Part shown: positions 1 through 64,000 of the stretch, piece by piece | Position numbering within the stretch: the first letter of the stretch is position 1 | How the letters are laid out: each line of letters starts with the position of its first letter | DNA from: Bacteroidales bacterium | GTDB lineage: Bacteria > Bacteroidota > Bacteroidia > Bacteroidales > UBA932 | Direction of reading: 5' to 3' | NCBI GenBank assembly: GCA_017439305.1 | Contig: JAFSJK010000053.1 | Location: 1-64,000 of the forward strand | DNA: 64,000 bases | Made by a program: the position numbers and the translations under genes | Notes under the pieces: generated by a model | What the model saw: only the letters and a program-made list of their open reading frames with translations | The model's database searches: none | Told to the model about the DNA's origin: nothing

Positions 1-243
1 ACGACGGGACTTCACCTCGATCTGAGGGGTCACGTTCTCGAGCGCTTTCTTCCAAATATCGAGAGGAGCCTTGTCAGAATCTTTCATCTTCTCGCCCACC
101 ATGTCGATGGCATCATAAAAGATCGAATACGCGATACTCTTCTTCCCCTGCAGCATAAGATTGTTCACGAAACGGGTAACCTCCACGTCGTGAAACTTAG
201 GATCAGGAAGTAGAATCCTCTTTTTAGGCTTCGCTTTTCTCAT
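1..243 (-). CDS. rpsG: 30S ribosomal protein S7, partial (3' end outside window)
   Basis: Reading the minus strand from the ATG at 243 gives 81 residues beginning [17 protein letters not shown], with the S7 N-terminal signatures [15 protein letters not shown] and [17 protein letters not shown]7 nucleates assembly of the 30S head on 16S rRNA. The frame is open to the window edge, so the rest of the gene (about half of a usual S7) is missing only because the window stops. It lies 37 bp downstream of rpsL in the same direction, the standard str-operon order, and should be transcribed from the rpsL promoter. Confidence 0.97.
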
Positions 244-280
244 TTTGAAAAAGAATTAAGGGTGATAAGTGTTTAGGTGA

Positions 281-664
281 CTACTTCTTAGATTTCTTCG
301 GGCGCTTGGCACCGTAGAGGGAACGGGACTGGGTCCGTCCGTCTACGCCAGCCGTATCCAAAGCTCCTCTAAGGATGTGGTAGCGGACACCCGGAAGGTC
401 TTTCACACGACCGCCGCGGACCAGCACGATGCTGTGCTCCTGGAGGTTGTGGCCTTCGCCCGGGATGTAGGCATTGACCTCTTTCGCGTTGGAAAGACGG
501 ACACGCGCGACCTTACGCATCGCGGAGTTCGGCTTCTTAGGGGTCGTCGTGTAAACACGAAGACACACGCCACGCTTCTGAGGGCAAGCATCCAACGCAC
601 GAGACTTGCTCTTCACTTCGAGCTGCTCGCGTCCTTTGCGGACCAACTGTTGAATAGTAGGCAT
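281..664 (-). CDS. rpsL: 30S ribosomal protein S12
   Basis: 127 residues, the usual length for S12. The decoding-site segment [17 protein letters not shown] lies near residues 41-57, followed by [11 protein letters not shown] and [13 protein letters not shown]. The lysines at the positions where streptomycin-resistance substitutions occur in other bacteria are retained, so the sequence predicts the ordinary sensitive form of S12. The C-terminus is a basic tail (KRPKKSKK). First gene of the str operon here, with rpsG directly downstream and a promoter with both elements about 75-105 bp upstream. Confidence 0.98.
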
Positions 665-697
665 AAATGTTTGTTAATAAATAAATTAGGTTTTGTT

Positions 698-712
698 TCC
701 CGCCTTGCGGGA
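698..712 (-). other. Small hairpin in the rpsL 5' leader
   Basis: A 6-bp GC-rich stem (TCCCGC/GCGGGA on the plus strand) with a 3-nt loop, lying in the leader between the rpsL promoter and start codon. Ribosomal protein leaders often carry autoregulatory structures, but this stem is short and no S7- or S12-binding motif was recognised. It may have no function. Confidence 0.3.
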
Positions 713-737
713 GTCTCCGTTCCGCAATTTGGGGCTG

Positions 738-768
738 CAAAGATACGTAAAAAAATTTAATTAACAAA
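738..768 (-). promoter_or_regulatory. Promoter of rpsL-rpsG
   Basis: On the minus strand a TTTG (-33 element, 765-768) is followed after exactly 19 bp by TATCTTTG (-7 element, 738-745). This matches the Bacteroidetes primary sigma consensus TTTG-N19-TAnnTTTG. It predicts a leader of about 70 nt before rpsL. Confidence 0.8.
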
Positions 769-793
769 GTTTTCAACAGGCCGGACGGTGTCT

Positions 794-823
794 TTTGTTT
801 CCGGAAACGATTTGCTAACTTTG
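794..823 (+). promoter_or_regulatory. Promoter of the GH88 gene
   Basis: TTTG at 794-797 and TAACTTTG at 816-823, spaced 18 bp, match the Bacteroidetes promoter. The -7 element ends only 5 bp before the ATG at 829, so the transcript would start at or very near the start codon (leaderless) if this ATG is used. Confidence 0.65.
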
Positions 824-828
824 TAGGT

Positions 829-2019
829 ATGAGACGATTTCTAGGAATTGCCGCCGCCTTGGCGGCCATCGCCTGCGGCCGGGCGCCGGAGACGGAAACC
901 ATGGAGCAGCTTCGCGAGCGGGTGTTCGCGGTGGCGAAGGTTCAGACCGTATATATGGACAGCCTCCTCACGGAGGGCCGTTGCCCCAGGACGTTCCAGG
1001 GGGACACGCTCGTGACCAGCGACATCGGCTGGTGGTGCAGCGGGTTCTATCCGGGGGTTCTGTGGCAGATCTTCGAGGAGACCGGCGACGAGCGCTTCCG
1101 GAATCTGGCCATCAAGCATACCCGCCCCCTTGCAGGATTGCTGGATCGGGAGACGGACCATGACATCGGCTTTCAACTGATGGGCAGCTACGGAAAATGG
1201 TGGGTCAGCGACGCGGCCACCCTGTATAATCGCGACGTGCTGCCACTTGATGAAATCAAAGACGTCCTGGACAAAGGTGTGAAGAAATTGGCCGGGCGCT
1301 TTCTTCCCGAAACCGGTGTCATCCGCAGTTGGAACGGCGCCCGATGGAATTTTCCCGTCATCATTGACAATATGATGAATCTGGAGCTGCTGATGTTTTA
1401 TGGAAGGGACCGCGACCGGGAAATCGCCGAAAAACACGCCCTCACCACGATGAAGAACCATTTCCGAGACGACGGAACTTGCTTTCATCTGGTGGATTAT
1501 GCCGATGACGGCTCCATCCTAGGCAAGCAGACTGTCCAGGGTTATGCCGACGATACCGCCTGGGCGCGCGGCCAGGCCTGGGCCTTGTACGGCTATGCGA
1601 TGATGGCTCAGGAGGAGAAGGCGCGGAACCAAGATATGCGGGAGACCTTCTACGGCGTCGCCGCCAAGCTGGAATCCTGGCTGCTGGCGAATCTGCCGGA
1701 GGACGGCATCCCTTTTTGGGACTTTTCGCAGAGCGACTACAAGGACGCCTCGGCCGGCGCCATCATCGCGTGCGGGTTGCTGAAAATGTGGCGGTTGCGC
1801 GACTGTCCGGCGGATGATCCCGCCCTCACGATGGCCGAGCGGATCCTCCGCACCCTCGCCTCGCCGGAGTATCTGGCTGAACCTCGCACCAACGGCGGCT
1901 TCCTGCTGAAGCACTCCGTCGGCAACCTCCCCGGCCGTTCCGAGGTCGATGTCCCCCTCACCTATGCCGACTACTACTTCCTCGAGGCGCTGACGCTGTA
2001 CCCCGTCTCGGCCAACTGA
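829..2019 (+). CDS. Unsaturated glucuronyl hydrolase, GH88 family lipoprotein
   Basis: 396 residues with a lipoprotein signal (lipobox IACG, Cys near residue 17). The (alpha/alpha)6 GH88 core follows: aspartates in HDIGFQ (D112) and DNMMNLELL (D180) match the catalytic pair of unsaturated glucuronidases, and GYADDTAWARGQAWALYGY is a family signature. GH88 enzymes hydrate and remove the 4,5-unsaturated uronic acid left at oligosaccharide ends by polysaccharide lyases. The next gene is a heparinase II/III-like lyase that would create such ends, so the two probably act in sequence on a uronic-acid polymer. The natural substrate cannot be told from sequence. This start is chosen because it gives an intact signal peptide. 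Confidence 0.88.
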   Translation: MRRFLGIAAALAAIACGRAPETETMEQLRERVFAVAKVQTVYMDSLLTEGRCPRTFQGDTLVTSDIGWWCSGFYPGVLWQIFEETGDERFRNLAIKHTRPLAGLLDRETDHDIGFQLMGSYGKWWVSDAATLYNRDVLPLDEIKDVLDKGVKKLAGRFLPETGVIRSWNGARWNFPVIIDNMMNLELLMFYGRDRDREIAEKHALTTMKNHFRDDGTCFHLVDYADDGSILGKQTVQGYADDTAWARGQAWALYGYAMMAQEEKARNQDMRETFYGVAAKLESWLLANLPEDGIPFWDFSQSDYKDASAGAIIACGLLKMWRLRDCPADDPALTMAERILRTLASPEYLAEPRTNGGFLLKHSVGNLPGRSEVDVPLTYADYYFLEALTLYPVSAN

Positions 2020-2045
2020 TTAAACATCAATCGTTTACGCAAAAC

Positions 2046-2069
2046 TCCCTGGTACATTTGCACCAGGGA
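2046..2069 (+). other. 8-bp hairpin between the GH88 and lyase genes
   Basis: Perfect stem TCCCTGGT/ACCAGGGA with an 8-nt loop. There is no T-run after it on the plus strand, so it is not a standard terminator. The loop and adjoining stem also spell TACATTTG (2053-2060), a -7-like element, but no well-spaced -33 element is seen. It could be a processing or stability hairpin between the two cistrons. Confidence 0.3.
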
Positions 2070-2103
2070 ACTTTCAATAACCACCTGATAACCAAGTAGA
2101 TAA

Positions 2104-3957
2104 GTGAGACGGCTATTCGTACTGTCCTGGGTGTTGCTCGGGATGATGGCCCTCGTCCGGGCGCAGGAGCCCGGGGCGCACCCGCGGCTGCTGATGCGGG
2201 CGGGGGAAGAGGCGCCCGTGCGGCCGGGCAGCGTGTTTGCGAAGGCCGACAGCCTCATCGTCGCGTTCAGCGACGCGACGCTGTCGGAGCCGCCGGTGAC
2301 GCGCGCGTTCATCGGCCGGCGCCTGCTGCACACCTCCCGAGCCGCTCTCAAGCGCATCTTCTGGCTCGGATACACGTACCGGGTCCATGGCGGGGAGGCG
2401 TACGCGCGCCGGGCCATCGACGAGATGCTGGCCGCCAGCGCGTTCTCCGACTGGAACCCTTCCCATTTCCTGGACGTGGGCGAGATGACGATGGCCCTCG
2501 CCATCGGCTATGACTGGCTGTACGACCAAATGACGCCGGAAGAGCGGAAGACCGTGGCACAGGCGATCATCGACAAGGGCCTCAAGCCGGCCGGGAACGA
2601 GGCCGATGCATGGTTCTACCGAAGCGAAATCAACTGGAACGCCGTGTGCAATGCCGGCATGGTGTACGGAGCCCTCGCCGTGTGGGAAGAGGACCCGGAT
2701 TTCTGCCAGGCCATGCTGGAGAAGTCCCTGGAATCCAACAAGTTGGCCTATAACGCCTACAAAGGGGGCGGCTATCCGGAAGGATACAATTACTGGGGCT
2801 ACGGGACCTCCTTCCAGATTATGCTGGAAGCGGCAGTGGAGAGTGCATTCCCCGTACCGCCCCCGGGACATTTGCTCGAAGACATCGACGTCGACTTCCT
2901 CCTGTCTTCCGACTTTGTCCGCTTTACCTCTACTCCGGCAGGAAACTGCTACAGTTTTTCGGATTCCTACCGGAAGGCCAGCGGGCAGTACATGCAGGCC
3001 TGGATGATGACCCGCATGGGCGACCCCACGCTCCTTTATCCGGAAATGCGGATCATGGAAAACACCGGGTACAAGCGCCTGTGCGAGGAAAGGCTGTTTC
3101 CGATGTTCCTTATTTCAATAAGCCGGATGCCTGATTTCGAAATATCCCCGCCCGAAAAGCATTACTATGAGTGCGGCGGCACAACCCCTGTCTTCGTCTA
3201 CCGCAGCGGCTGGACCTCCCGGGACGACGATTATCTGGGCGTCAAGGGTGGCCTCTCGATGTCGAGCCATTCGCATTGCGACCAGGGTTCTTTCTATTTC
3301 GAATCCGATGGCGTCGCCTGGGCGACCGACCTCGGGATGCAGGACTACAACTCGCTGGAATCGGCCGGCGTGGACCTTTGGGACATGACCCAGGACAGCG
3401 AGCGCTGGGAAGTTTTCCGCATCGGCCCGTTCTCCCATAACATTTTGACAGTCAACGGAAAAGTCCCCAAGGTCAACCGCGTTATCAATATTCTCCGCAC
3501 GCGGAAACCCGAGCGGCCGGACCGGGACCATCCCGCCGGGGCGGAGTTGTCTCTACAGCCGGCTTACGACGACGACCTCGCCGATTACCGGCGGGAAGTG
3601 CTATTCGACGGCCAGGACCTCCACGTCATCGACCATCTGCAGGCCGGGGACTCCACTTGCACCATCCGCTGGGCCATGGCCTCCGAGGCCGAAGCAATCC
3701 TCTCCGATGGTCGGTTCCTCCTGCAGGCCGACGGAAAAAGCCGTACCCTGTCCGTTACGGCGGAAGAGTCGACGCCAGACATCACGCCGCATTTCTGGCC
3801 CACGACTTACGACGCCTCGGCCTTGGACCTCGACGGGATGCAATATCTCCACCCGACCGACGTTCCCAACCCGGGAACGGCACTGATCGGCTATACCCTC
3901 ACCCTGCAGCCCCACCAGAAGGTCGTGCTGCACGCCGTTTTGTCAAAGGACCGGTAA
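2104..3957 (+). CDS. Heparinase II/III-like polysaccharide lyase
   Basis: 617 residues, starting at GTG with a signal peptide (MRRLFVLSWVLLGMMALVRAQ-type) that supports this start. An alpha/alpha toroid occupies the N-terminal half (EINWNAVCNAGMVYG, GGGYPEGYNYWGYGTSF, residues about 175-245). The C-terminal beta-sandwich heparinase II/III domain carries SHSHCDQGSFYFESDG (near residue 385) and GPFSHNILTVNGK. Family members cleave glycosaminoglycans, alginate or related uronic-acid polymers by beta-elimination in the periplasm. It follows the GH88 gene by 84 bp in the same direction. The substrate is not predictable from these motifs. Its 3' end abuts the convergent MBOAT gene with no spacer. 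Confidence 0.82.
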   Translation: MRRLFVLSWVLLGMMALVRAQEPGAHPRLLMRAGEEAPVRPGSVFAKADSLIVAFSDATLSEPPVTRAFIGRRLLHTSRAALKRIFWLGYTYRVHGGEAYARRAIDEMLAASAFSDWNPSHFLDVGEMTMALAIGYDWLYDQMTPEERKTVAQAIIDKGLKPAGNEADAWFYRSEINWNAVCNAGMVYGALAVWEEDPDFCQAMLEKSLESNKLAYNAYKGGGYPEGYNYWGYGTSFQIMLEAAVESAFPVPPPGHLLEDIDVDFLLSSDFVRFTSTPAGNCYSFSDSYRKASGQYMQAWMMTRMGDPTLLYPEMRIMENTGYKRLCEERLFPMFLISISRMPDFEISPPEKHYYECGGTTPVFVYRSGWTSRDDDYLGVKGGLSMSSHSHCDQGSFYFESDGVAWATDLGMQDYNSLESAGVDLWDMTQDSERWEVFRIGPFSHNILTVNGKVPKVNRVINILRTRKPERPDRDHPAGAELSLQPAYDDDLADYRREVLFDGQDLHVIDHLQAGDSTCTIRWAMASEAEAILSDGRFLLQADGKSRTLSVTAEESTPDITPHFWPTTYDASALDLDGMQYLHPTDVPNPGTALIGYTLTLQPHQKVVLHAVLSKDR

Positions 3958-5367
3958 TCAGAACTGGTAATAGATAAAAGGCTGGATTTCACCAGCCCGC
4001 AGCTGGATCACGAGCTGCACGGCGATGACGAAGACCAGGAAGATGACCCACCAGGGAAGGCGGGTGAAACGGGCCTGCGCCCGGTTGTAAAGCCGGGGCG
4101 GGATGAGAAGTCCGGCGATGGAAACGGCCAGCACGATGCACCAGAGCCTGCGGGCAGCCCAGAAGGGAGCTACGTAGGCCAGATCGAACGTCGTCCCGAT
4201 CCGCATGAAAATCTCCTGGCAGTCCTGCAGGCTGCCGGCGCGGAAGAAAACCCAGCAGACCGTCACGAAAGCCATCGTCAACAGCCAGCCGAAGGCTTTC
4301 GACAAGCCATTGTCCGGAATCTTCCTGAGCCAGGGACGGCACAGCTTGTGCACCACCAGGCCCAGGCCATGCAGGGCGCCCCAGATGACGAACATCCAGG
4401 TGGAACCGTGCCAAAGGCCGGCCACGACCATCGTCAGGAAATTGTTCAGCAGGGTCCGGGCTTTCCCCTTCCGGTTGCCGCCCAGCGGGATATAGACATA
4501 ATCCCGGAACCAGGTGGACAGGGAAATGTGCCACCGCCGCCAGAATTCAGTCAGGTTCACCGAACGGTAAGGGAACAGGAAGTTGTCGTCCAGGCGGAAG
4601 CCCATCAGGGAGGCGATGCCGATGGAAAGGTCACTGTAGCCCGAGAAGTCCAGATAAATCTGCATCGTGTAGCCCACGGCGGCCATCAGCAGCTCATAAC
4701 CGGAATAGGAGGACGGGCTGTCGAATGCCAGGTTGTTATACACGGCCAGGTAGTCGGCCAGCACGCCCTTTTTCAACAGACCGAGGATGATGAGCCAGAG
4801 GCCCAGGCGCAGTTCATGGCGCGTGGCGGGCTCGGCCCGGCGGATCTGGGGCAGGAAGCGGCCGGCACGCGTGATGGGGCCGGCGAGCAGCAGGGGAAAG
4901 AAGGACAGGTAGAAGCAGAATTCCAGGAAGTCCGGATGTCCGTCATACTTGCCCCGGTACACATCCACGGAATAGCTGATTGCCTGGAACGTATAGAAGG
5001 AAATGCCGATGGGCAGGACGATGTCGCCGACGGCGAAATTGCTGTTTAGCAACGGATTAAGAATCCCTTCGACAAAAAATCCGCTGTACTTGAAATACAC
5101 GAGGGCGGACAGGTCGGCCAGGATGGTCAGGGTCAGCAGCCATCCCCGCCCCCGGCGGGCCCGGCGCATCGCTTCCGTCAGGAAATAATTGACGGCGGCC
5201 GTGGCGGGAAGGAGCAGCATCAGCCACCCGTTCGCCTTCCAGAAAAAGAACAGGTCAAAGACGATCACCCACAGGAGCATCGCCTTCCGGGACCACTGCC
5301 TGAAGCAGATGTAGACCAGGAAGAAAACGCAGAAAGCGAGCCAGAAGCCGATACTGAGGAAATTCAT
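3958..5367 (-). CDS. MBOAT family O-acyltransferase (AlgI/PatA-like)
   Basis: 469 residues, a polytopic membrane protein with about ten hydrophobic segments. MBOAT hallmarks are present: NLTEFWRRWHISLSTWFRDY with H280, PLGGNRKGK, and GLWHGSTWMFVIWGALHG with H320, the conserved active-site histidine. Such proteins move acyl groups, usually acetyl, across the inner membrane onto polysaccharides. The SGNH-fold gene lies 5 bp upstream in the same operon, reproducing the AlgI/AlgJ or PatA/PatB pairing used for acetylation of exopolysaccharide or cell wall. The acceptor polymer is unknown because no biosynthesis genes adjoin. Confidence 0.93.
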   Translation of the reverse strand: MNFLSIGFWLAFCVFFLVYICFRQWSRKAMLLWVIVFDLFFFWKANGWLMLLLPATAAVNYFLTEAMRRARRGRGWLLTLTILADLSALVYFKYSGFFVEGILNPLLNSNFAVGDIVLPIGISFYTFQAISYSVDVYRGKYDGHPDFLEFCFYLSFFPLLLAGPITRAGRFLPQIRRAEPATRHELRLGLWLIILGLLKKGVLADYLAVYNNLAFDSPSSYSGYELLMAAVGYTMQIYLDFSGYSDLSIGIASLMGFRLDDNFLFPYRSVNLTEFWRRWHISLSTWFRDYVYIPLGGNRKGKARTLLNNFLTMVVAGLWHGSTWMFVIWGALHGLGLVVHKLCRPWLRKIPDNGLSKAFGWLLTMAFVTVCWVFFRAGSLQDCQEIFMRIGTTFDLAYVAPFWAARRLWCIVLAVSIAGLLIPPRLYNRAQARFTRLPWWVIFLVFVIAVQLVIQLRAGEIQPFIYYQF

Positions 5368-5372
5368 GGCCG

Positions 5373-6140
5373 CTAGTCTTTAGGCGAAGAGAGCCGGGTG
5401 AAGCCATGGGTCTCAGGGGTTCCCTTGGGCGGGATCTCCCAACGGATCGGATGGGCACAGGAGTCACGCAGCCAGACGGATACGGAGTCCGCCCAGGTCT
5501 TGTACGACGACATCGTCGGATGTGCGCCATCACTGGCCCGCTGGTACTTGAGCCTCAGGCTCGGATAGTAACGTTTCTTCCCGCAATGCTTGAGCAGGAT
5601 GTCGTTGATGCCCGTATCCTTCTTCCAGTTGGGCGGTCCGATCCAGATGAAAGGCAGGTCACCCATCTCCTGGATCATATCACCGACGGCGGCATCCCGC
5701 TCGGCGATGTTGCGGACGAACAATTCGTTGGAACCGATGCAGAGGAAGATGTACGTGGGCTTGAACTTCCGGATGAATGCGCTCAGCGTATCCGTTTTCG
5801 CCCAATATTTGGAGGAGGAGCTGTACCAGGCGACGACTTCCATCGTATGGCCGTTGGCCGTCGCATACTGCGACATGCGGTGGCGCAGTCCTCCGGCCAT
5901 GGAATCGCCGACGAACAAAATCCGGTGGGAGGAAGTATCGCGCGCATCGGCCTCGGGAACGACCACCGGAGGGAGGAAGGATTTCATGGCGGCGGTATCC
6001 ACTTCCACGGGCTCCCAGGCGCTGAGGTCAATCCGGCGAAGGCCTTTTTCCGGCTCTTCCGCCGGACAGTATCGGGCGAACGCCGCGAAGCACAGCAAGG
6101 CTCCGGTAATGACAGCAAAAGCTGAAAGGGAATGTTTCAT
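5373..6140 (-). CDS. SGNH/GDSL-fold hydrolase or acetyltransferase, partner of the MBOAT protein
   Basis: 255 residues with an N-terminal hydrophobic signal/anchor (about 1-22). SGNH blocks: block I ILFVGDSMAGG (Ser80), block III CIGSNE (Asn138), block V DGAHPT (Asp204, His207). This is a complete Ser-Asp-His set. In AlgJ and PatB-like systems a periplasmic SGNH protein transfers acetyl from the MBOAT protein to the polymer. It is the first gene of the two-gene operon, with a -7 element just upstream. The family also contains plain esterases, but the adjacency favours the transferase role. Confidence 0.82.
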   Translation of the reverse strand: MKHSLSAFAVITGALLCFAAFARYCPAEEPEKGLRRIDLSAWEPVEVDTAAMKSFLPPVVVPEADARDTSSHRILFVGDSMAGGLRHRMSQYATANGHTMEVVAWYSSSSKYWAKTDTLSAFIRKFKPTYIFLCIGSNELFVRNIAERDAAVGDMIQEMGDLPFIWIGPPNWKKDTGINDILLKHCGKKRYYPSLRLKYQRASDGAHPTMSSYKTWADSVSVWLRDSCAHPIRWEIPPKGTPETHGFTRLSSPKD

Positions 6141-6161
6141 GCCTTATTCCTGAAATTCCCG

Positions 6162-6169
6162 CAAAGATA
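6162..6169 (-). promoter_or_regulatory. -7 element upstream of the SGNH/MBOAT operon
   Basis: TATCTTTG on the minus strand, 21 bp upstream of the SGNH start codon. No TTTG was found at the expected -33 position, which would lie inside the end of the GNAT gene. Confidence 0.5.
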
Positions 6170-6184
6170 CAAAAAAAACGCGTT

Positions 6185-6685
6185 CTAGCGCTCGTAGGCG
6201 AGACGTTCCGTGCCGTCATCCAGCCAGATGATGCCGCAATACGTAAATCCGGCGGCATCGATGACATGCTGCATGATGTGGTTGTCGCGGTGCGTGTCGA
6301 TCCGCAGATGCGGGTAACGGGCGGCGGCAAAGCCGATAATGGCAGAGAAAACCCCGTGCACACCCGGATAGCTGGCAATGCGATGGATGACACCGTAAGG
6401 CCCGTCGGTGAGCCAGGCGCCCTCGATAAGGCAGTAAGTGGGTTCGGGCGAAGGAAGGAGGGCGAAATAGGCAACAATTCCCTTATCCTCAATCACATAG
6501 CCCCCACCGCGGGCGATGTCGCGGAGAAGCAGGTCCTCCCCGGGAAAACCCGGGGCGGACCATTGTTCAAGGTTGCCGTCCGCGCGCATGATGGCCTTGG
6601 CGGCCTCAAAAACCGGCAGCACGGCAGGAAGGTCCGCCGGCGTGGCAGGCCGGATACGGAAAGCGCCGTCAGAGAGGCTTACCAC
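6185..6685 (-). CDS. GNAT family N-acetyltransferase
   Basis: 166 residues from a GTG at 6685; the sequence from there (VVSLSDGAFRIRPATPADLPAVLPVFEAAK) opens as GNAT proteins usually do. The C-terminal half has the typical acetyl-CoA fold pattern: a strand then GVHGVFSAIIGFAAARYPHLRIDTHRDN, then FTYCGIIWLDDG. The start overlaps the stop of the nitroreductase gene by 7 bp, suggesting translational coupling. Longer readings upstream lie entirely inside that gene. Cytoplasmic; the substrate is unknown. Confidence 0.82.
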   Translation of the reverse strand: MVSLSDGAFRIRPATPADLPAVLPVFEAAKAIMRADGNLEQWSAPGFPGEDLLLRDIARGGGYVIEDKGIVAYFALLPSPEPTYCLIEGAWLTDGPYGVIHRIASYPGVHGVFSAIIGFAAARYPHLRIDTHRDNHIMQHVIDAAGFTYCGIIWLDDGTERLAYER

Positions 6686-7305
6686 TTGTCGTAGTGGATG
6701 TTTTCGGGCTTCCACTTGTCCTTGGGCTGGTCGTCTCCGGCCGGATAACCGCACGGGATGACGCAGAGCGGCGTGACGTTGTCGGGAAGGCCGAGCGCTT
6801 CGCGGACGGGCTTGACCCGGTCCTCATACGGATAGGCGGCGGTCCAGACGGCGCCGAGTCCCAGGGCTTCGGCGGCGAGAAGCAGGTTCTCCGCCGCGGC
6901 CGAGCAGTCCAGCGACCAGTTGCCGTTCGCCACCTCTTCCTCTTCGGCGTCAGGCTGACCCCACGGCTTGCGCATCAGCGTGGTCTCGCCGCAGACGACG
7001 AAGACGACCGGGGCCTGGGCGATCATGCCGCCCCGCGGACCTGCCAGGGCTTCCTTCACCGCCTGGTCACGGACCACGACGAAGCGCCAGGGCTGCACGT
7101 TCATGCCGGTCGGAGCCGCCATGGCGGCCCGGAGCATCTGCTCGACCTGCTGGTCGGACACAGGCTGGTCCGTATAGGAGCGCACGCTCTTGCGGGAGAA
7201 GATGACGTCAAAGACGGAAGGGTCCGCCGCCTCTTGCTGCTTCGGTGCGCAGGCCGCTGCGGCAACAAGGAGGGAGGCCAGGATAAACAACTTTGCAATA
7301 CGCAT
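6679..7305 (-). CDS. Nitroreductase family protein with lipoprotein signal
   Basis: 208 residues from the ATG at 7305. An N-terminal lipobox (VAAAAC, Cys19) precedes a complete FMN-dependent nitroreductase domain: SRKSVRSYTDQPVSDQQVE (FMN phosphate-binding arginines), MAAPTGMNVQPWRFVVV, and a C-terminal EALGLGAVWTAAYPYEDRV/CVIPCGYPAG. Family members reduce nitro compounds, quinones or flavins with NAD(P)H. The lipoprotein signal implies location outside the cytoplasm, where an NAD(P)H donor would not be available, so another electron source may be used. A longer reading upstream only adds sequence overlapping the GH2 promoter region and lacks family similarity. Confidence 0.88.
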   Translation of the reverse strand: MRIAKLFILASLLVAAAACAPKQQEAADPSVFDVIFSRKSVRSYTDQPVSDQQVEQMLRAAMAAPTGMNVQPWRFVVVRDQAVKEALAGPRGGMIAQAPVVFVVCGETTLMRKPWGQPDAEEEEVANGNWSLDCSAAAENLLLAAEALGLGAVWTAAYPYEDRVKPVREALGLPDNVTPLCVIPCGYPAGDDQPKDKWKPENIHYDKW

Positions 7306-7328
7306 AATATCAGATTCTTTATACGCGG

Positions 7329-7336
7329 CAAAGATA
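7329..7336 (-). promoter_or_regulatory. -7 element of the nitroreductase-GNAT operon
   Basis: TATCTTTG on the minus strand, 23 bp upstream of the nitroreductase ATG. A possible TTTG lies 23 bp further up, longer spacing than usual. The region is shared with the divergent GH2 promoter. Confidence 0.5.
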
Positions 7337-7368
7337 ATCATTTCTCCGGCTCCATCCGTCAAAAAGTA

Positions 7369-7399
7369 TTGTCGAAGTGCCGAAGAATCCTTATCTTCG
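7369..7399 (+). promoter_or_regulatory. Promoter of the GH2-permease operon
   Basis: TTG at 7369-7371 and TATCTTCG at 7392-7399 with 20 bp between them. The -7 element ends 6 bp before the ATG at 7406, so the transcript would have almost no leader. One base differs from the TAnnTTTG consensus. Confidence 0.5.
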
Positions 7400-7405
7400 C
7401 ATATT

Positions 7406-9913
7406 ATGACCAAGAAACCGTTCCTATGCCTCTCCGCCGCGGGTTTCACCGCAGCCATACTCCTGTCCCTCTCCCTTGCCGCCTCCGCCCAGCCTGCCGG
7501 TCGGACCTCCTTCAACAAAGGCTGGACCTTTGAAAAAGACGGTGTCCGGAAAACCGTCGACCTGCCCCACGACTGGGGCGTGGAAGGGGCGTTCCGGCAG
7601 GAATATCCCGGAGAATCCGGCAAACTGGCCTGGTGGGGGAAGGCCGTCTACACGAAACAGCTGACCGTCGGCCTGGAAGAACTCCTTTCCAAGGACATCG
7701 ACCTGGAAATCGACGGGGCGATGTCGCACGCGACGGTTTCCGTGAACGGGGTCGAGCTGGGTGGCTGGCCGTATGGCTACGCCTCCTTCGCCGTCCGCCT
7801 GAATCCGGCCCTGAGAGCCGGTGAGAACACGGTTTCCGTCTCGATCGACAATCCTGAAGACTCTTCCCGCTGGTACCCCGGCGGCGGCATCTACCGGAAT
7901 GTCTGGCTCACGAAGACGAACAAGACCTCCGTCGCCCATTGGGGGACTTATGTCACGACGGAACCCCGGGACATCCGGAACGCTGCAAAGATTGATTCCA
8001 GGTCCAAGGTGCTGGTGGGTGACGCCACCGTCACCCTCCGCGTCACCCTCAAGCACACCGGCGAAAAGACCGTCGGCATGGTCCGTACGCAGATCCTCCT
8101 CGAGGAACATTACCTCGGCCCCATGGCCAATGACATGGTCGTGCACCGGATCGTCGCCGAAACCCGCAGCATCGAGTATATCGAAGACGGGAAGACGGTC
8201 GTCCAGACCTTCGACCTGGAGGACGTTCCTCTCTGGAGCCCGGAGAAACCGGAAATGTACCTCGCCCGCACGACCGTGGAGACGCCCGACGAGGTGCTGG
8301 ACAAGTACGAGACGCCGTTCAGCATCCGCGCGGCCGAGTGGAAGGCCGACGGTTTCTACCTCAACGATGAAAAATACTTCCTGAAGGGCGTCTGCCTGCA
8401 TCATGACGCTGGCGCGCTCGGCGCCGCCTGGAACGAAGACGCCTGGGTCCGCCGCTTCACGATGCTCAAGAAGATGGGCTGCAATGCCATCCGGACATCC
8501 CACAACCCCCCGGCGCCGGAGTTCCTGGACCTGTGTGACCGGATGGGCTTCCTGGTACTGGACGAACTGACCGATACCTGGACCGTTCCCAAGAAGAAAA
8601 ACGGCTATGCCGGCCTGTTCGACGAATGGGTGGAGAAAGACCTCACGGCCATGATCCACCGCGACCGCAACCATCCTTCCGTCATCGCCTGGTCCATCGG
8701 CAACGAATGCGGCGAGCAGGGGGACAGCACCAAATGGTGGATCCCGCAGATGCTCACCGACCTCTGCCACCGGGAGGATCCGACGCGGCCAACCACGGCC
8801 GGCAACGACAACCCCTGGGCCGCCAGCCAGGGCTATGCCGCCACCATCGACGTATACGGATTCAACTACAAGCCGCACCTGTATGCGGAGTTCGTGAAAA
8901 ACCACCCCGGCCAGCCGGTTTACGGTTCGGAAACGGCCTCCTGCATCTCCACGCGGGGCTATTACCGTTTCCCCGTGGAACAGGAAAAGGGCAAGGGCTG
9001 GTCGATGGACGCCCCCTTCCAGGTGAGCTCCTACGACCTGTATGCCCCCGGATGGGCCTCCAAGCCCGATTTTGAATGGGAATATGAGGATGTGGTTCCG
9101 GAATGTGCGGGCGAGTTCGTCTGGACCGGCTACGACTACCTGGGCGAACCCACGCCCTTCAACATGGACCCGTCCGTCCTGACCAACTTCCACTCCGAGG
9201 AGGAGAAAGAGGCCTTCAAGAAGATGGTCGCGGGCTGGGGACAGGCGATCGCCGAGGTCCCGCTTCCGTCCCGGAGCTCCTATTTCGGCATCATCGACCT
9301 CGCCGGCTTCCCGAAGGACCGCTACTGGCTGTACCAGGCGCGCTGGCGTCCGGACCTGCCGATGGTCCACCTCCTTCCGCACTGGACCTGGCCCGGCCGG
9401 GAAGGTCAGGTGACCCCGGTCCACGTCTATACTTCCGGCGACGAGGCTGAATTGTTCATCAACGGCAAATCCCAGGGCCGGAAGACGAAGGAAGGCTACC
9501 GCATCGTCTGGGACGACGTGGTCTATGAGCCCGGCGAACTGACGGTCGTCACCTGGAAGGACGGCAAGACCTGGGCGACGGAAACCCTCCGCACCGCTGG
9601 TGCTGTGAAACAGGCCGAGCTGACAAAAGATTTCATCGGCAAGGACCTGACCTTCATCACCGCCCGGCTCGTCGACAAGGACGGAACGACCGCCCCCGAC
9701 GCAGACAACCTACTGACTTTCAAGGTAGAAGGTCCCGCCATCCTCGTCGCGACGGATGCCGGGGACCCTACCTCCCATACGCCCTTCCACAGCCCTGAAA
9801 TCCGGGCATTCCACGGTCTCGCTTCCGCCATCGTCCGGCGCACCGGACCCGGTACCGTCACCGTCTCCGTTACCGCCAAGGGCCTGAAATCCGAAAAAAT
9901 CATCATGAAATGA
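7406..9913 (+). CDS. Glycoside hydrolase family 2 protein (beta-galactosidase-like)
   Basis: 835 residues from the ATG at 7406, with a signal peptide ending near AASAQP. Domains in order: sugar-binding jelly roll (about 25-180), Ig-like beta-sandwich (about 190-310), TIM barrel (about 315-620), then C-terminal DUF4982-like and Ig-like domains. The acid/base is Glu434 in SIGNECGEQ and the nucleophile Glu509 in VYGSETAS. Bacteroidetes GH2 enzymes of this shape act on beta-galactosides, beta-glucuronides or related side chains in the periplasm. First gene of a five-gene operon; its stop overlaps the next start (ATGA). A longer upstream reading runs through the promoter and is rejected. Confidence 0.9.
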   Translation: MTKKPFLCLSAAGFTAAILLSLSLAASAQPAGRTSFNKGWTFEKDGVRKTVDLPHDWGVEGAFRQEYPGESGKLAWWGKAVYTKQLTVGLEELLSKDIDLEIDGAMSHATVSVNGVELGGWPYGYASFAVRLNPALRAGENTVSVSIDNPEDSSRWYPGGGIYRNVWLTKTNKTSVAHWGTYVTTEPRDIRNAAKIDSRSKVLVGDATVTLRVTLKHTGEKTVGMVRTQILLEEHYLGPMANDMVVHRIVAETRSIEYIEDGKTVVQTFDLEDVPLWSPEKPEMYLARTTVETPDEVLDKYETPFSIRAAEWKADGFYLNDEKYFLKGVCLHHDAGALGAAWNEDAWVRRFTMLKKMGCNAIRTSHNPPAPEFLDLCDRMGFLVLDELTDTWTVPKKKNGYAGLFDEWVEKDLTAMIHRDRNHPSVIAWSIGNECGEQGDSTKWWIPQMLTDLCHREDPTRPTTAGNDNPWAASQGYAATIDVYGFNYKPHLYAEFVKNHPGQPVYGSETASCISTRGYYRFPVEQEKGKGWSMDAPFQVSSYDLYAPGWASKPDFEWEYEDVVPECAGEFVWTGYDYLGEPTPFNMDPSVLTNFHSEEEKEAFKKMVAGWGQAIAEVPLPSRSSYFGIIDLAGFPKDRYWLYQARWRPDLPMVHLLPHWTWPGREGQVTPVHVYTSGDEAELFINGKSQGRKTKEGYRIVWDDVVYEPGELTVVTWKDGKTWATETLRTAGAVKQAELTKDFIGKDLTFITARLVDKDGTTAPDADNLLTFKVEGPAILVATDAGDPTSHTPFHSPEIRAFHGLASAIVRRTGPGTVTVSVTAKGLKSEKIIMK

Positions 9914-12324
9914 GAAAGATCCTGCTCCTCCTCGCCCTCCTGCCGGGCCTGTACGCCGCCGCGCAAAGACCCGGGCACGAATCCAACAAGGTTACGACGG
10001 CCAATTACGACCTCGCCGAGCGCTTCTCCCAGAAGAAGGTCGGCCAGATGGTCTATTCCACCCGCATCACCCCGCATTGGTTCGCCGGCAGCGACCGCTT
10101 CTGGTACAGTTGGAAAACCGCAGAAGGCACGAAATACTGGCTCGTAGACCCGGCGGCCGGCCGCAAGAGCGAGCTCTTCGACCTGGACAAACTCGCCATG
10201 CAGGTCACCGAAATCACCCGGGATCCTTATGATGCCGCCCATCTGCCGCTGCGGCTGGAGCTCAAGGAGGACAAGTACTTCCAGTTCGACATCACCTCCA
10301 AGACCGAGAAGAAGGACTCCACGGGCAAGGGGACCGGCAAGTTCGTCACCTACCGGTTCTACTACGACATCGCCACGAAAAAGCTTACCTGGGACACCGA
10401 CGAGCATAACCGGAAGTACCCGGCGTGGGCCAATGTCTCCCCCGACGGGACCAAGGGTATCTATGTCAAGAACCACAACCTGTACCTGATGGACTCCACC
10501 TCGCTCCGCAAGGCGGCGAAGGACGAAAAGGACAGCACCCTTGTGGAAATCGCCCTGACGTCCGATGGAACGGCCGATTTCTCCTGGGACGGGAACAACT
10601 ATTCCGGAGACACCGAGACGGATTCCACCGCCCGTCATTTCGCGGCCGTCGAATGGTCGCCCAACGGGAAGAAATTCGCGACTTTCCGGTGGGACATGTC
10701 CATGGTCAAGCCTTTCTGGGTGATCAATTCCGTCACAGAGCCGCGCCCCAAGCTGGAAACCTACAAGTACCAGATGCCGGGTGAGCCCGGCCCCACCCCG
10801 TTCCTGTATGTGATGGACACGGAAGGGAACAAGCAGGCGGTGAAGGTCATCGCCTTCAAGGACCAGGAATGCAGCATCCTGAGCGCCGAAAGGAAGGCGA
10901 AGGACGCCTATCTGGAATACCGGGGCGCCAAATGGATGGGCGACGACAGCCATTTCTGGCTGGTCCGCCAGAGCCGCGACCTCAAGCGGCTGGACCTGTG
11001 CCGGGTGGACGTGGGATCCGACTCCACGAAGACCATCGTCTCCGAACGGATGAACACCTATGTGGAATACCGCAGCCCGCGCTTCCTTCCGGACGGAAGT
11101 TTCGTCTGGTGGTCCGAGCGCAACGGCTGGGCGAACCTGTACCTTTACGGCCCTGACGGCACGCTCAAGCGCAACCTCACGGAAGGCGCCTTCCACGTGG
11201 ACGATGTCCTCGCCGTGGGCGACGGATACGTCCTGCTTGCAGCCTGCGGCGTGAACAAGGCGGAGAACCCGTACCAGATGCACACCTTCCGGGTTCCCCT
11301 CGCCGGAGGCGCGATGCAGCAGCTGGACATGGACGACATGTACGTGGCTGCCGATGCGTCGGACGACGCCAAGTATTTCGTGGCGAACTGCTCCCGCGTG
11401 GACTGCAAGCCGTTCGCGGTCCTGTATTCCGCCGCCGGCAAGCGGACGGACCTGGAGGAGGCTGATTTCAGCCAGCTCTTCGCCGCCGGCTACCGGTTCC
11501 CGGAACGCTTCGTCGTGAAAGCGGCCGACGGGATCACCGACCTGCACGGAGCCATCTACAAGCCCTTCGACTTCGACTCCACGAAGGTGTACGCCCTAGC
11601 GGACTATGTCTATCCCGGCCCGCAGGTGGAAGCCAATACCGTGTATTGGTCCAGCGGCATGACCCGCACCGACCGCCTCGCCCAGCTGGGGATGATCGTC
11701 ATCACCGTGGGCAACCGCGGCGGCCATCCGGACCGGTCCAAGTGGTACCACAACTACGGCTACGGGAATCTCCGCGACTACGGTCTCGAGGACCAGAAAT
11801 ACGCCATCCAGCAGCTGGCCGCCCGGCATAAGTACATCGACATCAACCGCGTGGGCATCCACGGCCACTCCGGCGGCGGATTCATGTCCACGGCCGCCAT
11901 CCTCCAGTACAACGACTTCTTCAAGGCGGCCGTCTCCTGCGCCGGCAACCACGACAACCGCATCTACAACCGCTGGTGGAGCGAACAGCACCACGGCGTC
12001 GCCGAGAAGATCGAGAAGGGAGACACCACCTTCGTGTACAAGATCGAGACGAACCCGCAGATCGCCGCCCGCCTGAAGGGCCACCTGATGCTGGTCCACG
12101 GCGACACGGACAACAACGTGAACCCCGCCAACTCCATCCGCGTGGCGAACGCCCTCATCCGGGCCAACAAGCGGTTCGAATACGTTCTCCTGCCGGGCCA
12201 GCGCCACGGATTCGGGGACATGAACGAATGGTTCTTCTGGAAGATGGCCGACCACTATGCCCGCTGGCTGATCGGCGACAAGAGAGAACGTCCCGTCGAC
12301 ATTGAAGAATTGAATAATGACTGA
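9910..12324 (+). CDS. S9 family peptidase, dipeptidyl-peptidase IV type
   Basis: 804 residues with a signal peptide. The N-terminal DPP4 beta-propeller (about 60-540) is followed by an alpha/beta hydrolase domain. Ser654 in GIHGHSGGGFMS, Asp732 in VHGDTDNNVN and His766 in PGQRHGFGD make the triad in the S9 order. DPP4-like enzymes remove X-Pro dipeptides from peptide N-termini in the periplasm or at the surface. The start overlaps the GH2 stop by 4 bp, so expression is coupled to a glycosidase. The Glu-Glu substrate-binding motif of true DPP4 was not identified with certainty, so X-Pro specificity is inferred from family only. Confidence 0.9.
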   Translation: MRKILLLLALLPGLYAAAQRPGHESNKVTTANYDLAERFSQKKVGQMVYSTRITPHWFAGSDRFWYSWKTAEGTKYWLVDPAAGRKSELFDLDKLAMQVTEITRDPYDAAHLPLRLELKEDKYFQFDITSKTEKKDSTGKGTGKFVTYRFYYDIATKKLTWDTDEHNRKYPAWANVSPDGTKGIYVKNHNLYLMDSTSLRKAAKDEKDSTLVEIALTSDGTADFSWDGNNYSGDTETDSTARHFAAVEWSPNGKKFATFRWDMSMVKPFWVINSVTEPRPKLETYKYQMPGEPGPTPFLYVMDTEGNKQAVKVIAFKDQECSILSAERKAKDAYLEYRGAKWMGDDSHFWLVRQSRDLKRLDLCRVDVGSDSTKTIVSERMNTYVEYRSPRFLPDGSFVWWSERNGWANLYLYGPDGTLKRNLTEGAFHVDDVLAVGDGYVLLAACGVNKAENPYQMHTFRVPLAGGAMQQLDMDDMYVAADASDDAKYFVANCSRVDCKPFAVLYSAAGKRTDLEEADFSQLFAAGYRFPERFVVKAADGITDLHGAIYKPFDFDSTKVYALADYVYPGPQVEANTVYWSSGMTRTDRLAQLGMIVITVGNRGGHPDRSKWYHNYGYGNLRDYGLEDQKYAIQQLAARHKYIDINRVGIHGHSGGGFMSTAAILQYNDFFKAAVSCAGNHDNRIYNRWWSEQHHGVAEKIEKGDTTFVYKIETNPQIAARLKGHLMLVHGDTDNNVNPANSIRVANALIRANKRFEYVLLPGQRHGFGDMNEWFFWKMADHYARWLIGDKRERPVDIEELNND

Positions 12325-12331
12325 TACCGCT

Positions 12332-13075
12332 ATGAAAAGATTGTTCCTTTATCCGGCGCTCCTCCTGCTCGTCACCGGCTGCGCCCTGAAAACCGCCACG
12401 TTCACCGATGAACAGGCGATGCCCCTGGAAGAGGGGCGGACCGATTCGCTCTCCCTGTACATCTCCCTCGAGTATCCCGTGAGAGGAACCGGGGAGGAAG
12501 CGCTCGCCGCCATCACGAAAGGCATCCTCAGCGCCGCCTTCGACCTGGAAGAAGAGCCCGGGACCGTGGAGGAAACCGCCATCCGCTATGAGGAGAACCT
12601 TCAGGACGAGTATTTCAACGAAAACGAAGCCCTGACCGGCGAACCGGCCGACGGTTTCTTCTCCTGGGAGGACCAGGTCAACGGCTACTTCTCCGGCAGT
12701 TACCGGAATCTGGTCTCCTATATGGTGGAATACTACAATTTCCGGGGCGGCGCGCACGGGATCAACACGATGACTCCGGTCGTCTTTGACAAAAAGACCG
12801 GAAAGGTCGTCTCCGAGGAAGAATTCTTCGCCGACGGATACCGCGCACCGGTCACCGCCCTCATCCAGGCGCACCTCCCGGAAGCCCTGGAAAATGACGA
12901 CGAAACCCTGGGCGAACTCTTCGAACCCGACCTCGTGGGCCCCAATGGCCTGTTCGAGGTAACCAAGGAGGGCGTCACCTGGTACTATCAGCCCTACGAT
13001 ATCGCCCCCTACTACCTGGGCGTCATCTCCGTTACGGTCCCCTGGAAGGAGCTGAAGTCCTATGTCCGGGAATAA
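12332..13075 (+). CDS. RsiV-like lipoprotein (DUF4163/DUF3298 type)
   Basis: 247 residues from the ATG at 12332, chosen because it begins the lipoprotein signal (LLLVTGCAL, lipobox Cys near residue 17). The body has the DUF4163/DUF3298 pattern: LISYMVEYYNF-like strand, FRGGAHGINTMTPVVFDKKTGKVVSEEEFF, and a C-terminal YYQPYDIAPYYLGVISVTVPW. In Bacillus RsiV the DUF3298 module binds lysozyme; in Bacteroidetes these are stand-alone periplasmic lipoproteins of unknown role. The gene begins 7 bp after the peptidase stop and overlaps the next gene by 14 bp. Confidence 0.8.
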   Translation: MKRLFLYPALLLLVTGCALKTATFTDEQAMPLEEGRTDSLSLYISLEYPVRGTGEEALAAITKGILSAAFDLEEEPGTVEETAIRYEENLQDEYFNENEALTGEPADGFFSWEDQVNGYFSGSYRNLVSYMVEYYNFRGGAHGINTMTPVVFDKKTGKVVSEEEFFADGYRAPVTALIQAHLPEALENDDETLGELFEPDLVGPNGLFEVTKEGVTWYYQPYDIAPYYLGVISVTVPWKELKSYVRE

Positions 13076-14156
13076 GGATTGCCTGCAGGATGTGAGCCTG
13101 CGGTTCGTCGGCTTGCACTACGAAACGAGCCTTTATGAACTGCAAGGCCCGCATTTCACCAACCGCTATTACATCCTGAGCGGGTCCGGTACCCGCCAGC
13201 TGATGGCCTTTCCGGAAGTCGTCGGCTTCGACTCCTACCTGTCGATGCTGCCTGCCACCGTCGCCGCCCTCCGCCTCCTTTTCCCTGGCTCGGGCGGCGA
13301 CGTCGACATTCTGACCATCCTCCGCGGCGGACTGAACTATCCGGTGGAGGAAGCGTGCGCCCGGAACGGCATCCGGGTACGGGACATCCACTTCGTCTCC
13401 TGCGAGCGCATCATCGAGGACCACATCATCACCGGGCTGGACATCAAGTACGAGAAAATCCGGGTCACCCGCGACCGGACGCTCGTTATCGGTGACATCA
13501 TCGCGACGGGAGATACCCTCCGGCTGTGCCTGAGTCAGGTGGTAGACCGCTTCCGCCGGCGGGGCGGCAGCATCCGCAAGATCATTTTCTTCACCATCGG
13601 CGGCACCCGCGCCATCGACCTGATGGAGAGAATGGCCGATGAGATCCGGGCGGTCTTCCCGAACTTCGAGGGCTTCGAATGCTTCTTCTACGAGGGCGTG
13701 TTCACCGTCTATGAGGACAAGGGCGTTACGGGAATCAACGTCCCGGACATCGATTTCGGCTGGAAGGGCGGAATCATCGCCCCGGAATTCCGCCGCTTCG
13801 TGCTGGGCCATCCCTACGCCCTGCTCGAGAAGTGCATCATCTACGACGGGGGTGCCCGCCGGTACGAGATCCCGGTCCATTTCCACGAGGCACTGGAATA
13901 CTGGGAAGGCCTCTGGGGCCGGGCCGACCGCATCGACCCGGAGAAACTGGTCGCCGAAAAACTGGGGTACGACCGGCCGCTTTCCTATGAGGAATGGCTG
14001 GAGGTGACCCATTTCAAGGAACTCCCGGAAACCGGGCTCCTGGACCTGTGGAACGAAGAGACGGGACTGCTGGAGAACGCGTCCGCCCTGTCGCTGGAGA
14101 CCATCGCGATGCAGCGGATCAACTCGATCAATACAATCCTTCAACAATATGAGTAA
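13062..14156 (+). CDS. Phosphoribosyltransferase-like protein of unknown family
   Basis: 364 residues, no signal peptide, predicted cytoplasmic. Residues 86-96 (ILRGGLNYPVE) and 138-152 (DRTLVIGDIIATGDT) correspond to the diphosphate loop and PRPP-binding signature of type I phosphoribosyltransferases, though the usual Asp-Asp is Gly-Asp here. About 200 further residues, including GGTRAIDLMERMADEIRAVFPNFE and a C-terminal helical part, are not explained by a standard PRTase. It overlaps the upstream lipoprotein by 14 bp and the downstream cytosine permease by 8 bp. A role in nucleobase salvage, or in sensing nucleobases or PRPP, is inferred from that pairing only. Confidence 0.6.
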   Translation: MSGNKDCLQDVSLRFVGLHYETSLYELQGPHFTNRYYILSGSGTRQLMAFPEVVGFDSYLSMLPATVAALRLLFPGSGGDVDILTILRGGLNYPVEEACARNGIRVRDIHFVSCERIIEDHIITGLDIKYEKIRVTRDRTLVIGDIIATGDTLRLCLSQVVDRFRRRGGSIRKIIFFTIGGTRAIDLMERMADEIRAVFPNFEGFECFFYEGVFTVYEDKGVTGINVPDIDFGWKGGIIAPEFRRFVLGHPYALLEKCIIYDGGARRYEIPVHFHEALEYWEGLWGRADRIDPEKLVAEKLGYDRPLSYEEWLEVTHFKELPETGLLDLWNEETGLLENASALSLETIAMQRINSINTILQQYE

Positions 14157-15393
14157 CAAAAAGATGACGGACGTCGACTACACGTCCTCACCGGTCGACA
14201 AGGCCGGCCGCAAGAGCAACCTGAGCATGTTCATGGTCATGCTCGGATTCACCTTCTTCTCCGCCAGCATGTGGGTGGGCCAGCAGCTGGCCGCCGGACT
14301 GGACTGGTGGGGCTTCGTCTGGGCACTTCTCCTCGGTGGTCTCATCCTCGCGGCCTATACGGGCACCCTGGGGTGGATCGGTGCGGAAAGCGGCCTGTCG
14401 CTGGACATGCTCGCCCGCCGGAGCTTCGGCACCAAGGGCAGCTGGCTTCCCAGCGCGATGATCAGTTTTACCCAGACCGGCTGGTTCGGCGTGGGTCTCG
14501 CCATGTTCGCCATCCCTGTGGCCAAGGAACTGATGGGCCTGGAGGTGACGCCGGATTCGATGCCCTGGCAGGGGTACCTGCTGGTCGCCATTGCGGGCAT
14601 CCTGATGACCGCCAGCGCCTATTTCGGCATCAAGAGCCTCACGATCATCAGCTACATCGCCGTTCCCGCGGTCGCCATCCTGGGCACCGTGGCAATGATC
14701 ATGGCCGTCCAGCGGGGTGATGCCGGCCTCGTGGAACAGTTCGCGAAAGGGACCAAGGACCTGGGTGTGATTGCCGGTGCGGGTCTCGTCGTAGGCAGCT
14801 TTGTGTCGGGCGGCACGGCCACTCCCAACTTTACGCGGTTTGCCAAGAGCGGCAAAGTGGGCCTCTGGATCACCGTCGTGGCCTTCTTCATCGGCAACTC
14901 GCTGATGTTCCTCTTCGGCGCCGTGTCCAGCATCTATGTGGGCGGAAACGACATCTTCGAAGTGATGCTGAACCTCAACCTGTTCTACCTCGCCGTCCTC
15001 GTCCTGGGCCTGAACATCTGGACCACCAACGACAATGCCCTCTACACCGCGGGTCTCGGACTTTCCAACATCTTCGGCCTGTCCAAGAAAACGTGGGTCA
15101 TCATTTCCGGCATCATCGGTACGGTGGCCGCCGTGTGGCTTTACTGGAACTTCTGCGACTGGCTGAACGTCTTGAACTGCACCCTGCCGCCGGTGGGCAT
15201 CATCCTCATCCTGCACTATTTCTTCAACCGGGGGAAGGAGGTCAAGGAACCCGTCGTGGACTGGAGCGCCGTCATCGGTGTCATCGCCGGCGCCGTGGTC
15301 GCGAACCTCGTGCATTGGGGTTTCGCTTCCATCAACGGCATGGCTGTCGCCGCCCTGTGCTGGTGCATAGGACAGCTGCTGAAGAAAAAGTAA
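14149..15393 (+). CDS. codB: Cytosine/nucleobase permease, NCS1 family
   Basis: 414 residues with about twelve hydrophobic segments, the NCS1 architecture. Family features include GFTFFSASMWVGQQLAAGL near the start, ISFTQTGWFGVGLAMFAIP, SGGTATPNFTRFAKSG, and NIWTTNDNALYTAGLGLSN. Similar proteins import cytosine or other nucleobases by proton or sodium symport. Last gene of the five-gene operon, overlapping the PRTase-like gene (ATGAGTAA). No cytosine deaminase lies in the window, so the substrate may be another base. Confidence 0.88.
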   Translation: MSNKKMTDVDYTSSPVDKAGRKSNLSMFMVMLGFTFFSASMWVGQQLAAGLDWWGFVWALLLGGLILAAYTGTLGWIGAESGLSLDMLARRSFGTKGSWLPSAMISFTQTGWFGVGLAMFAIPVAKELMGLEVTPDSMPWQGYLLVAIAGILMTASAYFGIKSLTIISYIAVPAVAILGTVAMIMAVQRGDAGLVEQFAKGTKDLGVIAGAGLVVGSFVSGGTATPNFTRFAKSGKVGLWITVVAFFIGNSLMFLFGAVSSIYVGGNDIFEVMLNLNLFYLAVLVLGLNIWTTNDNALYTAGLGLSNIFGLSKKTWVIISGIIGTVAAVWLYWNFCDWLNVLNCTLPPVGIILILHYFFNRGKEVKEPVVDWSAVIGVIAGAVVANLVHWGFASINGMAVAALCWCIGQLLKKK

Positions 15394-15411
15394 GAGGGCG
15401 TTCCCTATCCT

Positions 15412-15792
15412 TTACCCTTTCGAAGCGATGCACTCGATCTCTACGAGGGCTCCCTTCGGAAGGGTTTTTACTGCGACGGCCGAACGGGCGGGGAAGGGTT
15501 CGGTGAAGAACTGCGCGTAGACACCGTTCATTGCAGCGAAGTCGCCCATGTCAGCCAGGAAGACCGTGGTTTTCACAACGTTGGAGAGCGAGAGCCCGGC
15601 AGCCTCCAGAATGGCGCTTGCATTCAGGAGAGACTGGCGGGTCTGCGCTTCGACGCCGCCCTCCGGGAAGGCCCCGGTCGCCGGGTCGATCGGCAACTGG
15701 CCGGAAACGAAGACAAGGCCGATGCCGCTGTCGACGGCCTGGCTGTAAGGTCCGATGGCCGCAGGTGCGGCGGGTGTGCTGATAGGCTTCAT
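15412..15792 (-). CDS. ridA: RidA family reactive intermediate deaminase
   Basis: 126 residues, standard Rid length. Typical motifs: GPYSQAV near the start, [13 protein letters not shown], the helix with [22 protein letters not shown], and the C-terminal [23 protein letters not shown], which contains the arginine and glutamate that bind substrate carboxylate in RidA. RidA deaminates enamine/imine products of PLP enzymes in the cytoplasm. Its start overlaps the cutC stop (ATGA). Confidence 0.95.
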
Positions 15793-16556
15793 ATCGATTG
15801 GATGGCTTGTAGGATGGCCGCCACCCGGGCGGCCGATGTAATCTTTTTTCCGTCAATAACTTCCGATGCCGAAGCATGGATTTCCGTGCAACCGGTCAGC
15901 CGGAGGATCCGGGCTGCATTCGTGGACGTGACACCTCCGCCGGGCAAAATGAGGATCCGTCCTCCGGCCCGTTTCCGGAGTTCCCGCAGCATGTCCGAAC
16001 CTTCTGTGACGGTAGGTCCCTGTCCGGACGTCAGGATGCGGCTGCAACCCAGGGCGATGATCTTCTCCAAGGCTTCGAAAGGCCGGCGACAGACGTCGAA
16101 AGCCCTGTGGAATGTAACCGTGGCGGTCTTCGCAGGATCGGGGAAGAAATGGTGGTCGTTGGACGAATGGCACAGGTCCGACCCGGCCAGTTCCCGGGCA
16201 AGGTTCCCCTCTTCCACGACTTTCATCAACTGCTCCATCGCTGCCTCGTCCAAGTCATGGGTCGCGGTCAGAGCTCCGATGACGATCCCGTCCGCACCGG
16301 CTTCCAGGGCCTGTTCTGTCTGAACGGCCATTGTATCCACCTCCTCAGGTGCATAGGCGAAATCCCCCGCGCGGGGACGGATCAGAACATGGACGACAAG
16401 GGAAGGATAGCGGTCTTTGACCACCTGAAGCCACTCTATGGGCGGAGTAAGCCCGTCCACTTCCAGGGCCGCACACAACTCGATCCGCCGGGCGCCGCCC
16501 GCAACGGCCGCGTCGACGCTTTCCAGACTGCCGCAACAGACTTCCAGCAGCGCCAT
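15789..16556 (-). CDS. cutC: CutC family protein
   Basis: 255 residues, a TIM-barrel Cut[26 protein letters not shown] at the N-terminus, [45 protein letters not shown] and [11 protein letters not shown]. Linked to copper homeostasis by early E. coli genetics, though its biochemical function is unsettled. Unusual here: about 27 residues (116-143) rich in His, Asp and Cys ([12 protein letters not shown]) between barrel elements. The gene lies between MGMT and ridA with near-zero spacing. Confidence 0.93.
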
Positions 16557-16557
16557 G

Positions 16558-17091
16558 TCAGTGTTTCAGATGGATTTTGATCAGCTCCCGCTTGGTCTCG
16601 GCGCCATAGGCATACTCTCCGACGTCGATGCTGTCCAGCAGATACAGGTCACTCCCCTTGAACAGGGTGGACTGGGCGGTGGCGCGGATGTCCTTGGCCT
16701 TGTCCATCGATTCCTTGGGGACGATCAGATGACAGGGAATCAGGTAGGCTACCGGATTGATGGCGACCGCGTGCGCTACCGGACGGACACCCTGCGGATT
16801 GTCGCACAGGGCGGCCAGGTCGGTGTAGCTGTACAGCCGGGGCTCCAGGCGGAAGAGCGTCTCCCAAACCCGCAACTGGAATTTCGTGCCGAACAGACGG
16901 AAGTCCTCCCACTGGACATGGCCTGAAAGGGCGACGAGTTCCTCCGTCGTAATCTTGTGCGTTGAGACGGTGCCCACGCTGGCAGGAGGCAGCTGGGCAA
17001 CCCTTGCGGCGATCTGCGCAAAGTGGCCGTAATCGGCGGAGACCGACGCGATCCGTCCGTCTATCTCCGTGACAATCCATTCGGTAACCAT
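16558..17091 (-). CDS. ogt: Methylated-DNA--[protein]-cysteine S-methyltransferase
   Basis: 177 residues from the ATG at 17091. The active-site region is AVAINPVAYLIPCHLIVPKE with the acceptor Cys120; most homologues have PCHRV, so the arginine after PCH is replaced by Leu here. FQLRVWETLF and SYTDLAALCDNP give the DNA-binding helix-turn-helix context, with arginine finger candidate R103. It repairs O6-alkylguanine by suicide alkyl transfer. Longer readings upstream cross the promoter and are not supported. First gene of the MGMT-cutC-ridA operon. Confidence 0.9.
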   Translation of the reverse strand: MVTEWIVTEIDGRIASVSADYGHFAQIAARVAQLPPASVGTVSTHKITTEELVALSGHVQWEDFRLFGTKFQLRVWETLFRLEPRLYSYTDLAALCDNPQGVRPVAHAVAINPVAYLIPCHLIVPKESMDKAKDIRATAQSTLFKGSDLYLLDSIDVGEYAYGAETKRELIKIHLKH

Positions 17092-17096
17092 ATGCA

Positions 17097-17127
17097 CAAA
17101 GATACGGTTTAACCGGGAAATAATCAA
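17097..17127 (-). promoter_or_regulatory. Promoter of the MGMT-cutC-ridA operon
   Basis: On the minus strand TTG (17125-17127), 20 bp, TATCTTTG (17097-17104). The -7 element ends 5 bp before the ATG, implying a leaderless mRNA. Confidence 0.6.
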
Positions 17128-17201
17128 CCCGTTACCGCTTCCAATTTCAAGGGTGAACGACGTTTTTTCGCGTTTCATCGACAAATAATCGAAATAATCC
17201 G

Positions 17202-17209
17202 TAATTTTG
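17202..17209 (+). promoter_or_regulatory. -7 element of the LytTR gene
   Basis: TAATTTTG ends 8 bp before the ATG at 17218; no clear -33 element was seen. A transcript from here would have a leader of only a few bases. Confidence 0.45.
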
Positions 17210-17217
17210 CAGTCCCT

Positions 17218-18015
17218 ATGGTAAAAGAGACACCGAACATATCGACGGAAACCCGGGTGGACCTGATGGTCTGCCTCCTCATCCTTCCGTGCCTGGCTGC
17301 CGTCTTTCCCCTGGAGGAATGGATCGGATGGCGGGCATCGGACGTCATCATCTATCTGGTATGGACCTACCTGTGCTGGTATCTCGGCCGGCACTTTTTG
17401 CCGGGCATGTTCGCGGCGGGAAAAGGACGGCTCTGGAGCGGGCTTGCCATCCTGTTCCTGACGGTGGTCGTCACCTTCCTGATGAACCTGAGGCAGGTAC
17501 CCTTCCCGCAGGAAAGCGGGACGGACCATCCCGCACGGCTGTATCTGTATCAGCAGGCCATCTGGGTCCTTTATTTCGCCGCGATGGGTACCGGACTGGC
17601 CACCGGCCTGCTGGCCAGGAAACTCCGGGAGCTGGCCTCCGCCCAGGACGCGGAAGAGAAAACGCTTGCCGTCCGCGCCGCGGTGGAAACCCGCGCCGCC
17701 GCAGCCGTTGCCGGGGAAACCGTGACGGTCAAGGCCGATTACAAGGATGTGACCATTCCGCTCAGCGCTATCCAGTACATCGAAGCCAGGAACAACTATG
17801 CCTGCCTCCATCTGGACTACCAGGACGACGTGGTCTCCCAGATCACGATGAAATCACTGCTGGAAATGCTTCCGGAAGGCAAGTTCCTGCGGATCCACCG
17901 GTCCTACATCGTCCCGCTCCACCGGATCGAAAGCAAGAAGGCCACGTCCGTCAAACTGATCGGCGTGGATGCGCCCCTCCCTGTCGGGCGGGCGCATAAA
18001 GAGAATCTGAAATAG
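17218..18015 (+). CDS. Membrane-anchored LytTR-type transcriptional regulator
   Basis: 265 residues. Four hydrophobic segments (about 14-36, 41-60, 76-95, 112-136) precede a linker and a C-terminal LytTR DNA-binding domain (about 165-262): VKADYKDVTIPLSAIQYIEARNNYACLHL, then SLLEMLPEGKFLRIHRSYIVPLHRI. There is no receiver domain and no histidine kinase next to it, so it is a one-component membrane regulator. LytTR domains bind direct repeats in promoters; the target is unknown. It abuts the convergent PD40 gene with one base between stops. Confidence 0.9.
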   Translation: MVKETPNISTETRVDLMVCLLILPCLAAVFPLEEWIGWRASDVIIYLVWTYLCWYLGRHFLPGMFAAGKGRLWSGLAILFLTVVVTFLMNLRQVPFPQESGTDHPARLYLYQQAIWVLYFAAMGTGLATGLLARKLRELASAQDAEEKTLAVRAAVETRAAAAVAGETVTVKADYKDVTIPLSAIQYIEARNNYACLHLDYQDDVVSQITMKSLLEMLPEGKFLRIHRSYIVPLHRIESKKATSVKLIGVDAPLPVGRAHKENLK

Positions 18016-18016
18016 C

Positions 18017-19594
18017 TTATTCGACGCGGCGCGCCAGGGAGACGGGAACCTGCTTTCCGTCGATGAAGGCCGTGATTTCCGCGTCCGGGAAACCGAGTTT
18101 GCGGATGGGATTGAGCTGCGAAAGCGCCTCCCGGAAAGTCTTGAACAAACCGACGCAATAGGTGTACCGCAACGAAGAGGTAAGCCGCTCATACACAGGA
18201 TCCAGGCCACCAATCTCGTCAAGGGTTGCATGGCGCGCCGACGTGAAGATCTGGATCTGGTACGCGACGCCTTCCGGAAGCCGCGTATCCTGGGCAAAAC
18301 GACCGACAGGTCCCACCTTGTAAGAGCCCTGCGTCCCGGCAGGAGGGGAAGCCAGTTTCATCCGCAACTTCGCCCCATAGGAATTCTTTGTGAAAGTATA
18401 GCTGGAACGGGCTCCGACCACCTCGCGGTCGGCCCGCTCCGAAGAGGACACCACGCCGCTCCGCAAGAAGGACTGCTCGATCTGCCGGATGGCCCGGGTG
18501 GTCTCTTCCAGCTGCTTCCTGAGGGGCGTAAGGGCCGTTTCCCTTTCCACGATGGCGGCCGTCAGGGCCGTCCGGCTCTCCCCGGAATCGGTGGACAGCA
18601 GGGCCCTAAGTTCGTCCACCTTTCGTTCATAGGCATAAATCGTATCCCGCAGCGCCCGCGCCTCCGTCATTCTCGCCATATACAGACGGGTGTCGTCGTT
18701 GGACGGAGCGGCTTCTGAAACGGCAGAACCGTGATCCAGCCGCGATGGGTCGTCCAGCGGGTTCAGCGAGGCCATCCGGGCCAGGGCGACCGGGTCGCGG
18801 ACGGGCGTCCGGACCGGATCCGCCCGCTTTTCCAGCACATAGATGTAGACGCTGTCCCGGGAACAGTCCCGGTTGGAGGCGAAAAGGGTGTACCGGCCGT
18901 CGGACGTATCGGCCAGCAGGAAGTCATCGGCAGGGGAGGAGTAGGGAAAACCCAGGTTCTCCGGCACGCCCCAGGTCCCGGCTTCTTCGTCCCATGTCGA
19001 CCGGTAAAGGTCGTATCCGCCCATCCCATACAGGCCGTCCGAGGAGAAATACAGGGTTTTCTCGTCTTCCGAGAGCATCGGAAACACCTCATTCCCAAAG
19101 GAAAGGAGATGTTCGCCCAGCAATTCGGGCGCAGACCACAGGGTATCCTGGTCCCGGGTGATGTACAGGTTCCGGCTGCCCACGGCGTCGGGTGCGGAAA
19201 AGCACACCGAATGGCCGCCTTTGGGAGCGTAAATGGGGAAATTGTCCGATGACGGGTCCAGGACATTGGGACCTTGCCGCCATCCCTGGTTCTTGAGGGG
19301 ATAATACAGGAAGAAGTCCTGCCGGGAAAACCGCTGGCGGGCAATGACGACGGGACTTTCGCAGAAATCCGTCATAACCAGGGCGTTCTGGCAATTGTCA
19401 ATCCGGGAGCGGAGAAGCTGCACCGTATCAGCGGATGCGGTCGCCACCGCGGTCCTGTATATATCCATCGCTTCCTCGAAACGGTACTGACGGTGCAGAC
19501 GGTCTCCTTCCCGGAGGAGGGAATCCGTCTGGGCCCGGAGGCATGGCGCCGCCGCCAGGAGTAAAAAAAAGATGGAAAAAGTCCTTCTTCTCAC
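18017..19594 (-). CDS. PD40/WD40-like beta-propeller envelope protein with coiled coil
   Basis: 525 residues from a GTG start that opens a signal peptide ending near CLRAQ. Residues about 25-75 look TPR-like; about 90-265 hold PD40-type repeats (KGGHSVCFSAPD, SEDEKTLYFSSDGLYGMGGYDLY, DGRYTLFASNRD). A coiled-coil segment (about 320-380, MTEARALRDTIYAYERKVDEL, then ETTRAIRQIEQSF) is followed by a C-terminal region, VAYQIQIFTSARHATLDEIGG...YCVGLFKTFREALSQL, resembling a SPOR-like fold. In Bacteroidetes such proteins are periplasmic or outer-membrane associated; the exact role is unknown. A minus-strand -7 element lies at 19618-19625. Confidence 0.75.
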   Translation of the reverse strand: MRRRTFSIFFLLLAAAPCLRAQTDSLLREGDRLHRQYRFEEAMDIYRTAVATASADTVQLLRSRIDNCQNALVMTDFCESPVVIARQRFSRQDFFLYYPLKNQGWRQGPNVLDPSSDNFPIYAPKGGHSVCFSAPDAVGSRNLYITRDQDTLWSAPELLGEHLLSFGNEVFPMLSEDEKTLYFSSDGLYGMGGYDLYRSTWDEEAGTWGVPENLGFPYSSPADDFLLADTSDGRYTLFASNRDCSRDSVYIYVLEKRADPVRTPVRDPVALARMASLNPLDDPSRLDHGSAVSEAAPSNDDTRLYMARMTEARALRDTIYAYERKVDELRALLSTDSGESRTALTAAIVERETALTPLRKQLEETTRAIRQIEQSFLRSGVVSSSERADREVVGARSSYTFTKNSYGAKLRMKLASPPAGTQGSYKVGPVGRFAQDTRLPEGVAYQIQIFTSARHATLDEIGGLDPVYERLTSSLRYTYCVGLFKTFREALSQLNPIRKLGFPDAEITAFIDGKQVPVSLARRVE

Positions 19595-19617
19595 CTCAAT
19601 CGTTCGTTTCGAGTGTG

Positions 19618-19625
19618 CAAAATTA
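19618..19625 (-). promoter_or_regulatory. -7 element of the PD40 gene
   Basis: TAATTTTG on the minus strand, 23 bp upstream of the GTG start. No -33 element was identified with confidence. Confidence 0.4.
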
Positions 19626-19666
19626 AGAATTCCTTGCGAGAATCTTCATTTATCAGAAAAAATTTG

Positions 19667-19674
19667 TACTTTTG
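19667..19674 (+). promoter_or_regulatory. -7 element of secDF
   Basis: TACTTTTG on the plus strand, 85 bp upstream of secDF, predicts a leader of about 80 nt. The -33 position lacks a clear TTTG. Confidence 0.45.
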
Positions 19675-19759
19675 TACCCTTATTTTGCCGAGGTCTGCAA
19701 GGTTCGGCCCTTGCCGTCGCGGCTTGATGTGGATAAACTAATAATAAATAAAGGAAAAA

Positions 19760-22717
19760 ATGCAAAGCAAAGGTTTAATCAGACTCTTCGCCATCCTGCT
19801 CGCCCTGGCCAGCATCTGGCAGCTCTCCTTCACGGCGGTGACCCGCATCCAGGAGAACAAGGCTGCCAAGGCCGCTGCCGCCAAAGCGCAGCAGTTCGTG
19901 GACGCGAACAATGTCGCCACCGACGTCCGGGAATTCGTCCTTGACTCGGTGGCCGCCATCCGGAACCGCGCCTACATCGACTCCATCAGCAACGAAAAGG
20001 TCTATCTCGGATATACCTACCAGAGCGCCAAGGAAAAGGAGATCAATCTCGGCCTCGACCTCAAGGGCGGTATGAACGTGATGCTGCAGGTCCAGCTCGA
20101 GGACCTCGTGAAGGCTTTGTCGGGCAACAGCTCCGACCCTGACTTCGTGAAGGCCATCGAGGCTGCCAAGAAGAACAACGTCAACTCCAGCCAGGACTTC
20201 ATCGCCCTCTTCGAGAGCGCCTGGGCCGAGAACGCGAACGGCCGCCGGCTCGCCGAGATCTTCGGCACCTACGAGCTCCGCGACAAGGTGAAGCCCGAAT
20301 CCACCGACCGCGAGGTCATCGAGGTCATCCGGGGCGAAGCCAAGAGCGCCATCGACAACTCCTTCAACGTCCTGCGCAACCGTATCGACCGCTTCGGCGT
20401 CACCCAGCCGAACATCCAGCGCATCGAGAACAGCGGCAAGATCCTCATCGAGCTCCCGGGCGTCAAGGACCCGGAGCGTGTCCGCAAGCTCCTTCAGGGA
20501 ACCGCTTCCCTCGAGTTCTGGCCCACCTTCACCGCGAATGAGGTGAACCTGTACGCCGTGGACGCCCGTGTTTCCGAGATCCTCGCGAACCTCGGTGACA
20601 GCACCGCCGTCGCCAACCCGCTCCTCAGCGTCCTGCAGCCCAGCGGCTGGAACAACGCCTGCATCGGCTTCGCCAACGGCGTGGACACCGTGACGGTGAA
20701 CCGCTATCTCGCGATGGCCGAAGACGTCCTTCCGCAGGGCTTCCGCGGCCTCTGGACCGTGAAACCGTCCGAGTTCGTCGAGAAGGGCGGCAACATCTAT
20801 GAGCTCGTCGCCATCAAGGCCACTTCCCGTGACGGCAAGGCTCCGCTCGACGGCGGTTCCGTGACCGACGCCCGCGTGGACTTCAACGGCGGCCGCCAGG
20901 GCAACGGCGGCGCCCCGTCCGTCTCCATGACGATGAACGCCGAGGGTGCCTCCATCTGGGCCCGCCTCACGAAGGACAACATCGGCAAGCAGATCGCCAT
21001 CGTCCTCGACGGCCTCGTGTACTCCTACCCGAACGTCCAGAACGAGATCACCGGCGGCAACTCCCAGATCACCGGCAACTTCGACGTCCAGGAGGCGGAA
21101 GACCTCGCGAACGTCCTCAAGTCCGGTAAGCTTCCGGCTCCGGCTTCCATCATCCAGGAGCAGGTCGTGGGCCCGTCCCTCGGTTCCGCTTCCATCCGCG
21201 CCGGTCTCATCTCCTTCCTGATCGCCTTCATCCTGGTGCTCATCTACATGGTGTTCTTCTACCAGGGTGCCGGCCTCATCGCCGACGTCGCCCTGCTGTG
21301 CAACGTCCTCCTGCTCTTCGGCACCCTCGTGTCCTTCGGAGCCGTCCTCACCCTCCCGGGTATCGCCGGTCTCATCCTGACCCTGGGTATGGCCGTGGAT
21401 GCGAACGTGATCATCTATGAGCGCATCAAGGAAGAGCTGGCCGCAGGCAAGGGCTTCTCCAAGGCCGTCGCCGACGGTTACAAGAACGCCTACTCCGCCA
21501 TCATCGACGGCCAGGTGACCACCCTCCTCACCGGTATCATCCTCTATGTGTTCGGTTCCGGTCCGGTCCAGGGCTTCGCCACCACGCTCATCATCGGTAT
21601 CATCACTTCCGTGCTGACCTCCATCTTCATCACCCGCCTGATCTTCGACGACCGCATCGCCAAGGGAAAGACCGTGAGCCTGTCCAACAACCTCACCCGG
21701 AACTTCCTGAAGAACACGCACATCGACTTCATCGGCCTGAAGAAGTACTCCTACATCATCTCCGGCGCCCTGATCCTCATCAGCATCGCCTCCATCGCCT
21801 TCAAGGGCTTCAGCTACGGTGTCGACTTCACCGGTGGCCGTACCTACGTCGTCCGCTTCGACCAGAGCGTCAAGGCCGAGGATGTCCGCGCCGCTGTGGA
21901 GAACACCTTCCAGGCTGCCGCCGAGGCCGCCGGCGAGGACCAGTACTCCGTCGAGGTCAAGCAGTTCGGTGGTGACGCCCAGATGAAGATCACCACCCAG
22001 TACAAGAACAACAGCGAGGACACCGCCGTCGACGCCGAGATCGAGCGCCTGCTCTTCGATGCCCTCAAGGGCTTCTACGCCGAGCAGACGACCCTCGACC
22101 AGTTCACCTCCACGCTGGAGAACCCGAACGGTATCGTCTCCTCCGACAAGGTGGGTCCGACCATCGCCCGCGACATCACCCGCAGCGCGTTCATCGCCGT
22201 GTTCCTGGCCCTCCTCGTGATCTTCGCCTACATCGCGGTCCGCTTCAAGGGCTGGACCTGGGGTCTCGGCGGCGTGGTCTCCCTCGCCCACACGGCCCTC
22301 ATCGTCATCGGCTTCTTCTCCCTGTTCAACGGTATCCTGCCGTTCAACCTGGATGTGGACCAGACGTTCATCGCGGCTATCCTGACCATCATCGGTTACG
22401 CCATCAACGATAACGTGGTTATCTTCGACCGTATCCGTGAGCAGAAGGCGCTCCACCCGAGCGAGAACTTCCGCACCACCGTGAACACCGCTCTGAACGC
22501 CACCCTCACCCGTACGGTCAACACCTCCGTGTCCACCCTCCTCCCGATGCTCGCCATCGCGATCTTCGGCGGAGAGTCCATCCGCGGTCTGGCCGTCGCC
22601 CTCTGCCTCGGTATCCTCATCGGTACCTACGCTTCCATCATGATCGGTACCCCGGTCATGTACGACGCCACCATGAAGGGCGCTGACAAGAAGGCTGCCG
22701 AGCCCAAGAAGAAATAA
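19760..22717 (+). CDS. secDF: Fused protein translocase subunit SecD-SecF
   Basis: 985 residues joining SecD and SecF, as usual in Bacteroidetes. The SecD half has an N-terminal TM, the D1-type motif LGLDLKGGMNVMLQV (near 110), LPGVKDPERVRKLLQGTASLEFW, then six TMs with GLILTLGMAVDANVIIYERI. The SecF half has GVDFTGGRTYVVRF (near 690) and its own TM bundle, with TIIGYAINDNVVIFDRIRE near 880. SecDF uses the proton gradient to complete export through SecYEG. Arginine is mostly CGT/CGC and glycine often GGT, unlike neighbouring genes rich in CGG and GGC, consistent with high expression. Confidence 0.97.
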   Translation: MQSKGLIRLFAILLALASIWQLSFTAVTRIQENKAAKAAAAKAQQFVDANNVATDVREFVLDSVAAIRNRAYIDSISNEKVYLGYTYQSAKEKEINLGLDLKGGMNVMLQVQLEDLVKALSGNSSDPDFVKAIEAAKKNNVNSSQDFIALFESAWAENANGRRLAEIFGTYELRDKVKPESTDREVIEVIRGEAKSAIDNSFNVLRNRIDRFGVTQPNIQRIENSGKILIELPGVKDPERVRKLLQGTASLEFWPTFTANEVNLYAVDARVSEILANLGDSTAVANPLLSVLQPSGWNNACIGFANGVDTVTVNRYLAMAEDVLPQGFRGLWTVKPSEFVEKGGNIYELVAIKATSRDGKAPLDGGSVTDARVDFNGGRQGNGGAPSVSMTMNAEGASIWARLTKDNIGKQIAIVLDGLVYSYPNVQNEITGGNSQITGNFDVQEAEDLANVLKSGKLPAPASIIQEQVVGPSLGSASIRAGLISFLIAFILVLIYMVFFYQGAGLIADVALLCNVLLLFGTLVSFGAVLTLPGIAGLILTLGMAVDANVIIYERIKEELAAGKGFSKAVADGYKNAYSAIIDGQVTTLLTGIILYVFGSGPVQGFATTLIIGIITSVLTSIFITRLIFDDRIAKGKTVSLSNNLTRNFLKNTHIDFIGLKKYSYIISGALILISIASIAFKGFSYGVDFTGGRTYVVRFDQSVKAEDVRAAVENTFQAAAEAAGEDQYSVEVKQFGGDAQMKITTQYKNNSEDTAVDAEIERLLFDALKGFYAEQTTLDQFTSTLENPNGIVSSDKVGPTIARDITRSAFIAVFLALLVIFAYIAVRFKGWTWGLGGVVSLAHTALIVIGFFSLFNGILPFNLDVDQTFIAAILTIIGYAINDNVVIFDRIREQKALHPSENFRTTVNTALNATLTRTVNTSVSTLLPMLAIAIFGGESIRGLAVALCLGILIGTYASIMIGTPVMYDATMKGADKKAAEPKKK

Positions 22718-22737
22718 GCCCGAAGGGGATCATTCAG

Positions 22738-22796
22738 ATCAAAAGAAAGAGGGATGGCGCTCCGAAAAAAGTCGCGCCATCCCTCTTTCTTTTGAT
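22738..22796. terminator. Long perfect hairpin between convergent secDF and S46 peptidase genes
   Basis: Arms 22738-22760 and 22774-22796 are a perfect 23-bp inverted repeat; the 13-nt loop is TCCGAAAAAAGTC. It lies where two genes converge, so bidirectional termination is the obvious role. No T-run follows the stem beyond the pyrimidine-rich arm itself. The loop is the same (bar one A) as in the hairpin at 49376-49433, whose stem is unrelated. Confidence 0.7.
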
Positions 22797-22807
22797 ACTG
22801 TCACCTC

Positions 22808-24736
22808 TTATTCCAACTCCTTCAGGATCCGTTCCAATCTCACGTAATCCCGGAGGATCCAGAGGACGTAGCGGATATCCACGCAGACGCACTTGTTATA
22901 GTCGGGCGTATAGGAAGCGTCGGAAGCAAGGGATTCCTTGTTGCCGTCGAAGGCCAGGCCGATGAGTTCGCCCCGGGCATTCAAGACGGGGGAACCGGAA
23001 TTCCCTCCCGTTATGTCATTGTCCGTGAGGAAATTGACCGGGCCGTCATAACGGCTCAATGCGGCGACGAAATCCTGGGGGAGCGCAAAGTCATGCTGCA
23101 GGGGGTCGTACTTCTCGTACAGTCCGCGCGGTGTGGAATACCAGGACGTATAGACGGCATCCCAAGGTTCCAGCGAGGACACGACTCCGTAGGTAAGACG
23201 CATCGTAGAGTTCGCGTCGGGATACTGGACGAGGCCTTTCTCCGCGCGATCCTTATATAACGCACGCGTATAGGCGCGCGTGAGTTCCGTCAGGTCCCCC
23301 GTGTGATGCTCGCGGGCGTTAAAGGCTGTAATCTTGACCTCCGTGATGAAATCCATCAGTTCCAGGGGGTGGTCCCACAAATGCTCCGCCAGGGCCTTGT
23401 AATCGCCGGAAAAAGCCCTCCGCAGGGAATCCTGCCGACGACCGATGACATCCCCGGGCAGGTGGCCGAAATACTCCTCCAGGGAGTAGGCGATCAGGTC
23501 TTTCTCCACGCGCGGATCCACTTCAGCCAGGCCGCGGCGGTACATCTCTTCGCGGGTTTCCGCATCCTTGGCATTGGACATCCGAAGCATCGTGGGCGTG
23601 ATACGCATTCCGCGGACAAGGGTCTCGCGATAATAGGCTTTCTCGCGCTCGATGTCTTCAATGGCGGCATATTCGTCCGCAAGTCCCTTCAGGATGTCCG
23701 GCGGCAGGTCCTTTTCCAGGGCCCGCTTCTCGTCCACGACGTGGAAACGCTTGAAACACTGCACTTCCCCTTCCTGCATCTCCTGTACATTGGAGAGGGA
23801 GAAGAACCAGTCGGAGTACTTCATCCGGATGTCCGGATCGACGTCCATCCATTTCCGGACAATCTCCATCTGCCGGCCGCGAAGGCGGTTCGTCACCGGC
23901 CGCTCCACGCGCTCCAGGTAATCGACCTTGAAAGAACTGCTGTAGCGGTCGGTGCGGCCGGGATAGCCGATGACCATCGCATAATCCCCTTCCCGATAGC
24001 CGGACTCGGAAATCTTCAGATGCCAGGGAGAAGCAAGCGGCTCCCCGTGGTCATAGATGCGGTACAGGGCAAAATCGGCCTTGTGCTGCGGCCATTCCCA
24101 GTTGTCCTCGTCACCGCCGAAAGCGGCAAGGGAGACCGGGGGAGCGCCCACCAGGCGGATGTCCGTAAACTTCTGATACAGCGCGAGATAATACTTCTCG
24201 CCAGCCCACATCACATCCAAGGAGGCTTCAAGGCCCGTCCGGGCGGCGTATTTCCGTTCCATCAGGGACGACAGGCGCCGCGACCCGAAAGGGGCGCCCG
24301 CCCGCTGCAGCGAGTCTTTCAGCGCGGCCACTTCGTCGGTCACGTCCAGCACCCGTTTGAGGAAGAAGACCTCCTTACCCCGGAGCGGAATCTCGTCCTG
24401 CCGGAAGAAAGCCCAATATCCATCCTCCAGATAGTTCTTTTCCGGAGTGGACAGGTCCGAGAGGTCACTGTAGGCACAATGGTGGTTCGTGATGAGGAGC
24501 CCTTGGTCCGAGATGACACTGGCCGTGCAGTAGAAGCCGAGCGACACGATGGCGTCGGAAACCGTGGCCCCCGGCGCGTCGGCATTGTAGATTTCCCCGG
24601 CGGAGAGCTGCAGCCCCCGCTCCTGCATCTTTTTTTCCAGGGCCTGGTTCAGGGCGTGGATCATCCACATCCCTTCATCGGCCATCGCCGTCCCGCTCAC
24701 GAGGAGCAGGGCGGCGATGAGTGAAAAGCGTTTCAT
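22808..24736 (-). CDS. S46 family dipeptidyl-peptidase (DPP7-like)
   Basis: 642 residues with a signal peptide. Catalytic parts of a chymotrypsin-like S46 peptidase: LLITNHHCAY (His85/86) and DITGGNSGSPVLNARGELIG (Ser580). Gly598 in AFDGNKES is at the position that separates DPP7 (Gly, hydrophobic P1) from DPP11 (Arg, acidic P1), so a DPP7-type preference is predicted. S46 enzymes release dipeptides in the periplasm for peptide-using bacteria. It is somewhat shorter than the usual 700 or more residues. Last gene of the six-gene outer-membrane locus, 3 bp after the FISUMP lipoprotein gene. Confidence 0.93.
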   Translation of the reverse strand: MKRFSLIAALLLVSGTAMADEGMWMIHALNQALEKKMQERGLQLSAGEIYNADAPGATVSDAIVSLGFYCTASVISDQGLLITNHHCAYSDLSDLSTPEKNYLEDGYWAFFRQDEIPLRGKEVFFLKRVLDVTDEVAALKDSLQRAGAPFGSRRLSSLMERKYAARTGLEASLDVMWAGEKYYLALYQKFTDIRLVGAPPVSLAAFGGDEDNWEWPQHKADFALYRIYDHGEPLASPWHLKISESGYREGDYAMVIGYPGRTDRYSSSFKVDYLERVERPVTNRLRGRQMEIVRKWMDVDPDIRMKYSDWFFSLSNVQEMQEGEVQCFKRFHVVDEKRALEKDLPPDILKGLADEYAAIEDIEREKAYYRETLVRGMRITPTMLRMSNAKDAETREEMYRRGLAEVDPRVEKDLIAYSLEEYFGHLPGDVIGRRQDSLRRAFSGDYKALAEHLWDHPLELMDFITEVKITAFNAREHHTGDLTELTRAYTRALYKDRAEKGLVQYPDANSTMRLTYGVVSSLEPWDAVYTSWYSTPRGLYEKYDPLQHDFALPQDFVAALSRYDGPVNFLTDNDITGGNSGSPVLNARGELIGLAFDGNKESLASDASYTPDYNKCVCVDIRYVLWILRDYVRLERILKELE

Positions 24737-24739
24737 CCT

Positions 24740-26323
24740 TTAGTTGCGTACGCAGCGGACCGGACCGGCGATACGGTAGCTCACCTTGGTTCCGTTGCAG
24801 GTGAAGTCGGCTTCGGCATCCTTGTTGGTCATGGGCATCAGGCCGAAGAACTGGAGGTTCTTGACGCCCGAAGTCTCGTCACCGGAAGTGTTGTAGGTGA
24901 CGCCGGCATAGGAGGAACCGCAAAGCATGCTGGAAGTGATCTTGTCGGGATATTTGGTGTTCCAGCCCATGAAGGTGCCGGCGGTCTTGGTGTTGTCCTG
25001 AATGGAAATGGCACCGACAGGAGCCATGTTGAAACCGTCGGCATTCAGGAGCGCGATGGAGCCGTTGGAACCGTTGTAGTACGGCGCTTCGGCATTCGTA
25101 GGAATCGGAGAGACAGCCTTGCCCACGAGTCCCGTGATATCGTCGATGGTAGGAACATGCCAGCCCGTCGGGCAAATGCCCTGGGCGCCCTCGAGCGCCT
25201 CGGCTTCCGCAACGTTCTGGAGGTCGCCGACGTTCAGGCCCAGGGCGACCTCGGCCTGGTACAGGTAGCCGTTGGCGGCCACAACGGCCTCATCGGTCGT
25301 GAATTCCAGACCCGACTGGTCCGCGTTGACCTTCAGCGGAGCAAAGACTCCGGCGGTGACGGCGCTCAGGTCCGTGGCGGGAGTGCAGCCTTCCGGCAGA
25401 TAAGCCAGGTTCTGGGCCATCCACCACTTGCCGTCCTGCATCTTGACAACGCTGTACTTGACGCCGGCATAGGTGAAATAACCCTCTTCCAGGTTCTCCT
25501 TGAAGTCCCCTTCCAGTTCGCCACCGTCATTCCAGTTTTCAATCTCGCCGGCCAGGACGACTTTGATCTCCTCCTTGTTCACGACGATGGAGACGCTGTA
25601 CTGCTTGCCGGGCTCCAGGTTGGCTTCGGCGAGCTTCTGGGAGAGTTCCTTGCCGCCCACGGTCACTTTCACGACGGGCTTTACGGTCTGGGCCGGGACA
25701 ATGAGATAGTACGTGCCATCCTTGAAGAAAGGCTTCATGGGCTGCCATTTGGCGCCGTCCGCCACCTTGGCCGTCAGGTCGGCGGCAATGTTGGCGACCG
25801 GGACGAACTCCTCGAACACAATGCTTTCGATCTCTGCGCCGGTATTGTTCTTCACCGTGGCGACCAGGCGGCTCAGCTGGTGCTTGAACACCATCGAAAC
25901 GGCGTTGGCGCTCGGAAGGACGTTCTCCTTGACTGCCGATACGAAGTCGGAGGATGCCGTTCCCTTGGTCTGGTCCTGCTGGACGGTGAACATCGTCGGA
26001 AGGGCCTCCCCTTCCTTGTACGGATAATAAGCCTTGAGAGTGCAGGCCTCCTCGCCGTCCTCATACCAGTTGAGGCCGCCGGTGAAGGCGGTTCCGTCAT
26101 ACGTAAACTGCGCGTTGCTGGCAAAGTCGCCGGCCTTGCGGACTATGGACACGCCGATGGCATCGCCATTCTCGAAATTCGTTTCGGTCACGCGGGTAAT
26201 CACCGGTTCCACGCGGATCTTGTACTGGGAGAAATCGACCGGCGTCTGGTCGGTCTCGGGGTTCTTGTTGCAGGCGACGAGGGCCAGGACGGCCGCACCC
26301 GCAAGAATCAATGCTTTCTTCAT
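24740..26323 (-). CDS. Fimbrillin-like lipoprotein with C-terminal FISUMP domain
   Basis: 527 residues; lipobox LALVAC (Cys about 18). The N-terminal 270 residues match the fimbrillin/Mfa-like pattern (NFENGDAIGVSIV, LNWYEDGEEACTLKAYYPY, VSMVFKHQLSRLVATVKN, LEPGKQYSVSIVVNKEEI). The C-terminal half is a FISUMP domain (YSVVKMQDGKWWMAQNLAY, GICPTGWHVPTIDDI, YRIAGPVRCVRN). Surface-exposed pilin-like or substrate-binding proteins of Bacteroidetes use both modules. It is embedded in the TonB/DUF4876/DUF6850 operon, suggesting a surface lipoprotein working with that receptor. Confidence 0.82.
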   Translation of the reverse strand: MKKALILAGAAVLALVACNKNPETDQTPVDFSQYKIRVEPVITRVTETNFENGDAIGVSIVRKAGDFASNAQFTYDGTAFTGGLNWYEDGEEACTLKAYYPYKEGEALPTMFTVQQDQTKGTASSDFVSAVKENVLPSANAVSMVFKHQLSRLVATVKNNTGAEIESIVFEEFVPVANIAADLTAKVADGAKWQPMKPFFKDGTYYLIVPAQTVKPVVKVTVGGKELSQKLAEANLEPGKQYSVSIVVNKEEIKVVLAGEIENWNDGGELEGDFKENLEEGYFTYAGVKYSVVKMQDGKWWMAQNLAYLPEGCTPATDLSAVTAGVFAPLKVNADQSGLEFTTDEAVVAANGYLYQAEVALGLNVGDLQNVAEAEALEGAQGICPTGWHVPTIDDITGLVGKAVSPIPTNAEAPYYNGSNGSIALLNADGFNMAPVGAISIQDNTKTAGTFMGWNTKYPDKITSSMLCGSSYAGVTYNTSGDETSGVKNLQFFGLMPMTNKDAEADFTCNGTKVSYRIAGPVRCVRN

Positions 26324-26344
26324 GGGGCTGATCTTTTATGTCTG

Positions 26345-27733
26345 TTAAAAATGATATCTGACCCGGAGGGTAGCGATATTCCGGTTCTTGCCGCCCAGGT
26401 GGACGTTCTTGAAGGCCCGGAGCCAATCGGTATCAAACTGGAAGGAAAAGCCCTCCAGGAAATAGGGGTGATAGGTAACCGTCCCGCCCATTCCCACCCG
26501 GGGAAGCAGGCGGTAATCCATATTCTTTCTCCAGTCCTCCGCCAACCGGAGGACGTTGTCTTCCTCGTATGACCGGCCGCGGTCGAGCCACCGCCCTCCG
26601 CCAGCCGACAGGCGGACGTCCAGGTCGAACCAGAGGAACTTCGCGGAAGCAAAGACCGTCGCCGTTCCCCCAATCATCCGGATTTCGTCCTTGACAGACA
26701 CGAATCCACGCTCCCGCCACAGGTTGCCGTCCAGATTAATGCCCGCTCGCTTTAAAGTTCCCTTATGGGGGCGGAGGGAGAAATTGAACGACGCATTCCG
26801 CGTTACCCGGTCTGAGAGGGTGGCGTATCCGCCGTCCCGGGCTTCCCGGAGCTGGTCCCGGTCGCGCTGATAGGTAATGCGGTATACCTGGTCGACCTCA
26901 AAACCCTCGCGGGGTACTTCAAAGAAGCCTTTCAGGGTGCTTCCAGGGGTCCGGAAGCGGCTGTAATCCTGCTCCCCGGCCCGCCCGCGTTTCCAGGTAA
27001 TCCCGAACCCGCCGGACCATTCTGGGCTATAGAACCGCTCGAAAAAGCCGTGAGAGAACTCCAGGACCGGGAAAAGACCCAGACCGGGCTCATACACGCC
27101 GTACCGCATGCCTTCATCCAGGAACACGGGCGGGATTCCGTCGCCGGGCTGGCCCACTTTTGCGCGTTCGGTGCGCAAACGGACGAGATAGGAAGAAACG
27201 AAGATTGCATCGTCGTCATACAGGAACGTGAGCGTAGGCTCTAATTGCGCGTCCATACCGAAGGTCGAATGGCGGAAAGAGCCCAGCTTCGATTCATGGG
27301 CCGCCTTGACGGAAGCGTTGAAGCCGGCAGCCCACAGGTCCGAGAGGTCGCTGAGCAGGCCGATTTCCATCCGTCCGGTCTGCCGTGAAGTCTTTCCCGT
27401 AGTCTGGTCCCAAAGATCCATCGGATAATATCCGGGCTCCAGAAAAAGGGAGGAACCCAGGTGTTTTCCCATCGCCTGCTCCAGGGAAAGAGTTCCTTTC
27501 CAGGAAGTGTGGCGCCCGTGTCGGACGAGGCAGGCATCGGCACCGGCCTTCCATTGGAACAGGGCCGCGTGGACCGGCTTGAAGCGTCCATCCTCGACCC
27601 CGCCCCAGACGGAGACTTCATTCTCGGAGGGCAGGGCCTTATCCATCCTGATCTGGCCGAGGTCCTGACCTTTCGCCAGGACCGGAGCAAGCAGGCAGAG
27701 AGCAATTCCCGTGTATCTGAACAGTTTATTCAT
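26345..27733 (-). CDS. DUF6850-type outer-membrane beta-barrel protein, copy 2
   Basis: 462 residues from the ATG at 27733, where a signal peptide begins (cleavage near AKGQ). Alternating amphipathic strands and a C-terminal aromatic residue (RVRYHF) mark an outer-membrane barrel. It shares with its upstream neighbour SLFLEPGYYPMDL, RHSTFGMDAQLEPTL and FLDEGMRYGVYE, so the two are tandem paralogues that have diverged widely. Assignment to DUF6850 rests on recall of the family's company with DUF4876 proteins. Function unknown. Confidence 0.72.
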   Translation of the reverse strand: MNKLFRYTGIALCLLAPVLAKGQDLGQIRMDKALPSENEVSVWGGVEDGRFKPVHAALFQWKAGADACLVRHGRHTSWKGTLSLEQAMGKHLGSSLFLEPGYYPMDLWDQTTGKTSRQTGRMEIGLLSDLSDLWAAGFNASVKAAHESKLGSFRHSTFGMDAQLEPTLTFLYDDDAIFVSSYLVRLRTERAKVGQPGDGIPPVFLDEGMRYGVYEPGLGLFPVLEFSHGFFERFYSPEWSGGFGITWKRGRAGEQDYSRFRTPGSTLKGFFEVPREGFEVDQVYRITYQRDRDQLREARDGGYATLSDRVTRNASFNFSLRPHKGTLKRAGINLDGNLWRERGFVSVKDEIRMIGGTATVFASAKFLWFDLDVRLSAGGGRWLDRGRSYEEDNVLRLAEDWRKNMDYRLLPRVGMGGTVTYHPYFLEGFSFQFDTDWLRAFKNVHLGGKNRNIATLRVRYHF

Positions 27734-27752
27734 ATCCGAAACGGTATTTTTC

Positions 27753-29228
27753 TCAAAAACCATAACCGATTCTCGCCGTCGAACTCCAGCGGTCGGCCCC
27801 CGGGAGGAGGACAGTGCCGAAACCGTGGAGCCAGGTGCCTTCGGCCTGGATGAAAAGACCGCGGACGGCCTTTAGATGATAAGTCAGCGTGAGCCCTGCC
27901 CCCAATTTGGACGTAGAGAAATACTCCATCTTCCGGTCCCAGTCGGCCTGCAGCCGGAAGGGTGCGGAAACGACGCTGTCAGTACCTCCCTGCAGCCCCT
28001 GCTCCTTCCAGGTACCCATTACGCCATTGACCCGGAGTCCCAGGTCCACGGGCCCGAAGACGAATGCGGACACCAGGGTCAACGACCCGTTATAACGGTC
28101 CGTCCGGTCCTCATACGGATACATCAGATAGGATTGCTCCGCCCAAAGGCCTCCGTGCAAAACGGCTTGCAGGCGCTTCAGATGCGCTTTCTGGAAACGG
28201 ACGCCCCATGTCAGGTCCAGACTGCCCCAGTTCCGGTCGGATACCGCATTGTACCCGTAGACCGTAGGGGTCGTTACGCCGCCGGAAGATACCTTATCCA
28301 ACACGGCCTCTTCCAGCTGGTCATCTTCAAGAGCGAAGGCGAAACGCAGGGTGTGACCGTTATGCCACCGGCGCTCCAGGAAGACGGACCACGAATGTCC
28401 CGGATACCGGAACCAGTCATATCCTTTCTCCCCCACTTTTCCGTGTTTCCAGAGAACCTCCATTCCCCCGGCGAAATCAGGCGTGTCGATGGCATACGCA
28501 AAGCCGTTCCGGTATTCCTTTACCGGGAAGACGCCCACGCCCGCTTCGTCCAGATGGATGCCGTCGCCGTCCCAGACCTGATAGGTGCCGTAGCGCATCC
28601 CCTTGTCCAGGAAAGCGAAGTAGGACTTGTCCGTAGCTGCACCAACCTGCTCGGCGTCAATGGATTCCGTCCGTTTTTGGAAAATATAGGACGCAGACAG
28701 GGCGGCGTTGTCGAACATCTTGAAAGCCAGGGTCGGCTCTACCCGGAGGTTCATCCCGTAGGTCGTATGCCGGATATCCTTCCGCTTGGCGTAATTGGCA
28801 CTCTGGTAGTCCGCTTTGACGCCGAAGACGAATTCGTCCGTCAGGTCCGTGGCAAAGCCGCCTCCCAGCCTATAGGTCTGCCGGGTCTTGTCGCCCGGCG
28901 TAAACTCCACGACGTCAACGGGGAAAAAGCCCGGCTCCAGGAACATGGACGTGAACATTTCCTTTCCGTCGATCTGCTCGAAGGAGAAGGAACCCGTGTA
29001 AGACGTTCTGGTCCCGTGGAGGGTCCCCTGGGCCGATGCACCCGCCTTCCAAAGCGAAGCAGGAGCGAATGCGGGATGGTAGCCGCCAGCTTCGTAGCCA
29101 CCATATACCTGCGCCGTTCCCCGGCTGCCGAAGGCGGTCGGGTCCTTCCGAAGGAGGCCGATGTCCTGGCCCTGCAAGGCCAGCGGCACGAGCAGGCTAA
29201 GGATGCAGGCTTTGTATCTCGCTCTCAT
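27753..29228 (-). CDS. DUF6850-type outer-membrane beta-barrel protein, copy 1
   Basis: 491 residues from the ATG at 29228, giving a signal peptide ending at ALQGQ. A barrel-like strand pattern runs throughout, ending RIGYGF (C-terminal Phe recognised by BAM). Shared paralogue motifs are SMFLEPGFFPVDV, RHTTYGMNLRVEPTL and FLDKGMRYGTYQ. The start lies 32 bp inside the end of the DUF4876 gene, so translation is probably coupled. Longer upstream readings fall in the wrong frame of that gene. Function unknown. Confidence 0.72.
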   Translation of the reverse strand: MRARYKACILSLLVPLALQGQDIGLLRKDPTAFGSRGTAQVYGGYEAGGYHPAFAPASLWKAGASAQGTLHGTRTSYTGSFSFEQIDGKEMFTSMFLEPGFFPVDVVEFTPGDKTRQTYRLGGGFATDLTDEFVFGVKADYQSANYAKRKDIRHTTYGMNLRVEPTLAFKMFDNAALSASYIFQKRTESIDAEQVGAATDKSYFAFLDKGMRYGTYQVWDGDGIHLDEAGVGVFPVKEYRNGFAYAIDTPDFAGGMEVLWKHGKVGEKGYDWFRYPGHSWSVFLERRWHNGHTLRFAFALEDDQLEEAVLDKVSSGGVTTPTVYGYNAVSDRNWGSLDLTWGVRFQKAHLKRLQAVLHGGLWAEQSYLMYPYEDRTDRYNGSLTLVSAFVFGPVDLGLRVNGVMGTWKEQGLQGGTDSVVSAPFRLQADWDRKMEYFSTSKLGAGLTLTYHLKAVRGLFIQAEGTWLHGFGTVLLPGADRWSSTARIGYGF

Positions 29229-30411
29229 AGAAGTCGTTGCTTGAATTGTTCGTGTCCGAAAGGATCTCGTATCCGCGCTCGGCCGAGGCCTTTTCGTCCA
29301 CCTTGCGGCGGAGCGTGTGCCCCTTGAAAATGTCACTTTGGATGACGAATCCCGCATCGGCGGCCGGCGCGATCCGTTTCCCGTTGTTGGAAGACCGTCC
29401 GTCAAAAACCTCCACGGCATCCACGATCCACTCGTACGGAACGACGACGACCCGGTCGGCACTGTTTCCGGGCGTCACGCGCACCACGTCAGGCTGCAGG
29501 ACATAGTCTCCGGCCGGCATCGGTGTCCGGAACAAGACGACGGTGGGCGAGGAAAGGGAGAAGGTGTTGGCATTGGCCTGACCCGTCTTGATGACGACCT
29601 GCGCGTACCGGTCAGCCCGGACCTGGTCGCCCGGGGCGGGATGGTATGTCGGGTTCGGGAAATAGGTCGGATTGTAGCAGGTAAAGACATCGCTGCGGTT
29701 GAGGTTGACCGACAGGGGATACTGGAGGGTGTGGTCGATGGCGCCGCGAAGGGCGATGACGGCATCCTCGCCCGGGGCCAGCGGGAAGGTCTTTCCGCTG
29801 CCCGGCAGCTGCCAGACGACGGTCACGACCGGCACGAAGTCCGGGAAAACCGATTCTCCCGTGACCGGGTCGCGGTCCACCCAGTTGTTCACCGAAGTGC
29901 TGTTGTACGGGGACAGGGTGCCGAAACACAGGCTGTCCAGGTACACCGTCTCGAAGTCGTTGTTGTGGATGATGAGGTACTGGTCGCTCTGGTAGGTACC
30001 CTCCTGCGGGGCCTTGCTGCAGCCGCCGCAGTAGATTTCCTTGACGACAAGGCCGCCGGCGCGGGAATGGGACAGGAACAGGTCCACGATGCGGCGTTCC
30101 GTCACCACGACCTTGTCCGCCGCACCGTTGAAGAGGTCCTTTCCGGTGCGGTCGCTGCAGGTAATGCGGTAGATGCCCGGGGGAACCTGGATTTCTGCAA
30201 GGCCACGGCGGTCGGTCCGGGCCAGGTAAGCCGCGCCGGAAGACACTTCCTCGATGCGGATGACCGCCCCTTCGTGGACCGCGTGGGCATAGCCGTCCGG
30301 ATAGACGGCATTCACCGAAAGCAGTTGCAGGGCATCCGGCCAGGGACTCTTGTATTCCTCGGCGCAGGCCGCAAACAGCAGGGCCAACCCTATGAGAAAG
30401 ACCTTTTTCAT
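29197..30411 (-). CDS. DUF4876-type lipoprotein
   Basis: 404 residues; lipobox FAAC (Cys16). Residues about 40-115 form a carboxypeptidase-regulatory-like beta-sandwich (VIRIEEVSSGAAYLARTDRRGLAEIQVPPG-type). After this comes a region with LVVKEIYCGGCSKAPQEGTYQSDQYLIIHNND and a lamin-tail-like strand set (VYLDSLCFGTL). The YCGGC pair of cysteines is notable. It follows the TonB receptor with an ATGA overlap, so it is probably the receptor's surface-exposed ligand-binding lipoprotein, in the way SusD serves SusC. That role is inference; the family has no established function that I know of. Confidence 0.72.
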   Translation of the reverse strand: MKKVFLIGLALLFAACAEEYKSPWPDALQLLSVNAVYPDGYAHAVHEGAVIRIEEVSSGAAYLARTDRRGLAEIQVPPGIYRITCSDRTGKDLFNGAADKVVVTERRIVDLFLSHSRAGGLVVKEIYCGGCSKAPQEGTYQSDQYLIIHNNDFETVYLDSLCFGTLSPYNSTSVNNWVDRDPVTGESVFPDFVPVVTVVWQLPGSGKTFPLAPGEDAVIALRGAIDHTLQYPLSVNLNRSDVFTCYNPTYFPNPTYHPAPGDQVRADRYAQVVIKTGQANANTFSLSSPTVVLFRTPMPAGDYVLQPDVVRVTPGNSADRVVVVPYEWIVDAVEVFDGRSSNNGKRIAPAADAGFVIQSDIFKGHTLRRKVDEKASAERGYEILSDTNNSSNDFYESEIQSLHP

Positions 30412-33185
30412 AGCTTGATCCGGCAGGTAAGCCCGTAATAGAAGGCGGGGGTGAAAATGGCGCTCACGCCGGTCGCATGGCTCTTCCGGTACGGCCGGGC
30501 GTTGGTGAAATTGTTGGCGAAGAATGAAAGCGACACGTGGTCTCCGATCTCCTTCGTCAGGCTGAGGTTGGCAGACAGGTACGGGTCATAACCATCCCTG
30601 GCGAACGTATAGATGTTGCCGGAGCGGAGGATGAGCCGCTGCAGGGCCGGATCTTCCGCCGAAGCCTGGGTCCAGGGGTGGCGCTGGCCGTCCAGGTCGA
30701 TATAAGCGACAGGACAAACCGCTGTGTAACTGTTTCCGTCATAGATGTTTCCGCCCGTAGGTGAAACGCTGTCCCCCGAAACGGTAAAGGCGTGGGTGGA
30801 AAGATTCTGCGCGTGGCGGAGCAGCGTAGCCTCCACCCTGCAGGTCAGGATGAGCCGGACCTCGGGGATGTGGGTGATCGCCGTCAGGTTGGCGTCCAGC
30901 CAGTCGGTCTTGCGGCCGTTGGAGACGGAAGCGCCGCCGGCATAGATGCCCGCATACTGGTAGGACCTTCCGGCCAGGGAAGTGTGTGACCAGCCGGCCT
31001 GGTAATAGGCCGTTTCGTTCTCGTCCAGGGTGCGGGTATGGGTATAGGCGGCGTCCAACCGGAGCCGGGTGCGGAGGGCGCGGATCTCCGGAAAATCCGC
31101 CGTCAGTTCCAGACCGGTCCGGACGACAGGGGCTCCGCCCCGCTGCCTACGGGTACCCGCAAAGGTGCGGTCATTCACGCGTACCTCCATCGGCGTGAAG
31201 TATTCATCCGCGTTGTTTCGCAGGTAAACGACGCCGGTTTGGTGGTCAACGACCATTTCAGGGGCAGAAGGCATCACGAAGCCGGAAGGAACCTGAAGGG
31301 CATTGTAAGAGAACGGAACATACAGGTTCTCCAGTTCGTACGGGTTCTTAGTGACATTCCGGAAAGCGGCCAGGCTGAAGCGCCAGCCCAGCCGGGGAAG
31401 GTCGTAATCCACCCCCAGTTCGGCGTTGTGGTTGGACTGCCAGCGCAGGTCCGGATTGTAGGTCATCGTGTAAGGGATGGTGTAGTAGATGTACGACGCG
31501 CCAGCTCCGTGGGAAAAACCAAAGGTCTGGATGTCGCGGTACTCCTGCCGGGGGAACAGGATAAAGAAGCCCGGGAGTTTCCGGGTGACGCCCCATCCAC
31601 CGCGGAAAGACAGGTTCTCCGTCGCATGCCAGCGGAGATTGAGCCGGGGCGACAGGGTCTGCAGGTTCCTGTACTGCGTCCCCTCGATGAAGGTCCACTC
31701 ACCCCGCAGGCCGAAACTGCCCTCCAGCCCCTTCCAGGAGAGTTTTTCCTCCAGATAGACCGCCAGGTTGTGCATATACGGATAGTCCGAATAGGGCCGG
31801 GGCCGATAACCGTTCGCCGCCAGGGCGGGATTATCATAATACTCGCCCTGTCCGACATTTCCATCGGCTTTCCATTGGACGCCGGCCTTGAGGACGCTCT
31901 TGACCTCGCCGAAATGATGCAGCCAGTCATATTTGAGCGAGGCGGCGTAATCCAGTTCCTGCGAGTCGGTAATGCGGTCCGCATAGAACGTGGGCGGGAG
32001 GGCCGTAGCCAGGAAATAGCCTGCCTCCTCGGCGTGTACGGCCGGCTGGGACGAGCCAAAAGAGTTGTACAGATGCTCGTGCGTGCGATTGTCGTGATAA
32101 TAGACCGACCCTTCCAGGCTCAGGTTCGTGACCCAGGACCGGTTCAACAGCCAGGTCAACTTGAGATGGGGCGTCAGGAGGTTGTCCCGGCCTTTCGCGT
32201 ATTCCTCGGAAAAGGCGTCCGGGTCGTCCTTGCTGTCCATGCCGCCGATGTTGCCGGAGAATCCGGCCTCCAGCCGCAACGCGTGGGCGAAGGTCCGGCT
32301 GTATTCTGCCGTGAAGCCCCGGCGGGTATAGGAGGTATATGGCGAAGTAAGTTTCTGTGTGGCGCGGGTCCATTGGCCGCTGATGTTCAGCACGCCCTCC
32401 CCCAGGGCGATGCCCTTGGAGACGGATGCGTCATACGTGCGCGGATTGACCGAAAACGAGACCTGCACGGGCGTCCGGCCCTTCCGCGTGGTCACCTTGA
32501 CGATCCCGCTGCCCAAGTCGCCGTACTCGGCCGAAGGAACGCCGGAAATGACCTCGACGGATTCGATGTTCTCCACCTGGAGACTGCGCGTATCCACGCC
32601 GGCAAGGCCTCCGAAAGCGGCATTGTCTCCCATCCGGACGCCGTTTACCTCCACCGCCGTGCCGAAAGCGGCGTTTCCGGCGGAAGAACCGCCGCCGCGC
32701 ACCGTCAGCTCCGATGCGGCCGTCAGGTCGGGATTGACCGTCTTGCCGCCCGGCATCAGCGCCGCAATGTTGGAAAGGCCGGACACCTGCAGGTGGTCCA
32801 GGGCCGTCCGCTCGATCCGGTGGGTCGTGTTGAGATTCTCCTTGGATTGCTCCGCCGTTACCACAACCTCGTTCAGGGCCAGCGTCTGTTCCCGAAGCAT
32901 GACCACCAGATCCTCCACGGCCCGGTTCACCCGGAGCGTCCTGACATCGGTGGCATATCCCAGGCATTCCGTCTCCATCCGGTACGATCCGGCCTCGACG
33001 GCCTCGAGGACAAAGACGCCCTTCGCGTCGGTAACGGCCCAGAGATAGTTTTCATCCAGCCGCACGACGGCTCCCGGCACGGGCGCTCCATCCACATCCT
33101 CCACCCGGCCGCGCACGCGGAAACCGGCCGCGAGCGCCTCAACGCCCGCCACCAGCAGCAGTAAAATGCACATCGTCCGTCTCAT
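30408..33185 (-). CDS. TonB-dependent outer-membrane receptor
   Basis: 925 residues from the ATG at 33185. After the signal peptide (ending near EALAAG) comes a carboxypeptidase-regulatory domain (about 22-105), then ALNEVVVTAEQSKEN (TonB-box region), a plug domain (NIAALMPGGKTVNP, SVEVISGVPSAEYGDLGSGIVKVTTRKG, about 130-245) and a 22-strand barrel ending in ITCRIKL-type C-terminus. It is not a SusC, and its partner is DUF4876 rather than SusD. First gene of the locus. Ligand unknown; the barrel-associated peptidase gene downstream points to peptides or a protein-bound ligand. Confidence 0.92.
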   Translation of the reverse strand: MRRTMCILLLLVAGVEALAAGFRVRGRVEDVDGAPVPGAVVRLDENYLWAVTDAKGVFVLEAVEAGSYRMETECLGYATDVRTLRVNRAVEDLVVMLREQTLALNEVVVTAEQSKENLNTTHRIERTALDHLQVSGLSNIAALMPGGKTVNPDLTAASELTVRGGGSSAGNAAFGTAVEVNGVRMGDNAAFGGLAGVDTRSLQVENIESVEVISGVPSAEYGDLGSGIVKVTTRKGRTPVQVSFSVNPRTYDASVSKGIALGEGVLNISGQWTRATQKLTSPYTSYTRRGFTAEYSRTFAHALRLEAGFSGNIGGMDSKDDPDAFSEEYAKGRDNLLTPHLKLTWLLNRSWVTNLSLEGSVYYHDNRTHEHLYNSFGSSQPAVHAEEAGYFLATALPPTFYADRITDSQELDYAASLKYDWLHHFGEVKSVLKAGVQWKADGNVGQGEYYDNPALAANGYRPRPYSDYPYMHNLAVYLEEKLSWKGLEGSFGLRGEWTFIEGTQYRNLQTLSPRLNLRWHATENLSFRGGWGVTRKLPGFFILFPRQEYRDIQTFGFSHGAGASYIYYTIPYTMTYNPDLRWQSNHNAELGVDYDLPRLGWRFSLAAFRNVTKNPYELENLYVPFSYNALQVPSGFVMPSAPEMVVDHQTGVVYLRNNADEYFTPMEVRVNDRTFAGTRRQRGGAPVVRTGLELTADFPEIRALRTRLRLDAAYTHTRTLDENETAYYQAGWSHTSLAGRSYQYAGIYAGGASVSNGRKTDWLDANLTAITHIPEVRLILTCRVEATLLRHAQNLSTHAFTVSGDSVSPTGGNIYDGNSYTAVCPVAYIDLDGQRHPWTQASAEDPALQRLILRSGNIYTFARDGYDPYLSANLSLTKEIGDHVSLSFFANNFTNARPYRKSHATGVSAIFTPAFYYGLTCRIKL

Positions 33186-33194
33186 ACCGAAATA

Positions 33195-33202
33195 CAAAGA
33201 TA
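33195..33202 (-). promoter_or_regulatory. -7 element of the TonB receptor operon
   Basis: TATCTTTG on the minus strand, 9 bp upstream of the receptor ATG, with a possible TTG at 33223-33225 after 20 bp. The leader would be only a few bases long. Confidence 0.5.
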
Positions 33203-33265
33203 ACTTTTTTCCCCGCAAACGGCAATCCCCAAGAATGGGGAGGCGCGTCCTCCTCCCCGTAACCC

Positions 33266-33296
33266 TTTGTGATAATGAACTTTTCTATTATTTTTG
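33266..33296 (+). promoter_or_regulatory. Promoter of the ECF sigma gene
   Basis: TTTG at 33266-33269 and TATTTTTG at 33289-33296 with exactly 19 bp between, a full Bacteroidetes consensus. The ATG follows 9 bp after the -7 element, so the leader is about 3-6 nt. Confidence 0.75.
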
Positions 33297-33305
33297 TAAA
33301 GCAGG

Positions 33306-33911
33306 ATGAGAGACGTACATGCAGAAATCGGTCCGGTAACCGAAGAAATGGTCCGGCGCCTCAATGCAGGCGAGATAGAAGCCTTCAACGACATCTATCA
33401 CGCCACCTTTGTCTATCTGTGCTGCCTCTCCATGTATTATGTCCATAACCGGCACGACGCCACCAGCATCGTCAACGACGTGTTCTATGCCTTCTGGGAA
33501 AGGCGGAAAGAGATTCTCTTCCCCCCGCTGCCCTGGCTCCGAAAGGCCGTCAAAAATGCAAGTATCAGCTTTTTACGGTCTTCTTTGTTCAAAGAGACAG
33601 CCTTGACTGTCCGCGAGGAAAAGACCTGGGATTATCTGGAGAATCATCTGTTTGCCCCGGATGATCCGCTCCGGGACCTGGAAAGCGCGGAACTCTGGGA
33701 ACGGATATCCCGCATCGCGGACTCCCTGCCGCCCCGCTGCCGGGAGGTGTTCAAGCGCTGTCTTTTCGACGGCAAAAGTTATATGGAGACCGCCTGTGAA
33801 CTGGGCATCAGCCCCTCGACAGCCCGCGTCCACCTCAAGCACGCCGTCGACCGGCTGCGGGAGGAACTGGACGCCCCGCTCTTCGTCCTGTTGATGTTAT
33901 TCCTCTGGTAA
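33306..33911 (+). CDS. RNA polymerase sigma factor, ECF family
   Basis: 201 residues. Region 2 (about 15-85): LNAGEIEAFNDIYHATFVYL, DATSIVNDVFYAFWERRKE. Region 4 (about 130-190): RISRIADSLPPRCREVFKRC, GKSYMETACELGISPSTARVHLKHAVDRL, the -35-reading helix-turn-helix. It is followed by a FecR-type anti-sigma and a SusC with an STN domain, the standard trans-envelope signalling set in which ligand binding at SusC frees the sigma to activate the PUL. The C-terminal hydrophobic tail (APLFVLLMLFLW) is common in Bacteroidetes ECF sigmas. Confidence 0.95.
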   Translation: MRDVHAEIGPVTEEMVRRLNAGEIEAFNDIYHATFVYLCCLSMYYVHNRHDATSIVNDVFYAFWERRKEILFPPLPWLRKAVKNASISFLRSSLFKETALTVREEKTWDYLENHLFAPDDPLRDLESAELWERISRIADSLPPRCREVFKRCLFDGKSYMETACELGISPSTARVHLKHAVDRLREELDAPLFVLLMLFLW

Positions 33912-33986
33912 CATCTTTTTATAGAATCATTTAAACATTTCTCTCCCTTTTTGCGTATGGATGGATAGAACCACACCTGCGCGATT

Positions 33987-35000
33987 ATGTCTTCCTCCCT
34001 GTCGAAAGAGCAGCTGACACAAGATATTGAAAGATATCTGGACGGCGCCTGCTCCCGAGAAGAGGCCGTTTCCTTGCTGGAATACCTCTCAGCCGATCCC
34101 GACGCTGAAAAAATGTTCAAGGAAATGTCCGCCCTGCGGGCTGTTTCCGACGCCCTCCACTTCTCCCGGCAAGAGAACGAATCCCTCCGGAAAGTCCACC
34201 GGAGAATCCGCCGCGGCCTGATCCGCCCGTTCTCGTTCTGGCTCGCCGCCGCCAGTGCGGTTGCCGCCGTCCTGCTGCTGGTCAACAACCTGGTCCTTTC
34301 GAAAAAGACGAAGGAACTGACGAAAACCTATACGCAGGTCACCACACCTTACACCATCCAGGTCCCGGAAGGGAGCCGGACGACCATCTCCCTCCCGGAC
34401 GGAACCCAGGTGACGCTGAATTCCGGCTCCTCCCTCACCTACAACCACGATTTCGGGATCTTCGACCGGAAAGTCGAACTCAAGGGCGAGGGCTATTTCG
34501 TCGTGGCCAAGCTGCCGGAAAAGCCCTTTTCCCTCACGGTGGACGACATGTATCTGTCCGTGACCGGAACCACCTTCAACGTGAATGCGTATGATGACGA
34601 GGAATTCATCCTCGTCTCCCTGATCGAAGGAAAGGTCAACCTCACCAACCGCCACCGGCAGACGATGACGCTGTATCCGAACGAAGAGGCCCGGTACAGC
34701 CGCCGCACCGGCGCCCTTTCCAAGAAAAAGGCGGAGGTGAAAAACAGCCTGGACTGGACCGACGGCGGCTTCACCTTCGAAAACACGCCGTTCACGACCA
34801 TCGCCCACCGCCTGGAAAGGAAGTTCAACATCCGCATCATCATCGACAGCGAGCGGTTGAAGAACCAGTATTACACGGCGACGTTCTCCTCGGAAAAGAG
34901 CGTTTACGACATCCTCCGGGAGATCGACGTGGAGAACCAGTACGAATGGAGAGAGACGGACGGCGGTCTCATCATTACGGAAAAGAAACACCACCACTGA
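33987..35000 (+). CDS. FecR-type anti-sigma factor
   Basis: 337 residues. The cytoplasmic N-terminal sigma-binding part (1-75) is followed by one TM (about 81-102, FWLAAASAVAAVLLLVNNLVL). The periplasmic FecR domain (about 115-215) contains TIQVPEGSRTTISLPDGTQV and DRKVELKGEGYFVVAK, and DUF4974 (about 250-335) contains FTFENTPFTTIAHRLERKFN. It is placed between the ECF sigma and SusC; the periplasmic domains would contact the STN domain of that SusC. It ends in a run of three histidines. Confidence 0.95.
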   Translation: MSSSLSKEQLTQDIERYLDGACSREEAVSLLEYLSADPDAEKMFKEMSALRAVSDALHFSRQENESLRKVHRRIRRGLIRPFSFWLAAASAVAAVLLLVNNLVLSKKTKELTKTYTQVTTPYTIQVPEGSRTTISLPDGTQVTLNSGSSLTYNHDFGIFDRKVELKGEGYFVVAKLPEKPFSLTVDDMYLSVTGTTFNVNAYDDEEFILVSLIEGKVNLTNRHRQTMTLYPNEEARYSRRTGALSKKKAEVKNSLDWTDGGFTFENTPFTTIAHRLERKFNIRIIIDSERLKNQYYTATFSSEKSVYDILREIDVENQYEWRETDGGLIITEKKHHH

Positions 35001-35026
35001 TCCATTAACCAATAAAACTCCAACTC

Positions 35027-38000
35027 ATGAAGCAGCAATTCACCAAACGGTTTGTTGCCCTCTGTCTGGTTTTGGCGGGAATGCTGTCCTGTGTGACCCT
35101 CTTGGCACAGGGACGGCGGACCATCACCCTTTCAGAGAACGACATCACACTGAAAGAGGCGTTTGACGCCATCGAGCGGCAGAGTGACTACACCTTCCTC
35201 ATCCGGAACAACGATGTGGACCTTTCCTCCCGGGTATCCGTCCAGGTCCGGGGTGCCGGCATTGACGAGGCTCTCCGTCAGATCCTGAGAGGAAAGAACA
35301 TCAACTATGAGGTCCACGATACCCGGGTGTCCATCTTCTCTCCCACCACGCCCGCCAGGACACAAGGAGGCGTCCACGTCACGGGTACGGTCAAGGACGC
35401 GGCCGGCAATCCGATTCCGGGCGCGACCGTCTACGTGGAGGGAACCCAGACCGGTGCCTATACGGACATCAACGGCGCCTGGGCCCTGGACATCCCGTCC
35501 GCCCAGTCGACGCTCCAGGTTTCCTGCATCGGTTACAGCCCGGTAGAAATCGTCCCGGGTTCGCAGCGCACCCTCAACATCGTCCTGGAAGAGGAGACCA
35601 CCTTCCTGGAAGAGACGGTCGTCATCGGTTACGGCACGGTCCGCAAGAGTGACTTGACGGGCTCGGTTTCCTCCGTCAGCGGTGAAGAGATGTCCAAGAA
35701 CGTTTCCGGCGATCCGCTCTCCGGCTTGCAGGGACGGGCGGCCGGCGTACAGATCATTACCAACACGGGCTCTCCTTCCGCCACGGCGGAAATCAAGATC
35801 CGCGGTACCGGCTCCCCGAACGGCTCTGCCCCGCTCTATGTCGTGGACGGTTTCCCGATGAACGACATTGATTACCTCTCCCCGAACGACATCGCCTCCA
35901 TCGAGATCCTCAAGGACGCCTCGGCCTCCGCGATCTATGGATCCCGCGGTGCCAACGGCGTCGTGATGATCACCACCAAGCAGGCGAAAGCCGGTGCGCT
36001 CAAGATCGACGCCAAGGCAGAGTTCGGTCTCCAGCTCACCCCGCGGAAGCCCCAGATGCTGTCCTCCTCCCAGTACGCGGAAATGACGAACCTCGCCCTC
36101 GCCAACACGGGCCAGGACCCGCTCTATCCCAATCCTTCGAAAATGCAGTACGATACGGACTGGTTCAGCGAGGTCATGCAGATCGGCAAGTATCAGGATT
36201 ACAACCTGACCTTCTCCGGCGGCTCGGACAAGATCTCCCACGTGTTCAGCGCCAACTATCTCAACCGGGAAGGTACGGTCAAGTCGACCGGGTTCGAGCG
36301 TCTCAACCTGAACATGAGCGGACGGTACAAGCCCCTGTCCTGGCTGACCTTCCGGGCTTCCGTTTCCGGCTCCTTCGCAAAGACCAATTCCCTGGGAGCG
36401 AACGGCACCAACAATAATTCCATCTTCCTTTCCTCCCTCATCGCCCCTCCGGACATCCCTGTCTGGAACGACGTGACCAACTACTACACGGGTATCACCG
36501 CCATCCGTCTGGCCAACCCGGTGGGTGCCATCTCCAGGAATTTCGGCAAGACGAAGAGCAACAACCTGATCGGTAACTTCAGCGCCGACGTCAAGCTCCT
36601 GAAGGACCTGACCTTCACGTCCCGCTTCGGCTATCGCTACAATATCGCCCTGGGATCCGGTTTCACGCCGATTTACTTCGAAACCTCCAACATCGCCAGC
36701 GGCAACACGGCGACCAGCCGGTCCACGCGCTTCACGACGGACTGGACCTGGGAAAACATCCTGAACTATACCAAGAAGTTCAACAAGAACCACGAGCTCT
36801 CGGTCATGGCCGCCATGTCCGTCCGGGATTTCTACACGGAGAACTATAGCGGCAGCAAGAAGTATCTGCCCAGCGAAGAGCCGGAATTCCGTTATTTCGA
36901 CGCCGCTTCGGATACGGCTCCTTCCCTGACCGGTTCGGGAAGCGCCCTCGGCATGCTCTCCTACCTGGGCCGAATCAATTATTCGCTCCTGAACCGCTAT
37001 CTGCTCACCGTGTCGTTCCGTGCGGATGGTTCGTCCCGCTTCATCGGGGCCAACCGCTGGGGATACTTCCCTTCCGGCGCATTTGCCTGGAAGATTTCCG
37101 AAGAGCCTTTCTTCAAGAACTGGAACCTGACGGCGGTCGACAATGTCAAGCTGCGCCTCGGCTGGGGACAGATCGGTAACGAGCGGATGAACAGCTACTA
37201 CCCGTACCAGACGAACATTTCGCAGGGACAGTACTACAACCTGGGCGAGGACAAGACCCGCATCAACGGTGCGACCCCGTCCGGCCTCGGCAACAAGGAC
37301 CTGCGGTGGGAGACCTCCGAACAGTCCAACATCGGTCTCGACCTGGGATTCCTGGGCAACCGCCTGACGGCGTCGATCGACGCCTATATCCGCAAGACCG
37401 ACAACATCCTGCTCTCCGAAAGCGTTCCCCGCGTGTCCGGAACGGCCTCGCTGACCAGAAACGTCGGCGGCATGGAAAACCGGGGTATTGAATTGACCCT
37501 GGGCTGGAAAGACGACGTCGGCGGCTTCTCGTACAGCATTGATGGAAACGTCTCCTTCGTGAAGAACAAGGTAACCAACCTGGGTGCGTCCGGCATCCTG
37601 CAGAGCGGCTTCGCCTATGACAACGCACTGATCGATTTCTCCGGTCAGTTCAGCAACATCATCCGGTCCTATGTCGACCTTCCCTATGCCCAGTTCTACG
37701 GCTATGAATTCCTCGGCATCTTCCAGAACCAGGCGGAAATCGACAATTACAAGAATTCCAAGGGCGAGCTGATCCAGAAGGACGCGAAGCCGGGCGACGC
37801 CAAGTTCAAGAACCAGAACGACGACGCCAAGATCGACGCGAACGATATCGTCCTCATCGGCAATCCCAATCCGACCGCTGTCTTCGGCCTGAATTTCAAT
37901 GCCGCCTACAAGGGCTTCGACCTTTCCATGCTCTTCCAGGGAACCCTGGGGAATGACATCTTCAACGCCTCCAAGTTCTATTTCGAGAAGTTCGACGGAC

Positions 38001-38368
38001 GGCAGAACGTCCTTGCCCGGACCTACAAGACGGGCTGGAGCGGAGAAGGGTCCACCAACAAGGTCCCGATCACCCTGGCCGACGCCGGCGGCGGTGCGGC
38101 ACGGAACAACCTGAACTGGGCCTCCTCGACCATGTATATCGAAAACGGCTCCTACTTCCGTCTGAAGAACATCCAGCTGGGCTATACGTTCAAGCCCTTC
38201 TATTCCGTGGGTCAGAAAATCGTGCTCCGGGCCTATCTCTCCGCACAGAACCTCCTGACCATCACCGGGTATTCCGGCCTGGATCCGGAAGTTCCGGGGA
38301 ACGGGGTCGACCGCGGCCAGTATCCCCAGCCCCGGGTCTTCATCCTTGGTTTGAACATTTCGCTTTAA
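35027..38368 (+). CDS. SusC/RagA-like TonB receptor with STN signalling domain
   Basis: 1113 residues. Signal peptide, then STN domain (about 30-105, ITLSENDITLKEAFDAIERQ, LRQILRGKNINYEV), carboxypeptidase-regulatory domain (about 118-195), TonB-box region (EETVVIGYGTVRKSDLTGS), plug (SVEILKDASASAIYGSRGANG-type) and barrel. The STN domain links it to the upstream FecR/ECF pair. It pairs with the SusD gene 12 bp downstream to import oligosaccharides. The associated GH51-like and GH43-like enzymes suggest arabinose- or xylose-containing ligands. Confidence 0.95.
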   Translation: MKQQFTKRFVALCLVLAGMLSCVTLLAQGRRTITLSENDITLKEAFDAIERQSDYTFLIRNNDVDLSSRVSVQVRGAGIDEALRQILRGKNINYEVHDTRVSIFSPTTPARTQGGVHVTGTVKDAAGNPIPGATVYVEGTQTGAYTDINGAWALDIPSAQSTLQVSCIGYSPVEIVPGSQRTLNIVLEEETTFLEETVVIGYGTVRKSDLTGSVSSVSGEEMSKNVSGDPLSGLQGRAAGVQIITNTGSPSATAEIKIRGTGSPNGSAPLYVVDGFPMNDIDYLSPNDIASIEILKDASASAIYGSRGANGVVMITTKQAKAGALKIDAKAEFGLQLTPRKPQMLSSSQYAEMTNLALANTGQDPLYPNPSKMQYDTDWFSEVMQIGKYQDYNLTFSGGSDKISHVFSANYLNREGTVKSTGFERLNLNMSGRYKPLSWLTFRASVSGSFAKTNSLGANGTNNNSIFLSSLIAPPDIPVWNDVTNYYTGITAIRLANPVGAISRNFGKTKSNNLIGNFSADVKLLKDLTFTSRFGYRYNIALGSGFTPIYFETSNIASGNTATSRSTRFTTDWTWENILNYTKKFNKNHELSVMAAMSVRDFYTENYSGSKKYLPSEEPEFRYFDAASDTAPSLTGSGSALGMLSYLGRINYSLLNRYLLTVSFRADGSSRFIGANRWGYFPSGAFAWKISEEPFFKNWNLTAVDNVKLRLGWGQIGNERMNSYYPYQTNISQGQYYNLGEDKTRINGATPSGLGNKDLRWETSEQSNIGLDLGFLGNRLTASIDAYIRKTDNILLSESVPRVSGTASLTRNVGGMENRGIELTLGWKDDVGGFSYSIDGNVSFVKNKVTNLGASGILQSGFAYDNALIDFSGQFSNIIRSYVDLPYAQFYGYEFLGIFQNQAEIDNYKNSKGELIQKDAKPGDAKFKNQNDDAKIDANDIVLIGNPNPTAVFGLNFNAAYKGFDLSMLFQGTLGNDIFNASKFYFEKFDGRQNVLARTYKTGWSGEGSTNKVPITLADAGGGAARNNLNWASSTMYIENGSYFRLKNIQLGYTFKPFYSVGQKIVLRAYLSAQNLLTITGYSGLDPEVPGNGVDRGQYPQPRVFILGLNISL

Positions 38369-38380
38369 TTGTCCACGATC

Positions 38381-40078
38381 ATGAAAAAACATATTACCTT
38401 ATTGATCTCCGCAGCAGGCCTTCTGCTGACCGCCTGCAATGGCGTGCTTGACAAAAAGCCCCTTGTCAACCTGGCGGTTGAGAATTACTATACGACCGAG
38501 GAGCAAGCCTATACGGCCATCATCGGCCTGTACCACACCATCAAGATCGGTGAAATCGGAACCTACCATTACATCCACGTCGGAGACAACCTCTCGGACG
38601 ATACGGAAATCGGCAACTCCCGCTCCGACGGCGTGAAGTGGGCCGGAAACGAGCTCACGATGATGCGGTACGACATCCTGCCGACCAACCAATACTCCGG
38701 CAACTATCTGTGGAACTACTATTTCAGCACGATCACCAGCGCGAACTACGCCATCGAGAATATCTCGAAAAACGAGATTCCCAATGCCGCGCGGTATATC
38801 GCGGAAGCCAAGTTCCTCCGCAGCTTCGCCTACTTCGACCTGACCCGCCAGTTCGGCGGACTTCCGCTCGTGGACCACATCCTTTCGTATGAAGAATACT
38901 TCACCCCCCGTTCTTCGGAAGAGGAGACCTGGCAATTCGTCGAGAAAGGCTTCCTGGAGGCGATTCCCGACCTTCCCGTAGCCTGGGAGAGCGCCAGTAC
39001 CGGACGCGCCACGAAGGGAGCAGCCCTCGCCATGCTGGCCCGCACCTATATCTATCACGCCAGCTTCAACAAGAGCCAGGAGACGTGGCAGAAGGCCTAT
39101 GATACGATCAAGGAGATCGAACAGGGCAACTATTTCCGGCTGGAATCCGACTTCTCCCGCATCTTTGCGATGGACAACCAGAACGGCCCGGAGTGCTGCT
39201 TCTCCATCCAGTTCGCCACCTCCCACACGGGTTGGGGAAATGCGAACGACGGCTACAACTCGGCCTTCTACGGGCACGATTTCGGCATCACCACGACGGA
39301 CCTGGATCCCAACGCCACGACGCTGCACGATTATTATGGCGAAGACATCTATGACTTCGTCTACAACAAGATGCTGGAGGAATTCCCCTGGAACGTGAAC
39401 GAGGACGGATCTCCCAAGGCTTATCTGAAAAAGTGGACGGGATGGTCGCTGCACAGCCCGACCCTCGACCTGGTCAACGCGTTCGAGCCGGGAGACCCCC
39501 GTCTGGCCGCGACGGTCATCGCCCCGAACGAATTCTACGACGGACATACCCATTTCAACCTGTCCTCCTACTCCCGGTATCAGGGAAAGAAGGAGTATGT
39601 CCCCTTCGAATGGCGGACGGAGGAGTCCAACGAGGACGACCTTCCGCGCAACCAGATCGTACTTCGCTACGCGAACATCCTGCTGTATATGGCCGAGGCC
39701 TGCAACGAGCTGGGAAAGACCGCGGAAGCGCTTGAATATCTGGAGAAAGTCCGCGGCCGCGCCCGCAGCAACTCCAGCGATCCCAACGTCCTTCCGAAGG
39801 TGACGACGACCAACCAGGCCGAACTCCGTGAAGCCATCTACCACGAGCGCCGGGTTGAACTGGCCCTGGAATATGACCGGTATTTCGACCTGGCCCGGAC
39901 GGGCCGCCTCTACGACACGATGAAGGCGTACTATGCCAAGTATTCCGGCGACCGTTCCAAGTTGGAGAAGGGCAAGAATATCCAGCCGTTCCACAACCAT
40001 ATGCCCATTCCCCAGCGCGCCATCGACGCGTCCCTGTTCAATGGGACCCATACGCTTGAACAGAACCCCGGTTATTGA
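38381..40078 (+). CDS. SusD/RagB-like nutrient-binding lipoprotein
   Basis: 565 residues from the ATG at 38381, which starts the lipoprotein signal (LLLTAC, Cys about 20). SusD features: N-terminal VLDKKPLVNLAVENYYTTEEQA, TPR helices with ARYIAEAKFLRSFAYFDLTRQFGGLPLV, and a C-terminal SusD domain with RYANILLYMAEACNELG and HERRVELALEYDRYFDLARTG. It caps the SusC barrel at the surface and captures oligosaccharides. A strong hairpin terminator follows at 40119. Confidence 0.95.
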   Translation: MKKHITLLISAAGLLLTACNGVLDKKPLVNLAVENYYTTEEQAYTAIIGLYHTIKIGEIGTYHYIHVGDNLSDDTEIGNSRSDGVKWAGNELTMMRYDILPTNQYSGNYLWNYYFSTITSANYAIENISKNEIPNAARYIAEAKFLRSFAYFDLTRQFGGLPLVDHILSYEEYFTPRSSEEETWQFVEKGFLEAIPDLPVAWESASTGRATKGAALAMLARTYIYHASFNKSQETWQKAYDTIKEIEQGNYFRLESDFSRIFAMDNQNGPECCFSIQFATSHTGWGNANDGYNSAFYGHDFGITTTDLDPNATTLHDYYGEDIYDFVYNKMLEEFPWNVNEDGSPKAYLKKWTGWSLHSPTLDLVNAFEPGDPRLAATVIAPNEFYDGHTHFNLSSYSRYQGKKEYVPFEWRTEESNEDDLPRNQIVLRYANILLYMAEACNELGKTAEALEYLEKVRGRARSNSSDPNVLPKVTTTNQAELREAIYHERRVELALEYDRYFDLARTGRLYDTMKAYYAKYSGDRSKLEKGKNIQPFHNHMPIPQRAIDASLFNGTHTLEQNPGY

Positions 40079-40118
40079 TGCCGGCGACTGGTTGATATGG
40101 TGTTAATAATGTGATGGG

Positions 40119-40154
40119 AGAAAGCCGGGGGAATCTGCTTCCGGCTTTCTTTTA
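40119..40154 (+). terminator. Hairpin terminator between susD and the glycosidase genes
   Basis: 10-bp stem AGAAAGCCGG/CCGGCTTTCT (40119-40128 and 40141-40150) followed by a short T-run. No promoter is seen before the next gene, so it probably acts as a partial terminator that lowers enzyme expression relative to SusCD. Confidence 0.7.
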
Positions 40155-40166
40155 ACAGAAACCGTT

Positions 40167-42302
40167 ATGAAAAGAATCTTTTGTATCCTCTGTGCCGCCT
40201 GCCTGCTGGCACAGCCGCTCCCCGCAAAAGAGAATGTGGTCAAGGGGGTCGTCGAGGCCACCCGCCTGTCCGACTATCCGGTCAGCCCGTATATCTTCGG
40301 CAACTTCGTCGAAGCCGGTTTCGGCCGCCAGGTCAGCGGGATGTGGTCTGAAATGATCTATAACCGCAGTTTCGAACTGCCTGAGGACATCGTCACTTTC
40401 GGTGAGATGGAAGCCACCGTCCAGTGGTGGATGTTCCCGAAAGAGATGTACAATTCCAACGCCCCGTTCTGGCACAGCGGTTATGAAGAGTGCGACTGGG
40501 AGGTGACCGACCCGGCCCTCATGACCCTGTCGAGAATCATCGGCGCCGAGTCCTACAAGGGCCTCGGCTCCCTGCAGATGACCAAGCCGAACGACCAGCG
40601 GGCCGGAATCATCCAGAAGGGAATCTATTTCGAAGCGGGAAAGAGCTACCTGTTCGACCTGCTGGCCGGCATCCGGCAGACCTATCCCAAGCTGACGAAA
40701 TCCATTCCCGGATTCACCCCCCTGGAGACCGAGGAAATCCGTATGCCGTTCGAGGTGATCATCCGGGAAGAGGCGAACCCCGGCCATATCCTGTTCCAGC
40801 AGTCGTTCCAGGTCATGGCGACCCAGGAACACCACACCTGCACGATTCCCGACCTGGGATTTACGGGCCGGGTCTGCATGGAGCTCAGCTATGAGTGGAA
40901 AGGCAACATGTGCCTGTCCTGCGTATCCCTGATGCCGTCGGACAACATCCATGGCTGGAGAAAGGACGTCGTGGACCTCCTCAAGGAAATGCGGGTTCCG
41001 GTGCTCCGCTATCCCGGCGGTTGCTACGCCAGTTTCTTCAATTGGCGTAATTACGTGGGGCCCAGGGACTTGCGCCCTACTTCCTACAGTTATTACTGGG
41101 GCGGTTTCGATGACAACGACGCCTCCATCGACGAGTTCCTCCAGCTCTGCGACGAAGTGGGCTGCGAGCCGGAAATCTGCATCAACATGATGACCAGCAC
41201 GCCCTTCAAGGCCGCGGAATTCGTGGAATACCTCAACGGTCCGGACGACTCTCCGATGGGCCGTTTCCGCCAGGAAAACGGCGTGAAAAGGAACCGGAAA
41301 GTCAAGATCTTCGAGATGGACAACGAGGCCGGCCGGAAATGGTCTCCGCTCCAATACGCCTATGCCTGCGTCGACTTCGCCAAGGCGATGAAGGCGGTCG
41401 ATCCCGACATCGAACTGATGATGATGACCTACTCCTTCTCCAACAGCCAGTACTACATCGACCAGCAGCTGGAGATTGCCGGACCGTATGTCGACTATAT
41501 CATCGCCCGGAACGGCGGACCCGATTTCGTCTCCCGCGTCTTGAAAACGATCCGCGCCTATAACGAGAAGCATGGTACTTCCATCAAGTTGACCAATACC
41601 GAATGGCTGTCTCCTTCCGCCTCGCCGGAGCCTTTCGACGACCCGGCCATCCCGCAGTTCCACGCCTGGCGGCCCAAGACGGAGCCGGACTACCGCGCCG
41701 TGCTGTCTTTCAGGCAGATCCGCTGGTTCTACGCACTCAACGGTGCTGCCCGCCTGATGGACTATCTCTCCTACGGCGGAGAGTATTATCTGGCCAATTT
41801 CAACAATTGCGTCAATACCTGGGGCCAGAACGTCATCGAAGCTGCGAAGGAAGGCGCCTGGCTCTCTCCGATGGGAGAAGTGTTCAAGTTCTTCGCTCCC
41901 AGGGAAGACCGTTATCCCCTGGCGACGAAGATGACGGAGACGATGAACGCCCAGGCCGGCCAGCAGCGGACGGTATACAATGCGGCGGCATCGGACGTGA
42001 ACTTCCCGCTGATCGTGAACCGGCGTACGGAGAGCGATTTCGTCAAGATGGTCGCCTGTGAGACGGAAAAGGGGATCAACGTGTACTTCACGAACAAGTC
42101 CCGCGAGAAAGTCCGGCTGGATTTGACCGTGCCCAAGGGGTATAGAATCGAAAGGATTGAGTATCTTTGTGCACCGGACCGTCTGTCCAGGACCTATCTG
42201 GACCATTCAGACCTGGTCCGGAACGGACGCCCTTTGAAAAGCGCGAAGAAAATCGCCATCGAACCCTTGTCCCTGAACCGCATCGTATTCACCAAGCAAT
42301 AA
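40167..42302 (+). CDS. GH51-like alpha-L-arabinofuranosidase family protein
   Basis: 711 residues with a signal peptide. An N-terminal beta-sandwich (about 25-250) precedes a TIM barrel: VLRYPGGCYASFFNWRNYVGP, CINMMTSTPF, FEMDNEAGRKW (acid/base Glu387), LTNTEWLSPS (nucleophile Glu479), then a C-terminal beta domain. Typical GH51 enzymes have GNE at the acid/base; here it is DNE. The fold and two glutamates place it in clan GH-A near GH51. It likely removes arabinofuranosyl groups from the oligosaccharides imported by the adjacent SusCD, but the substrate is inferred. Confidence 0.8.
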   Translation: MKRIFCILCAACLLAQPLPAKENVVKGVVEATRLSDYPVSPYIFGNFVEAGFGRQVSGMWSEMIYNRSFELPEDIVTFGEMEATVQWWMFPKEMYNSNAPFWHSGYEECDWEVTDPALMTLSRIIGAESYKGLGSLQMTKPNDQRAGIIQKGIYFEAGKSYLFDLLAGIRQTYPKLTKSIPGFTPLETEEIRMPFEVIIREEANPGHILFQQSFQVMATQEHHTCTIPDLGFTGRVCMELSYEWKGNMCLSCVSLMPSDNIHGWRKDVVDLLKEMRVPVLRYPGGCYASFFNWRNYVGPRDLRPTSYSYYWGGFDDNDASIDEFLQLCDEVGCEPEICINMMTSTPFKAAEFVEYLNGPDDSPMGRFRQENGVKRNRKVKIFEMDNEAGRKWSPLQYAYACVDFAKAMKAVDPDIELMMMTYSFSNSQYYIDQQLEIAGPYVDYIIARNGGPDFVSRVLKTIRAYNEKHGTSIKLTNTEWLSPSASPEPFDDPAIPQFHAWRPKTEPDYRAVLSFRQIRWFYALNGAARLMDYLSYGGEYYLANFNNCVNTWGQNVIEAAKEGAWLSPMGEVFKFFAPREDRYPLATKMTETMNAQAGQQRTVYNAAASDVNFPLIVNRRTESDFVKMVACETEKGINVYFTNKSREKVRLDLTVPKGYRIERIEYLCAPDRLSRTYLDHSDLVRNGRPLKSAKKIAIEPLSLNRIVFTKQ

Positions 42303-42311
42303 CCACGTGAT

Positions 42312-43328
42312 ATGAATAAAACCTTTCTCCTCCACCTTCTCCCGGCGACGGTCCTGGCGGTCGTCCTTGCGGCGTGCGGATCACGCACGGTCGAATACCG
42401 GGAGGCCGCGGATCCGCTGTATGTGGATCCGGTCTACAACGGTTCCACGGACCCGATGGTGTGCTATAATCCGGTGACGAAAACGTACTACATGTATTAC
42501 ACGAGCCGGCGTTCCAACGTGCCGGGGCTGGGCGGAATCGAGTCCGTCCACGGCTCCCCGATCGGGATGGCCGAATCGACGGACGGCGGCGCCACGTGGG
42601 CCTATATCGGCGACGCCGAGATCAACTACCATCCGGACGAGAATCCCACCTATTGGGCCCCGGAAGTAATCTGGAGCGACGGGGAGTTCCATATGTATCT
42701 GTCCTATGTTCCGGGCATTTTCGACACCTGGGAGCATCCGCGCGACCTGGTCCACCTGACGAGCGAAGACGGAAGGACCTGGGTCAAGCAATCCGTCCTT
42801 TCCCTTTCCTCCAACCGCGTCATCGACGCCTGCATCTTCCCGTTGCCGGACGGCGGCTGGCGGCTGTGGTACAACAACGAGACGGACGGTAAGAGCATCT
42901 ATTACGCCGACAGCAAAGACCTGTACAACTGGACGGACAAGGGGAAGGCGGAATCGGTGGTCGTGAACGGCGAAGGCCCGAACGTCTTCGAGCTCGGCGG
43001 CAAGTATTTCATGATCGTGGACGAGTGGAAAGGCCTGTCCGTCTTCCAGTCGGACGACCTGACCAACTGGACCAAGCAGGAAGGGCGCTATCTGATTGAC
43101 GGAAAGGAAGGACAGCGGCGCGGCAACCACGCCGACGTGGAAGTGGTCGACGGGCATGCTTATATGTTCTATTTCAGCGGGTTACGGAAGCAGAACCCCG
43201 AAACGGGAGAATGGGTACGCCAGCGGGGGTCCGCCGTCCATGTCGCGGAACTGCTCCTGGATGAAAACGGCCGCCTTTATTGCGACACCACCCAGCCTTG
43301 CATGATCAACCTGATGGCGGACAAATAG
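42312..43328 (+). CDS. GH43-like five-bladed beta-propeller glycosidase, lipoprotein
   Basis: 338 residues; lipobox LAAC (Cys about 22). Repeated propeller strands contain the three acidic positions expected of GH43: Asp in GSTDPMVCYNP, Asp in RVIDACIFPLPDGG, Glu in NGEGPNVFELGGKYFM. Also typical: WAPEVIWSDGEFHMYLSYV. GH43 and related families cleave arabinosides or xylosides; GH117 or another propeller family cannot be excluded. It begins 9 bp after the GH51-like gene and closes the PUL; its 3' end nearly touches the convergent serpin gene. Confidence 0.75.
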   Translation: MNKTFLLHLLPATVLAVVLAACGSRTVEYREAADPLYVDPVYNGSTDPMVCYNPVTKTYYMYYTSRRSNVPGLGGIESVHGSPIGMAESTDGGATWAYIGDAEINYHPDENPTYWAPEVIWSDGEFHMYLSYVPGIFDTWEHPRDLVHLTSEDGRTWVKQSVLSLSSNRVIDACIFPLPDGGWRLWYNNETDGKSIYYADSKDLYNWTDKGKAESVVVNGEGPNVFELGGKYFMIVDEWKGLSVFQSDDLTNWTKQEGRYLIDGKEGQRRGNHADVEVVDGHAYMFYFSGLRKQNPETGEWVRQRGSAVHVAELLLDENGRLYCDTTQPCMINLMADK

Positions 43329-43340
43329 CCCGGCGCGCGG

Positions 43341-44624
43341 CTAGTTCCCGTCAAAGACGCCCTCGAAGAGAATCGCTCCGGACGCTTGCTCTCCGATGAC
43401 GAAAACAAAGGGATGGTCCGCCTTGAAGTAGACCACCTTGTCGGGCAGCGCCGATTTCTCATTCATTTCAACGACCGTGACGGCAGCGGCCTCCGTGCCC
43501 CACTCCGCCACGGTCATTTTTGCCTTCTGGAGAACCCGGCTGATATAGAAGCCGGGCGTGTCTCCGGCAAACATGCCGTCGAATTCGGCCTCCCTTTCGT
43601 CAAAGGCCCGGCGCATGCCAAGGTCCTTCAGGACCTGGTTCAGCAAGAAGTCGCCCGACACCTCGAACTTGGGCAGGAGAAGGGAGACGTCCGCCTCCCT
43701 TTTGAGGCTGGAAATCAATTCGTTCCAAGAGGTTTCCTGCAAGGACTCCAGCAGATCGGAGACGCCGTCCTTCGACTTGGGAAGCAGCACGTACATGAAG
43801 TACTTTCCCGAGGCATAGGGCAGCGCAACCATCTCGAAACCGCCCAGGTCGGCATAGGGAAAATGCCGGCTGGACCGCATGAAGGGGACGGAGGTCTTCG
43901 AGCCGTCGGACTTGTAGAACGCTTCGTCCCGGGTTGCCTGGCTGTCGAACATCGGATTCCCGGCGTCGCTCTGCCATTTCGCCTTGAAATACAGGGCGTT
44001 CATCAGGAAGGCGACCGCATTCGGAGAGACCTCGTCCAGCATCGGGTCGATCAGGCCTTCCGTATGGCGCCGGGCCCACTCGTTGACCTGGGCCAGCACA
44101 TAGGCCTTGTCATCAAAGGACAGGCTGACCGCGGGGGCATAGTAAAAATCCCGGAGTGTTTTCTGGAAAGAATCCTGCAGCCGATACCGGTCCGTCACCA
44201 GCATGGCATCGGCCATCTTGAGCGTGACGTCCAGGTCCAGGGCCGGCAGTTGTTCGAGGAGGATCCGGGCGTAACCGTTCAGGGCCGCCATTCCCTCGTG
44301 GCCATATCCGAGAACGTCCAGCATCTCCTGCAGCGTCTCCCCTTCCGCGCCGTTCGCCGTCATCGCCAGCGCAAGCTGAAGGCTGAGCGGCGAGCACACA
44401 AAGCTTTCCTCCTCGTCGTTGGCCAATTGTTGTAAAACCCTGAAGGCCAATTTATTCCCTTCGTTCACATAGCCTTGTTGCGTAGCATCCAAGGCGACGC
44501 GCGTAAGCGCCGCCTTGGGAGCCGGCTGTTCGATGTCAAAAGCCTCGTCCAGCTGCACCTTGTCAGTTTTCGTACAAGCAGCAACGACGAGGGCAAGCGC
44601 CAGGAGTAAAGACCGGGGTTTCAT
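43341..44624 (-). CDS. Serpin-family serine protease inhibitor, lipoprotein
   Basis: 427 residues; lipobox VVAAC (Cys17) implies outer-membrane attachment. Serpin core: NLAFRVLQQL-type helix A region, SLQLALAMTANGAEGETLQEML, FLMNALYFKAKWQ, ADHPFVFVI. The reactive loop has the inhibitory hinge GTEAAAVTVVE. Counting as in alpha-1-antitrypsin (P15 Gly) puts Lys390-Ser391 at P1-P1', predicting inhibition of trypsin-like proteases. It begins 2 bp after the glyS stop, so it seems co-transcribed with a tRNA synthetase. It may shield the cell from host gut proteases. Confidence 0.93.
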   Translation of the reverse strand: MKPRSLLLALALVVAACTKTDKVQLDEAFDIEQPAPKAALTRVALDATQQGYVNEGNKLAFRVLQQLANDEEESFVCSPLSLQLALAMTANGAEGETLQEMLDVLGYGHEGMAALNGYARILLEQLPALDLDVTLKMADAMLVTDRYRLQDSFQKTLRDFYYAPAVSLSFDDKAYVLAQVNEWARRHTEGLIDPMLDEVSPNAVAFLMNALYFKAKWQSDAGNPMFDSQATRDEAFYKSDGSKTSVPFMRSSRHFPYADLGGFEMVALPYASGKYFMYVLLPKSKDGVSDLLESLQETSWNELISSLKREADVSLLLPKFEVSGDFLLNQVLKDLGMRRAFDEREAEFDGMFAGDTPGFYISRVLQKAKMTVAEWGTEAAAVTVVEMNEKSALPDKVVYFKADHPFVFVIGEQASGAILFEGVFDGN

Positions 44625-44626
44625 GA

Positions 44627-46165
44627 CTACAGATTCCGCAGCAGGTTCGTCAGGGAGACCTTCTTGTCGATGAGGGCACGGAGGTCTTCAATCTTCACGC
44701 GCTCCTGGGTCATCGTGTCACGGTCACGGACAGTAACGCAACCGTCGACGAGGGTATCGTGGTCCACGGTCACGCAGAAAGGCGTACCGATCGCGTCCTG
44801 ACGACGATAGCGCTTGCCGATGGAATCCTTCTCGTCATACTGGTAGGAGAAGTCGTACTTGAGTTCGTCGACCACCTTCTGGGCCACCTCGGGCAGGCCG
44901 TCCTTCTTTACGAGCGGCATCACGGCCACCTTGATCGGGGCGAGCGGGGCGGGAATCTTCATCACGACGCGCTCCTCACCGTTCTCGAGCTTCTCCACGG
45001 TGTAGCTGTGGGCCATGACGGCCAGGCACATGCGGTCCACGCCGATGGACGTTTCGATGACGTACGGGGTATAGGAGACATTCTCCTCAGGATCAAAGTA
45101 TTCGATCTTCTTGCCGGAGAACTTCTGATGGTTCCCGAGGTCGAAGTTCGTACGGCTGTGGATACCCTCGAGCTCCTTGAAACCGAACGGGAAGTTGAAC
45201 TCGATGTCGGTGGCGGCATTGGCATAGTGGGCCAGCTTCTCATGGTCGTGGAAGCGGTAGTTCTCCGCCCCCATCCCCAGGTTCACATGCCACTTCATAC
45301 GGGCTTCCTTCCATTTGGCGAACCACTCGAGCTCCGTGCCGGGCTTGATGAAGAACTGCATCTCCATCTGTTCGAACTCGCGCATACGGAAGATGAACTG
45401 CCGGGCCACGATCTCGTTGCGGAAGGCCTTGCCGATCTGCGCGATGCCGAACGGAATCTTCATGCGGCCGGTCTTCTGGACGTTCAGGTAGTTGACAAAG
45501 ATGCCCTGGGCGGTCTCCGGGCGCAGATAAATGGTATTCGCGCCTTCGGCCGTGGAGCCCATGGAGGTCTGGAACATCAGGTTGAACTGGCGGACATCCG
45601 TCCAGTTGCAGGTGCCGCTGATGGGGCAGACGATGTTGTTGTCGATGATGATCTGCCGGTACTCGGCCAGGTCGTTGGCCTTCTCGGCAGCCACGTACCG
45701 GTTATGCACCTCGTCCCACTTGGCCTGCTCGCGCAGGACGTTGGGGTTCGTGGCGCGGAACTGGGCCTCGTCGAAGGAATCGCCGAAACGCTTGCGGCCC
45801 TTGGCGACCTCCTTGTTCATCTTTTCCTCGATCTTTCCGAGGAAGTCCTCAATCAGGACATCCGCACGATAGCGCTTCTTGGAATCCTTGTTGTCAATGA
45901 GCGGGTCGTTGAAGGCTCCCACATGGCCCGAGGCCTCCCAGATGCGGGGGTGCATGAAGATGGCGGAGTCGATGCCCACGATGTTCTCGTGCAGGCGGGT
46001 CATCGCTTCCCACCAATAGGTCTTGATGTTATTCTTGAGCTGGACGCCCATCTGGCCGTAGTCGTACACGGCGGCAAGGCCGTCATAAATTTCACTGGAC
46101 GGGAAAATGAACCCGTACTCCTTGCAGTGCGCAACCAGCACTTTGAAAAGTTCGTCTTGTGTCAT
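44627..46165 (-). CDS. glyS: Glycyl-tRNA synthetase (alpha2 type)
   Basis: 512 residues from the ATG at 46165 (MTQDELFKVLVAHCKEYGF); a GTG two codons up is less likely. Class II features: PSSEIYDGLAAVYDYGQMG, FRNEIVARQFIFRMREFEQME (motif 2), ETSIGVDRMCLAVM (motif 3), and a C-terminal anticodon-binding domain (PLAPIKVAVMPLVKKDGLPE, GTPFCVTVDHDTL). It charges tRNA-Gly. It lies between folK and the serpin gene with short spacers. Confidence 0.97.
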   Translation of the reverse strand: MTQDELFKVLVAHCKEYGFIFPSSEIYDGLAAVYDYGQMGVQLKNNIKTYWWEAMTRLHENIVGIDSAIFMHPRIWEASGHVGAFNDPLIDNKDSKKRYRADVLIEDFLGKIEEKMNKEVAKGRKRFGDSFDEAQFRATNPNVLREQAKWDEVHNRYVAAEKANDLAEYRQIIIDNNIVCPISGTCNWTDVRQFNLMFQTSMGSTAEGANTIYLRPETAQGIFVNYLNVQKTGRMKIPFGIAQIGKAFRNEIVARQFIFRMREFEQMEMQFFIKPGTELEWFAKWKEARMKWHVNLGMGAENYRFHDHEKLAHYANAATDIEFNFPFGFKELEGIHSRTNFDLGNHQKFSGKKIEYFDPEENVSYTPYVIETSIGVDRMCLAVMAHSYTVEKLENGEERVVMKIPAPLAPIKVAVMPLVKKDGLPEVAQKVVDELKYDFSYQYDEKDSIGKRYRRQDAIGTPFCVTVDHDTLVDGCVTVRDRDTMTQERVKIEDLRALIDKKVSLTNLLRNL

Positions 46166-46184
46166 ATTCACTTGTTTAATCTTG

Positions 46185-46192
46185 CAAATTTA
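46185..46192 (-). promoter_or_regulatory. Possible internal -7 element upstream of glyS
   Basis: TAAATTTG on the minus strand, 19 bp upstream of the glyS ATG and overlapping the folK stop. No -33 element was found at standard spacing. It could give glyS its own transcript within the suf-folK-glyS-serpin operon. Confidence 0.4.
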
Positions 46193-46672
46193 CGCAAATA
46201 AATCGGGAAACGCCGCTTTCAGCGAGGGTTTTGCGATCTCCGCCAGGGGAATCTTCACGAAATCCCGCACGGCGATCAGGGGATGCGGAACCTGCAGGTC
46301 TTCACAGTCAATCCGTTCCTTCCCGTAAAATAGGAGGTCGATATCAATGGCCCGGTCGTGGTATACCCGCAGGCCTTCGGCGTCGAATTCGGGCGCGTCC
46401 GTGCGTCCAAGGGCCCTTTCAACCGCCTTGCAGAGCGCCAGGATTTCATGCCCGTGCTTCTCAGGACTCCCCTTCCGGCCGATCCGGTACCGCACGCAGG
46501 CATTCAGGAAGGAATCTCCTTCAAACCCCCAGGCTTCGGTTTCGACAATTCGGGAAAGAGCTTCGTAAGGATGGCCGAACCCCTGATCCAGCAGTTCCAG
46601 CGCCCGCATGAGGTTTTGCTGGCGGTCTCCCTGGTTGGATCCGAGTCCCAGATATACGTTCACGAAAGCCAT
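46190..46672 (-). CDS. folK: 2-amino-4-hydroxy-6-hydroxymethyldihydropteridine pyrophosphokinase
   Basis: 160 residues, the usual HPPK size. YLGLGSNQGDRQQNL at the N-terminus, VETEAWGFEGDSFLNACV, and ALGRTDAPEF/YHDRAIDIDLLFYG, with the conserved aspartates that bind Mg-ATP, then VPHPLIAVRDFVKIPLAEIA. It transfers pyrophosphate to the pterin in folate synthesis. Immediately follows the sufE-sufT fusion gene. Confidence 0.96.
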   Translation of the reverse strand: MAFVNVYLGLGSNQGDRQQNLMRALELLDQGFGHPYEALSRIVETEAWGFEGDSFLNACVRYRIGRKGSPEKHGHEILALCKAVERALGRTDAPEFDAEGLRVYHDRAIDIDLLFYGKERIDCEDLQVPHPLIAVRDFVKIPLAEIAKPSLKAAFPDLFA

Positions 46673-47491
46673 CTAGCTCAGCTTTCCGTAATCGTCCTCC
46701 TCGTAGTCCAGCCCCAGGTCCACCCGGGCCTCCTCGGACAGCATGCTGCGGTCCCACACCGGCTCGAAGGTCAACTCGATGTGGCATCCCGTCACGCCAG
46801 GGACCCTTTTTACACTTTCCTCCACCTCGTGCATGACCTCGTCCGCCATCGGGCAGTTCGGAGCCGTGAAAGTCATCACGATGGAAACCTTCCGCTCCTT
46901 GTCGATATTCAACTCGTAAATCAGGCCCAGGTCGTAGATGTTCACCGGAATCTCCGGATCGTACACCTGCTTGAGGGCCAGGATCACGTCGGAATACAAC
47001 GGCTGAAGGGCGGCGACGTCCTCGGCCGTGAGGACATCGGCCTGCTTTTCGGGGACGGCCTTTTCGTTCCGGGCAGCCTGGTCGGCCATTTCTTTCGCAG
47101 CCTGCTTGATGGTCTCGATCATGGAAACCAGACCGTTGGCGCGGGTCGGGGACAGGTTCTCGCGAAGACCGATCTCGTTCACGAAGCCGAAATCGTCGGC
47201 GGCGATTTCCGCCGGTGTGCGGCCGGAATAGACGCTGATGAGCAGCGAGATGATGCCTTTGGTGATGATGGCGTCGCTGTCGGCCCGGAAATACAGTTTC
47301 CCGTCCTTCAGTTCATAGTCCAGCCATACGCGAGACTGGCAGCCCTTGATGAGCTTGTCCTCGGTCTTCTCCTCTTCCGGATAGGCCTCCAGGGCCTTCC
47401 CCAGCTCGATCAAGTATTCATACTTGTCCAGCCATTCGTCGTACATCGAAAACTCCTCGATGACCGCCTGTTTTTTCTCTTCCAAGGTCAT
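46673..47491 (-). CDS. SufE-SufT fusion protein (Fe-S cluster assembly)
   Basis: 272 residues from the ATG at 47491, which overlaps the sufS stop (ATGA). The N-terminal SufE domain (1-140) has the acceptor Cys51 in KGCQSRVWLDYE and the tail helix LSPTRANGLVSMIETI. A linker of about 25 charged residues leads to a DUF59/SufT (MIP18) domain (about 165-262): DVILALKQVYDPEIPVNIYDLGLIY, FTAPNCPMADEV. SufE takes sulfur from the SufS cysteine desulfurase; SufT-type proteins help mature Fe-S proteins. Fusion places sulfur relay and cluster delivery on one chain. A start further up inside sufS is less likely. Confidence 0.93.
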   Translation of the reverse strand: MTLEEKKQAVIEEFSMYDEWLDKYEYLIELGKALEAYPEEEKTEDKLIKGCQSRVWLDYELKDGKLYFRADSDAIITKGIISLLISVYSGRTPAEIAADDFGFVNEIGLRENLSPTRANGLVSMIETIKQAAKEMADQAARNEKAVPEKQADVLTAEDVAALQPLYSDVILALKQVYDPEIPVNIYDLGLIYELNIDKERKVSIVMTFTAPNCPMADEVMHEVEESVKRVPGVTGCHIELTFEPVWDRSMLSEEARVDLGLDYEEDDYGKLS

Positions 47492-48714
47492 ATCAACATC
47501 GAAATCGCTTTGTTCAAACACTTTACGAAATACTCCGCCTCCTCCATCGTATTATAAGGGGCGAAACTCACCCGGAGCATGCCGGTCACGCCGCACCGGT
47601 CCATCAGGGGCTCGGCACACATCTGGCCGGAACGGACGGCAATCCCCATCTTGTCCAGGATAAGGGCCAGATCCTCATGGTGAACGCCCTCCACGGAGAA
47701 GGAGAACAGCGGTATCTTCACCTGTGTTCCACGAGGAACACCATACACCCGGATCCGGGAATCCGCCGCCAGCGCTTCCGTCAGGTAGTGGGTGATCGCC
47801 CATTCATTCTGCGCAACCTCCGGGTCCTGCTGGAATTGCCGGGCCAACCGGAGTGCTTCCTGAAGCGTCGGAACGGCATTGAAATTCTGGGTGCCGGCCT
47901 CGAACTTGCCGGGAAGCGGAGCGAAGGTCGTTCCGGAGAAACGGACCGTCTCGATCATCTCTCCCCCGCCCATATACGGCGGCATCGCATCGAGCCATTT
48001 TTTCTTTCCGTACAGCACGCCGGTTCCGGTTGCTCCGTATACTTTGTGCCCGGAGAAGGCATAGAAGTCGCAATCCATCTCCTGCACGTCCACTTCTTCG
48101 TGGATGCTCCCCTGCGCACCGTCCACCAGCACCGGAATGTCGTGTCCGTGCGCAATCCGAACGATTTCCCGTACCGGGTTTACAAGGCCTAACACATTGG
48201 AAATGTGAGAGATAGCTATAATTTTAGTACGCTGAGAAATCAATTTTTCCAGGGAGTCGACCTGCAGGCCGCCGAATTCGTCAATGTCAAGGACTTTGAG
48301 GGCAGCCTTCTTGCGCTGGCAAAGGAGCTGCCAGGAAACGATGTTGGAATGATGCTCCGCCACCGAAACGATGATCTCGTCTCCTTCGTGGACGAAGGCC
48401 TCCCCGAAACAGGAAGCGACCAGGTTGATGGACATCGTTGTCCCGGAAGTGAAAATGATCTCTTCCCGACTGCCGGCATTCAGGAAATCCTTGACGATAT
48501 CCCGTGTCCGCTCATATTCCTCCGTCGCATCGACGGCCAGTTTATGGACGGCGCGATGGATGTTGGCATTGGCCGTCGATGCCAGGGCGCGCTCCTTGTC
48601 GAGCACGCTGACCGGCCGCTGTGCGGTCGCCGCGTTATCCAGATACACGAGCGGCTTACCGTACACCGTCTGCGCCAAAGCAGGGAATTGGCTTCTGATT
48701 TCCTCCGGTTTCAT
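47488..48714 (-). CDS. sufS: Cysteine desulfurase SufS
   Basis: 408 residues from the ATG at 48714 (MKPEEIRSQFPAL). PLP lysine in FYAFSGHKVYGATGTGVLYG; active-site Cys in VRSGQMCAEPLMDR; VAEHHSNIVSWQ is the class II (SufS) aminotransferase-type signature. It removes sulfur from cysteine and passes it to SufE, which is encoded directly downstream. SufBCD are not in this window. An upstream TTG would overlap the -7 element, so it is not used. The gene contains a parS-like 16-mer at 47725. Confidence 0.96.
   Translation of the reverse strand: MKPEEIRSQFPALAQTVYGKPLVYLDNAATAQRPVSVLDKERALASTANANIHRAVHKLAVDATEEYERTRDIVKDFLNAGSREEIIFTSGTTMSINLVASCFGEAFVHEGDEIIVSVAEHHSNIVSWQLLCQRKKAALKVLDIDEFGGLQVDSLEKLISQRTKIIAISHISNVLGLVNPVREIVRIAHGHDIPVLVDGAQGSIHEEVDVQEMDCDFYAFSGHKVYGATGTGVLYGKKKWLDAMPPYMGGGEMIETVRFSGTTFAPLPGKFEAGTQNFNAVPTLQEALRLARQFQQDPEVAQNEWAITHYLTEALAADSRIRVYGVPRGTQVKIPLFSFSVEGVHHEDLALILDKMGIAVRSGQMCAEPLMDRCGVTGMLRVSFAPYNTMEEAEYFVKCLNKAISMLI
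47725..47740. other. parS-like site 1 (inside sufS)
   Basis: TGTTCCACGAGGAACA differs at one position (10) from the palindromic ParB-binding site TGTTCCACGTGGAACA. It falls within sufS codons for GVPRGTQ. Two more such sites lie within 2.1 kb and none was found elsewhere in the window. Confidence 0.55.
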
Positions 48715-48719
48715 TCTTC

Positions 48720-48750
48720 TTTGATAAGTCTGCAAATTTACATATTTTTG
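48720..48750 (+). promoter_or_regulatory. Promoter of ruvA
   Basis: TTTG at 48720-48723, exactly 19 bp, TATTTTTG at 48743-48750: a full consensus promoter. The ATG of ruvA begins only 5 bp after it, so the mRNA is predicted to be leaderless. Confidence 0.75.
48733..48740 (-). promoter_or_regulatory. -7 element of sufS, overlapping the ruvA promoter
   Basis: TAAATTTG on the minus strand, 18 bp upstream of the sufS ATG. It lies between the -33 and -7 elements of the divergent ruvA promoter, so the two promoters occupy the same DNA and may compete. No standard -33 partner was seen. Confidence 0.5.
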
Positions 48751-48754
48751 CGTT

Positions 48755-49342
48755 ATGATAGATTATATTAAAGGACAAATCATCGAACTGACGCCCACGG
48801 AACTCATCCTGGAATGCGGTGGCATCGGATACAGCATCCTCATTTCCCTCCAGACCTACGAAGCCCTGCAACTCAAGACGCAGGCCGTTGCCTATATCCA
48901 TCATTACATCCGCGAAGACGAAGAGCTCTTCTACGGCTTTGCCACCAAGGACGAACGGGAACTCTTCCGTCTCCTGATCGGCGTTTCCGGCATCGGCGTC
49001 GCCTCCGCCCGCATGATGCTCTCCTCCCTGACTTCCGAAGAAATCCGTCAGGCCATCCTCTCCGAGAATATCAGCAAAATCAAGAGCGTGAAAGGCATCG
49101 GCCTCAAAAGCGCCCAACGCCTGGTTCTGGAACTGAAAGACAAGATCGTCAAAGGCGCCGGATCTGACACCAGTTCTATCTTCAAGACCGATACCAACGC
49201 CCTGGTCGACGAGGCCACCACCGCCCTCGTCATGCTCGGCTTCTCAAAGGCCAACATCAATAAAGTCATGCCGGCCATCCTCAAGGAAAACCCGAACGCC
49301 AAGGTCGAAGACCTCATCAAAGCAGCCCTCAAGAAACTCTAG
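48755..49342 (+). CDS. ruvA: Holliday junction branch migration protein RuvA
   Basis: 195 residues. An N-terminal OB fold (MIDYIKGQIIELTPTELILECGGIGYSI), two helix-hairpin-helix units (LLIGVSGIGVASARMML and IKSVKGIGLKSAQRLVLEL) and a C-terminal domain III (TTALVMLGFSKANINKVMPAIL) that contacts RuvB. It binds four-way junctions as a tetramer. ruvB is not adjacent here. The gene faces mnmG convergently across a long hairpin. Confidence 0.97.
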   Translation: MIDYIKGQIIELTPTELILECGGIGYSILISLQTYEALQLKTQAVAYIHHYIREDEELFYGFATKDERELFRLLIGVSGIGVASARMMLSSLTSEEIRQAILSENISKIKSVKGIGLKSAQRLVLELKDKIVKGAGSDTSSIFKTDTNALVDEATTALVMLGFSKANINKVMPAILKENPNAKVEDLIKAALKKL

Positions 49343-49375
49343 TTTCCAGTTTTACAGTATAACCCGCTCCCGGCG

Positions 49376-49433
49376 GAGACAGACATAGGGTTCAAGCTCC
49401 GAAAAAAAGTCGCTTGAACCCTATGTCTGTCTC
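49376..49433. terminator. Long perfect hairpin between convergent ruvA and mnmG
   Basis: Arms 49376-49397 and 49412-49433 form a perfect 22-bp inverted repeat; the 14-nt loop is TCCGAAAAAAAGTC. It probably acts on both converging transcripts. No T-run follows the stem on either side. The loop and the closing GC pairs are shared with the hairpin at 22738-22796, though the stems are unrelated. About 140 bp of non-coding DNA remain before the mnmG stop. Confidence 0.7.
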
Positions 49434-49539
49434 TATTGCCGAGAGCTAACAATAATCCGCCACCCTGCATAATATTATAGACAATAAGAGGCAGAGGGTG
49501 TTATTTCGGAAACCTGTGGCCACCCTCGGCCAGAAAGAT

Positions 49540-49555
49540 TGTTCTACGTGGAACA
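49540..49555. other. parS-like site 2 (intergenic ruvA-mnmG)
   Basis: TGTTCTACGTGGAACA differs from TGTTCCACGTGGAACA at position 6 only. It lies in the non-coding stretch just beyond the mnmG stop codon, not near a promoter. Confidence 0.6.
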
Positions 49556-49577
49556 AAAGCCCGAAGGAGAAGGTATG

Positions 49578-51437
49578 CTAGCGACCGAAATAGACGAGGA
49601 GGACGGAGATGTCGGCGGGGGAGATGCCGGAGATTCGGGAGGCTTGGGCGATGGTTTCGGGCTTGTAGCGCTTCAGTTTCTGGCGGCATTCAATGGAAAG
49701 AGACTGGACGCGGTCGAAATCGAAGTCGGCGGGAATCTTGATATATTCCAAGCGGTTGTTCTTCTCGGCCTGTTGTTTTTCGCGTTCGATATACCCCTCA
49801 TACTTGATTCCAATCTCAACAGACTCGATAACCTCGGAAGAAAATGTTCCACATGGAACAAATTCCAACAAAGACTTCAGCGATAGTTCTGGCCGTGCGA
49901 CCAATTCGGCAAGACGCTTGGAGTCCGAAAGGGGAGCAGATCCCAAAGAACTCAAATAGTCATTGACAACCTCTGCACGGACTTTCTTGGATGCACAGAT
50001 AGAATCCAATCGGGAAACCTCCTCTTTCTTCCGGCAAACAGCCGCATAGCGATCCTCGGAGGCCAACCCTAACGAGTGGGACAGTTCCGTCAAACGGAAA
50101 TCGGCATTATCCTGGCGAAGCAGGATCCGATATTCGGCGCGGGAAGTAAACATCCGGTAGGGCTCGTCCACACCCTTGTTGATCAAGTCGTCAATCAAAA
50201 CGCCAATGTATGCCTGGTCACGACGCAGGATAAACGGCTCCTCCCCGGCAAGCTTGCGATGCGCATTGATGCCCGCCATCAACCCCTGCGCAGCGGCTTC
50301 TTCATACCCGGTGGTTCCATTGACCTGGCCAGCCAGGAAAAGGTTTTCCACAATCCGGGACTCCAGGGAATAGTTCAAGTACTGCGGATCGAAATAATCA
50401 TACTCTACCGCATAAGCCGGTTTGAAGACGACCGCATGCTCCAAGCCGGGAATGGCATGCAGGGCCTCCAACTGAACCTCCAAGGGAAGGGAAGAGGAGA
50501 ATCCCTGCAGGTAGTACTCTGGATTGTTGCGGCCTTCCGGCTCGAGGAATAACTGGTGGGAATCCTTGTCGGCAAAAGTGCGCAACTTGTCCTCGATGCT
50601 CGGGCAGTATCTCGGCCCGCGGCCATGAATCAAGCCGGTAAAGAGGGGAGAGCGGTCAAAGCCGGAGCGGAGGATCTCGTGGACTCTCTCATTCGTATGC
50701 AGGATGTAGCAGTCCATCTGGGGACGGCCCGACTGGATCGCGGAAGGAAGGTCCAGGAAAGAGAAACGCTCCGGAGAAGGATCGCCAACTTGGACCGGAA
50801 GTTTGGATAGATCCAACGACCGGACGTCGATCCGCGGGGGAGTGCCGGTCTTCATCCGGGCGGTCGGGACACCCATCGAAGCAAGCTGGTCGGAAACGTG
50901 ATAAGCCGCAAGCTCGCCGAGACGACCGCCCTCGAATGCGTGCGGTCCGATGAACATCCGGCCATTCAGGAAGGTCCCGGCGGTCAAAACAACTGCTCGA
51001 GATTTGAATTCTGCCCCGGTAATCGTACGGACGCCCGTCAAAACGTCATTCTCAAAGAGAAGATTTTCGACAAAATCGACGTAAATACTTAATTTAGAGC
51101 AACTTAGAAGAACATCTCGCCACTTCAGAGAAAAGGCGAGTTTATCGCACTGCGCACGCGGACTCCACATAGCTGGCCCCTTGGACCGGTTGAGCATCCG
51201 GAACTGGAGCGTAGCGGCATCTGTCACAATGCCGGACCAGCCGCCGAGCGCATCAATCTCCCGGACGATCTGTCCCTTGGCGATTCCGCCCACCGCCGGG
51301 TTGCAGGACATCTTGGCAAGACCGTTCAGGTCGGGGGTAATGAGCAGGACGGAAGAGCCCAGCGTTGCCGCAGCCATCGCCGCCTCGCATCCCGCGTGTC
51401 CGCCGCCTATGACGATGATGTCATAACTCCCGGTCAT
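49578..51437 (-). CDS. mnmG: tRNA uridine-5-carboxymethylaminomethyl modification enzyme MnmG
   Basis: 619 residues. N-terminal FAD motif [101 protein letters not shown], and the C-terminal MnmE-interacting helical domain ending in [18 protein letters not shown]. With MnmE it modifies U34 of several tRNAs. It overlaps the ybeY stop (ATGA) and contains a parS-like 16-mer near its 3' end. Confidence 0.98.
49845..49860. other. parS-like site 3 (inside mnmG)
   Basis: TGTTCCACATGGAACA differs from the palindromic parS consensus only at position 9. It falls in mnmG codons for VPCGTF. parS sites are frequently found in and around gidA/mnmG close to the replication origin in other bacteria. Confidence 0.6.
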
Positions 51438-51853
51438 ACCAGCTCCCGCAGCGAAAGGTAGTAATTCTCCTTGGCCCGCATCTGGGCGATATCCGCCTTC
51501 GTATGGTCATCGTAACCGATCAGGTGCAGGACACCGTGGACAATCACGCGGTTCAGTTCATCGGCGAACGCGGTTCCGTAATGCTCGGCATTCTCACGGA
51601 CGGAATCGACGCTGATGAAAAGGTCGCCGTTCAGGCGGTCGCCTTCGCAGTAATCAAAGGTGATGATATCCGTGAAGTAGTCGTGCTGGAGATACTTCAT
51701 GTTCACGTCCAGGATGTAATTGTCCGAACAGAAAATGATGGCGATGTCCCCGAGCCGGCGGATTTCACTTTCGGCCACGAGCTTGAGCCAGCGGCTGGTA
51801 AGGCGTTTTTCCTTGAACGAGAACTTCGTATCTTCCGTAAAATAGGTAACCAT
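51434..51853 (-). CDS. ybeY: Endoribonuclease YbeY (16S rRNA maturation)
   Basis: 139 residues from the ATG at 51853 ([13 protein letters not shown]). The zinc-binding motif is [13 protein letters not shown] near the C-terminus, and [15 protein letters not shown] is the conserved core strand/helix. It is a metal-dependent RNase in 16S 3'-end maturation and ribosome quality control. It shares an operon with mnmG by a 4-bp overlap. The longer start six codons up would overlap the -7 element's transcript start and is less likely. Confidence 0.95.
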
Positions 51854-51868
51854 AACCGAGATTTTGTG

Positions 51869-51876
51869 CAAATCTA
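51869..51876 (-). promoter_or_regulatory. -7 element of ybeY-mnmG
   Basis: TAGATTTG on the minus strand, 15 bp upstream of the ybeY ATG; a TTG on that strand lies 21 bp further up (51898-51900). The predicted leader is about 10 nt. Confidence 0.5.
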
Positions 51877-51889
51877 CGAATAAAATGGC

Positions 51890-51897
51890 TATTTTTG
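51890..51897 (+). promoter_or_regulatory. -7 element of hflX
   Basis: TATTTTTG, 37 bp upstream of the hflX start codon. A TTTG at 51863-51866 is 23 bp away, slightly long. It overlaps the divergent ybeY promoter region. Confidence 0.5.
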
Positions 51898-51934
51898 CAA
51901 GTCAACACCAGACGGATTATATATAATATAAGGT

Positions 51935-53119
51935 ATGAGTCAATACAAGACGGAGAAAGCCGTGTTCGTGGGCGTCGTCCTGGAAAAGGGAGGGGAGCGC
52001 AAGGTGCAGGAGTATCTGGACGAACTCCAGTTCCTGGCGGAAACCGCCGGCGCCATCGGTGACAAGATGTTCATGCAGCGGATGGACCGGCCCGACAAGG
52101 CCACCTACATCGGCACGGGCAAGTTGAAGGAGATCAAGGAGTATTGCGAGGAGAACGAAATCCAGTACGTCATCTTCGACGACGAGCTCACCGGGACACA
52201 GCAGCGCAACATCGAAAAGATTATCGAATGCTGCGACGTCATCGACCGGACGAGCCTCATTCTCGAGATCTTTGCCCAGCGGGCTAAGACGTCCTATGCG
52301 AAGACGCAGGTGGAACTGGCGCATTATCAATATATGTTACCGCGGCTGGCCGGCATGTGGACGCACCTGGAGCGGCAGCGGGGCGGCATGGGAACACGAG
52401 GCGGTATGGGCGAAACCCAGATCGAGGTGGACCGCCGGATCGTCAAGCAGCAGATCGCCAAGCTCAAGGAGGAACTCAAAAAAGTGGACCGACAGATGGC
52501 CACCCAGCGCAGCAACCGCGGATCCCTGGTGCGCCTGGCGCTCGTCGGATACACCAACGTCGGCAAGAGTACCCTGATGAACCTGCTGGCAAAATCTGAT
52601 GTGTTCGCAGAGAACAAGCTCTTTGCCACGCTGGACACGACCGTACGGAAAGTGGTCATTGAAAACTGCCCGTTCCTGCTGTCCGACACCGTCGGATTCA
52701 TCCGGAAGCTACCCACCCAGCTGGTCGAAGCCTTCAAAAGCACCCTGGACGAAGTCCGGGAGGCCGATATCCTCGTCCACGTGGTGGACATTTCCCATCC
52801 CGACTTCGAGGAACAGATGCAAGTGGTGGAACAGACCCTCCGGGACATCGGCGCGGCGAACAAACCCGTCTTCGTCGTTTTTAACAAGGTGGACGCCTAC
52901 ACCTACGAGCCGTACGACGAGTACTCCCTCACGCCGAAAGAGGCCCGGAACCGGACGCTGGATGAATTGAAGAACAGTTGGATCGCCCTGGAAAAGACCC
53001 CTTGCATCTTCATCTCGGCCAAGGAGAAAATCGGCATCGACAAATTACGGAACGATTTGTACAAGATGGTCGCCGAAATCCATGCCGGCCGGTATCCATT
53101 CAATAACTTCTTGTGGTAG
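51935..53119 (+). CDS. hflX: Ribosome-associated GTPase HflX
   Basis: 394 residues. The N-terminal HflX domain (about 1-190) has RMDRPDKATYIGTGKLKEIKE, QRNIEKIIECCDVIDRTSLILEIFAQRAKT and GGMGTRGGMGETQIEVDRR. The G domain has LVGYTNVGKSTLMN (G1), the switch I segment NKLFATLDTTVRK, DTVGFIRKLP (G3) and FNKVD (G4), then SAKEKIG (G5). HflX splits stalled or hibernating ribosomes. Transcribed divergently from ybeY. Confidence 0.97.
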   Translation: MSQYKTEKAVFVGVVLEKGGERKVQEYLDELQFLAETAGAIGDKMFMQRMDRPDKATYIGTGKLKEIKEYCEENEIQYVIFDDELTGTQQRNIEKIIECCDVIDRTSLILEIFAQRAKTSYAKTQVELAHYQYMLPRLAGMWTHLERQRGGMGTRGGMGETQIEVDRRIVKQQIAKLKEELKKVDRQMATQRSNRGSLVRLALVGYTNVGKSTLMNLLAKSDVFAENKLFATLDTTVRKVVIENCPFLLSDTVGFIRKLPTQLVEAFKSTLDEVREADILVHVVDISHPDFEEQMQVVEQTLRDIGAANKPVFVVFNKVDAYTYEPYDEYSLTPKEARNRTLDELKNSWIALEKTPCIFISAKEKIGIDKLRNDLYKMVAEIHAGRYPFNNFLW

Positions 53120-53138
53120 ACGGCCTGTTTCGGTCCGT
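53120..53138 (+). terminator. Weak hairpin after hflX
   Basis: ACGGCC pairs with GG-T-CCGT (one bulged T) directly after the hflX stop, followed by TTCGTTC. The stem is short and imperfect, and the T-run poor. Confidence 0.3.
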
Positions 53139-53412
53139 TTCGTTCAAAAGGGGAAAATACAGGTTCCTTTCAAATTGATAGGGGCATTCTAAAAGGCTGA
53201 AACAAAAGGGCCTTGCAGCTTTCTATAGGCCCGAAAAGGGCGAAAAAAAGCAAAATGAATAAAAACTTCATAAAATTTTTAAATTTTAATTTGACAGCAA
53301 AATCCTATTATAATTTATAATTATTCACTATCTTGTCCCCAAATATTGAATAAATACAAACACTTGGGACCCGAAAACTTAACCTCTCTAACCATCCGTC
53401 TTCGTGGCCGAT

Positions 53413-53446
53413 TTGCAAATTTGAATTTTGTTTTCAAACTTTGCAA
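53413..53446. other. Inverted repeat in the susC leader
   Basis: TTGCAAATTTGAA (53413-53425) pairs with TTCAAA-C-TTTGCAA (53433-53446): 13 base pairs with one bulged C and a 7-nt T-rich loop. It could be a leader hairpin or an operator for a dimeric regulator. Confidence 0.5.
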
Positions 53447-53544
53447 CCGAAAGCCGTTTGACAAAGCGGCCGGTTAGTGGTGTATATAGGTACAAAGAAT
53501 CAAGTTTTTGTATCAAAATATTATGTTTAATCAAAATTTAACCA

Positions 53545-56500
53545 ATGAAAAAAGTTAAAGCTCTTTTTGCAGTTGTGGCTTTAATTCTTGCGACAGCGGT
53601 TGCCTCGGCCCAGAATATCCGGGTCTCCGGTACGGTTTCGGAAGCCGGCGGAGAAGGGATCCAGGGCGCAGCCGTCCAGCTTCAGGGCAGTACCACTGTC
53701 TACGCCATGACTGATGCCGCGGGCAACTTTACCATTTCCGTTCCGCGGGATGGTATGCTCGTCGTGAGTTGTCTCGGTTACAAGACCCAGGAGGTCGCCG
53801 TGAACGGACGTAACTTCATCAATGTGGAGTTGGAAACCGACACGGAGCGTCTGGAGGAAACCATCGTGGTCGCGTACGGTACCGTCCGTCGTGAGGCCGC
53901 TACCGGTTCCGTGACCCAGATGAAGAGCGAGGGTCTTGCCGAAGCCCCCGTCTCCTCCGTGGACAAGCTCCTCGCCGGTAAGATGGCCGGTGTCCAGGTC
54001 ACGTCCCAGACGGGTCAGCCGGGTGCTTCCACTGATATCCGTATCCGTGGTATCTCCTCCCTCAACGCGGGTAACGATCCGCTGTGGGTGGTCGACGGTA
54101 TCCCGGTGCAGACCGGAGACCAGTCCTACTTCATGAACACCTCCAACGCGATGGCCGCCATCAACCCGAACGACATCGAGTCCATCACCGTCCTGAAGGA
54201 CGCGGCTGCGGCCTCCATCTACGGTTCCCGCGCTGCGAACGGTGTCATCCTCGTGACCACGAAGAGCGGTAAGGCCGGCCGGGCCAACTTCAACGCCCGC
54301 GTCAAGTTCGGTGCTTCCCAGCTTGCGAACGACAACCACTTCGGCATCATGAACGGACACCAGCTCCTCGAATGGCAGCGTGCCGCGATCACCAACGCCG
54401 GATACAACCCGGACGACCCCACTTCTTCCTATTATCGTCCGATGTCCCTGCTTACGGGTCCCCTCACCAACTGGATGAAGGAATTCACCCGCCTCGGAAA
54501 CCTGAGCGAGTATGAAATCAACGCTTCCGCCGGTAACGACCGGAGCAAGTTCTACTCCTCCCTCTCCTACCAGCGCAATGACGGTATCACCTACGGGACC
54601 GACTTCCAGAAGTTCACGGCCCGTGTGAACACCGACTACAAGCTCACCAAGACCCTCGAGATCGGAGCGCGCGTGAACCTGGCCTACACGATGGCCAACG
54701 ATACGCCGATGCAGTCCCTGTACTACTCCAACCCGTTCTTCGCCGGTATGACCATCCTGCCTTGGACGCCTTTCTATGATGCGGACGGCAATTACAACGT
54801 GAACATCCCGGAGAACTCCAACACCAACCCGCTGTACACCGCCTTCAACGACGACCAGTGGGAGAAGCAGTACCGTGCACACGGCACCGTCTATCTGCAG
54901 TGGGAGCCCATCCGCAACCTGGTGTTCAAGACGAACAACTCGGTGGAGACCACCTTTGGTGAAGGCCGCCGCTACTGGGCTCCGGATCCGGGCGATACCG
55001 AAGGTACCCTGCAGACTTCCACCACCCAGTATGTCACCCTTACCACTTCCAATACCGCCACTTACAACTTCAGCCTGGAAGACCACAACTTCCGTCTGAT
55101 GGCGGGACAGGAGGCGATGAGACGCAGCTACATGTACTACTATATGTATGCTCCTACCGTGGACGCGAAGATCCCGTACATGAACACGGCCACCTCCGCG
55201 ACGGACCAGACCGGTTACAGCGCCAACTACCGGACCCTGCTCTCCTTCTTCGGCATGTTCGACTACAACTTCAACAACAAGTACTTCCTGACGGCTTCCG
55301 TCCGTGAGGACGGTTCCTCCCTGTTCGGTTCCGCGAACCAGTGGGGTCTCTTCTGGTCCGTGGGCGGCAGCTGGAACATCACCAACGAAGCCTTCATGAA
55401 GCCCACCCGCAACTGGCTGAGCCTCCTGAAGTTCCGCGCCAGCTATGGTGTTAACGGTAACAACGCCATCTCCCCGTACCGTGCTTACGGTGTGTATGCC
55501 TCCTCGGCCTACAACGGCGGTACCGGCATGCTCCCGAGCACCCCGGACAACCAGTCCCTCTCCTGGGAAAAGAACTACACCTGGAATGTCGGTCTGGACG
55601 GCGGCTTCTTCGACAACCGCCTGAACTTCCAGTTCGACGTGTATGACCGCAAGACCACGGACATGCTGCTGGACAAGCAGGTTCCCCAGACTTCCGGCTT
55701 CAGCTCCAACTTCATGAACATCGGTTCCATGAAGAACAACGGTATCGAGCTCCAGATGGACGCCGACATCATCCGCAACCGCGACCTCGTCTGGAACGTT
55801 GGTTTCAACTTCGCCTACAACAAGTCCAAGATCCTGGACCTCGGCGACACGAAGGAGATGACCTACAGCGACAGCCGTATCAAGCACAAAGTGGGCGAGC
55901 GCTTCTACACCTTCTACCTGAAGGATTACTACGGCGTGAACCCGTCCACCGGTGCCGCCGTGTGGCGTCATCACGACTATACGTATGAGAAGGATGCCGA
56001 AGGCAATGACACCGATGTCATCCTCGAGGACAAAGTCACCCTGACCTCCGACTACAACAAGGCCAGCTACATCTATGCCGGTTCCCCGGAGCCGAAGTAC
56101 ACGGGCGGCTTCAACACCTCCCTTACTTACAAGGGTCTGAACCTGAGCGTCTTCTTCGAGTACAAGTATGGCAACAAGGTCCTCATCGTGGAGAACCGCT
56201 ATATCAACTCCGACGGTTCCCAGATGTCCATGAACCAGACCGTCCGCTCCCTCGACTATTGGAAGAAGGCCGGTGACACGGGCGTGTTCCCGATGCCGAA
56301 GGCCGGTAACTCCTCCAACTCCTACACCTTCGCCAGCACCCGCTGGCTGCAGGACGGCAGCTACCTCCGCGTGAAGGATATCACCCTCTCCTACAATCTC
56401 CCTGATACCTGGATGAAGGCTATCCACATGAAGGCCATCAAGGTCTATGCGAGCGCTCTCAACCTCTTTACTTTCCACGATGTCGACTTCTGGGATCCCG

Positions 56501-56580
56501 AGCGTGGTCTCGACGGTATGGGCACCGGTGTCTATCCGATGACCAAGTCCTTCGTCGGCGGTGTCGAGGTTTCCTTCTAA
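53545..56580 (+). CDS. SusC/RagA-like TonB-dependent transporter, no STN domain
   Basis: 1011 residues. Signal peptide (to about VASAQ, residue 23), carboxypeptidase-regulatory domain (about 25-100), ETIVVAYGTVRREAATGSV (TonB-box region), plug with VDKLLAGKMAGVQV, DIRIRGISSLNAGNDPLWVVDGIPVQ and ITVLKDAAAASIYGSRAANGVILV, then barrel ending in VEVSF. Unlike the SusC at 35 kb it lacks STN and has no ECF pair. Codons are biased to CGT, GGT, TCC and AAC, as in secDF, so it is likely a major outer-membrane protein. Probably a peptide or constitutive nutrient importer with the SusD that follows. Confidence 0.95.
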   Translation: MKKVKALFAVVALILATAVASAQNIRVSGTVSEAGGEGIQGAAVQLQGSTTVYAMTDAAGNFTISVPRDGMLVVSCLGYKTQEVAVNGRNFINVELETDTERLEETIVVAYGTVRREAATGSVTQMKSEGLAEAPVSSVDKLLAGKMAGVQVTSQTGQPGASTDIRIRGISSLNAGNDPLWVVDGIPVQTGDQSYFMNTSNAMAAINPNDIESITVLKDAAAASIYGSRAANGVILVTTKSGKAGRANFNARVKFGASQLANDNHFGIMNGHQLLEWQRAAITNAGYNPDDPTSSYYRPMSLLTGPLTNWMKEFTRLGNLSEYEINASAGNDRSKFYSSLSYQRNDGITYGTDFQKFTARVNTDYKLTKTLEIGARVNLAYTMANDTPMQSLYYSNPFFAGMTILPWTPFYDADGNYNVNIPENSNTNPLYTAFNDDQWEKQYRAHGTVYLQWEPIRNLVFKTNNSVETTFGEGRRYWAPDPGDTEGTLQTSTTQYVTLTTSNTATYNFSLEDHNFRLMAGQEAMRRSYMYYYMYAPTVDAKIPYMNTATSATDQTGYSANYRTLLSFFGMFDYNFNNKYFLTASVREDGSSLFGSANQWGLFWSVGGSWNITNEAFMKPTRNWLSLLKFRASYGVNGNNAISPYRAYGVYASSAYNGGTGMLPSTPDNQSLSWEKNYTWNVGLDGGFFDNRLNFQFDVYDRKTTDMLLDKQVPQTSGFSSNFMNIGSMKNNGIELQMDADIIRNRDLVWNVGFNFAYNKSKILDLGDTKEMTYSDSRIKHKVGERFYTFYLKDYYGVNPSTGAAVWRHHDYTYEKDAEGNDTDVILEDKVTLTSDYNKASYIYAGSPEPKYTGGFNTSLTYKGLNLSVFFEYKYGNKVLIVENRYINSDGSQMSMNQTVRSLDYWKKAGDTGVFPMPKAGNSSNSYTFASTRWLQDGSYLRVKDITLSYNLPDTWMKAIHMKAIKVYASALNLFTFHDVDFWDPERGLDGMGTGVYPMTKSFVGGVEVSF

Positions 56581-56599
56581 CCTTAAGCGTACAGTGAAT

Positions 56600-58105
56600 A
56601 TGAAAAAGTCAACATACATTGTCCTGATCGCTGCTGCCGCCCTTTCCGTCAGCTGCAAGGATTTCCTCAAGGAAGAGCCTTTCCTCTCCCAGAGCAATGC
56701 GCTGGCCCTTGCCGACTATGACGGCTTGAACAAGGCTGTCGCCGGTGCTTACGGCCCGCTTGCCGATGGTTCCTGGTATGGTGCGGACTACGTGCTCACT
56801 TCCGAGATGCGCGCGGACAACGCCACCATCCCTACCAACACCGACTTCCAGTCCGGTCGTTACCAGGCCCCCTTCTACATGACCTACAGCGCGGATGCGA
56901 CCGTCGGTCTCTGGGGCTATGCCTACTATGTCATCTCCGCCGCGAACAACGTGCTCGAGGAGATTGAAACCCAGGGAATGGACGCTTTCACCAGCAGTTC
57001 CGTCTCCGAGCAGGATATCAAGAACCTGCAGGCTGAGTGCCTCTTCCTGCGTGCCCTTTCGCTCTTTGACCTGGCCCGCATCTACGCCTATTCCCCGGCC
57101 AAGAGCAAATCCGTCAACTTCACGGACTGCGTTCCGATCATCCTGAAGACCGACAAGACGGCCCAGGACCAGCCGGCCCGCAACTCCATCGCCGAGGTCT
57201 ACGAGCAGATCATCAAGGACCTGAAGGAAGCTGAAGGCCTGATGGCTCCGGACTATGTCCGCAGCGGCGTCACCGACAAGAAGGCGGTCGCCACCCTGCC
57301 CGCCATCCAGGCTCTCCTCAGCCGCGTCTACCTGTACAACCAGGATTGGCAGAATGCGGCCGACTACGCCACCAAGGTCATCAACAACAAGGCCTTCAAA
57401 CTCTGGACGGCTGAAGAGTATCCCTCTGTCTGGGGCGCCGAAACCGGCGGTTCCGAGGTTATCTTCGAGGTCTATGGCAAGTCCGCCAACGACTACGACG
57501 AGTACTGGGAGGGTCCTTCCCACATGACCAACCCGGTCGGTTATGCCGACTGCGCTGCCTCCAAGTCCCTCACCTCCCTGTTCGAAGACGGTGACGTCCG
57601 CGGCACCACCGGTGTCCGTGGCACCGACGACGGCAAGGTGATGTTCTGCACCGACAAAGATGAAGCCTCCGGTGGCGAACTCTGGACCATGAAGTACTAC
57701 GGCAAGGGCGACGGTGATGCCACCTCCACCCCGGATGTGAACAACGTGATCGTCCTCCGTCTTTCCGAAATGTACCTGAACCGTGCCGAGGCCCTCGTGA
57801 ATGGCGCTTCCGTTTCCGGTGCTTCCGCCCTGAACGACCTGAATACCATCCGTGCCAACCGCGGCGCTGCCGCCCTCAATTCCGCCGGTGCCGCCGCCGT
57901 CGCCCTCGAGCGCCGTCTCGAGCTCAACTTCGAAGGCCACTACTGGTTCGACCTGGGCCGTACCGCGAACGGTTCCATCACTTATTCCGACAGCCGGAGG
58001 AACGACAACATCGACGCGACCTCCAGGTTCTGGGCCCTTCCGATCCCGAAGCGGGAATATGACGTGAATAAAAACCTCACCCACAACCCGGGCTTTGAAG
58101 AGTAA
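56600..58105 (+). CDS. SusD/RagB-like lipoprotein
   Basis: 501 residues from the ATG at 56600, opening the signal peptide (AAALSVSC, Cys about 16). SusD pattern: DFLKEEPFLSQSNALALADYDGLNKAVAGAYGPL, AECLFLRALSLFDLARIYAYSP, LPAIQALLSRVYLYNQDW, IVLRLSEMYLNRAEALVNG, LERRLELNFEGHYWFDLGR. It starts 19 bp after the susC stop and shares its codon bias. It would bind the substrate imported by that SusC. Confidence 0.95.
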   Translation: MKKSTYIVLIAAAALSVSCKDFLKEEPFLSQSNALALADYDGLNKAVAGAYGPLADGSWYGADYVLTSEMRADNATIPTNTDFQSGRYQAPFYMTYSADATVGLWGYAYYVISAANNVLEEIETQGMDAFTSSSVSEQDIKNLQAECLFLRALSLFDLARIYAYSPAKSKSVNFTDCVPIILKTDKTAQDQPARNSIAEVYEQIIKDLKEAEGLMAPDYVRSGVTDKKAVATLPAIQALLSRVYLYNQDWQNAADYATKVINNKAFKLWTAEEYPSVWGAETGGSEVIFEVYGKSANDYDEYWEGPSHMTNPVGYADCAASKSLTSLFEDGDVRGTTGVRGTDDGKVMFCTDKDEASGGELWTMKYYGKGDGDATSTPDVNNVIVLRLSEMYLNRAEALVNGASVSGASALNDLNTIRANRGAAALNSAGAAAVALERRLELNFEGHYWFDLGRTANGSITYSDSRRNDNIDATSRFWALPIPKREYDVNKNLTHNPGFEE

Positions 58106-58120
58106 TAGGAGATTTTTCAG

Positions 58121-59059
58121 ATGAAAAGAATAATCGCATATTTCAGCATCGTTGCGCTGGCCGCTTTCGCCGCTTCCTGCAACCTGAATGACAACCCTGT
58201 ATTCAATGACGACGACGCTTTCGTCGCCTTCGACTCCCCTGCCGCCAGCTGCAACGAGACGGACGGTGAGATCAGCATTCCCGTGACCCTCGCCTCCGTG
58301 CAGGGTATCGCCACCACCATTTCCTACGAAGCGGTGGACGGAACGGCCAAGGCTGGCACCAACTTCGACCTCGTGGACGGCGCCGGTACCCTGACCTTCT
58401 CGGCTGATGCACGCACCCAGTACATCAAGGTGAAGATCTACGATCCCGAAGTCACTTATACCGAAGACGGCGAGCGCGAGGGCGGCCGCTATACCGGCGA
58501 CCTCAAGTTCTCCCTCAAGTTCAAGAGCACGGGTTCCGTGAACTCCGGTGCGGACAATACCTGCACCATTACCATCAACGACCTGGACCACCCGCTCAGC
58601 GCCATCCTCGGCGACTGGACCTTCTCCGCCATTTGCCGCAAGGCCGACGCCTCCTGGCCTTGCGAGCTCCGTAAGGATCCGGAGGATGACCATCTGGTCT
58701 GGTTCTATGACCTCGTCTATCTCTCCCGCAACCAATGGGACGGTTGGGACATCAGCTACTATGGCATCGTGTCCGAAGACCTGAAGACCATTACCATTCC
58801 GATGGGTCAGGAGAGTGAGTACACCTATAGCAACGGAAATCATGTGACCCTCTACGCGGTTGACGCCGCGGTCGAAAACATCTATGACTCCGGAAATGTT
58901 ACTGCGACGATCATCTATGATGCGGCCGGACACGCCACGGGTCTCAACTTCGACCTTAGCGTCTCTCCCGCCGGTGAGGGCGGAGGCCTGATCGCCTACA
59001 TCCCGGATGCGGGTACCATCAACTACATCCATCCTCCGTTCACCGCAACCAAGGACTGA
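58121..59059 (+). CDS. Surface lipoprotein with Calx-beta-like domain (SusE/F position)
   Basis: 312 residues; lipobox FAASC (Cys about 20). Residues about 35-145 form a Calx-beta-like domain: ISIPVTLASVQGIATTISYEAVDGTAKAGTNFDLVDG-type, TLTFSADARTQYIKVKI, TCTITIND. The C-terminal half (about 160-310, ILGDWTFSAICR) resembles beta-rich domains of SusE/F-like binding proteins but is not recognised firmly. It lies 15 bp after SusD in the same operon and so is probably an accessory surface binding protein. Confidence 0.75.
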   Translation: MKRIIAYFSIVALAAFAASCNLNDNPVFNDDDAFVAFDSPAASCNETDGEISIPVTLASVQGIATTISYEAVDGTAKAGTNFDLVDGAGTLTFSADARTQYIKVKIYDPEVTYTEDGEREGGRYTGDLKFSLKFKSTGSVNSGADNTCTITINDLDHPLSAILGDWTFSAICRKADASWPCELRKDPEDDHLVWFYDLVYLSRNQWDGWDISYYGIVSEDLKTITIPMGQESEYTYSNGNHVTLYAVDAAVENIYDSGNVTATIIYDAAGHATGLNFDLSVSPAGEGGGLIAYIPDAGTINYIHPPFTATKD

Positions 59060-59083
59060 TAAACCTTTAAAAGATTGATGATT

Positions 59084-60805
59084 ATGAAAAAATATCTTCT
59101 CAGTCTCCTCGCGGTGGCAGCCGTCGTCGGTTGTACCACCTTTGAAGATGAGCAGTCTGATGCCGTTGTCAATCCCACCTCTCCCGCCATCACGGTGAGC
59201 GGGGTGGAAGACACCGGGTTCGCCGCCACCATCGCGGCCCAGGCCGGAACCGGATTCTACTCCTACGCCGTCCTTCCGGGCGCTCCCCAGGACCTGAATC
59301 CCACCACCCTTCTGAAGGTCGGTTACAAAAACGCCGTGGCCGCCGGTACCGTGGATTATGCCAAGTCTCCGTCCAAGACCATCGAACTGACGGAACTTGC
59401 CCGCAATACGGTCTATACGGTCTATGCCGTAGCGGCCAGCCAGCAGGGTACTGTCGGTGAAGTGGTCAGCCAGAAGGTCACCACCTCCGATGCGGAGATT
59501 CCTGCTCCCAAATCCGCAACTTATGAGGACTACACGGTAACGGTCACTTTCTCCGAGCCCATCAAGTACACCGGCAAGAGGGCTACGGTCAACTACTATG
59601 CCGTCAACACCCCCAGCGGTGCCGAGTACAACATCTTGGAGAACAAGCCGGTCGGCAGCGTGAAAGCGACTGTGACCGCTGATGGAAACGTCGCTACGTT
59701 CAAGTTTGACGAGCCTATTCCCAACGGTGCCTACTTCGCCGTGAGCTATCCCGCCGGCGCTTTTGAGGATGCCGTGGGCAATCCGGTAAATGCCATGGAG
59801 AGTGGCTTTGGTACGGATAAGGATGGCAAACTGGCCAGCAAGGGTATCACCGGCCGCCAGGATACTGTCAACTTCGACCTCACCCTCTACAGTCCGGATG
59901 AAGAAGAGGCGGAACTGGAGAGTGTCTCCAGCCTGATTGATCCGATCTGGATCTCCGTTCCGGAGGATTACATCCACTTCAAGGCCACCGTTCCTGCTAC
60001 GACCAAGAATATCGAAGGTTACAGCATCGTGTATGAAGGAACTGGTGAATCCCACACCTACACCACGCCCGGTCCGTATGATTACGGCTGGAACGGTACT
60101 TACAACTGCGCCCTGGCTTATCCGAACGCCATGTCCGGCCGTCCGGATCCGGTTCCGGGACAGAACATTACCATCACCATTCCGGAAGGTTTCCTGACCG
60201 ACATCTACGGAAACGTCAGCAATGCGTTCGTCATCGGACCGTTCCTGTATTCCTTCGGATATGAGATGGAGGATATCTACGGTACCTACACGCTGACGGT
60301 CGACTCCCAGTACGCCGGTGGTTTCACCAACGAAGGAATCATCATCGCCCCCGCACCCGAGGATGATGAGGATTACGAAGGCATGGATGTCATTGTCCAT
60401 CACCTCTTCACCGGAACGATCTGCTGCGATGACCTCGATTCCTTCTCCAACCTCGATACGTCCTTCGGAGCTACGTTCAACACTGACTCCGGCGTGCTGC
60501 AGTTCGGTTGGTACGACGCAATCGGTGAGGGCAGTGCCGCCGAGTATGAGTGGGCTGACTATGTCCTCGCCCTCAGCATGGATACGGATGACCATCTCTT
60601 CAGTTTCCAAATGCCTGAGAAGGGAAAACTGACCCTCCAGGAGACGGTGGCCATCTACTGCAACGGCCTCGGAACGTGGGATCGTTATCGTCCCGGTAAT
60701 ACCGTCCTTACGAAAGTGAGTGACGAGTATGAGGTTCCTGCCCGCATGGCCAGAATGCCCCGGACGGGAGTGAAGGCGGACATCCAGAACAAAATCGGCC
60801 GATAG
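59084..60805 (+). CDS. Surface lipoprotein with Fn3-like and SbsA Ig-like domains
   Basis: 573 residues from the ATG at 59084, opening a lipoprotein signal (AAVVGCTT, Cys about 16). About 30-130 is fibronectin-III-like (GFYSYAVLPGAPQ, LTELARNTVYTVYAVA). About 145-255 is SbsA/Big_5 Ig-like (YTVTVTFSEPIKYTGK, NGAYFAVSYPAGAFEDAVGNPV), with a second such unit at about 280-400 (ITIPEGFLTDIYGNVSNAF). The C-terminal 150 residues (YGTYTLTVDSQYAGG) are a beta domain also suggested in the preceding protein. Last gene before a strong terminator. Confidence 0.75.
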   Translation: MKKYLLSLLAVAAVVGCTTFEDEQSDAVVNPTSPAITVSGVEDTGFAATIAAQAGTGFYSYAVLPGAPQDLNPTTLLKVGYKNAVAAGTVDYAKSPSKTIELTELARNTVYTVYAVAASQQGTVGEVVSQKVTTSDAEIPAPKSATYEDYTVTVTFSEPIKYTGKRATVNYYAVNTPSGAEYNILENKPVGSVKATVTADGNVATFKFDEPIPNGAYFAVSYPAGAFEDAVGNPVNAMESGFGTDKDGKLASKGITGRQDTVNFDLTLYSPDEEEAELESVSSLIDPIWISVPEDYIHFKATVPATTKNIEGYSIVYEGTGESHTYTTPGPYDYGWNGTYNCALAYPNAMSGRPDPVPGQNITITIPEGFLTDIYGNVSNAFVIGPFLYSFGYEMEDIYGTYTLTVDSQYAGGFTNEGIIIAPAPEDDEDYEGMDVIVHHLFTGTICCDDLDSFSNLDTSFGATFNTDSGVLQFGWYDAIGEGSAAEYEWADYVLALSMDTDDHLFSFQMPEKGKLTLQETVAIYCNGLGTWDRYRPGNTVLTKVSDEYEVPARMARMPRTGVKADIQNKIGR

Positions 60806-60824
60806 GCTGTTTTGAATCCGACAG

Positions 60825-60860
60825 CACAGCACCGCCCATTTGACGGTGCTGTGTTTTTTC
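60825..60860 (+). terminator. Rho-independent terminator of the second SusCD operon
   Basis: 10-bp stem CACAGCACCG/CGGTGCTGTG (60825-60834, 60844-60853) followed by six T. It ends the operon 53545-60805. The -33 element of the next promoter lies within its loop. Confidence 0.9.
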
Positions 60861-60869
60861 TTATCTTTG
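60839..60869 (+). promoter_or_regulatory. Promoter of the BACON/FISUMP gene, embedded in the terminator
   Basis: TTTG at 60839-60842, exactly 19 bp, TATCTTTG at 60862-60869. The -33 element sits in the terminator loop, so termination and initiation signals overlap. The leader to the ATG at 60896 is about 20 nt. Confidence 0.75.
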
Positions 60870-60895
60870 TACGCTCAGCCGACCAAATAAAACGA

Positions 60896-62728
60896 ATGAA
60901 ACAGCTACTGTCCAGCCTTGTCCTATTCCTGCTCGTCGCAGCCTGTACGGCTCCGGCGCCGGAACCTTCCCTGACCCTGGAAGGAGCGGACTCCTATTCC
61001 GTCTCCGCCGGGGGCGGAACGGTTTCCATCTCCTTCTCCACCAATCAGGAAGACTGGGGGTTCGACGTGGGAAGTGCCTCCTGGCTTTCCGGCAGCAAGG
61101 GAAAATCCAACCTCATCCTGACGGCTGCGGCGAATGAAGAAACCATTCCCCGCAGCGCAAAGGTCCGCATCTTTGCACCGGCGACAGGCTCTCCCCAAGC
61201 CTCCGCAATGGTCACGGTTTCCCAGTCCGGATCCATTTTCGTCCCCGAACTGTCGCTGGATTGCGGCAAGGAACTGACTCTTTCCGCTGAAAAGCAGGCC
61301 TATTCCATCACCATCCAGACGAATATGCCCACTTGGGAATATGAACTGGATGGAAACTGGCTGGAAGCTTTCGCCTCAGGCAACATCCTTACCCTCTCCG
61401 TTCCGGAAAACACAAAGGACGTGGACCGGGAAGCCCATATTACGGTCTATGCCCCGAGCCGGAAAGTCTATGAAATGACAGCGAGTGTGAGCATCATCCA
61501 GAAAGGTTCCGACATTACGTATGAATTGGAAAATCTCAGTGAGAAGGAGACTTCCAATTCTTATCTGATTACCCATAACGGGGTGTTTGAGTTCAAGGCA
61601 ACCGTCCGTGGCAACGGCATCGCGTGCGAGGGTCTCAAAGAACCCGCCGCCCTTTCCCCGTCCGGAGCGAAACTGGTCTGGCAGACCAGGAAAGGACTCA
61701 TTTCCTCCGTTTCCCTGGAAGGGGAGAATATCCGTTTTGAAACCACCAAAGGTACAGGAAACGCACTCATCGCTGCTACCAACGCCTCCGGGGACATCAT
61801 CTGGAGCTGGCATATTTGGAAACCCGAGGAGGAAGTCCTCGAACTTCCCGTTGAATCGGGCGTGACGGCGATGAACCTCAATCTCGGTGCCCTGATGGAG
61901 AATCCGAACGACGTATCCTCTTACGGCCTCCTCTATCAATGGGGCCGGAAAGACCCGCTTCCGGGATCTCCGATTCTCAATGAGGGAACCACCTACACGA
62001 AGAACCTCGAAGTATACGACATCGACGGAAATCCGGTCAAGATCGGCTCCACTAGCATGTACGATACGAAAAACAATACCCTGGCCTATTCCATCTCGCA
62101 TCCGACGGTCTGCATCAGCAACAATGCCCAGTACAGCACCAGCCCCGACTGGCTCCGCCCGGCCGAAAGCAACACGGCGCTGTGGGGCAATCCGAAGGGT
62201 ACCGTCCGGGAAGAAGGCGTTTATGTAAACAAGGGAACAAAGACCTACTACGATCCCTGTCCGATTGGCTGGCGGGTTCCCGACCCCCAGACCTTCCGCC
62301 ACATCACTTCCTCCGGAGGATTTACCTGGGCGAGCGGTGAAACGGAAGGCGAAATGCACTGGTACGACCTGGGCGGCGAGGCGGAATTCGCGGCACAGGA
62401 TTTGAACGGCGACGGATGGATCAACCTGCTGGATTTCCAGAATGGATGGCATCTCATCCTGGACCGGACTTCGGGGACAGCTTCCTACTTCCCCGCCACG
62501 ACCCGGTATAACGGCCAATATGCCATGTTCATGGGCAGCATGGTGGGTTTGTGGGGGAATTATTGGACCAATGCCCCCAGCCTGGACAATGACCTGAAAG
62601 ATACGTACCGGGGAGCCGCCCTGGCCTTCGGTATCAAGGAATATACGGGAGAATGGTCTTTCTCCGTTTCTCCTGTCTCCAACGGAGGGCGCGCTGACGC
62701 CTACGCCATCCGTTGCATAAAGGATTAA
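60896..62728 (+). CDS. BACON-domain lipoprotein with C-terminal FISUMP domain
   Basis: 610 residues from the ATG at 60896, opening the lipoprotein signal (LLVAAC, Cys about 16); longer readings begin inside the upstream terminator. Two BACON-type repeats (about 25-110 and 125-215) have ISFSTNQEDWGFDVGSASWL, ILTAAANEETIPRSAKVRIFA and ITIQTNMPTWEYELDGNWLEA. A middle beta region is followed by FISUMP (about 310-608): YGLLYQWGRKDPLPGSP, YDPCPIGWRVPDPQTF, GGRADAYAIRCIKD. BACON domains bind carbohydrate or mucin in some Bacteroidetes proteins. It heads the transcription unit that includes the subtilase. Confidence 0.85.
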   Translation: MKQLLSSLVLFLLVAACTAPAPEPSLTLEGADSYSVSAGGGTVSISFSTNQEDWGFDVGSASWLSGSKGKSNLILTAAANEETIPRSAKVRIFAPATGSPQASAMVTVSQSGSIFVPELSLDCGKELTLSAEKQAYSITIQTNMPTWEYELDGNWLEAFASGNILTLSVPENTKDVDREAHITVYAPSRKVYEMTASVSIIQKGSDITYELENLSEKETSNSYLITHNGVFEFKATVRGNGIACEGLKEPAALSPSGAKLVWQTRKGLISSVSLEGENIRFETTKGTGNALIAATNASGDIIWSWHIWKPEEEVLELPVESGVTAMNLNLGALMENPNDVSSYGLLYQWGRKDPLPGSPILNEGTTYTKNLEVYDIDGNPVKIGSTSMYDTKNNTLAYSISHPTVCISNNAQYSTSPDWLRPAESNTALWGNPKGTVREEGVYVNKGTKTYYDPCPIGWRVPDPQTFRHITSSGGFTWASGETEGEMHWYDLGGEAEFAAQDLNGDGWINLLDFQNGWHLILDRTSGTASYFPATTRYNGQYAMFMGSMVGLWGNYWTNAPSLDNDLKDTYRGAALAFGIKEYTGEWSFSVSPVSNGGRADAYAIRCIKD

Positions 62729-62740
62729 AAGAACAAGAAG

Positions 62741-63403
62741 ATGAAGAAGTTTTTATTGGCGGTCCTCTGCTTCGCCGCCGCTCTCACCCTCCGGGCCCAG
62801 GAGTATTCCACCAGCTGGCCCTATCTGTATCCGGAATTCAAGGAGGGAACGGTCTATCTGACCGACGGTTCCAAACTCGTTTTCAACCTGAACGTGCATA
62901 TCCTGCACGGAAGGCTCCATTATCTGGACAAAGGCGTGATCAAGGAAGCCGTTCCTGACAACCTGCTCCTCGTGAAGATCGGAGAAGATGAATACATGAA
63001 CGTCGGTGGCAGCGTGATGAAAGTGGTTGCCAAAAACGACAAGGGATTCGTCGCGGTCCTCCAGCTCGGCGATTTCGACCGGCTGCGGGATACCGGCGGA
63101 GCCTATGGTTCCTCCACCACCAGTTCCGCCACCCGGAGGCTCACTTCCATCGACGTGGCCGGAAAGGTGAATCAGAATCACATGGAACTGTGGGAAAGCC
63201 GCCACAACGGCGAAACGGTGGACCTGAAGGAATCCTACTATATCGTCACCCCCGGCAAAACCGTGGAAGCCACGCAGAAAGCCATCCGGGAAACCCTGGA
63301 CGACGCCGGAAAGGATGCTTTCAAGAAATGGCTCAAAGAGAATAAGATCAAATGGAAGAATCCCGAGAGTCTCCTGACCCTGACGGACTTCCTCAACCAA
63401 TAG
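62741..63403 (+). CDS. Exported hypothetical protein
   Basis: 220 residues with a signal peptide (cleavage near LRAQ). It is not recognised. The N-terminal 100 residues are beta-rich (YPEFKEGTVYLTDGSKLVFNLNVHILHGRLHYLDKG) and the C-terminus helical and lysine-rich (KDAFKKWLKENKIKWKNPES). It starts 12 bp after the BACON/FISUMP gene and 4 bp before the subtilase gene, so it may be an accessory periplasmic protein for one of them. Confidence 0.75.
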   Translation: MKKFLLAVLCFAAALTLRAQEYSTSWPYLYPEFKEGTVYLTDGSKLVFNLNVHILHGRLHYLDKGVIKEAVPDNLLLVKIGEDEYMNVGGSVMKVVAKNDKGFVAVLQLGDFDRLRDTGGAYGSSTTSSATRRLTSIDVAGKVNQNHMELWESRHNGETVDLKESYYIVTPGKTVEATQKAIRETLDDAGKDAFKKWLKENKIKWKNPESLLTLTDFLNQ

Positions 63404-63407
63404 AACT

Positions 63408-64000
63408 ATGAGAAAATCACTGATTTGGACGACGGCGATTCTGGGAATGGCGGTCATATCCGCCTGCACCCGGGAAGCCGACCGTCCCGGTATCGAAACC
63501 GATTCCGCTCTCTCCCGGGTATACGGCATCCAGGCCGACGATGAAAACCTGATTCAGGGAGAGATGATTGTCCGCCTGACACAGGATCTTTCCGACCTGG
63601 TCGAAGCCCAGACGGGCGAAGACGGGGAAGTGCGGGTGGACAAGGTCCCTGCCCTGAAATCACCGGCACAGACTATCGACGTCCGCTCGATGCGGCGTCT
63701 TTTCCCCTATGCGGGAAAATTCGAGGAAAGAACCCGTAAGGAAGGGCTTCATCTTTGGTACAAGGTGACCTTCGACGAGAAGGAGCCGCTGACCCGCGCC
63801 GCTTCCGAATTCGTCGGCCTGGATGGCGTGGACATCGTGGAACTCAATCCCAAAATCGAAATTGTCGGTAATCCGGAAGTCGTGGGATACGTATCCGCAA
63901 GAACGGCCGGAATCACGCAGAATGCAGCCCTGCCCTTCAACGATCCGCAACTGTCCAAACAATGGCATTATTACAATGACGGAACGGCCGCCAGCGCCCA
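63408..64000 (+). CDS. Subtilisin-like S8 serine protease, partial (N-terminal part)
   Basis: The ATG at 63408 opens about 197 residues running off the window. A lipoprotein signal (VISACTREADRP, Cys20) is followed by a propeptide-like stretch and then ALPFNDPQLSKQWHYYNDG, the segment that immediately precedes the catalytic domain in Bacteroidetes S8 peptidases. The catalytic residues lie beyond the window. Predicted surface or periplasmic endoprotease; together with the second SusCD it points to protein use. Confidence 0.82.
   Translation, partial: MRKSLIWTTAILGMAVISACTREADRPGIETDSALSRVYGIQADDENLIQGEMIVRLTQDLSDLVEAQTGEDGEVRVDKVPALKSPAQTIDVRSMRRLFPYAGKFEERTRKEGLHLWYKVTFDEKEPLTRAASEFVGLDGVDIVELNPKIEIVGNPEVVGYVSARTAGITQNAALPFNDPQLSKQWHYYNDGTAASA

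Follow-up and report, generated by a model that had tools for sequence, protein, structure and literature searches.

Results

Probable chromosomal parS sites at mnmG

Three 16-bp palindromes in a Bacteroidales genome very probably serve as parS centromeres for a chromosomal ParABS system; ParB would be loaded at these sites, which are partly embedded in genes. This reading was borne out because the sites were found to be unique and clustered in the genome, a cognate ParA and ParB with parS-type residues were encoded, such sites recurred at mnmG in the genus, order and phylum samples, and mnmG was found to be constrained at the level of DNA.

The stretch of DNA analysed (64,000 nucleotides) is referred to as the window, and its source genome is that of a gut or rumen Bacteroidales. 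The features are listed in Table 1. The three 16-mers were found at exactly the positions claimed by the original prediction (47725, 49540 and 49845), each with one mismatch to TGTTCCACGTGGAACA, and their placement in sufS (codons 333-337), in the gap between ruvA and mnmG (235 bases) and in mnmG (codons 527-531) was likewise correct. All three were found to be 16-bp palindromes close to TGTTYCACGTGRAACA, as is characteristic of chromosomal parS. None of the three was a perfect palindrome (0/3); many relatives contained perfect ones. The name SufS was inferred because a gene with a SufE domain adjoins the aminotransferase-fold gene.

Table 1. Features of the site cluster, of mnmG and of the partition genes
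Feature	Position	Strand	Description
Predicted parS site 1	47725..47740	.	TGTTCCACGAGGAACA; inside sufS; coding (-) strand reads V-P-R-G-T, residues 333-337
Predicted parS site 2	49540..49555	.	TGTTCTACGTGGAACA; intergenic, 22 bases past the mnmG stop codon
Predicted parS site 3	49845..49860	.	TGTTCCACATGGAACA; inside mnmG; coding (-) strand reads V-P-C-G-T, residues 527-531
sufS-like aminotransferase-fold gene (cysteine desulfurase)	47488..48735	-	Aminotran_5; hosts site 1
ruvA	48755..49342	+	RuvA_N, HHH_5, RuvA_C; convergent with mnmG; between sites 1 and 2
Perfect 22-bp inverted repeat	49376..49433	.	Between the convergent genes; outside the parS sites
mnmG (gidA), tRNA-modifying enzyme	49578..51437	-	TIGR00136, PF01134, PF21680, PF13932; hosts site 3, adjoins site 2
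Second synonymously constrained DNA block	50976..51107	-	In mnmG; covers own residues 111-154, with the constraint peaking at 111-119
Short inverted repeat TTCTC-TTT-GAGAA	51049-51061		In the second mnmG block
Short inverted repeat TAAAT-TAAGT-ATTTA	within 51080-51098		In the second mnmG block
parA (ParA-type ATPase)	L004 509-1354		Directly upstream of parB

The inverted repeat between ruvA and mnmG is probably a bidirectional terminator, and the whole intergenic region was found to fold strongly (z -8.4). The hairpin was rejected as a part of the parS system, its arm being absent elsewhere in the window (up to three mismatches) and its position being terminator-like.

Uniqueness in the genome

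In the window, the only other match at up to three mismatches was found at 8967, with three, in agreement with the claim that no such 16-mer occurs elsewhere in the 64 kb, and none of 100 shuffled windows reached four matches at this threshold. The scan proposed for the whole draft genome (2,986,037 bases, 90 contigs, 92.6% complete) returned exactly these three matches at up to two mismatches to TGTTCCACGTGGAACA, all within 2,136 bp; the 16-mers were thus confined to one 2.1-kb cluster and not spread, and clustering in one chromosomal region is the arrangement of parS. Three points placed at random would lie within such a span with a probability of about 1.5e-6. Under a first-order Markov model trained on the window, a stretch of 64 kb was expected to hold 0.0007 matches with at most one mismatch, far below one as originally estimated; genome-wide, 0.03 such matches were expected, and 0.73 with at most two mismatches. 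The count at two mismatches alone was unimpressive because the reversed pattern already gave two forward matches in the same genome; at up to one mismatch the reversed pattern gave none.

Recurrence at mnmG in relatives

Relatives were found to keep such sites beside or inside mnmG, often just past its stop codon. Sites with up to one mismatch were present in 25 of 36 same-genus genomes and in all 12 whose completeness was 90% or more, and the reversed control in the same search matched in 1 of 61 genomes. In the order sample, a site was present in 55 of 60 genomes (own genome included) and absent from five, followed by the phylum sample with a site in 78 of 80 genomes and no match in two; the reversed control matched in 7 and 14 genomes, respectively. 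The loci fetched from the site search contained mnmG in 29 of 29 cases (19 from the genus, 10 from the order), and those fetched for the phylum contained it in 24 of 29 and lacked it in 5.

Distances in the order were computed on the 75 forward sites listed, beyond which further sites exist. Among the sites listed, 38 of 41 exact sites were found within 2 kb of mnmG and 3 of 41 away from it, and 14 of 34 one-mismatch sites were away from mnmG; among the genomes listed, 36 of 37 had a site within 2 kb of mnmG. Loci picked by mnmG alone contained a site in 26 of 30 cases; L035, L043, L045 and L060 had none. Among named mnmG loci, 72 of 80 had a site no further than about 600 bp from the mnmG stop (Y/R pattern, at most one mismatch); L137 and L167 lacked any match, even when two mismatches were allowed, and L140 showed only scattered weak ones. 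In locus L099, the ruvA-sufS segment was found to be inverted relative to mnmG, and the slot in sufS nevertheless retained a perfect site.

Codon slots in mnmG and sufS

The synonymous conservation of the mnmG slot is exceptional, and selection acts there on the DNA itself. The codon constraint was 1.00 for GTT, 0.91 for CCA, 0.93 for CGT, 1.00 for GGA and 0.60 for ACA, the mean of 278 columns being 0.42 (sd 0.13). These codons are the rarer ones in sampled ORFs of the window (0.12, 0.02, 0.16, 0.15 and 0.03, in the same order), and they are fixed at the slot because a DNA signal is preserved there. The sufS slot was found in 8 of 42 SufS sequences (own, L090, L099, L105, L107, L110, L130 and L131), in all of which the codons were GTT/CCN/CGT/GGA/ACN. 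Its window had a synonymous-conservation score of 1.4, which is not an outlier, and the slot is not a general feature of sufS. The SufE-like gene (four sequences) was left out of this scoring.

Cognate ParB and site variation

A single ParB-family protein was found in the genome by profile search (TIGR00180). It contained ParB_N and HTH_ParB domains and the GERRYRA motif (CTP motif) expected of a cognate ParB, and its gene adjoins that of a ParA-type ATPase, as in ParABS systems. The pair lies on another contig (C88); both parAB and dnaA were on a contig other than that of the site cluster. The parS-specifying residues R173 and G201 were present in all 15 ParBs compared (own included), the residues being numbered after the available text of PMC7383237. 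They were read by alignment for 14 strong loci; of 17 loci searched with the HTH pattern alone, 10 escaped it, two of them being only weak ParB matches. Two contact residues were found to be unlike those of Caulobacter (S172K and R204K).

The original prediction held that TGTTC and GAACA stay intact and only the centre varies; this was true of all three own sites and was not the rule in the genus. Among 89 sites that differed at two positions or fewer (own and loci L090-L136), the half-site base counted from outside was changed 36 times at the 1st position, 18 times at the 7th, 7 times at the 8th (centre), 4 times at the 6th, 2 times at the 2nd, once at the 5th and never at the 3rd or 4th. The associated idea of a local ParB tolerant of degeneracy in the centre found no support in the protein, whose specificity pair is the ordinary one, and many relatives carry perfect sites.

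Second constrained block in mnmG

When all 48 mnmG rows were scored, the windows at residues 114 and 527 tied for the top of 272 (0.89; median 0.50). The clade set used for block scoring omits 7 of the 47 loci L090-L136 (L122, L123, L125, L126, L129, L132 and L134), which were picked after they were seen to lack the second block, so that the omission favours it. With two mismatches allowed, 32 of 61 genus genomes contained the core of the block, as against a match for one of the reversed controls. The own genome contained no core match at this threshold, with three mismatches to the 19-mer core. An RNA structure was rejected for the block, as RNAalifold gave no consensus pairs for 30 sequences and the fold of L102 was only slightly better than those of its shuffled versions (z -1.4), 19 of 200 of which did as well. 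Rfam gave no match at the gathering score in 46000-53500.

Position of the origin and condensin

The replication origin probably lies within tens of kb of the sites. The proposed GC-skew plot was supportive: in five of five contigs (own and four relatives), the skew changed sign, becoming positive, at a distance of 9-46 kb from the sites. The change in the own contig was 42 kb away and moderate (t 5.7), and among the relatives, whose skew stretches are partial and cut around the site, it was strong in two (t 9.6 and 17.7) and weak in G016 (t 3.4). Placing the origin at the skew minimum was rejected, the minima not coinciding with mnmG; in G013 and G093 they were found no more than about 1.2 kb from the gene homologous to the own RuvB gene, and they fell elsewhere in G016, G050 and the own contig. 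No cluster of DnaA boxes (TTWTNCACA) was found at mnmG, and the densest 600-bp windows were unconvincing, with 4 boxes in G050 (356 kb), 3 in G016 (236 kb) and 2 elsewhere.

No SMC exceeded the cut-off (best 49 vs 567 bits) and ScpA was not found in the 92.6% complete genome, so that loading of SMC, the canonical role of ParB-parS, may not take place here. Loading of SMC-ScpAB at parS is widespread in ParABS systems but is neither universal nor a defining feature of them. A coiled-coil ORF of 1,457 residues (C28) with a weak SMC match was rejected as condensin; it adjoins an OmpA-family gene and contains no Pfam SMC domain.

Discussion

Alternative explanations

An origin of the palindromes by chance or from a repetitive element has a vanishingly small probability: the reversed control comes near the observed count at two mismatches (two vs three), whereas at one mismatch three clustered sites stand against 0.03 expected, and sites associated with mnmG were seen again in dozens of genomes. 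It is very unlikely that the sites are operators of an ordinary transcription factor controlling mnmG, sufS or ruvA. Palindromic 16-mers are typical of operators and one of the three sites is intergenic, but that site is located where two convergent genes have both ended, and the remaining two are deep within reading frames, a placement which, as originally argued, fits a segregation site better than a repressor operator. Moreover, the motif is the chromosomal parS consensus and is confined to this cluster in the genome, and a site is found at mnmG even in relatives whose ruvA and sufS do not adjoin it.

Binding sites of a Noc-type (nucleoid occlusion) protein, in place of parS, are highly improbable. 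The ParB scores on the NCBIfam profile nucleoid_noc, but below its cut-off (238.8 vs 315 bits); it carries the permissive Lys184, and position 1 in one half-site of site 3 is the adenine typical of Noc sites. According to the available text of PMC7383237, Noc proteins have Gln173 and Arg201, whereas the own ParB has Arg173 and Gly201 and is the only member of its family that TIGR00180 finds in the genome; in the numbering of that text, guanine 1 is kept in 5 of 6 half-sites and adenine 6 in all 6. That the coding sites mirror a conserved Val-Pro-Arg-Gly-Thr protein motif and not a DNA site has an equally slight probability. V-P-x-G-T (V-P-R/C-G-T) was indeed found at a fixed codon position in 41 of 48 mnmG sequences, but the codons, beyond the mere residues, are nearly fixed; V-P-R-G-T with like codons is present in the unrelated SufS (8 of 42 sequences), and mnmG of the order outgroups lacks the codon block, yet many of these have the 16-mer just past the stop.

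Comparison with known systems

As parS sites of a ParABS system, the 16-mers would each be docked by ParB through its helix-turn-helix domain, after which ParB would close as a CTP-loaded clamp and slide into the flanking DNA. The sliding ParB would form a partition complex, and ParA would pull the complexes apart once the region had been replicated. The sites resemble parS of known chromosomal systems, of which the Bacillus subtilis consensus is TGTTNCACGTGAAACA (available text of PMC7022226), in being 16-bp palindromes in one clustered region, with a ParAB of parS-type residues and probably near the origin. They differ in that two of the three are gene-embedded, one of them in a conserved codon slot, in that the cluster tracks mnmG and not parAB or dnaA, and in the absence of an SMC above the cut-off and of a ScpA match in the own genome.

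In the same phylum, the origins of Bacteroides caecimuris and Muribaculum intestinale were placed by parS clusters and GC skew in a Hi-C study, according to which dnaA does not invariably mark the origin and no known condensin homologue was found in either species; the available text of that study leaves the genes neighbouring parS unnamed and contains no gene-embedded slots (PMC10197239). A linkage of parS and mnmG across Bacteroidota, gene-embedded slots and the second mnmG block were not found in the available text of the literature searched (PMC10197239, PMC7022226, PMC7333895, PMC7383237, PMC13342612 and PMC6381624); the parS survey of Livny et al. 2007 may already list some of the sites and their neighbours.

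Significance

The analysis exposes a second constrained DNA element within the same gene. It is possible, although rather doubtful, that mnmG in this genus is a composite chromosome-maintenance locus. In addition to the embedded parS, it would carry another DNA signal at a distance of about 1.24 kb (codons 111-154), and that signal would work with the centromere or origin, perhaps as an accessory site of an initiator or of the partition complex, the reading frame being co-opted as a scaffold for both. The sites also raise the question of how parS works in a lineage without detected SMC-ScpA. They offer a clean case of a centromere site written into the codons of an enzyme, in which ParB binding is testable by synonymous recoding alone. 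In many Bacteroidota, draft metagenome genomes included, mnmG and above all its 3′ end is a simple landmark of the centromere, which is useful where dnaA can mislead.

Occurrence of the sites in the genome

The three 16-mers of the original prediction, each differing by one base from the ParB/Spo0J consensus, were found again by a pattern search of the window. They had been said to have no other copies in the 64 kb, and were found to be the sole matches with up to two mismatches even in the whole draft genome (2,986,037 bases, 90 contigs, 92.6% complete). By chance, 0.03 matches were expected at one mismatch or fewer and 0.73 at two or fewer; the reversed 16-mer, searched likewise as a control, was found to match twice at two mismatches and not at one. 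The three sites spanned 2,136 bp. The gap between ruvA and mnmG also contained an inverted repeat whose 22-bp arms match perfectly around a loop of 14 bases, probably a bidirectional terminator, of which no second copy was found in the window. The gene adjoining sufS was found to encode SufE and FeS_assembly_P (iron-sulfur assembly) domains fused in one 282-residue protein.

Coordinates in the window of the 16-mers and the features around them
Feature	Position	Strand	Remark
SufE-FeS_assembly_P gene	46673-47521		
sufS-like gene	47488-48735	-	
16-mer	47725		within sufS
ruvA	48755-49342	+	
Inverted repeat	49376-49433		
16-mer	49540		gap of the convergent genes ruvA and mnmG, 22 bases past the mnmG stop codon
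mnmG	49578-51437	-	
16-mer	49845		within mnmG
Second block	50976-51107	-	mnmG codons 111-154; extreme synonymous codon conservation across most of the clade

Sites at mnmG in the genus, order and phylum

Sites with at most one mismatch were found in 25 of 36 same-genus relatives, including all 12 that were at least 90% complete, and mnmG was present in all 29 relatives' loci fetched by the site search (L006-L034; 19 genus, 10 order). The order sample contained 60 genomes, our own included and the others at least 95% complete. A site (degenerate Y/R pattern, at most one mismatch) was found in 55 of these (reversed control, 7) and mnmG in 59. Among the 75 forward sites listed, 38 of 41 exact sites and 20 of 34 one-mismatch sites lay within 2 kb of mnmG, and 36 of the 37 genomes among the matches listed contained at least one site at this distance. 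Because these loci had been picked by parS, a second set of 30 was picked by mnmG alone, of which 26 contained a site inside the fetched 1.5 kb flanks. The phylum sample contained a site in 78 of 80 genomes (reversed control, 14) and mnmG in 24 of 29 fetched loci. Several families were found to contain one parS-like site at either end of mnmG, with a spacing of about 1.9 kb (G039, G041 and G047 in the order sample; G163, G136, G132 and G152, partly by spacing, in the phylum sample).

The nearest named records, 80 mnmG loci, were from uncultured rumen and gut Bacteroidales, two of them Candidatus Cryptobacteroides; we infer that the window belongs in or near this taxon. In 72 of the 80, a site with at most one mismatch lay no more than about 600 bp from the mnmG stop, and in five further loci (L100, L101, L102, L106, L115) the mnmG slot contained a site with two mismatches. 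No site was found in L137, which is cut by a contig end, or in L167, and L140 contained scattered two-mismatch matches only.

ParA, ParB and condensin

One ParB was found in the genome by TIGR00180 (E 9e-53, contig C88), its gene lying directly downstream of that for a ParA-type ATPase. It contained the N-terminal domain, the HTH domain and the GERRYRA motif, and by sequence it matched structurally solved chains of Spo0J and ParB. Residues named in PMC7383237 were placed on 15 ParBs (our own and 14 relatives). Q162, G170, K171, R173, N178 and G201 were conserved in all 15; residue 172 was Lys, with Asn in one, residue 184 was Lys, and residue 204 was Lys in ten genus ParBs and Arg in five order outgroups. 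Since R173 and G201 are described there as the parS-specific pair, the ParB offers no reason to expect a changed specificity.

Neither an SMC above the cut-off nor ScpA was found in the genome, at 92.6% completeness, though ParAB and the parS sites were present; the best SMC-like match (contig C28) was a coiled-coil ORF adjoining an OmpA-family gene. The genome resembles in this the two Bacteroidetes in which a Hi-C study of gut bacteria found no known condensin (PMC10197239).

Position relative to the origin

The GC skew, proposed originally as a means of locating the origin, was found to switch on all five site-bearing contigs, the strongest negative-to-positive change lying 9-46 kb from the sites (own contig C48, 42 kb, t 5.7; G016, 9 kb, t 3.4, with the cumulative skew lowest at 14 kb; G050, 46 kb, t 6.1; G013, 9 kb, t 9.6; G093, 13 kb, t 17.7). 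The analysis of the relatives covered partial stretches taken from around the sites, so proximity to the origin is supported, short of proof. The own dnaA contig contained no negative-to-positive switch (best t -1.1). The parB contig differed from the mnmG-site contig in all 14 relatives with a ParB found (15 searched; none in G032), and the contig of the DnaA over the cut-off differed in all 15. In G013, G016, G050 and G093, about 150 kb or more separated the sites from the nearest contig end; for the other relatives, broken assemblies may account for the separation. In PMC10197239, origins were placed by parS and skew and dnaA was not always at the origin, with which the separation of parS and dnaA agrees here.

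The skew minimum lay within about 1.2 kb of a homologue of the own RuvB in G013 (C1, about 418 kb) and G093 (C1, about 368 kb), and not in the own contig (RuvB at C48 70.6-71.7 kb), G016 or G050; this gene is a possible origin landmark.

Codons at the sites in mnmG and sufS

The mnmG slot (residues 527-531) was fixed in the window's clade, at 282 bases before the stop where no insertion was present, and contained V-P-x-G-T in 41 of 48 sequences. Among the sequences sharing the residue, the commonest codons were GTT (1.00), CCA (0.91), CGT (0.93), GGA (1.00) and ACA (0.60), compared with 0.42 (sd 0.13) on average for the 278 mnmG columns that were comparable; the last base of ACA is the outermost parS base, the tolerant one. 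These codons were uncommon in 14 ORFs of the window. Some 50-100 extra residues between a V-P-R-G-T slot and the mnmG stop were found in L028, L029, L111, L121, L127, L128, L133, L135 and L136, the insertion following the slot directly in L133, L135 and L136, the rows shown in the alignment.

The sufS site also codes for V-P-R-G-T, found in only 8 of 42 SufS sequences (own, L090, L099, L105, L107, L110, L130, L131), and its window was no outlier in synonymous conservation (score 1.4). In L099, the ruvA-sufS segment was flipped relative to mnmG, and the slot in sufS still contained a site without mismatches.

The synonymous-conservation scan covered the seven genes with enough sequences, in a set that left out seven loci without the second block. 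Two clear outliers were found, both in mnmG, namely residues 111-119 (score 9.1) and the parS slot (8.5), followed by values below 5; with all 48 rows kept, windows 114 and 527 still tied for the top value of 272 windows. Neither block nor slot stood out in 70 order outgroups (best window 4.1). Weaker constrained stretches ran on from residues 111-119 to about residue 154. The second block was AT-rich with two short inverted repeats, and structure prediction gave no support for an RNA structure. Its core (at most two mismatches) was matched in 32 of 61 genus genomes, the own genome, with a more diverged copy, being unmatched. Of 30 fetched loci, 26 contained the core within mnmG, and in the 25 of these in which a site was seen it was 1,238 or 1,241 bases from the slot.

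The reading of the three 16-mers as parS sites stands, and they are very probably such sites. Sites of the parS type are already known. Three features were not found described in the accessible parts of the literature searched, a scope outside which the 2007 comparative parS survey lay: the linkage to mnmG across Bacteroidota, the slots embedded in genes, and the second block of mnmG. The codon conservation of the mnmG slot is direct evidence for selection on the DNA, beyond that on the protein alone.
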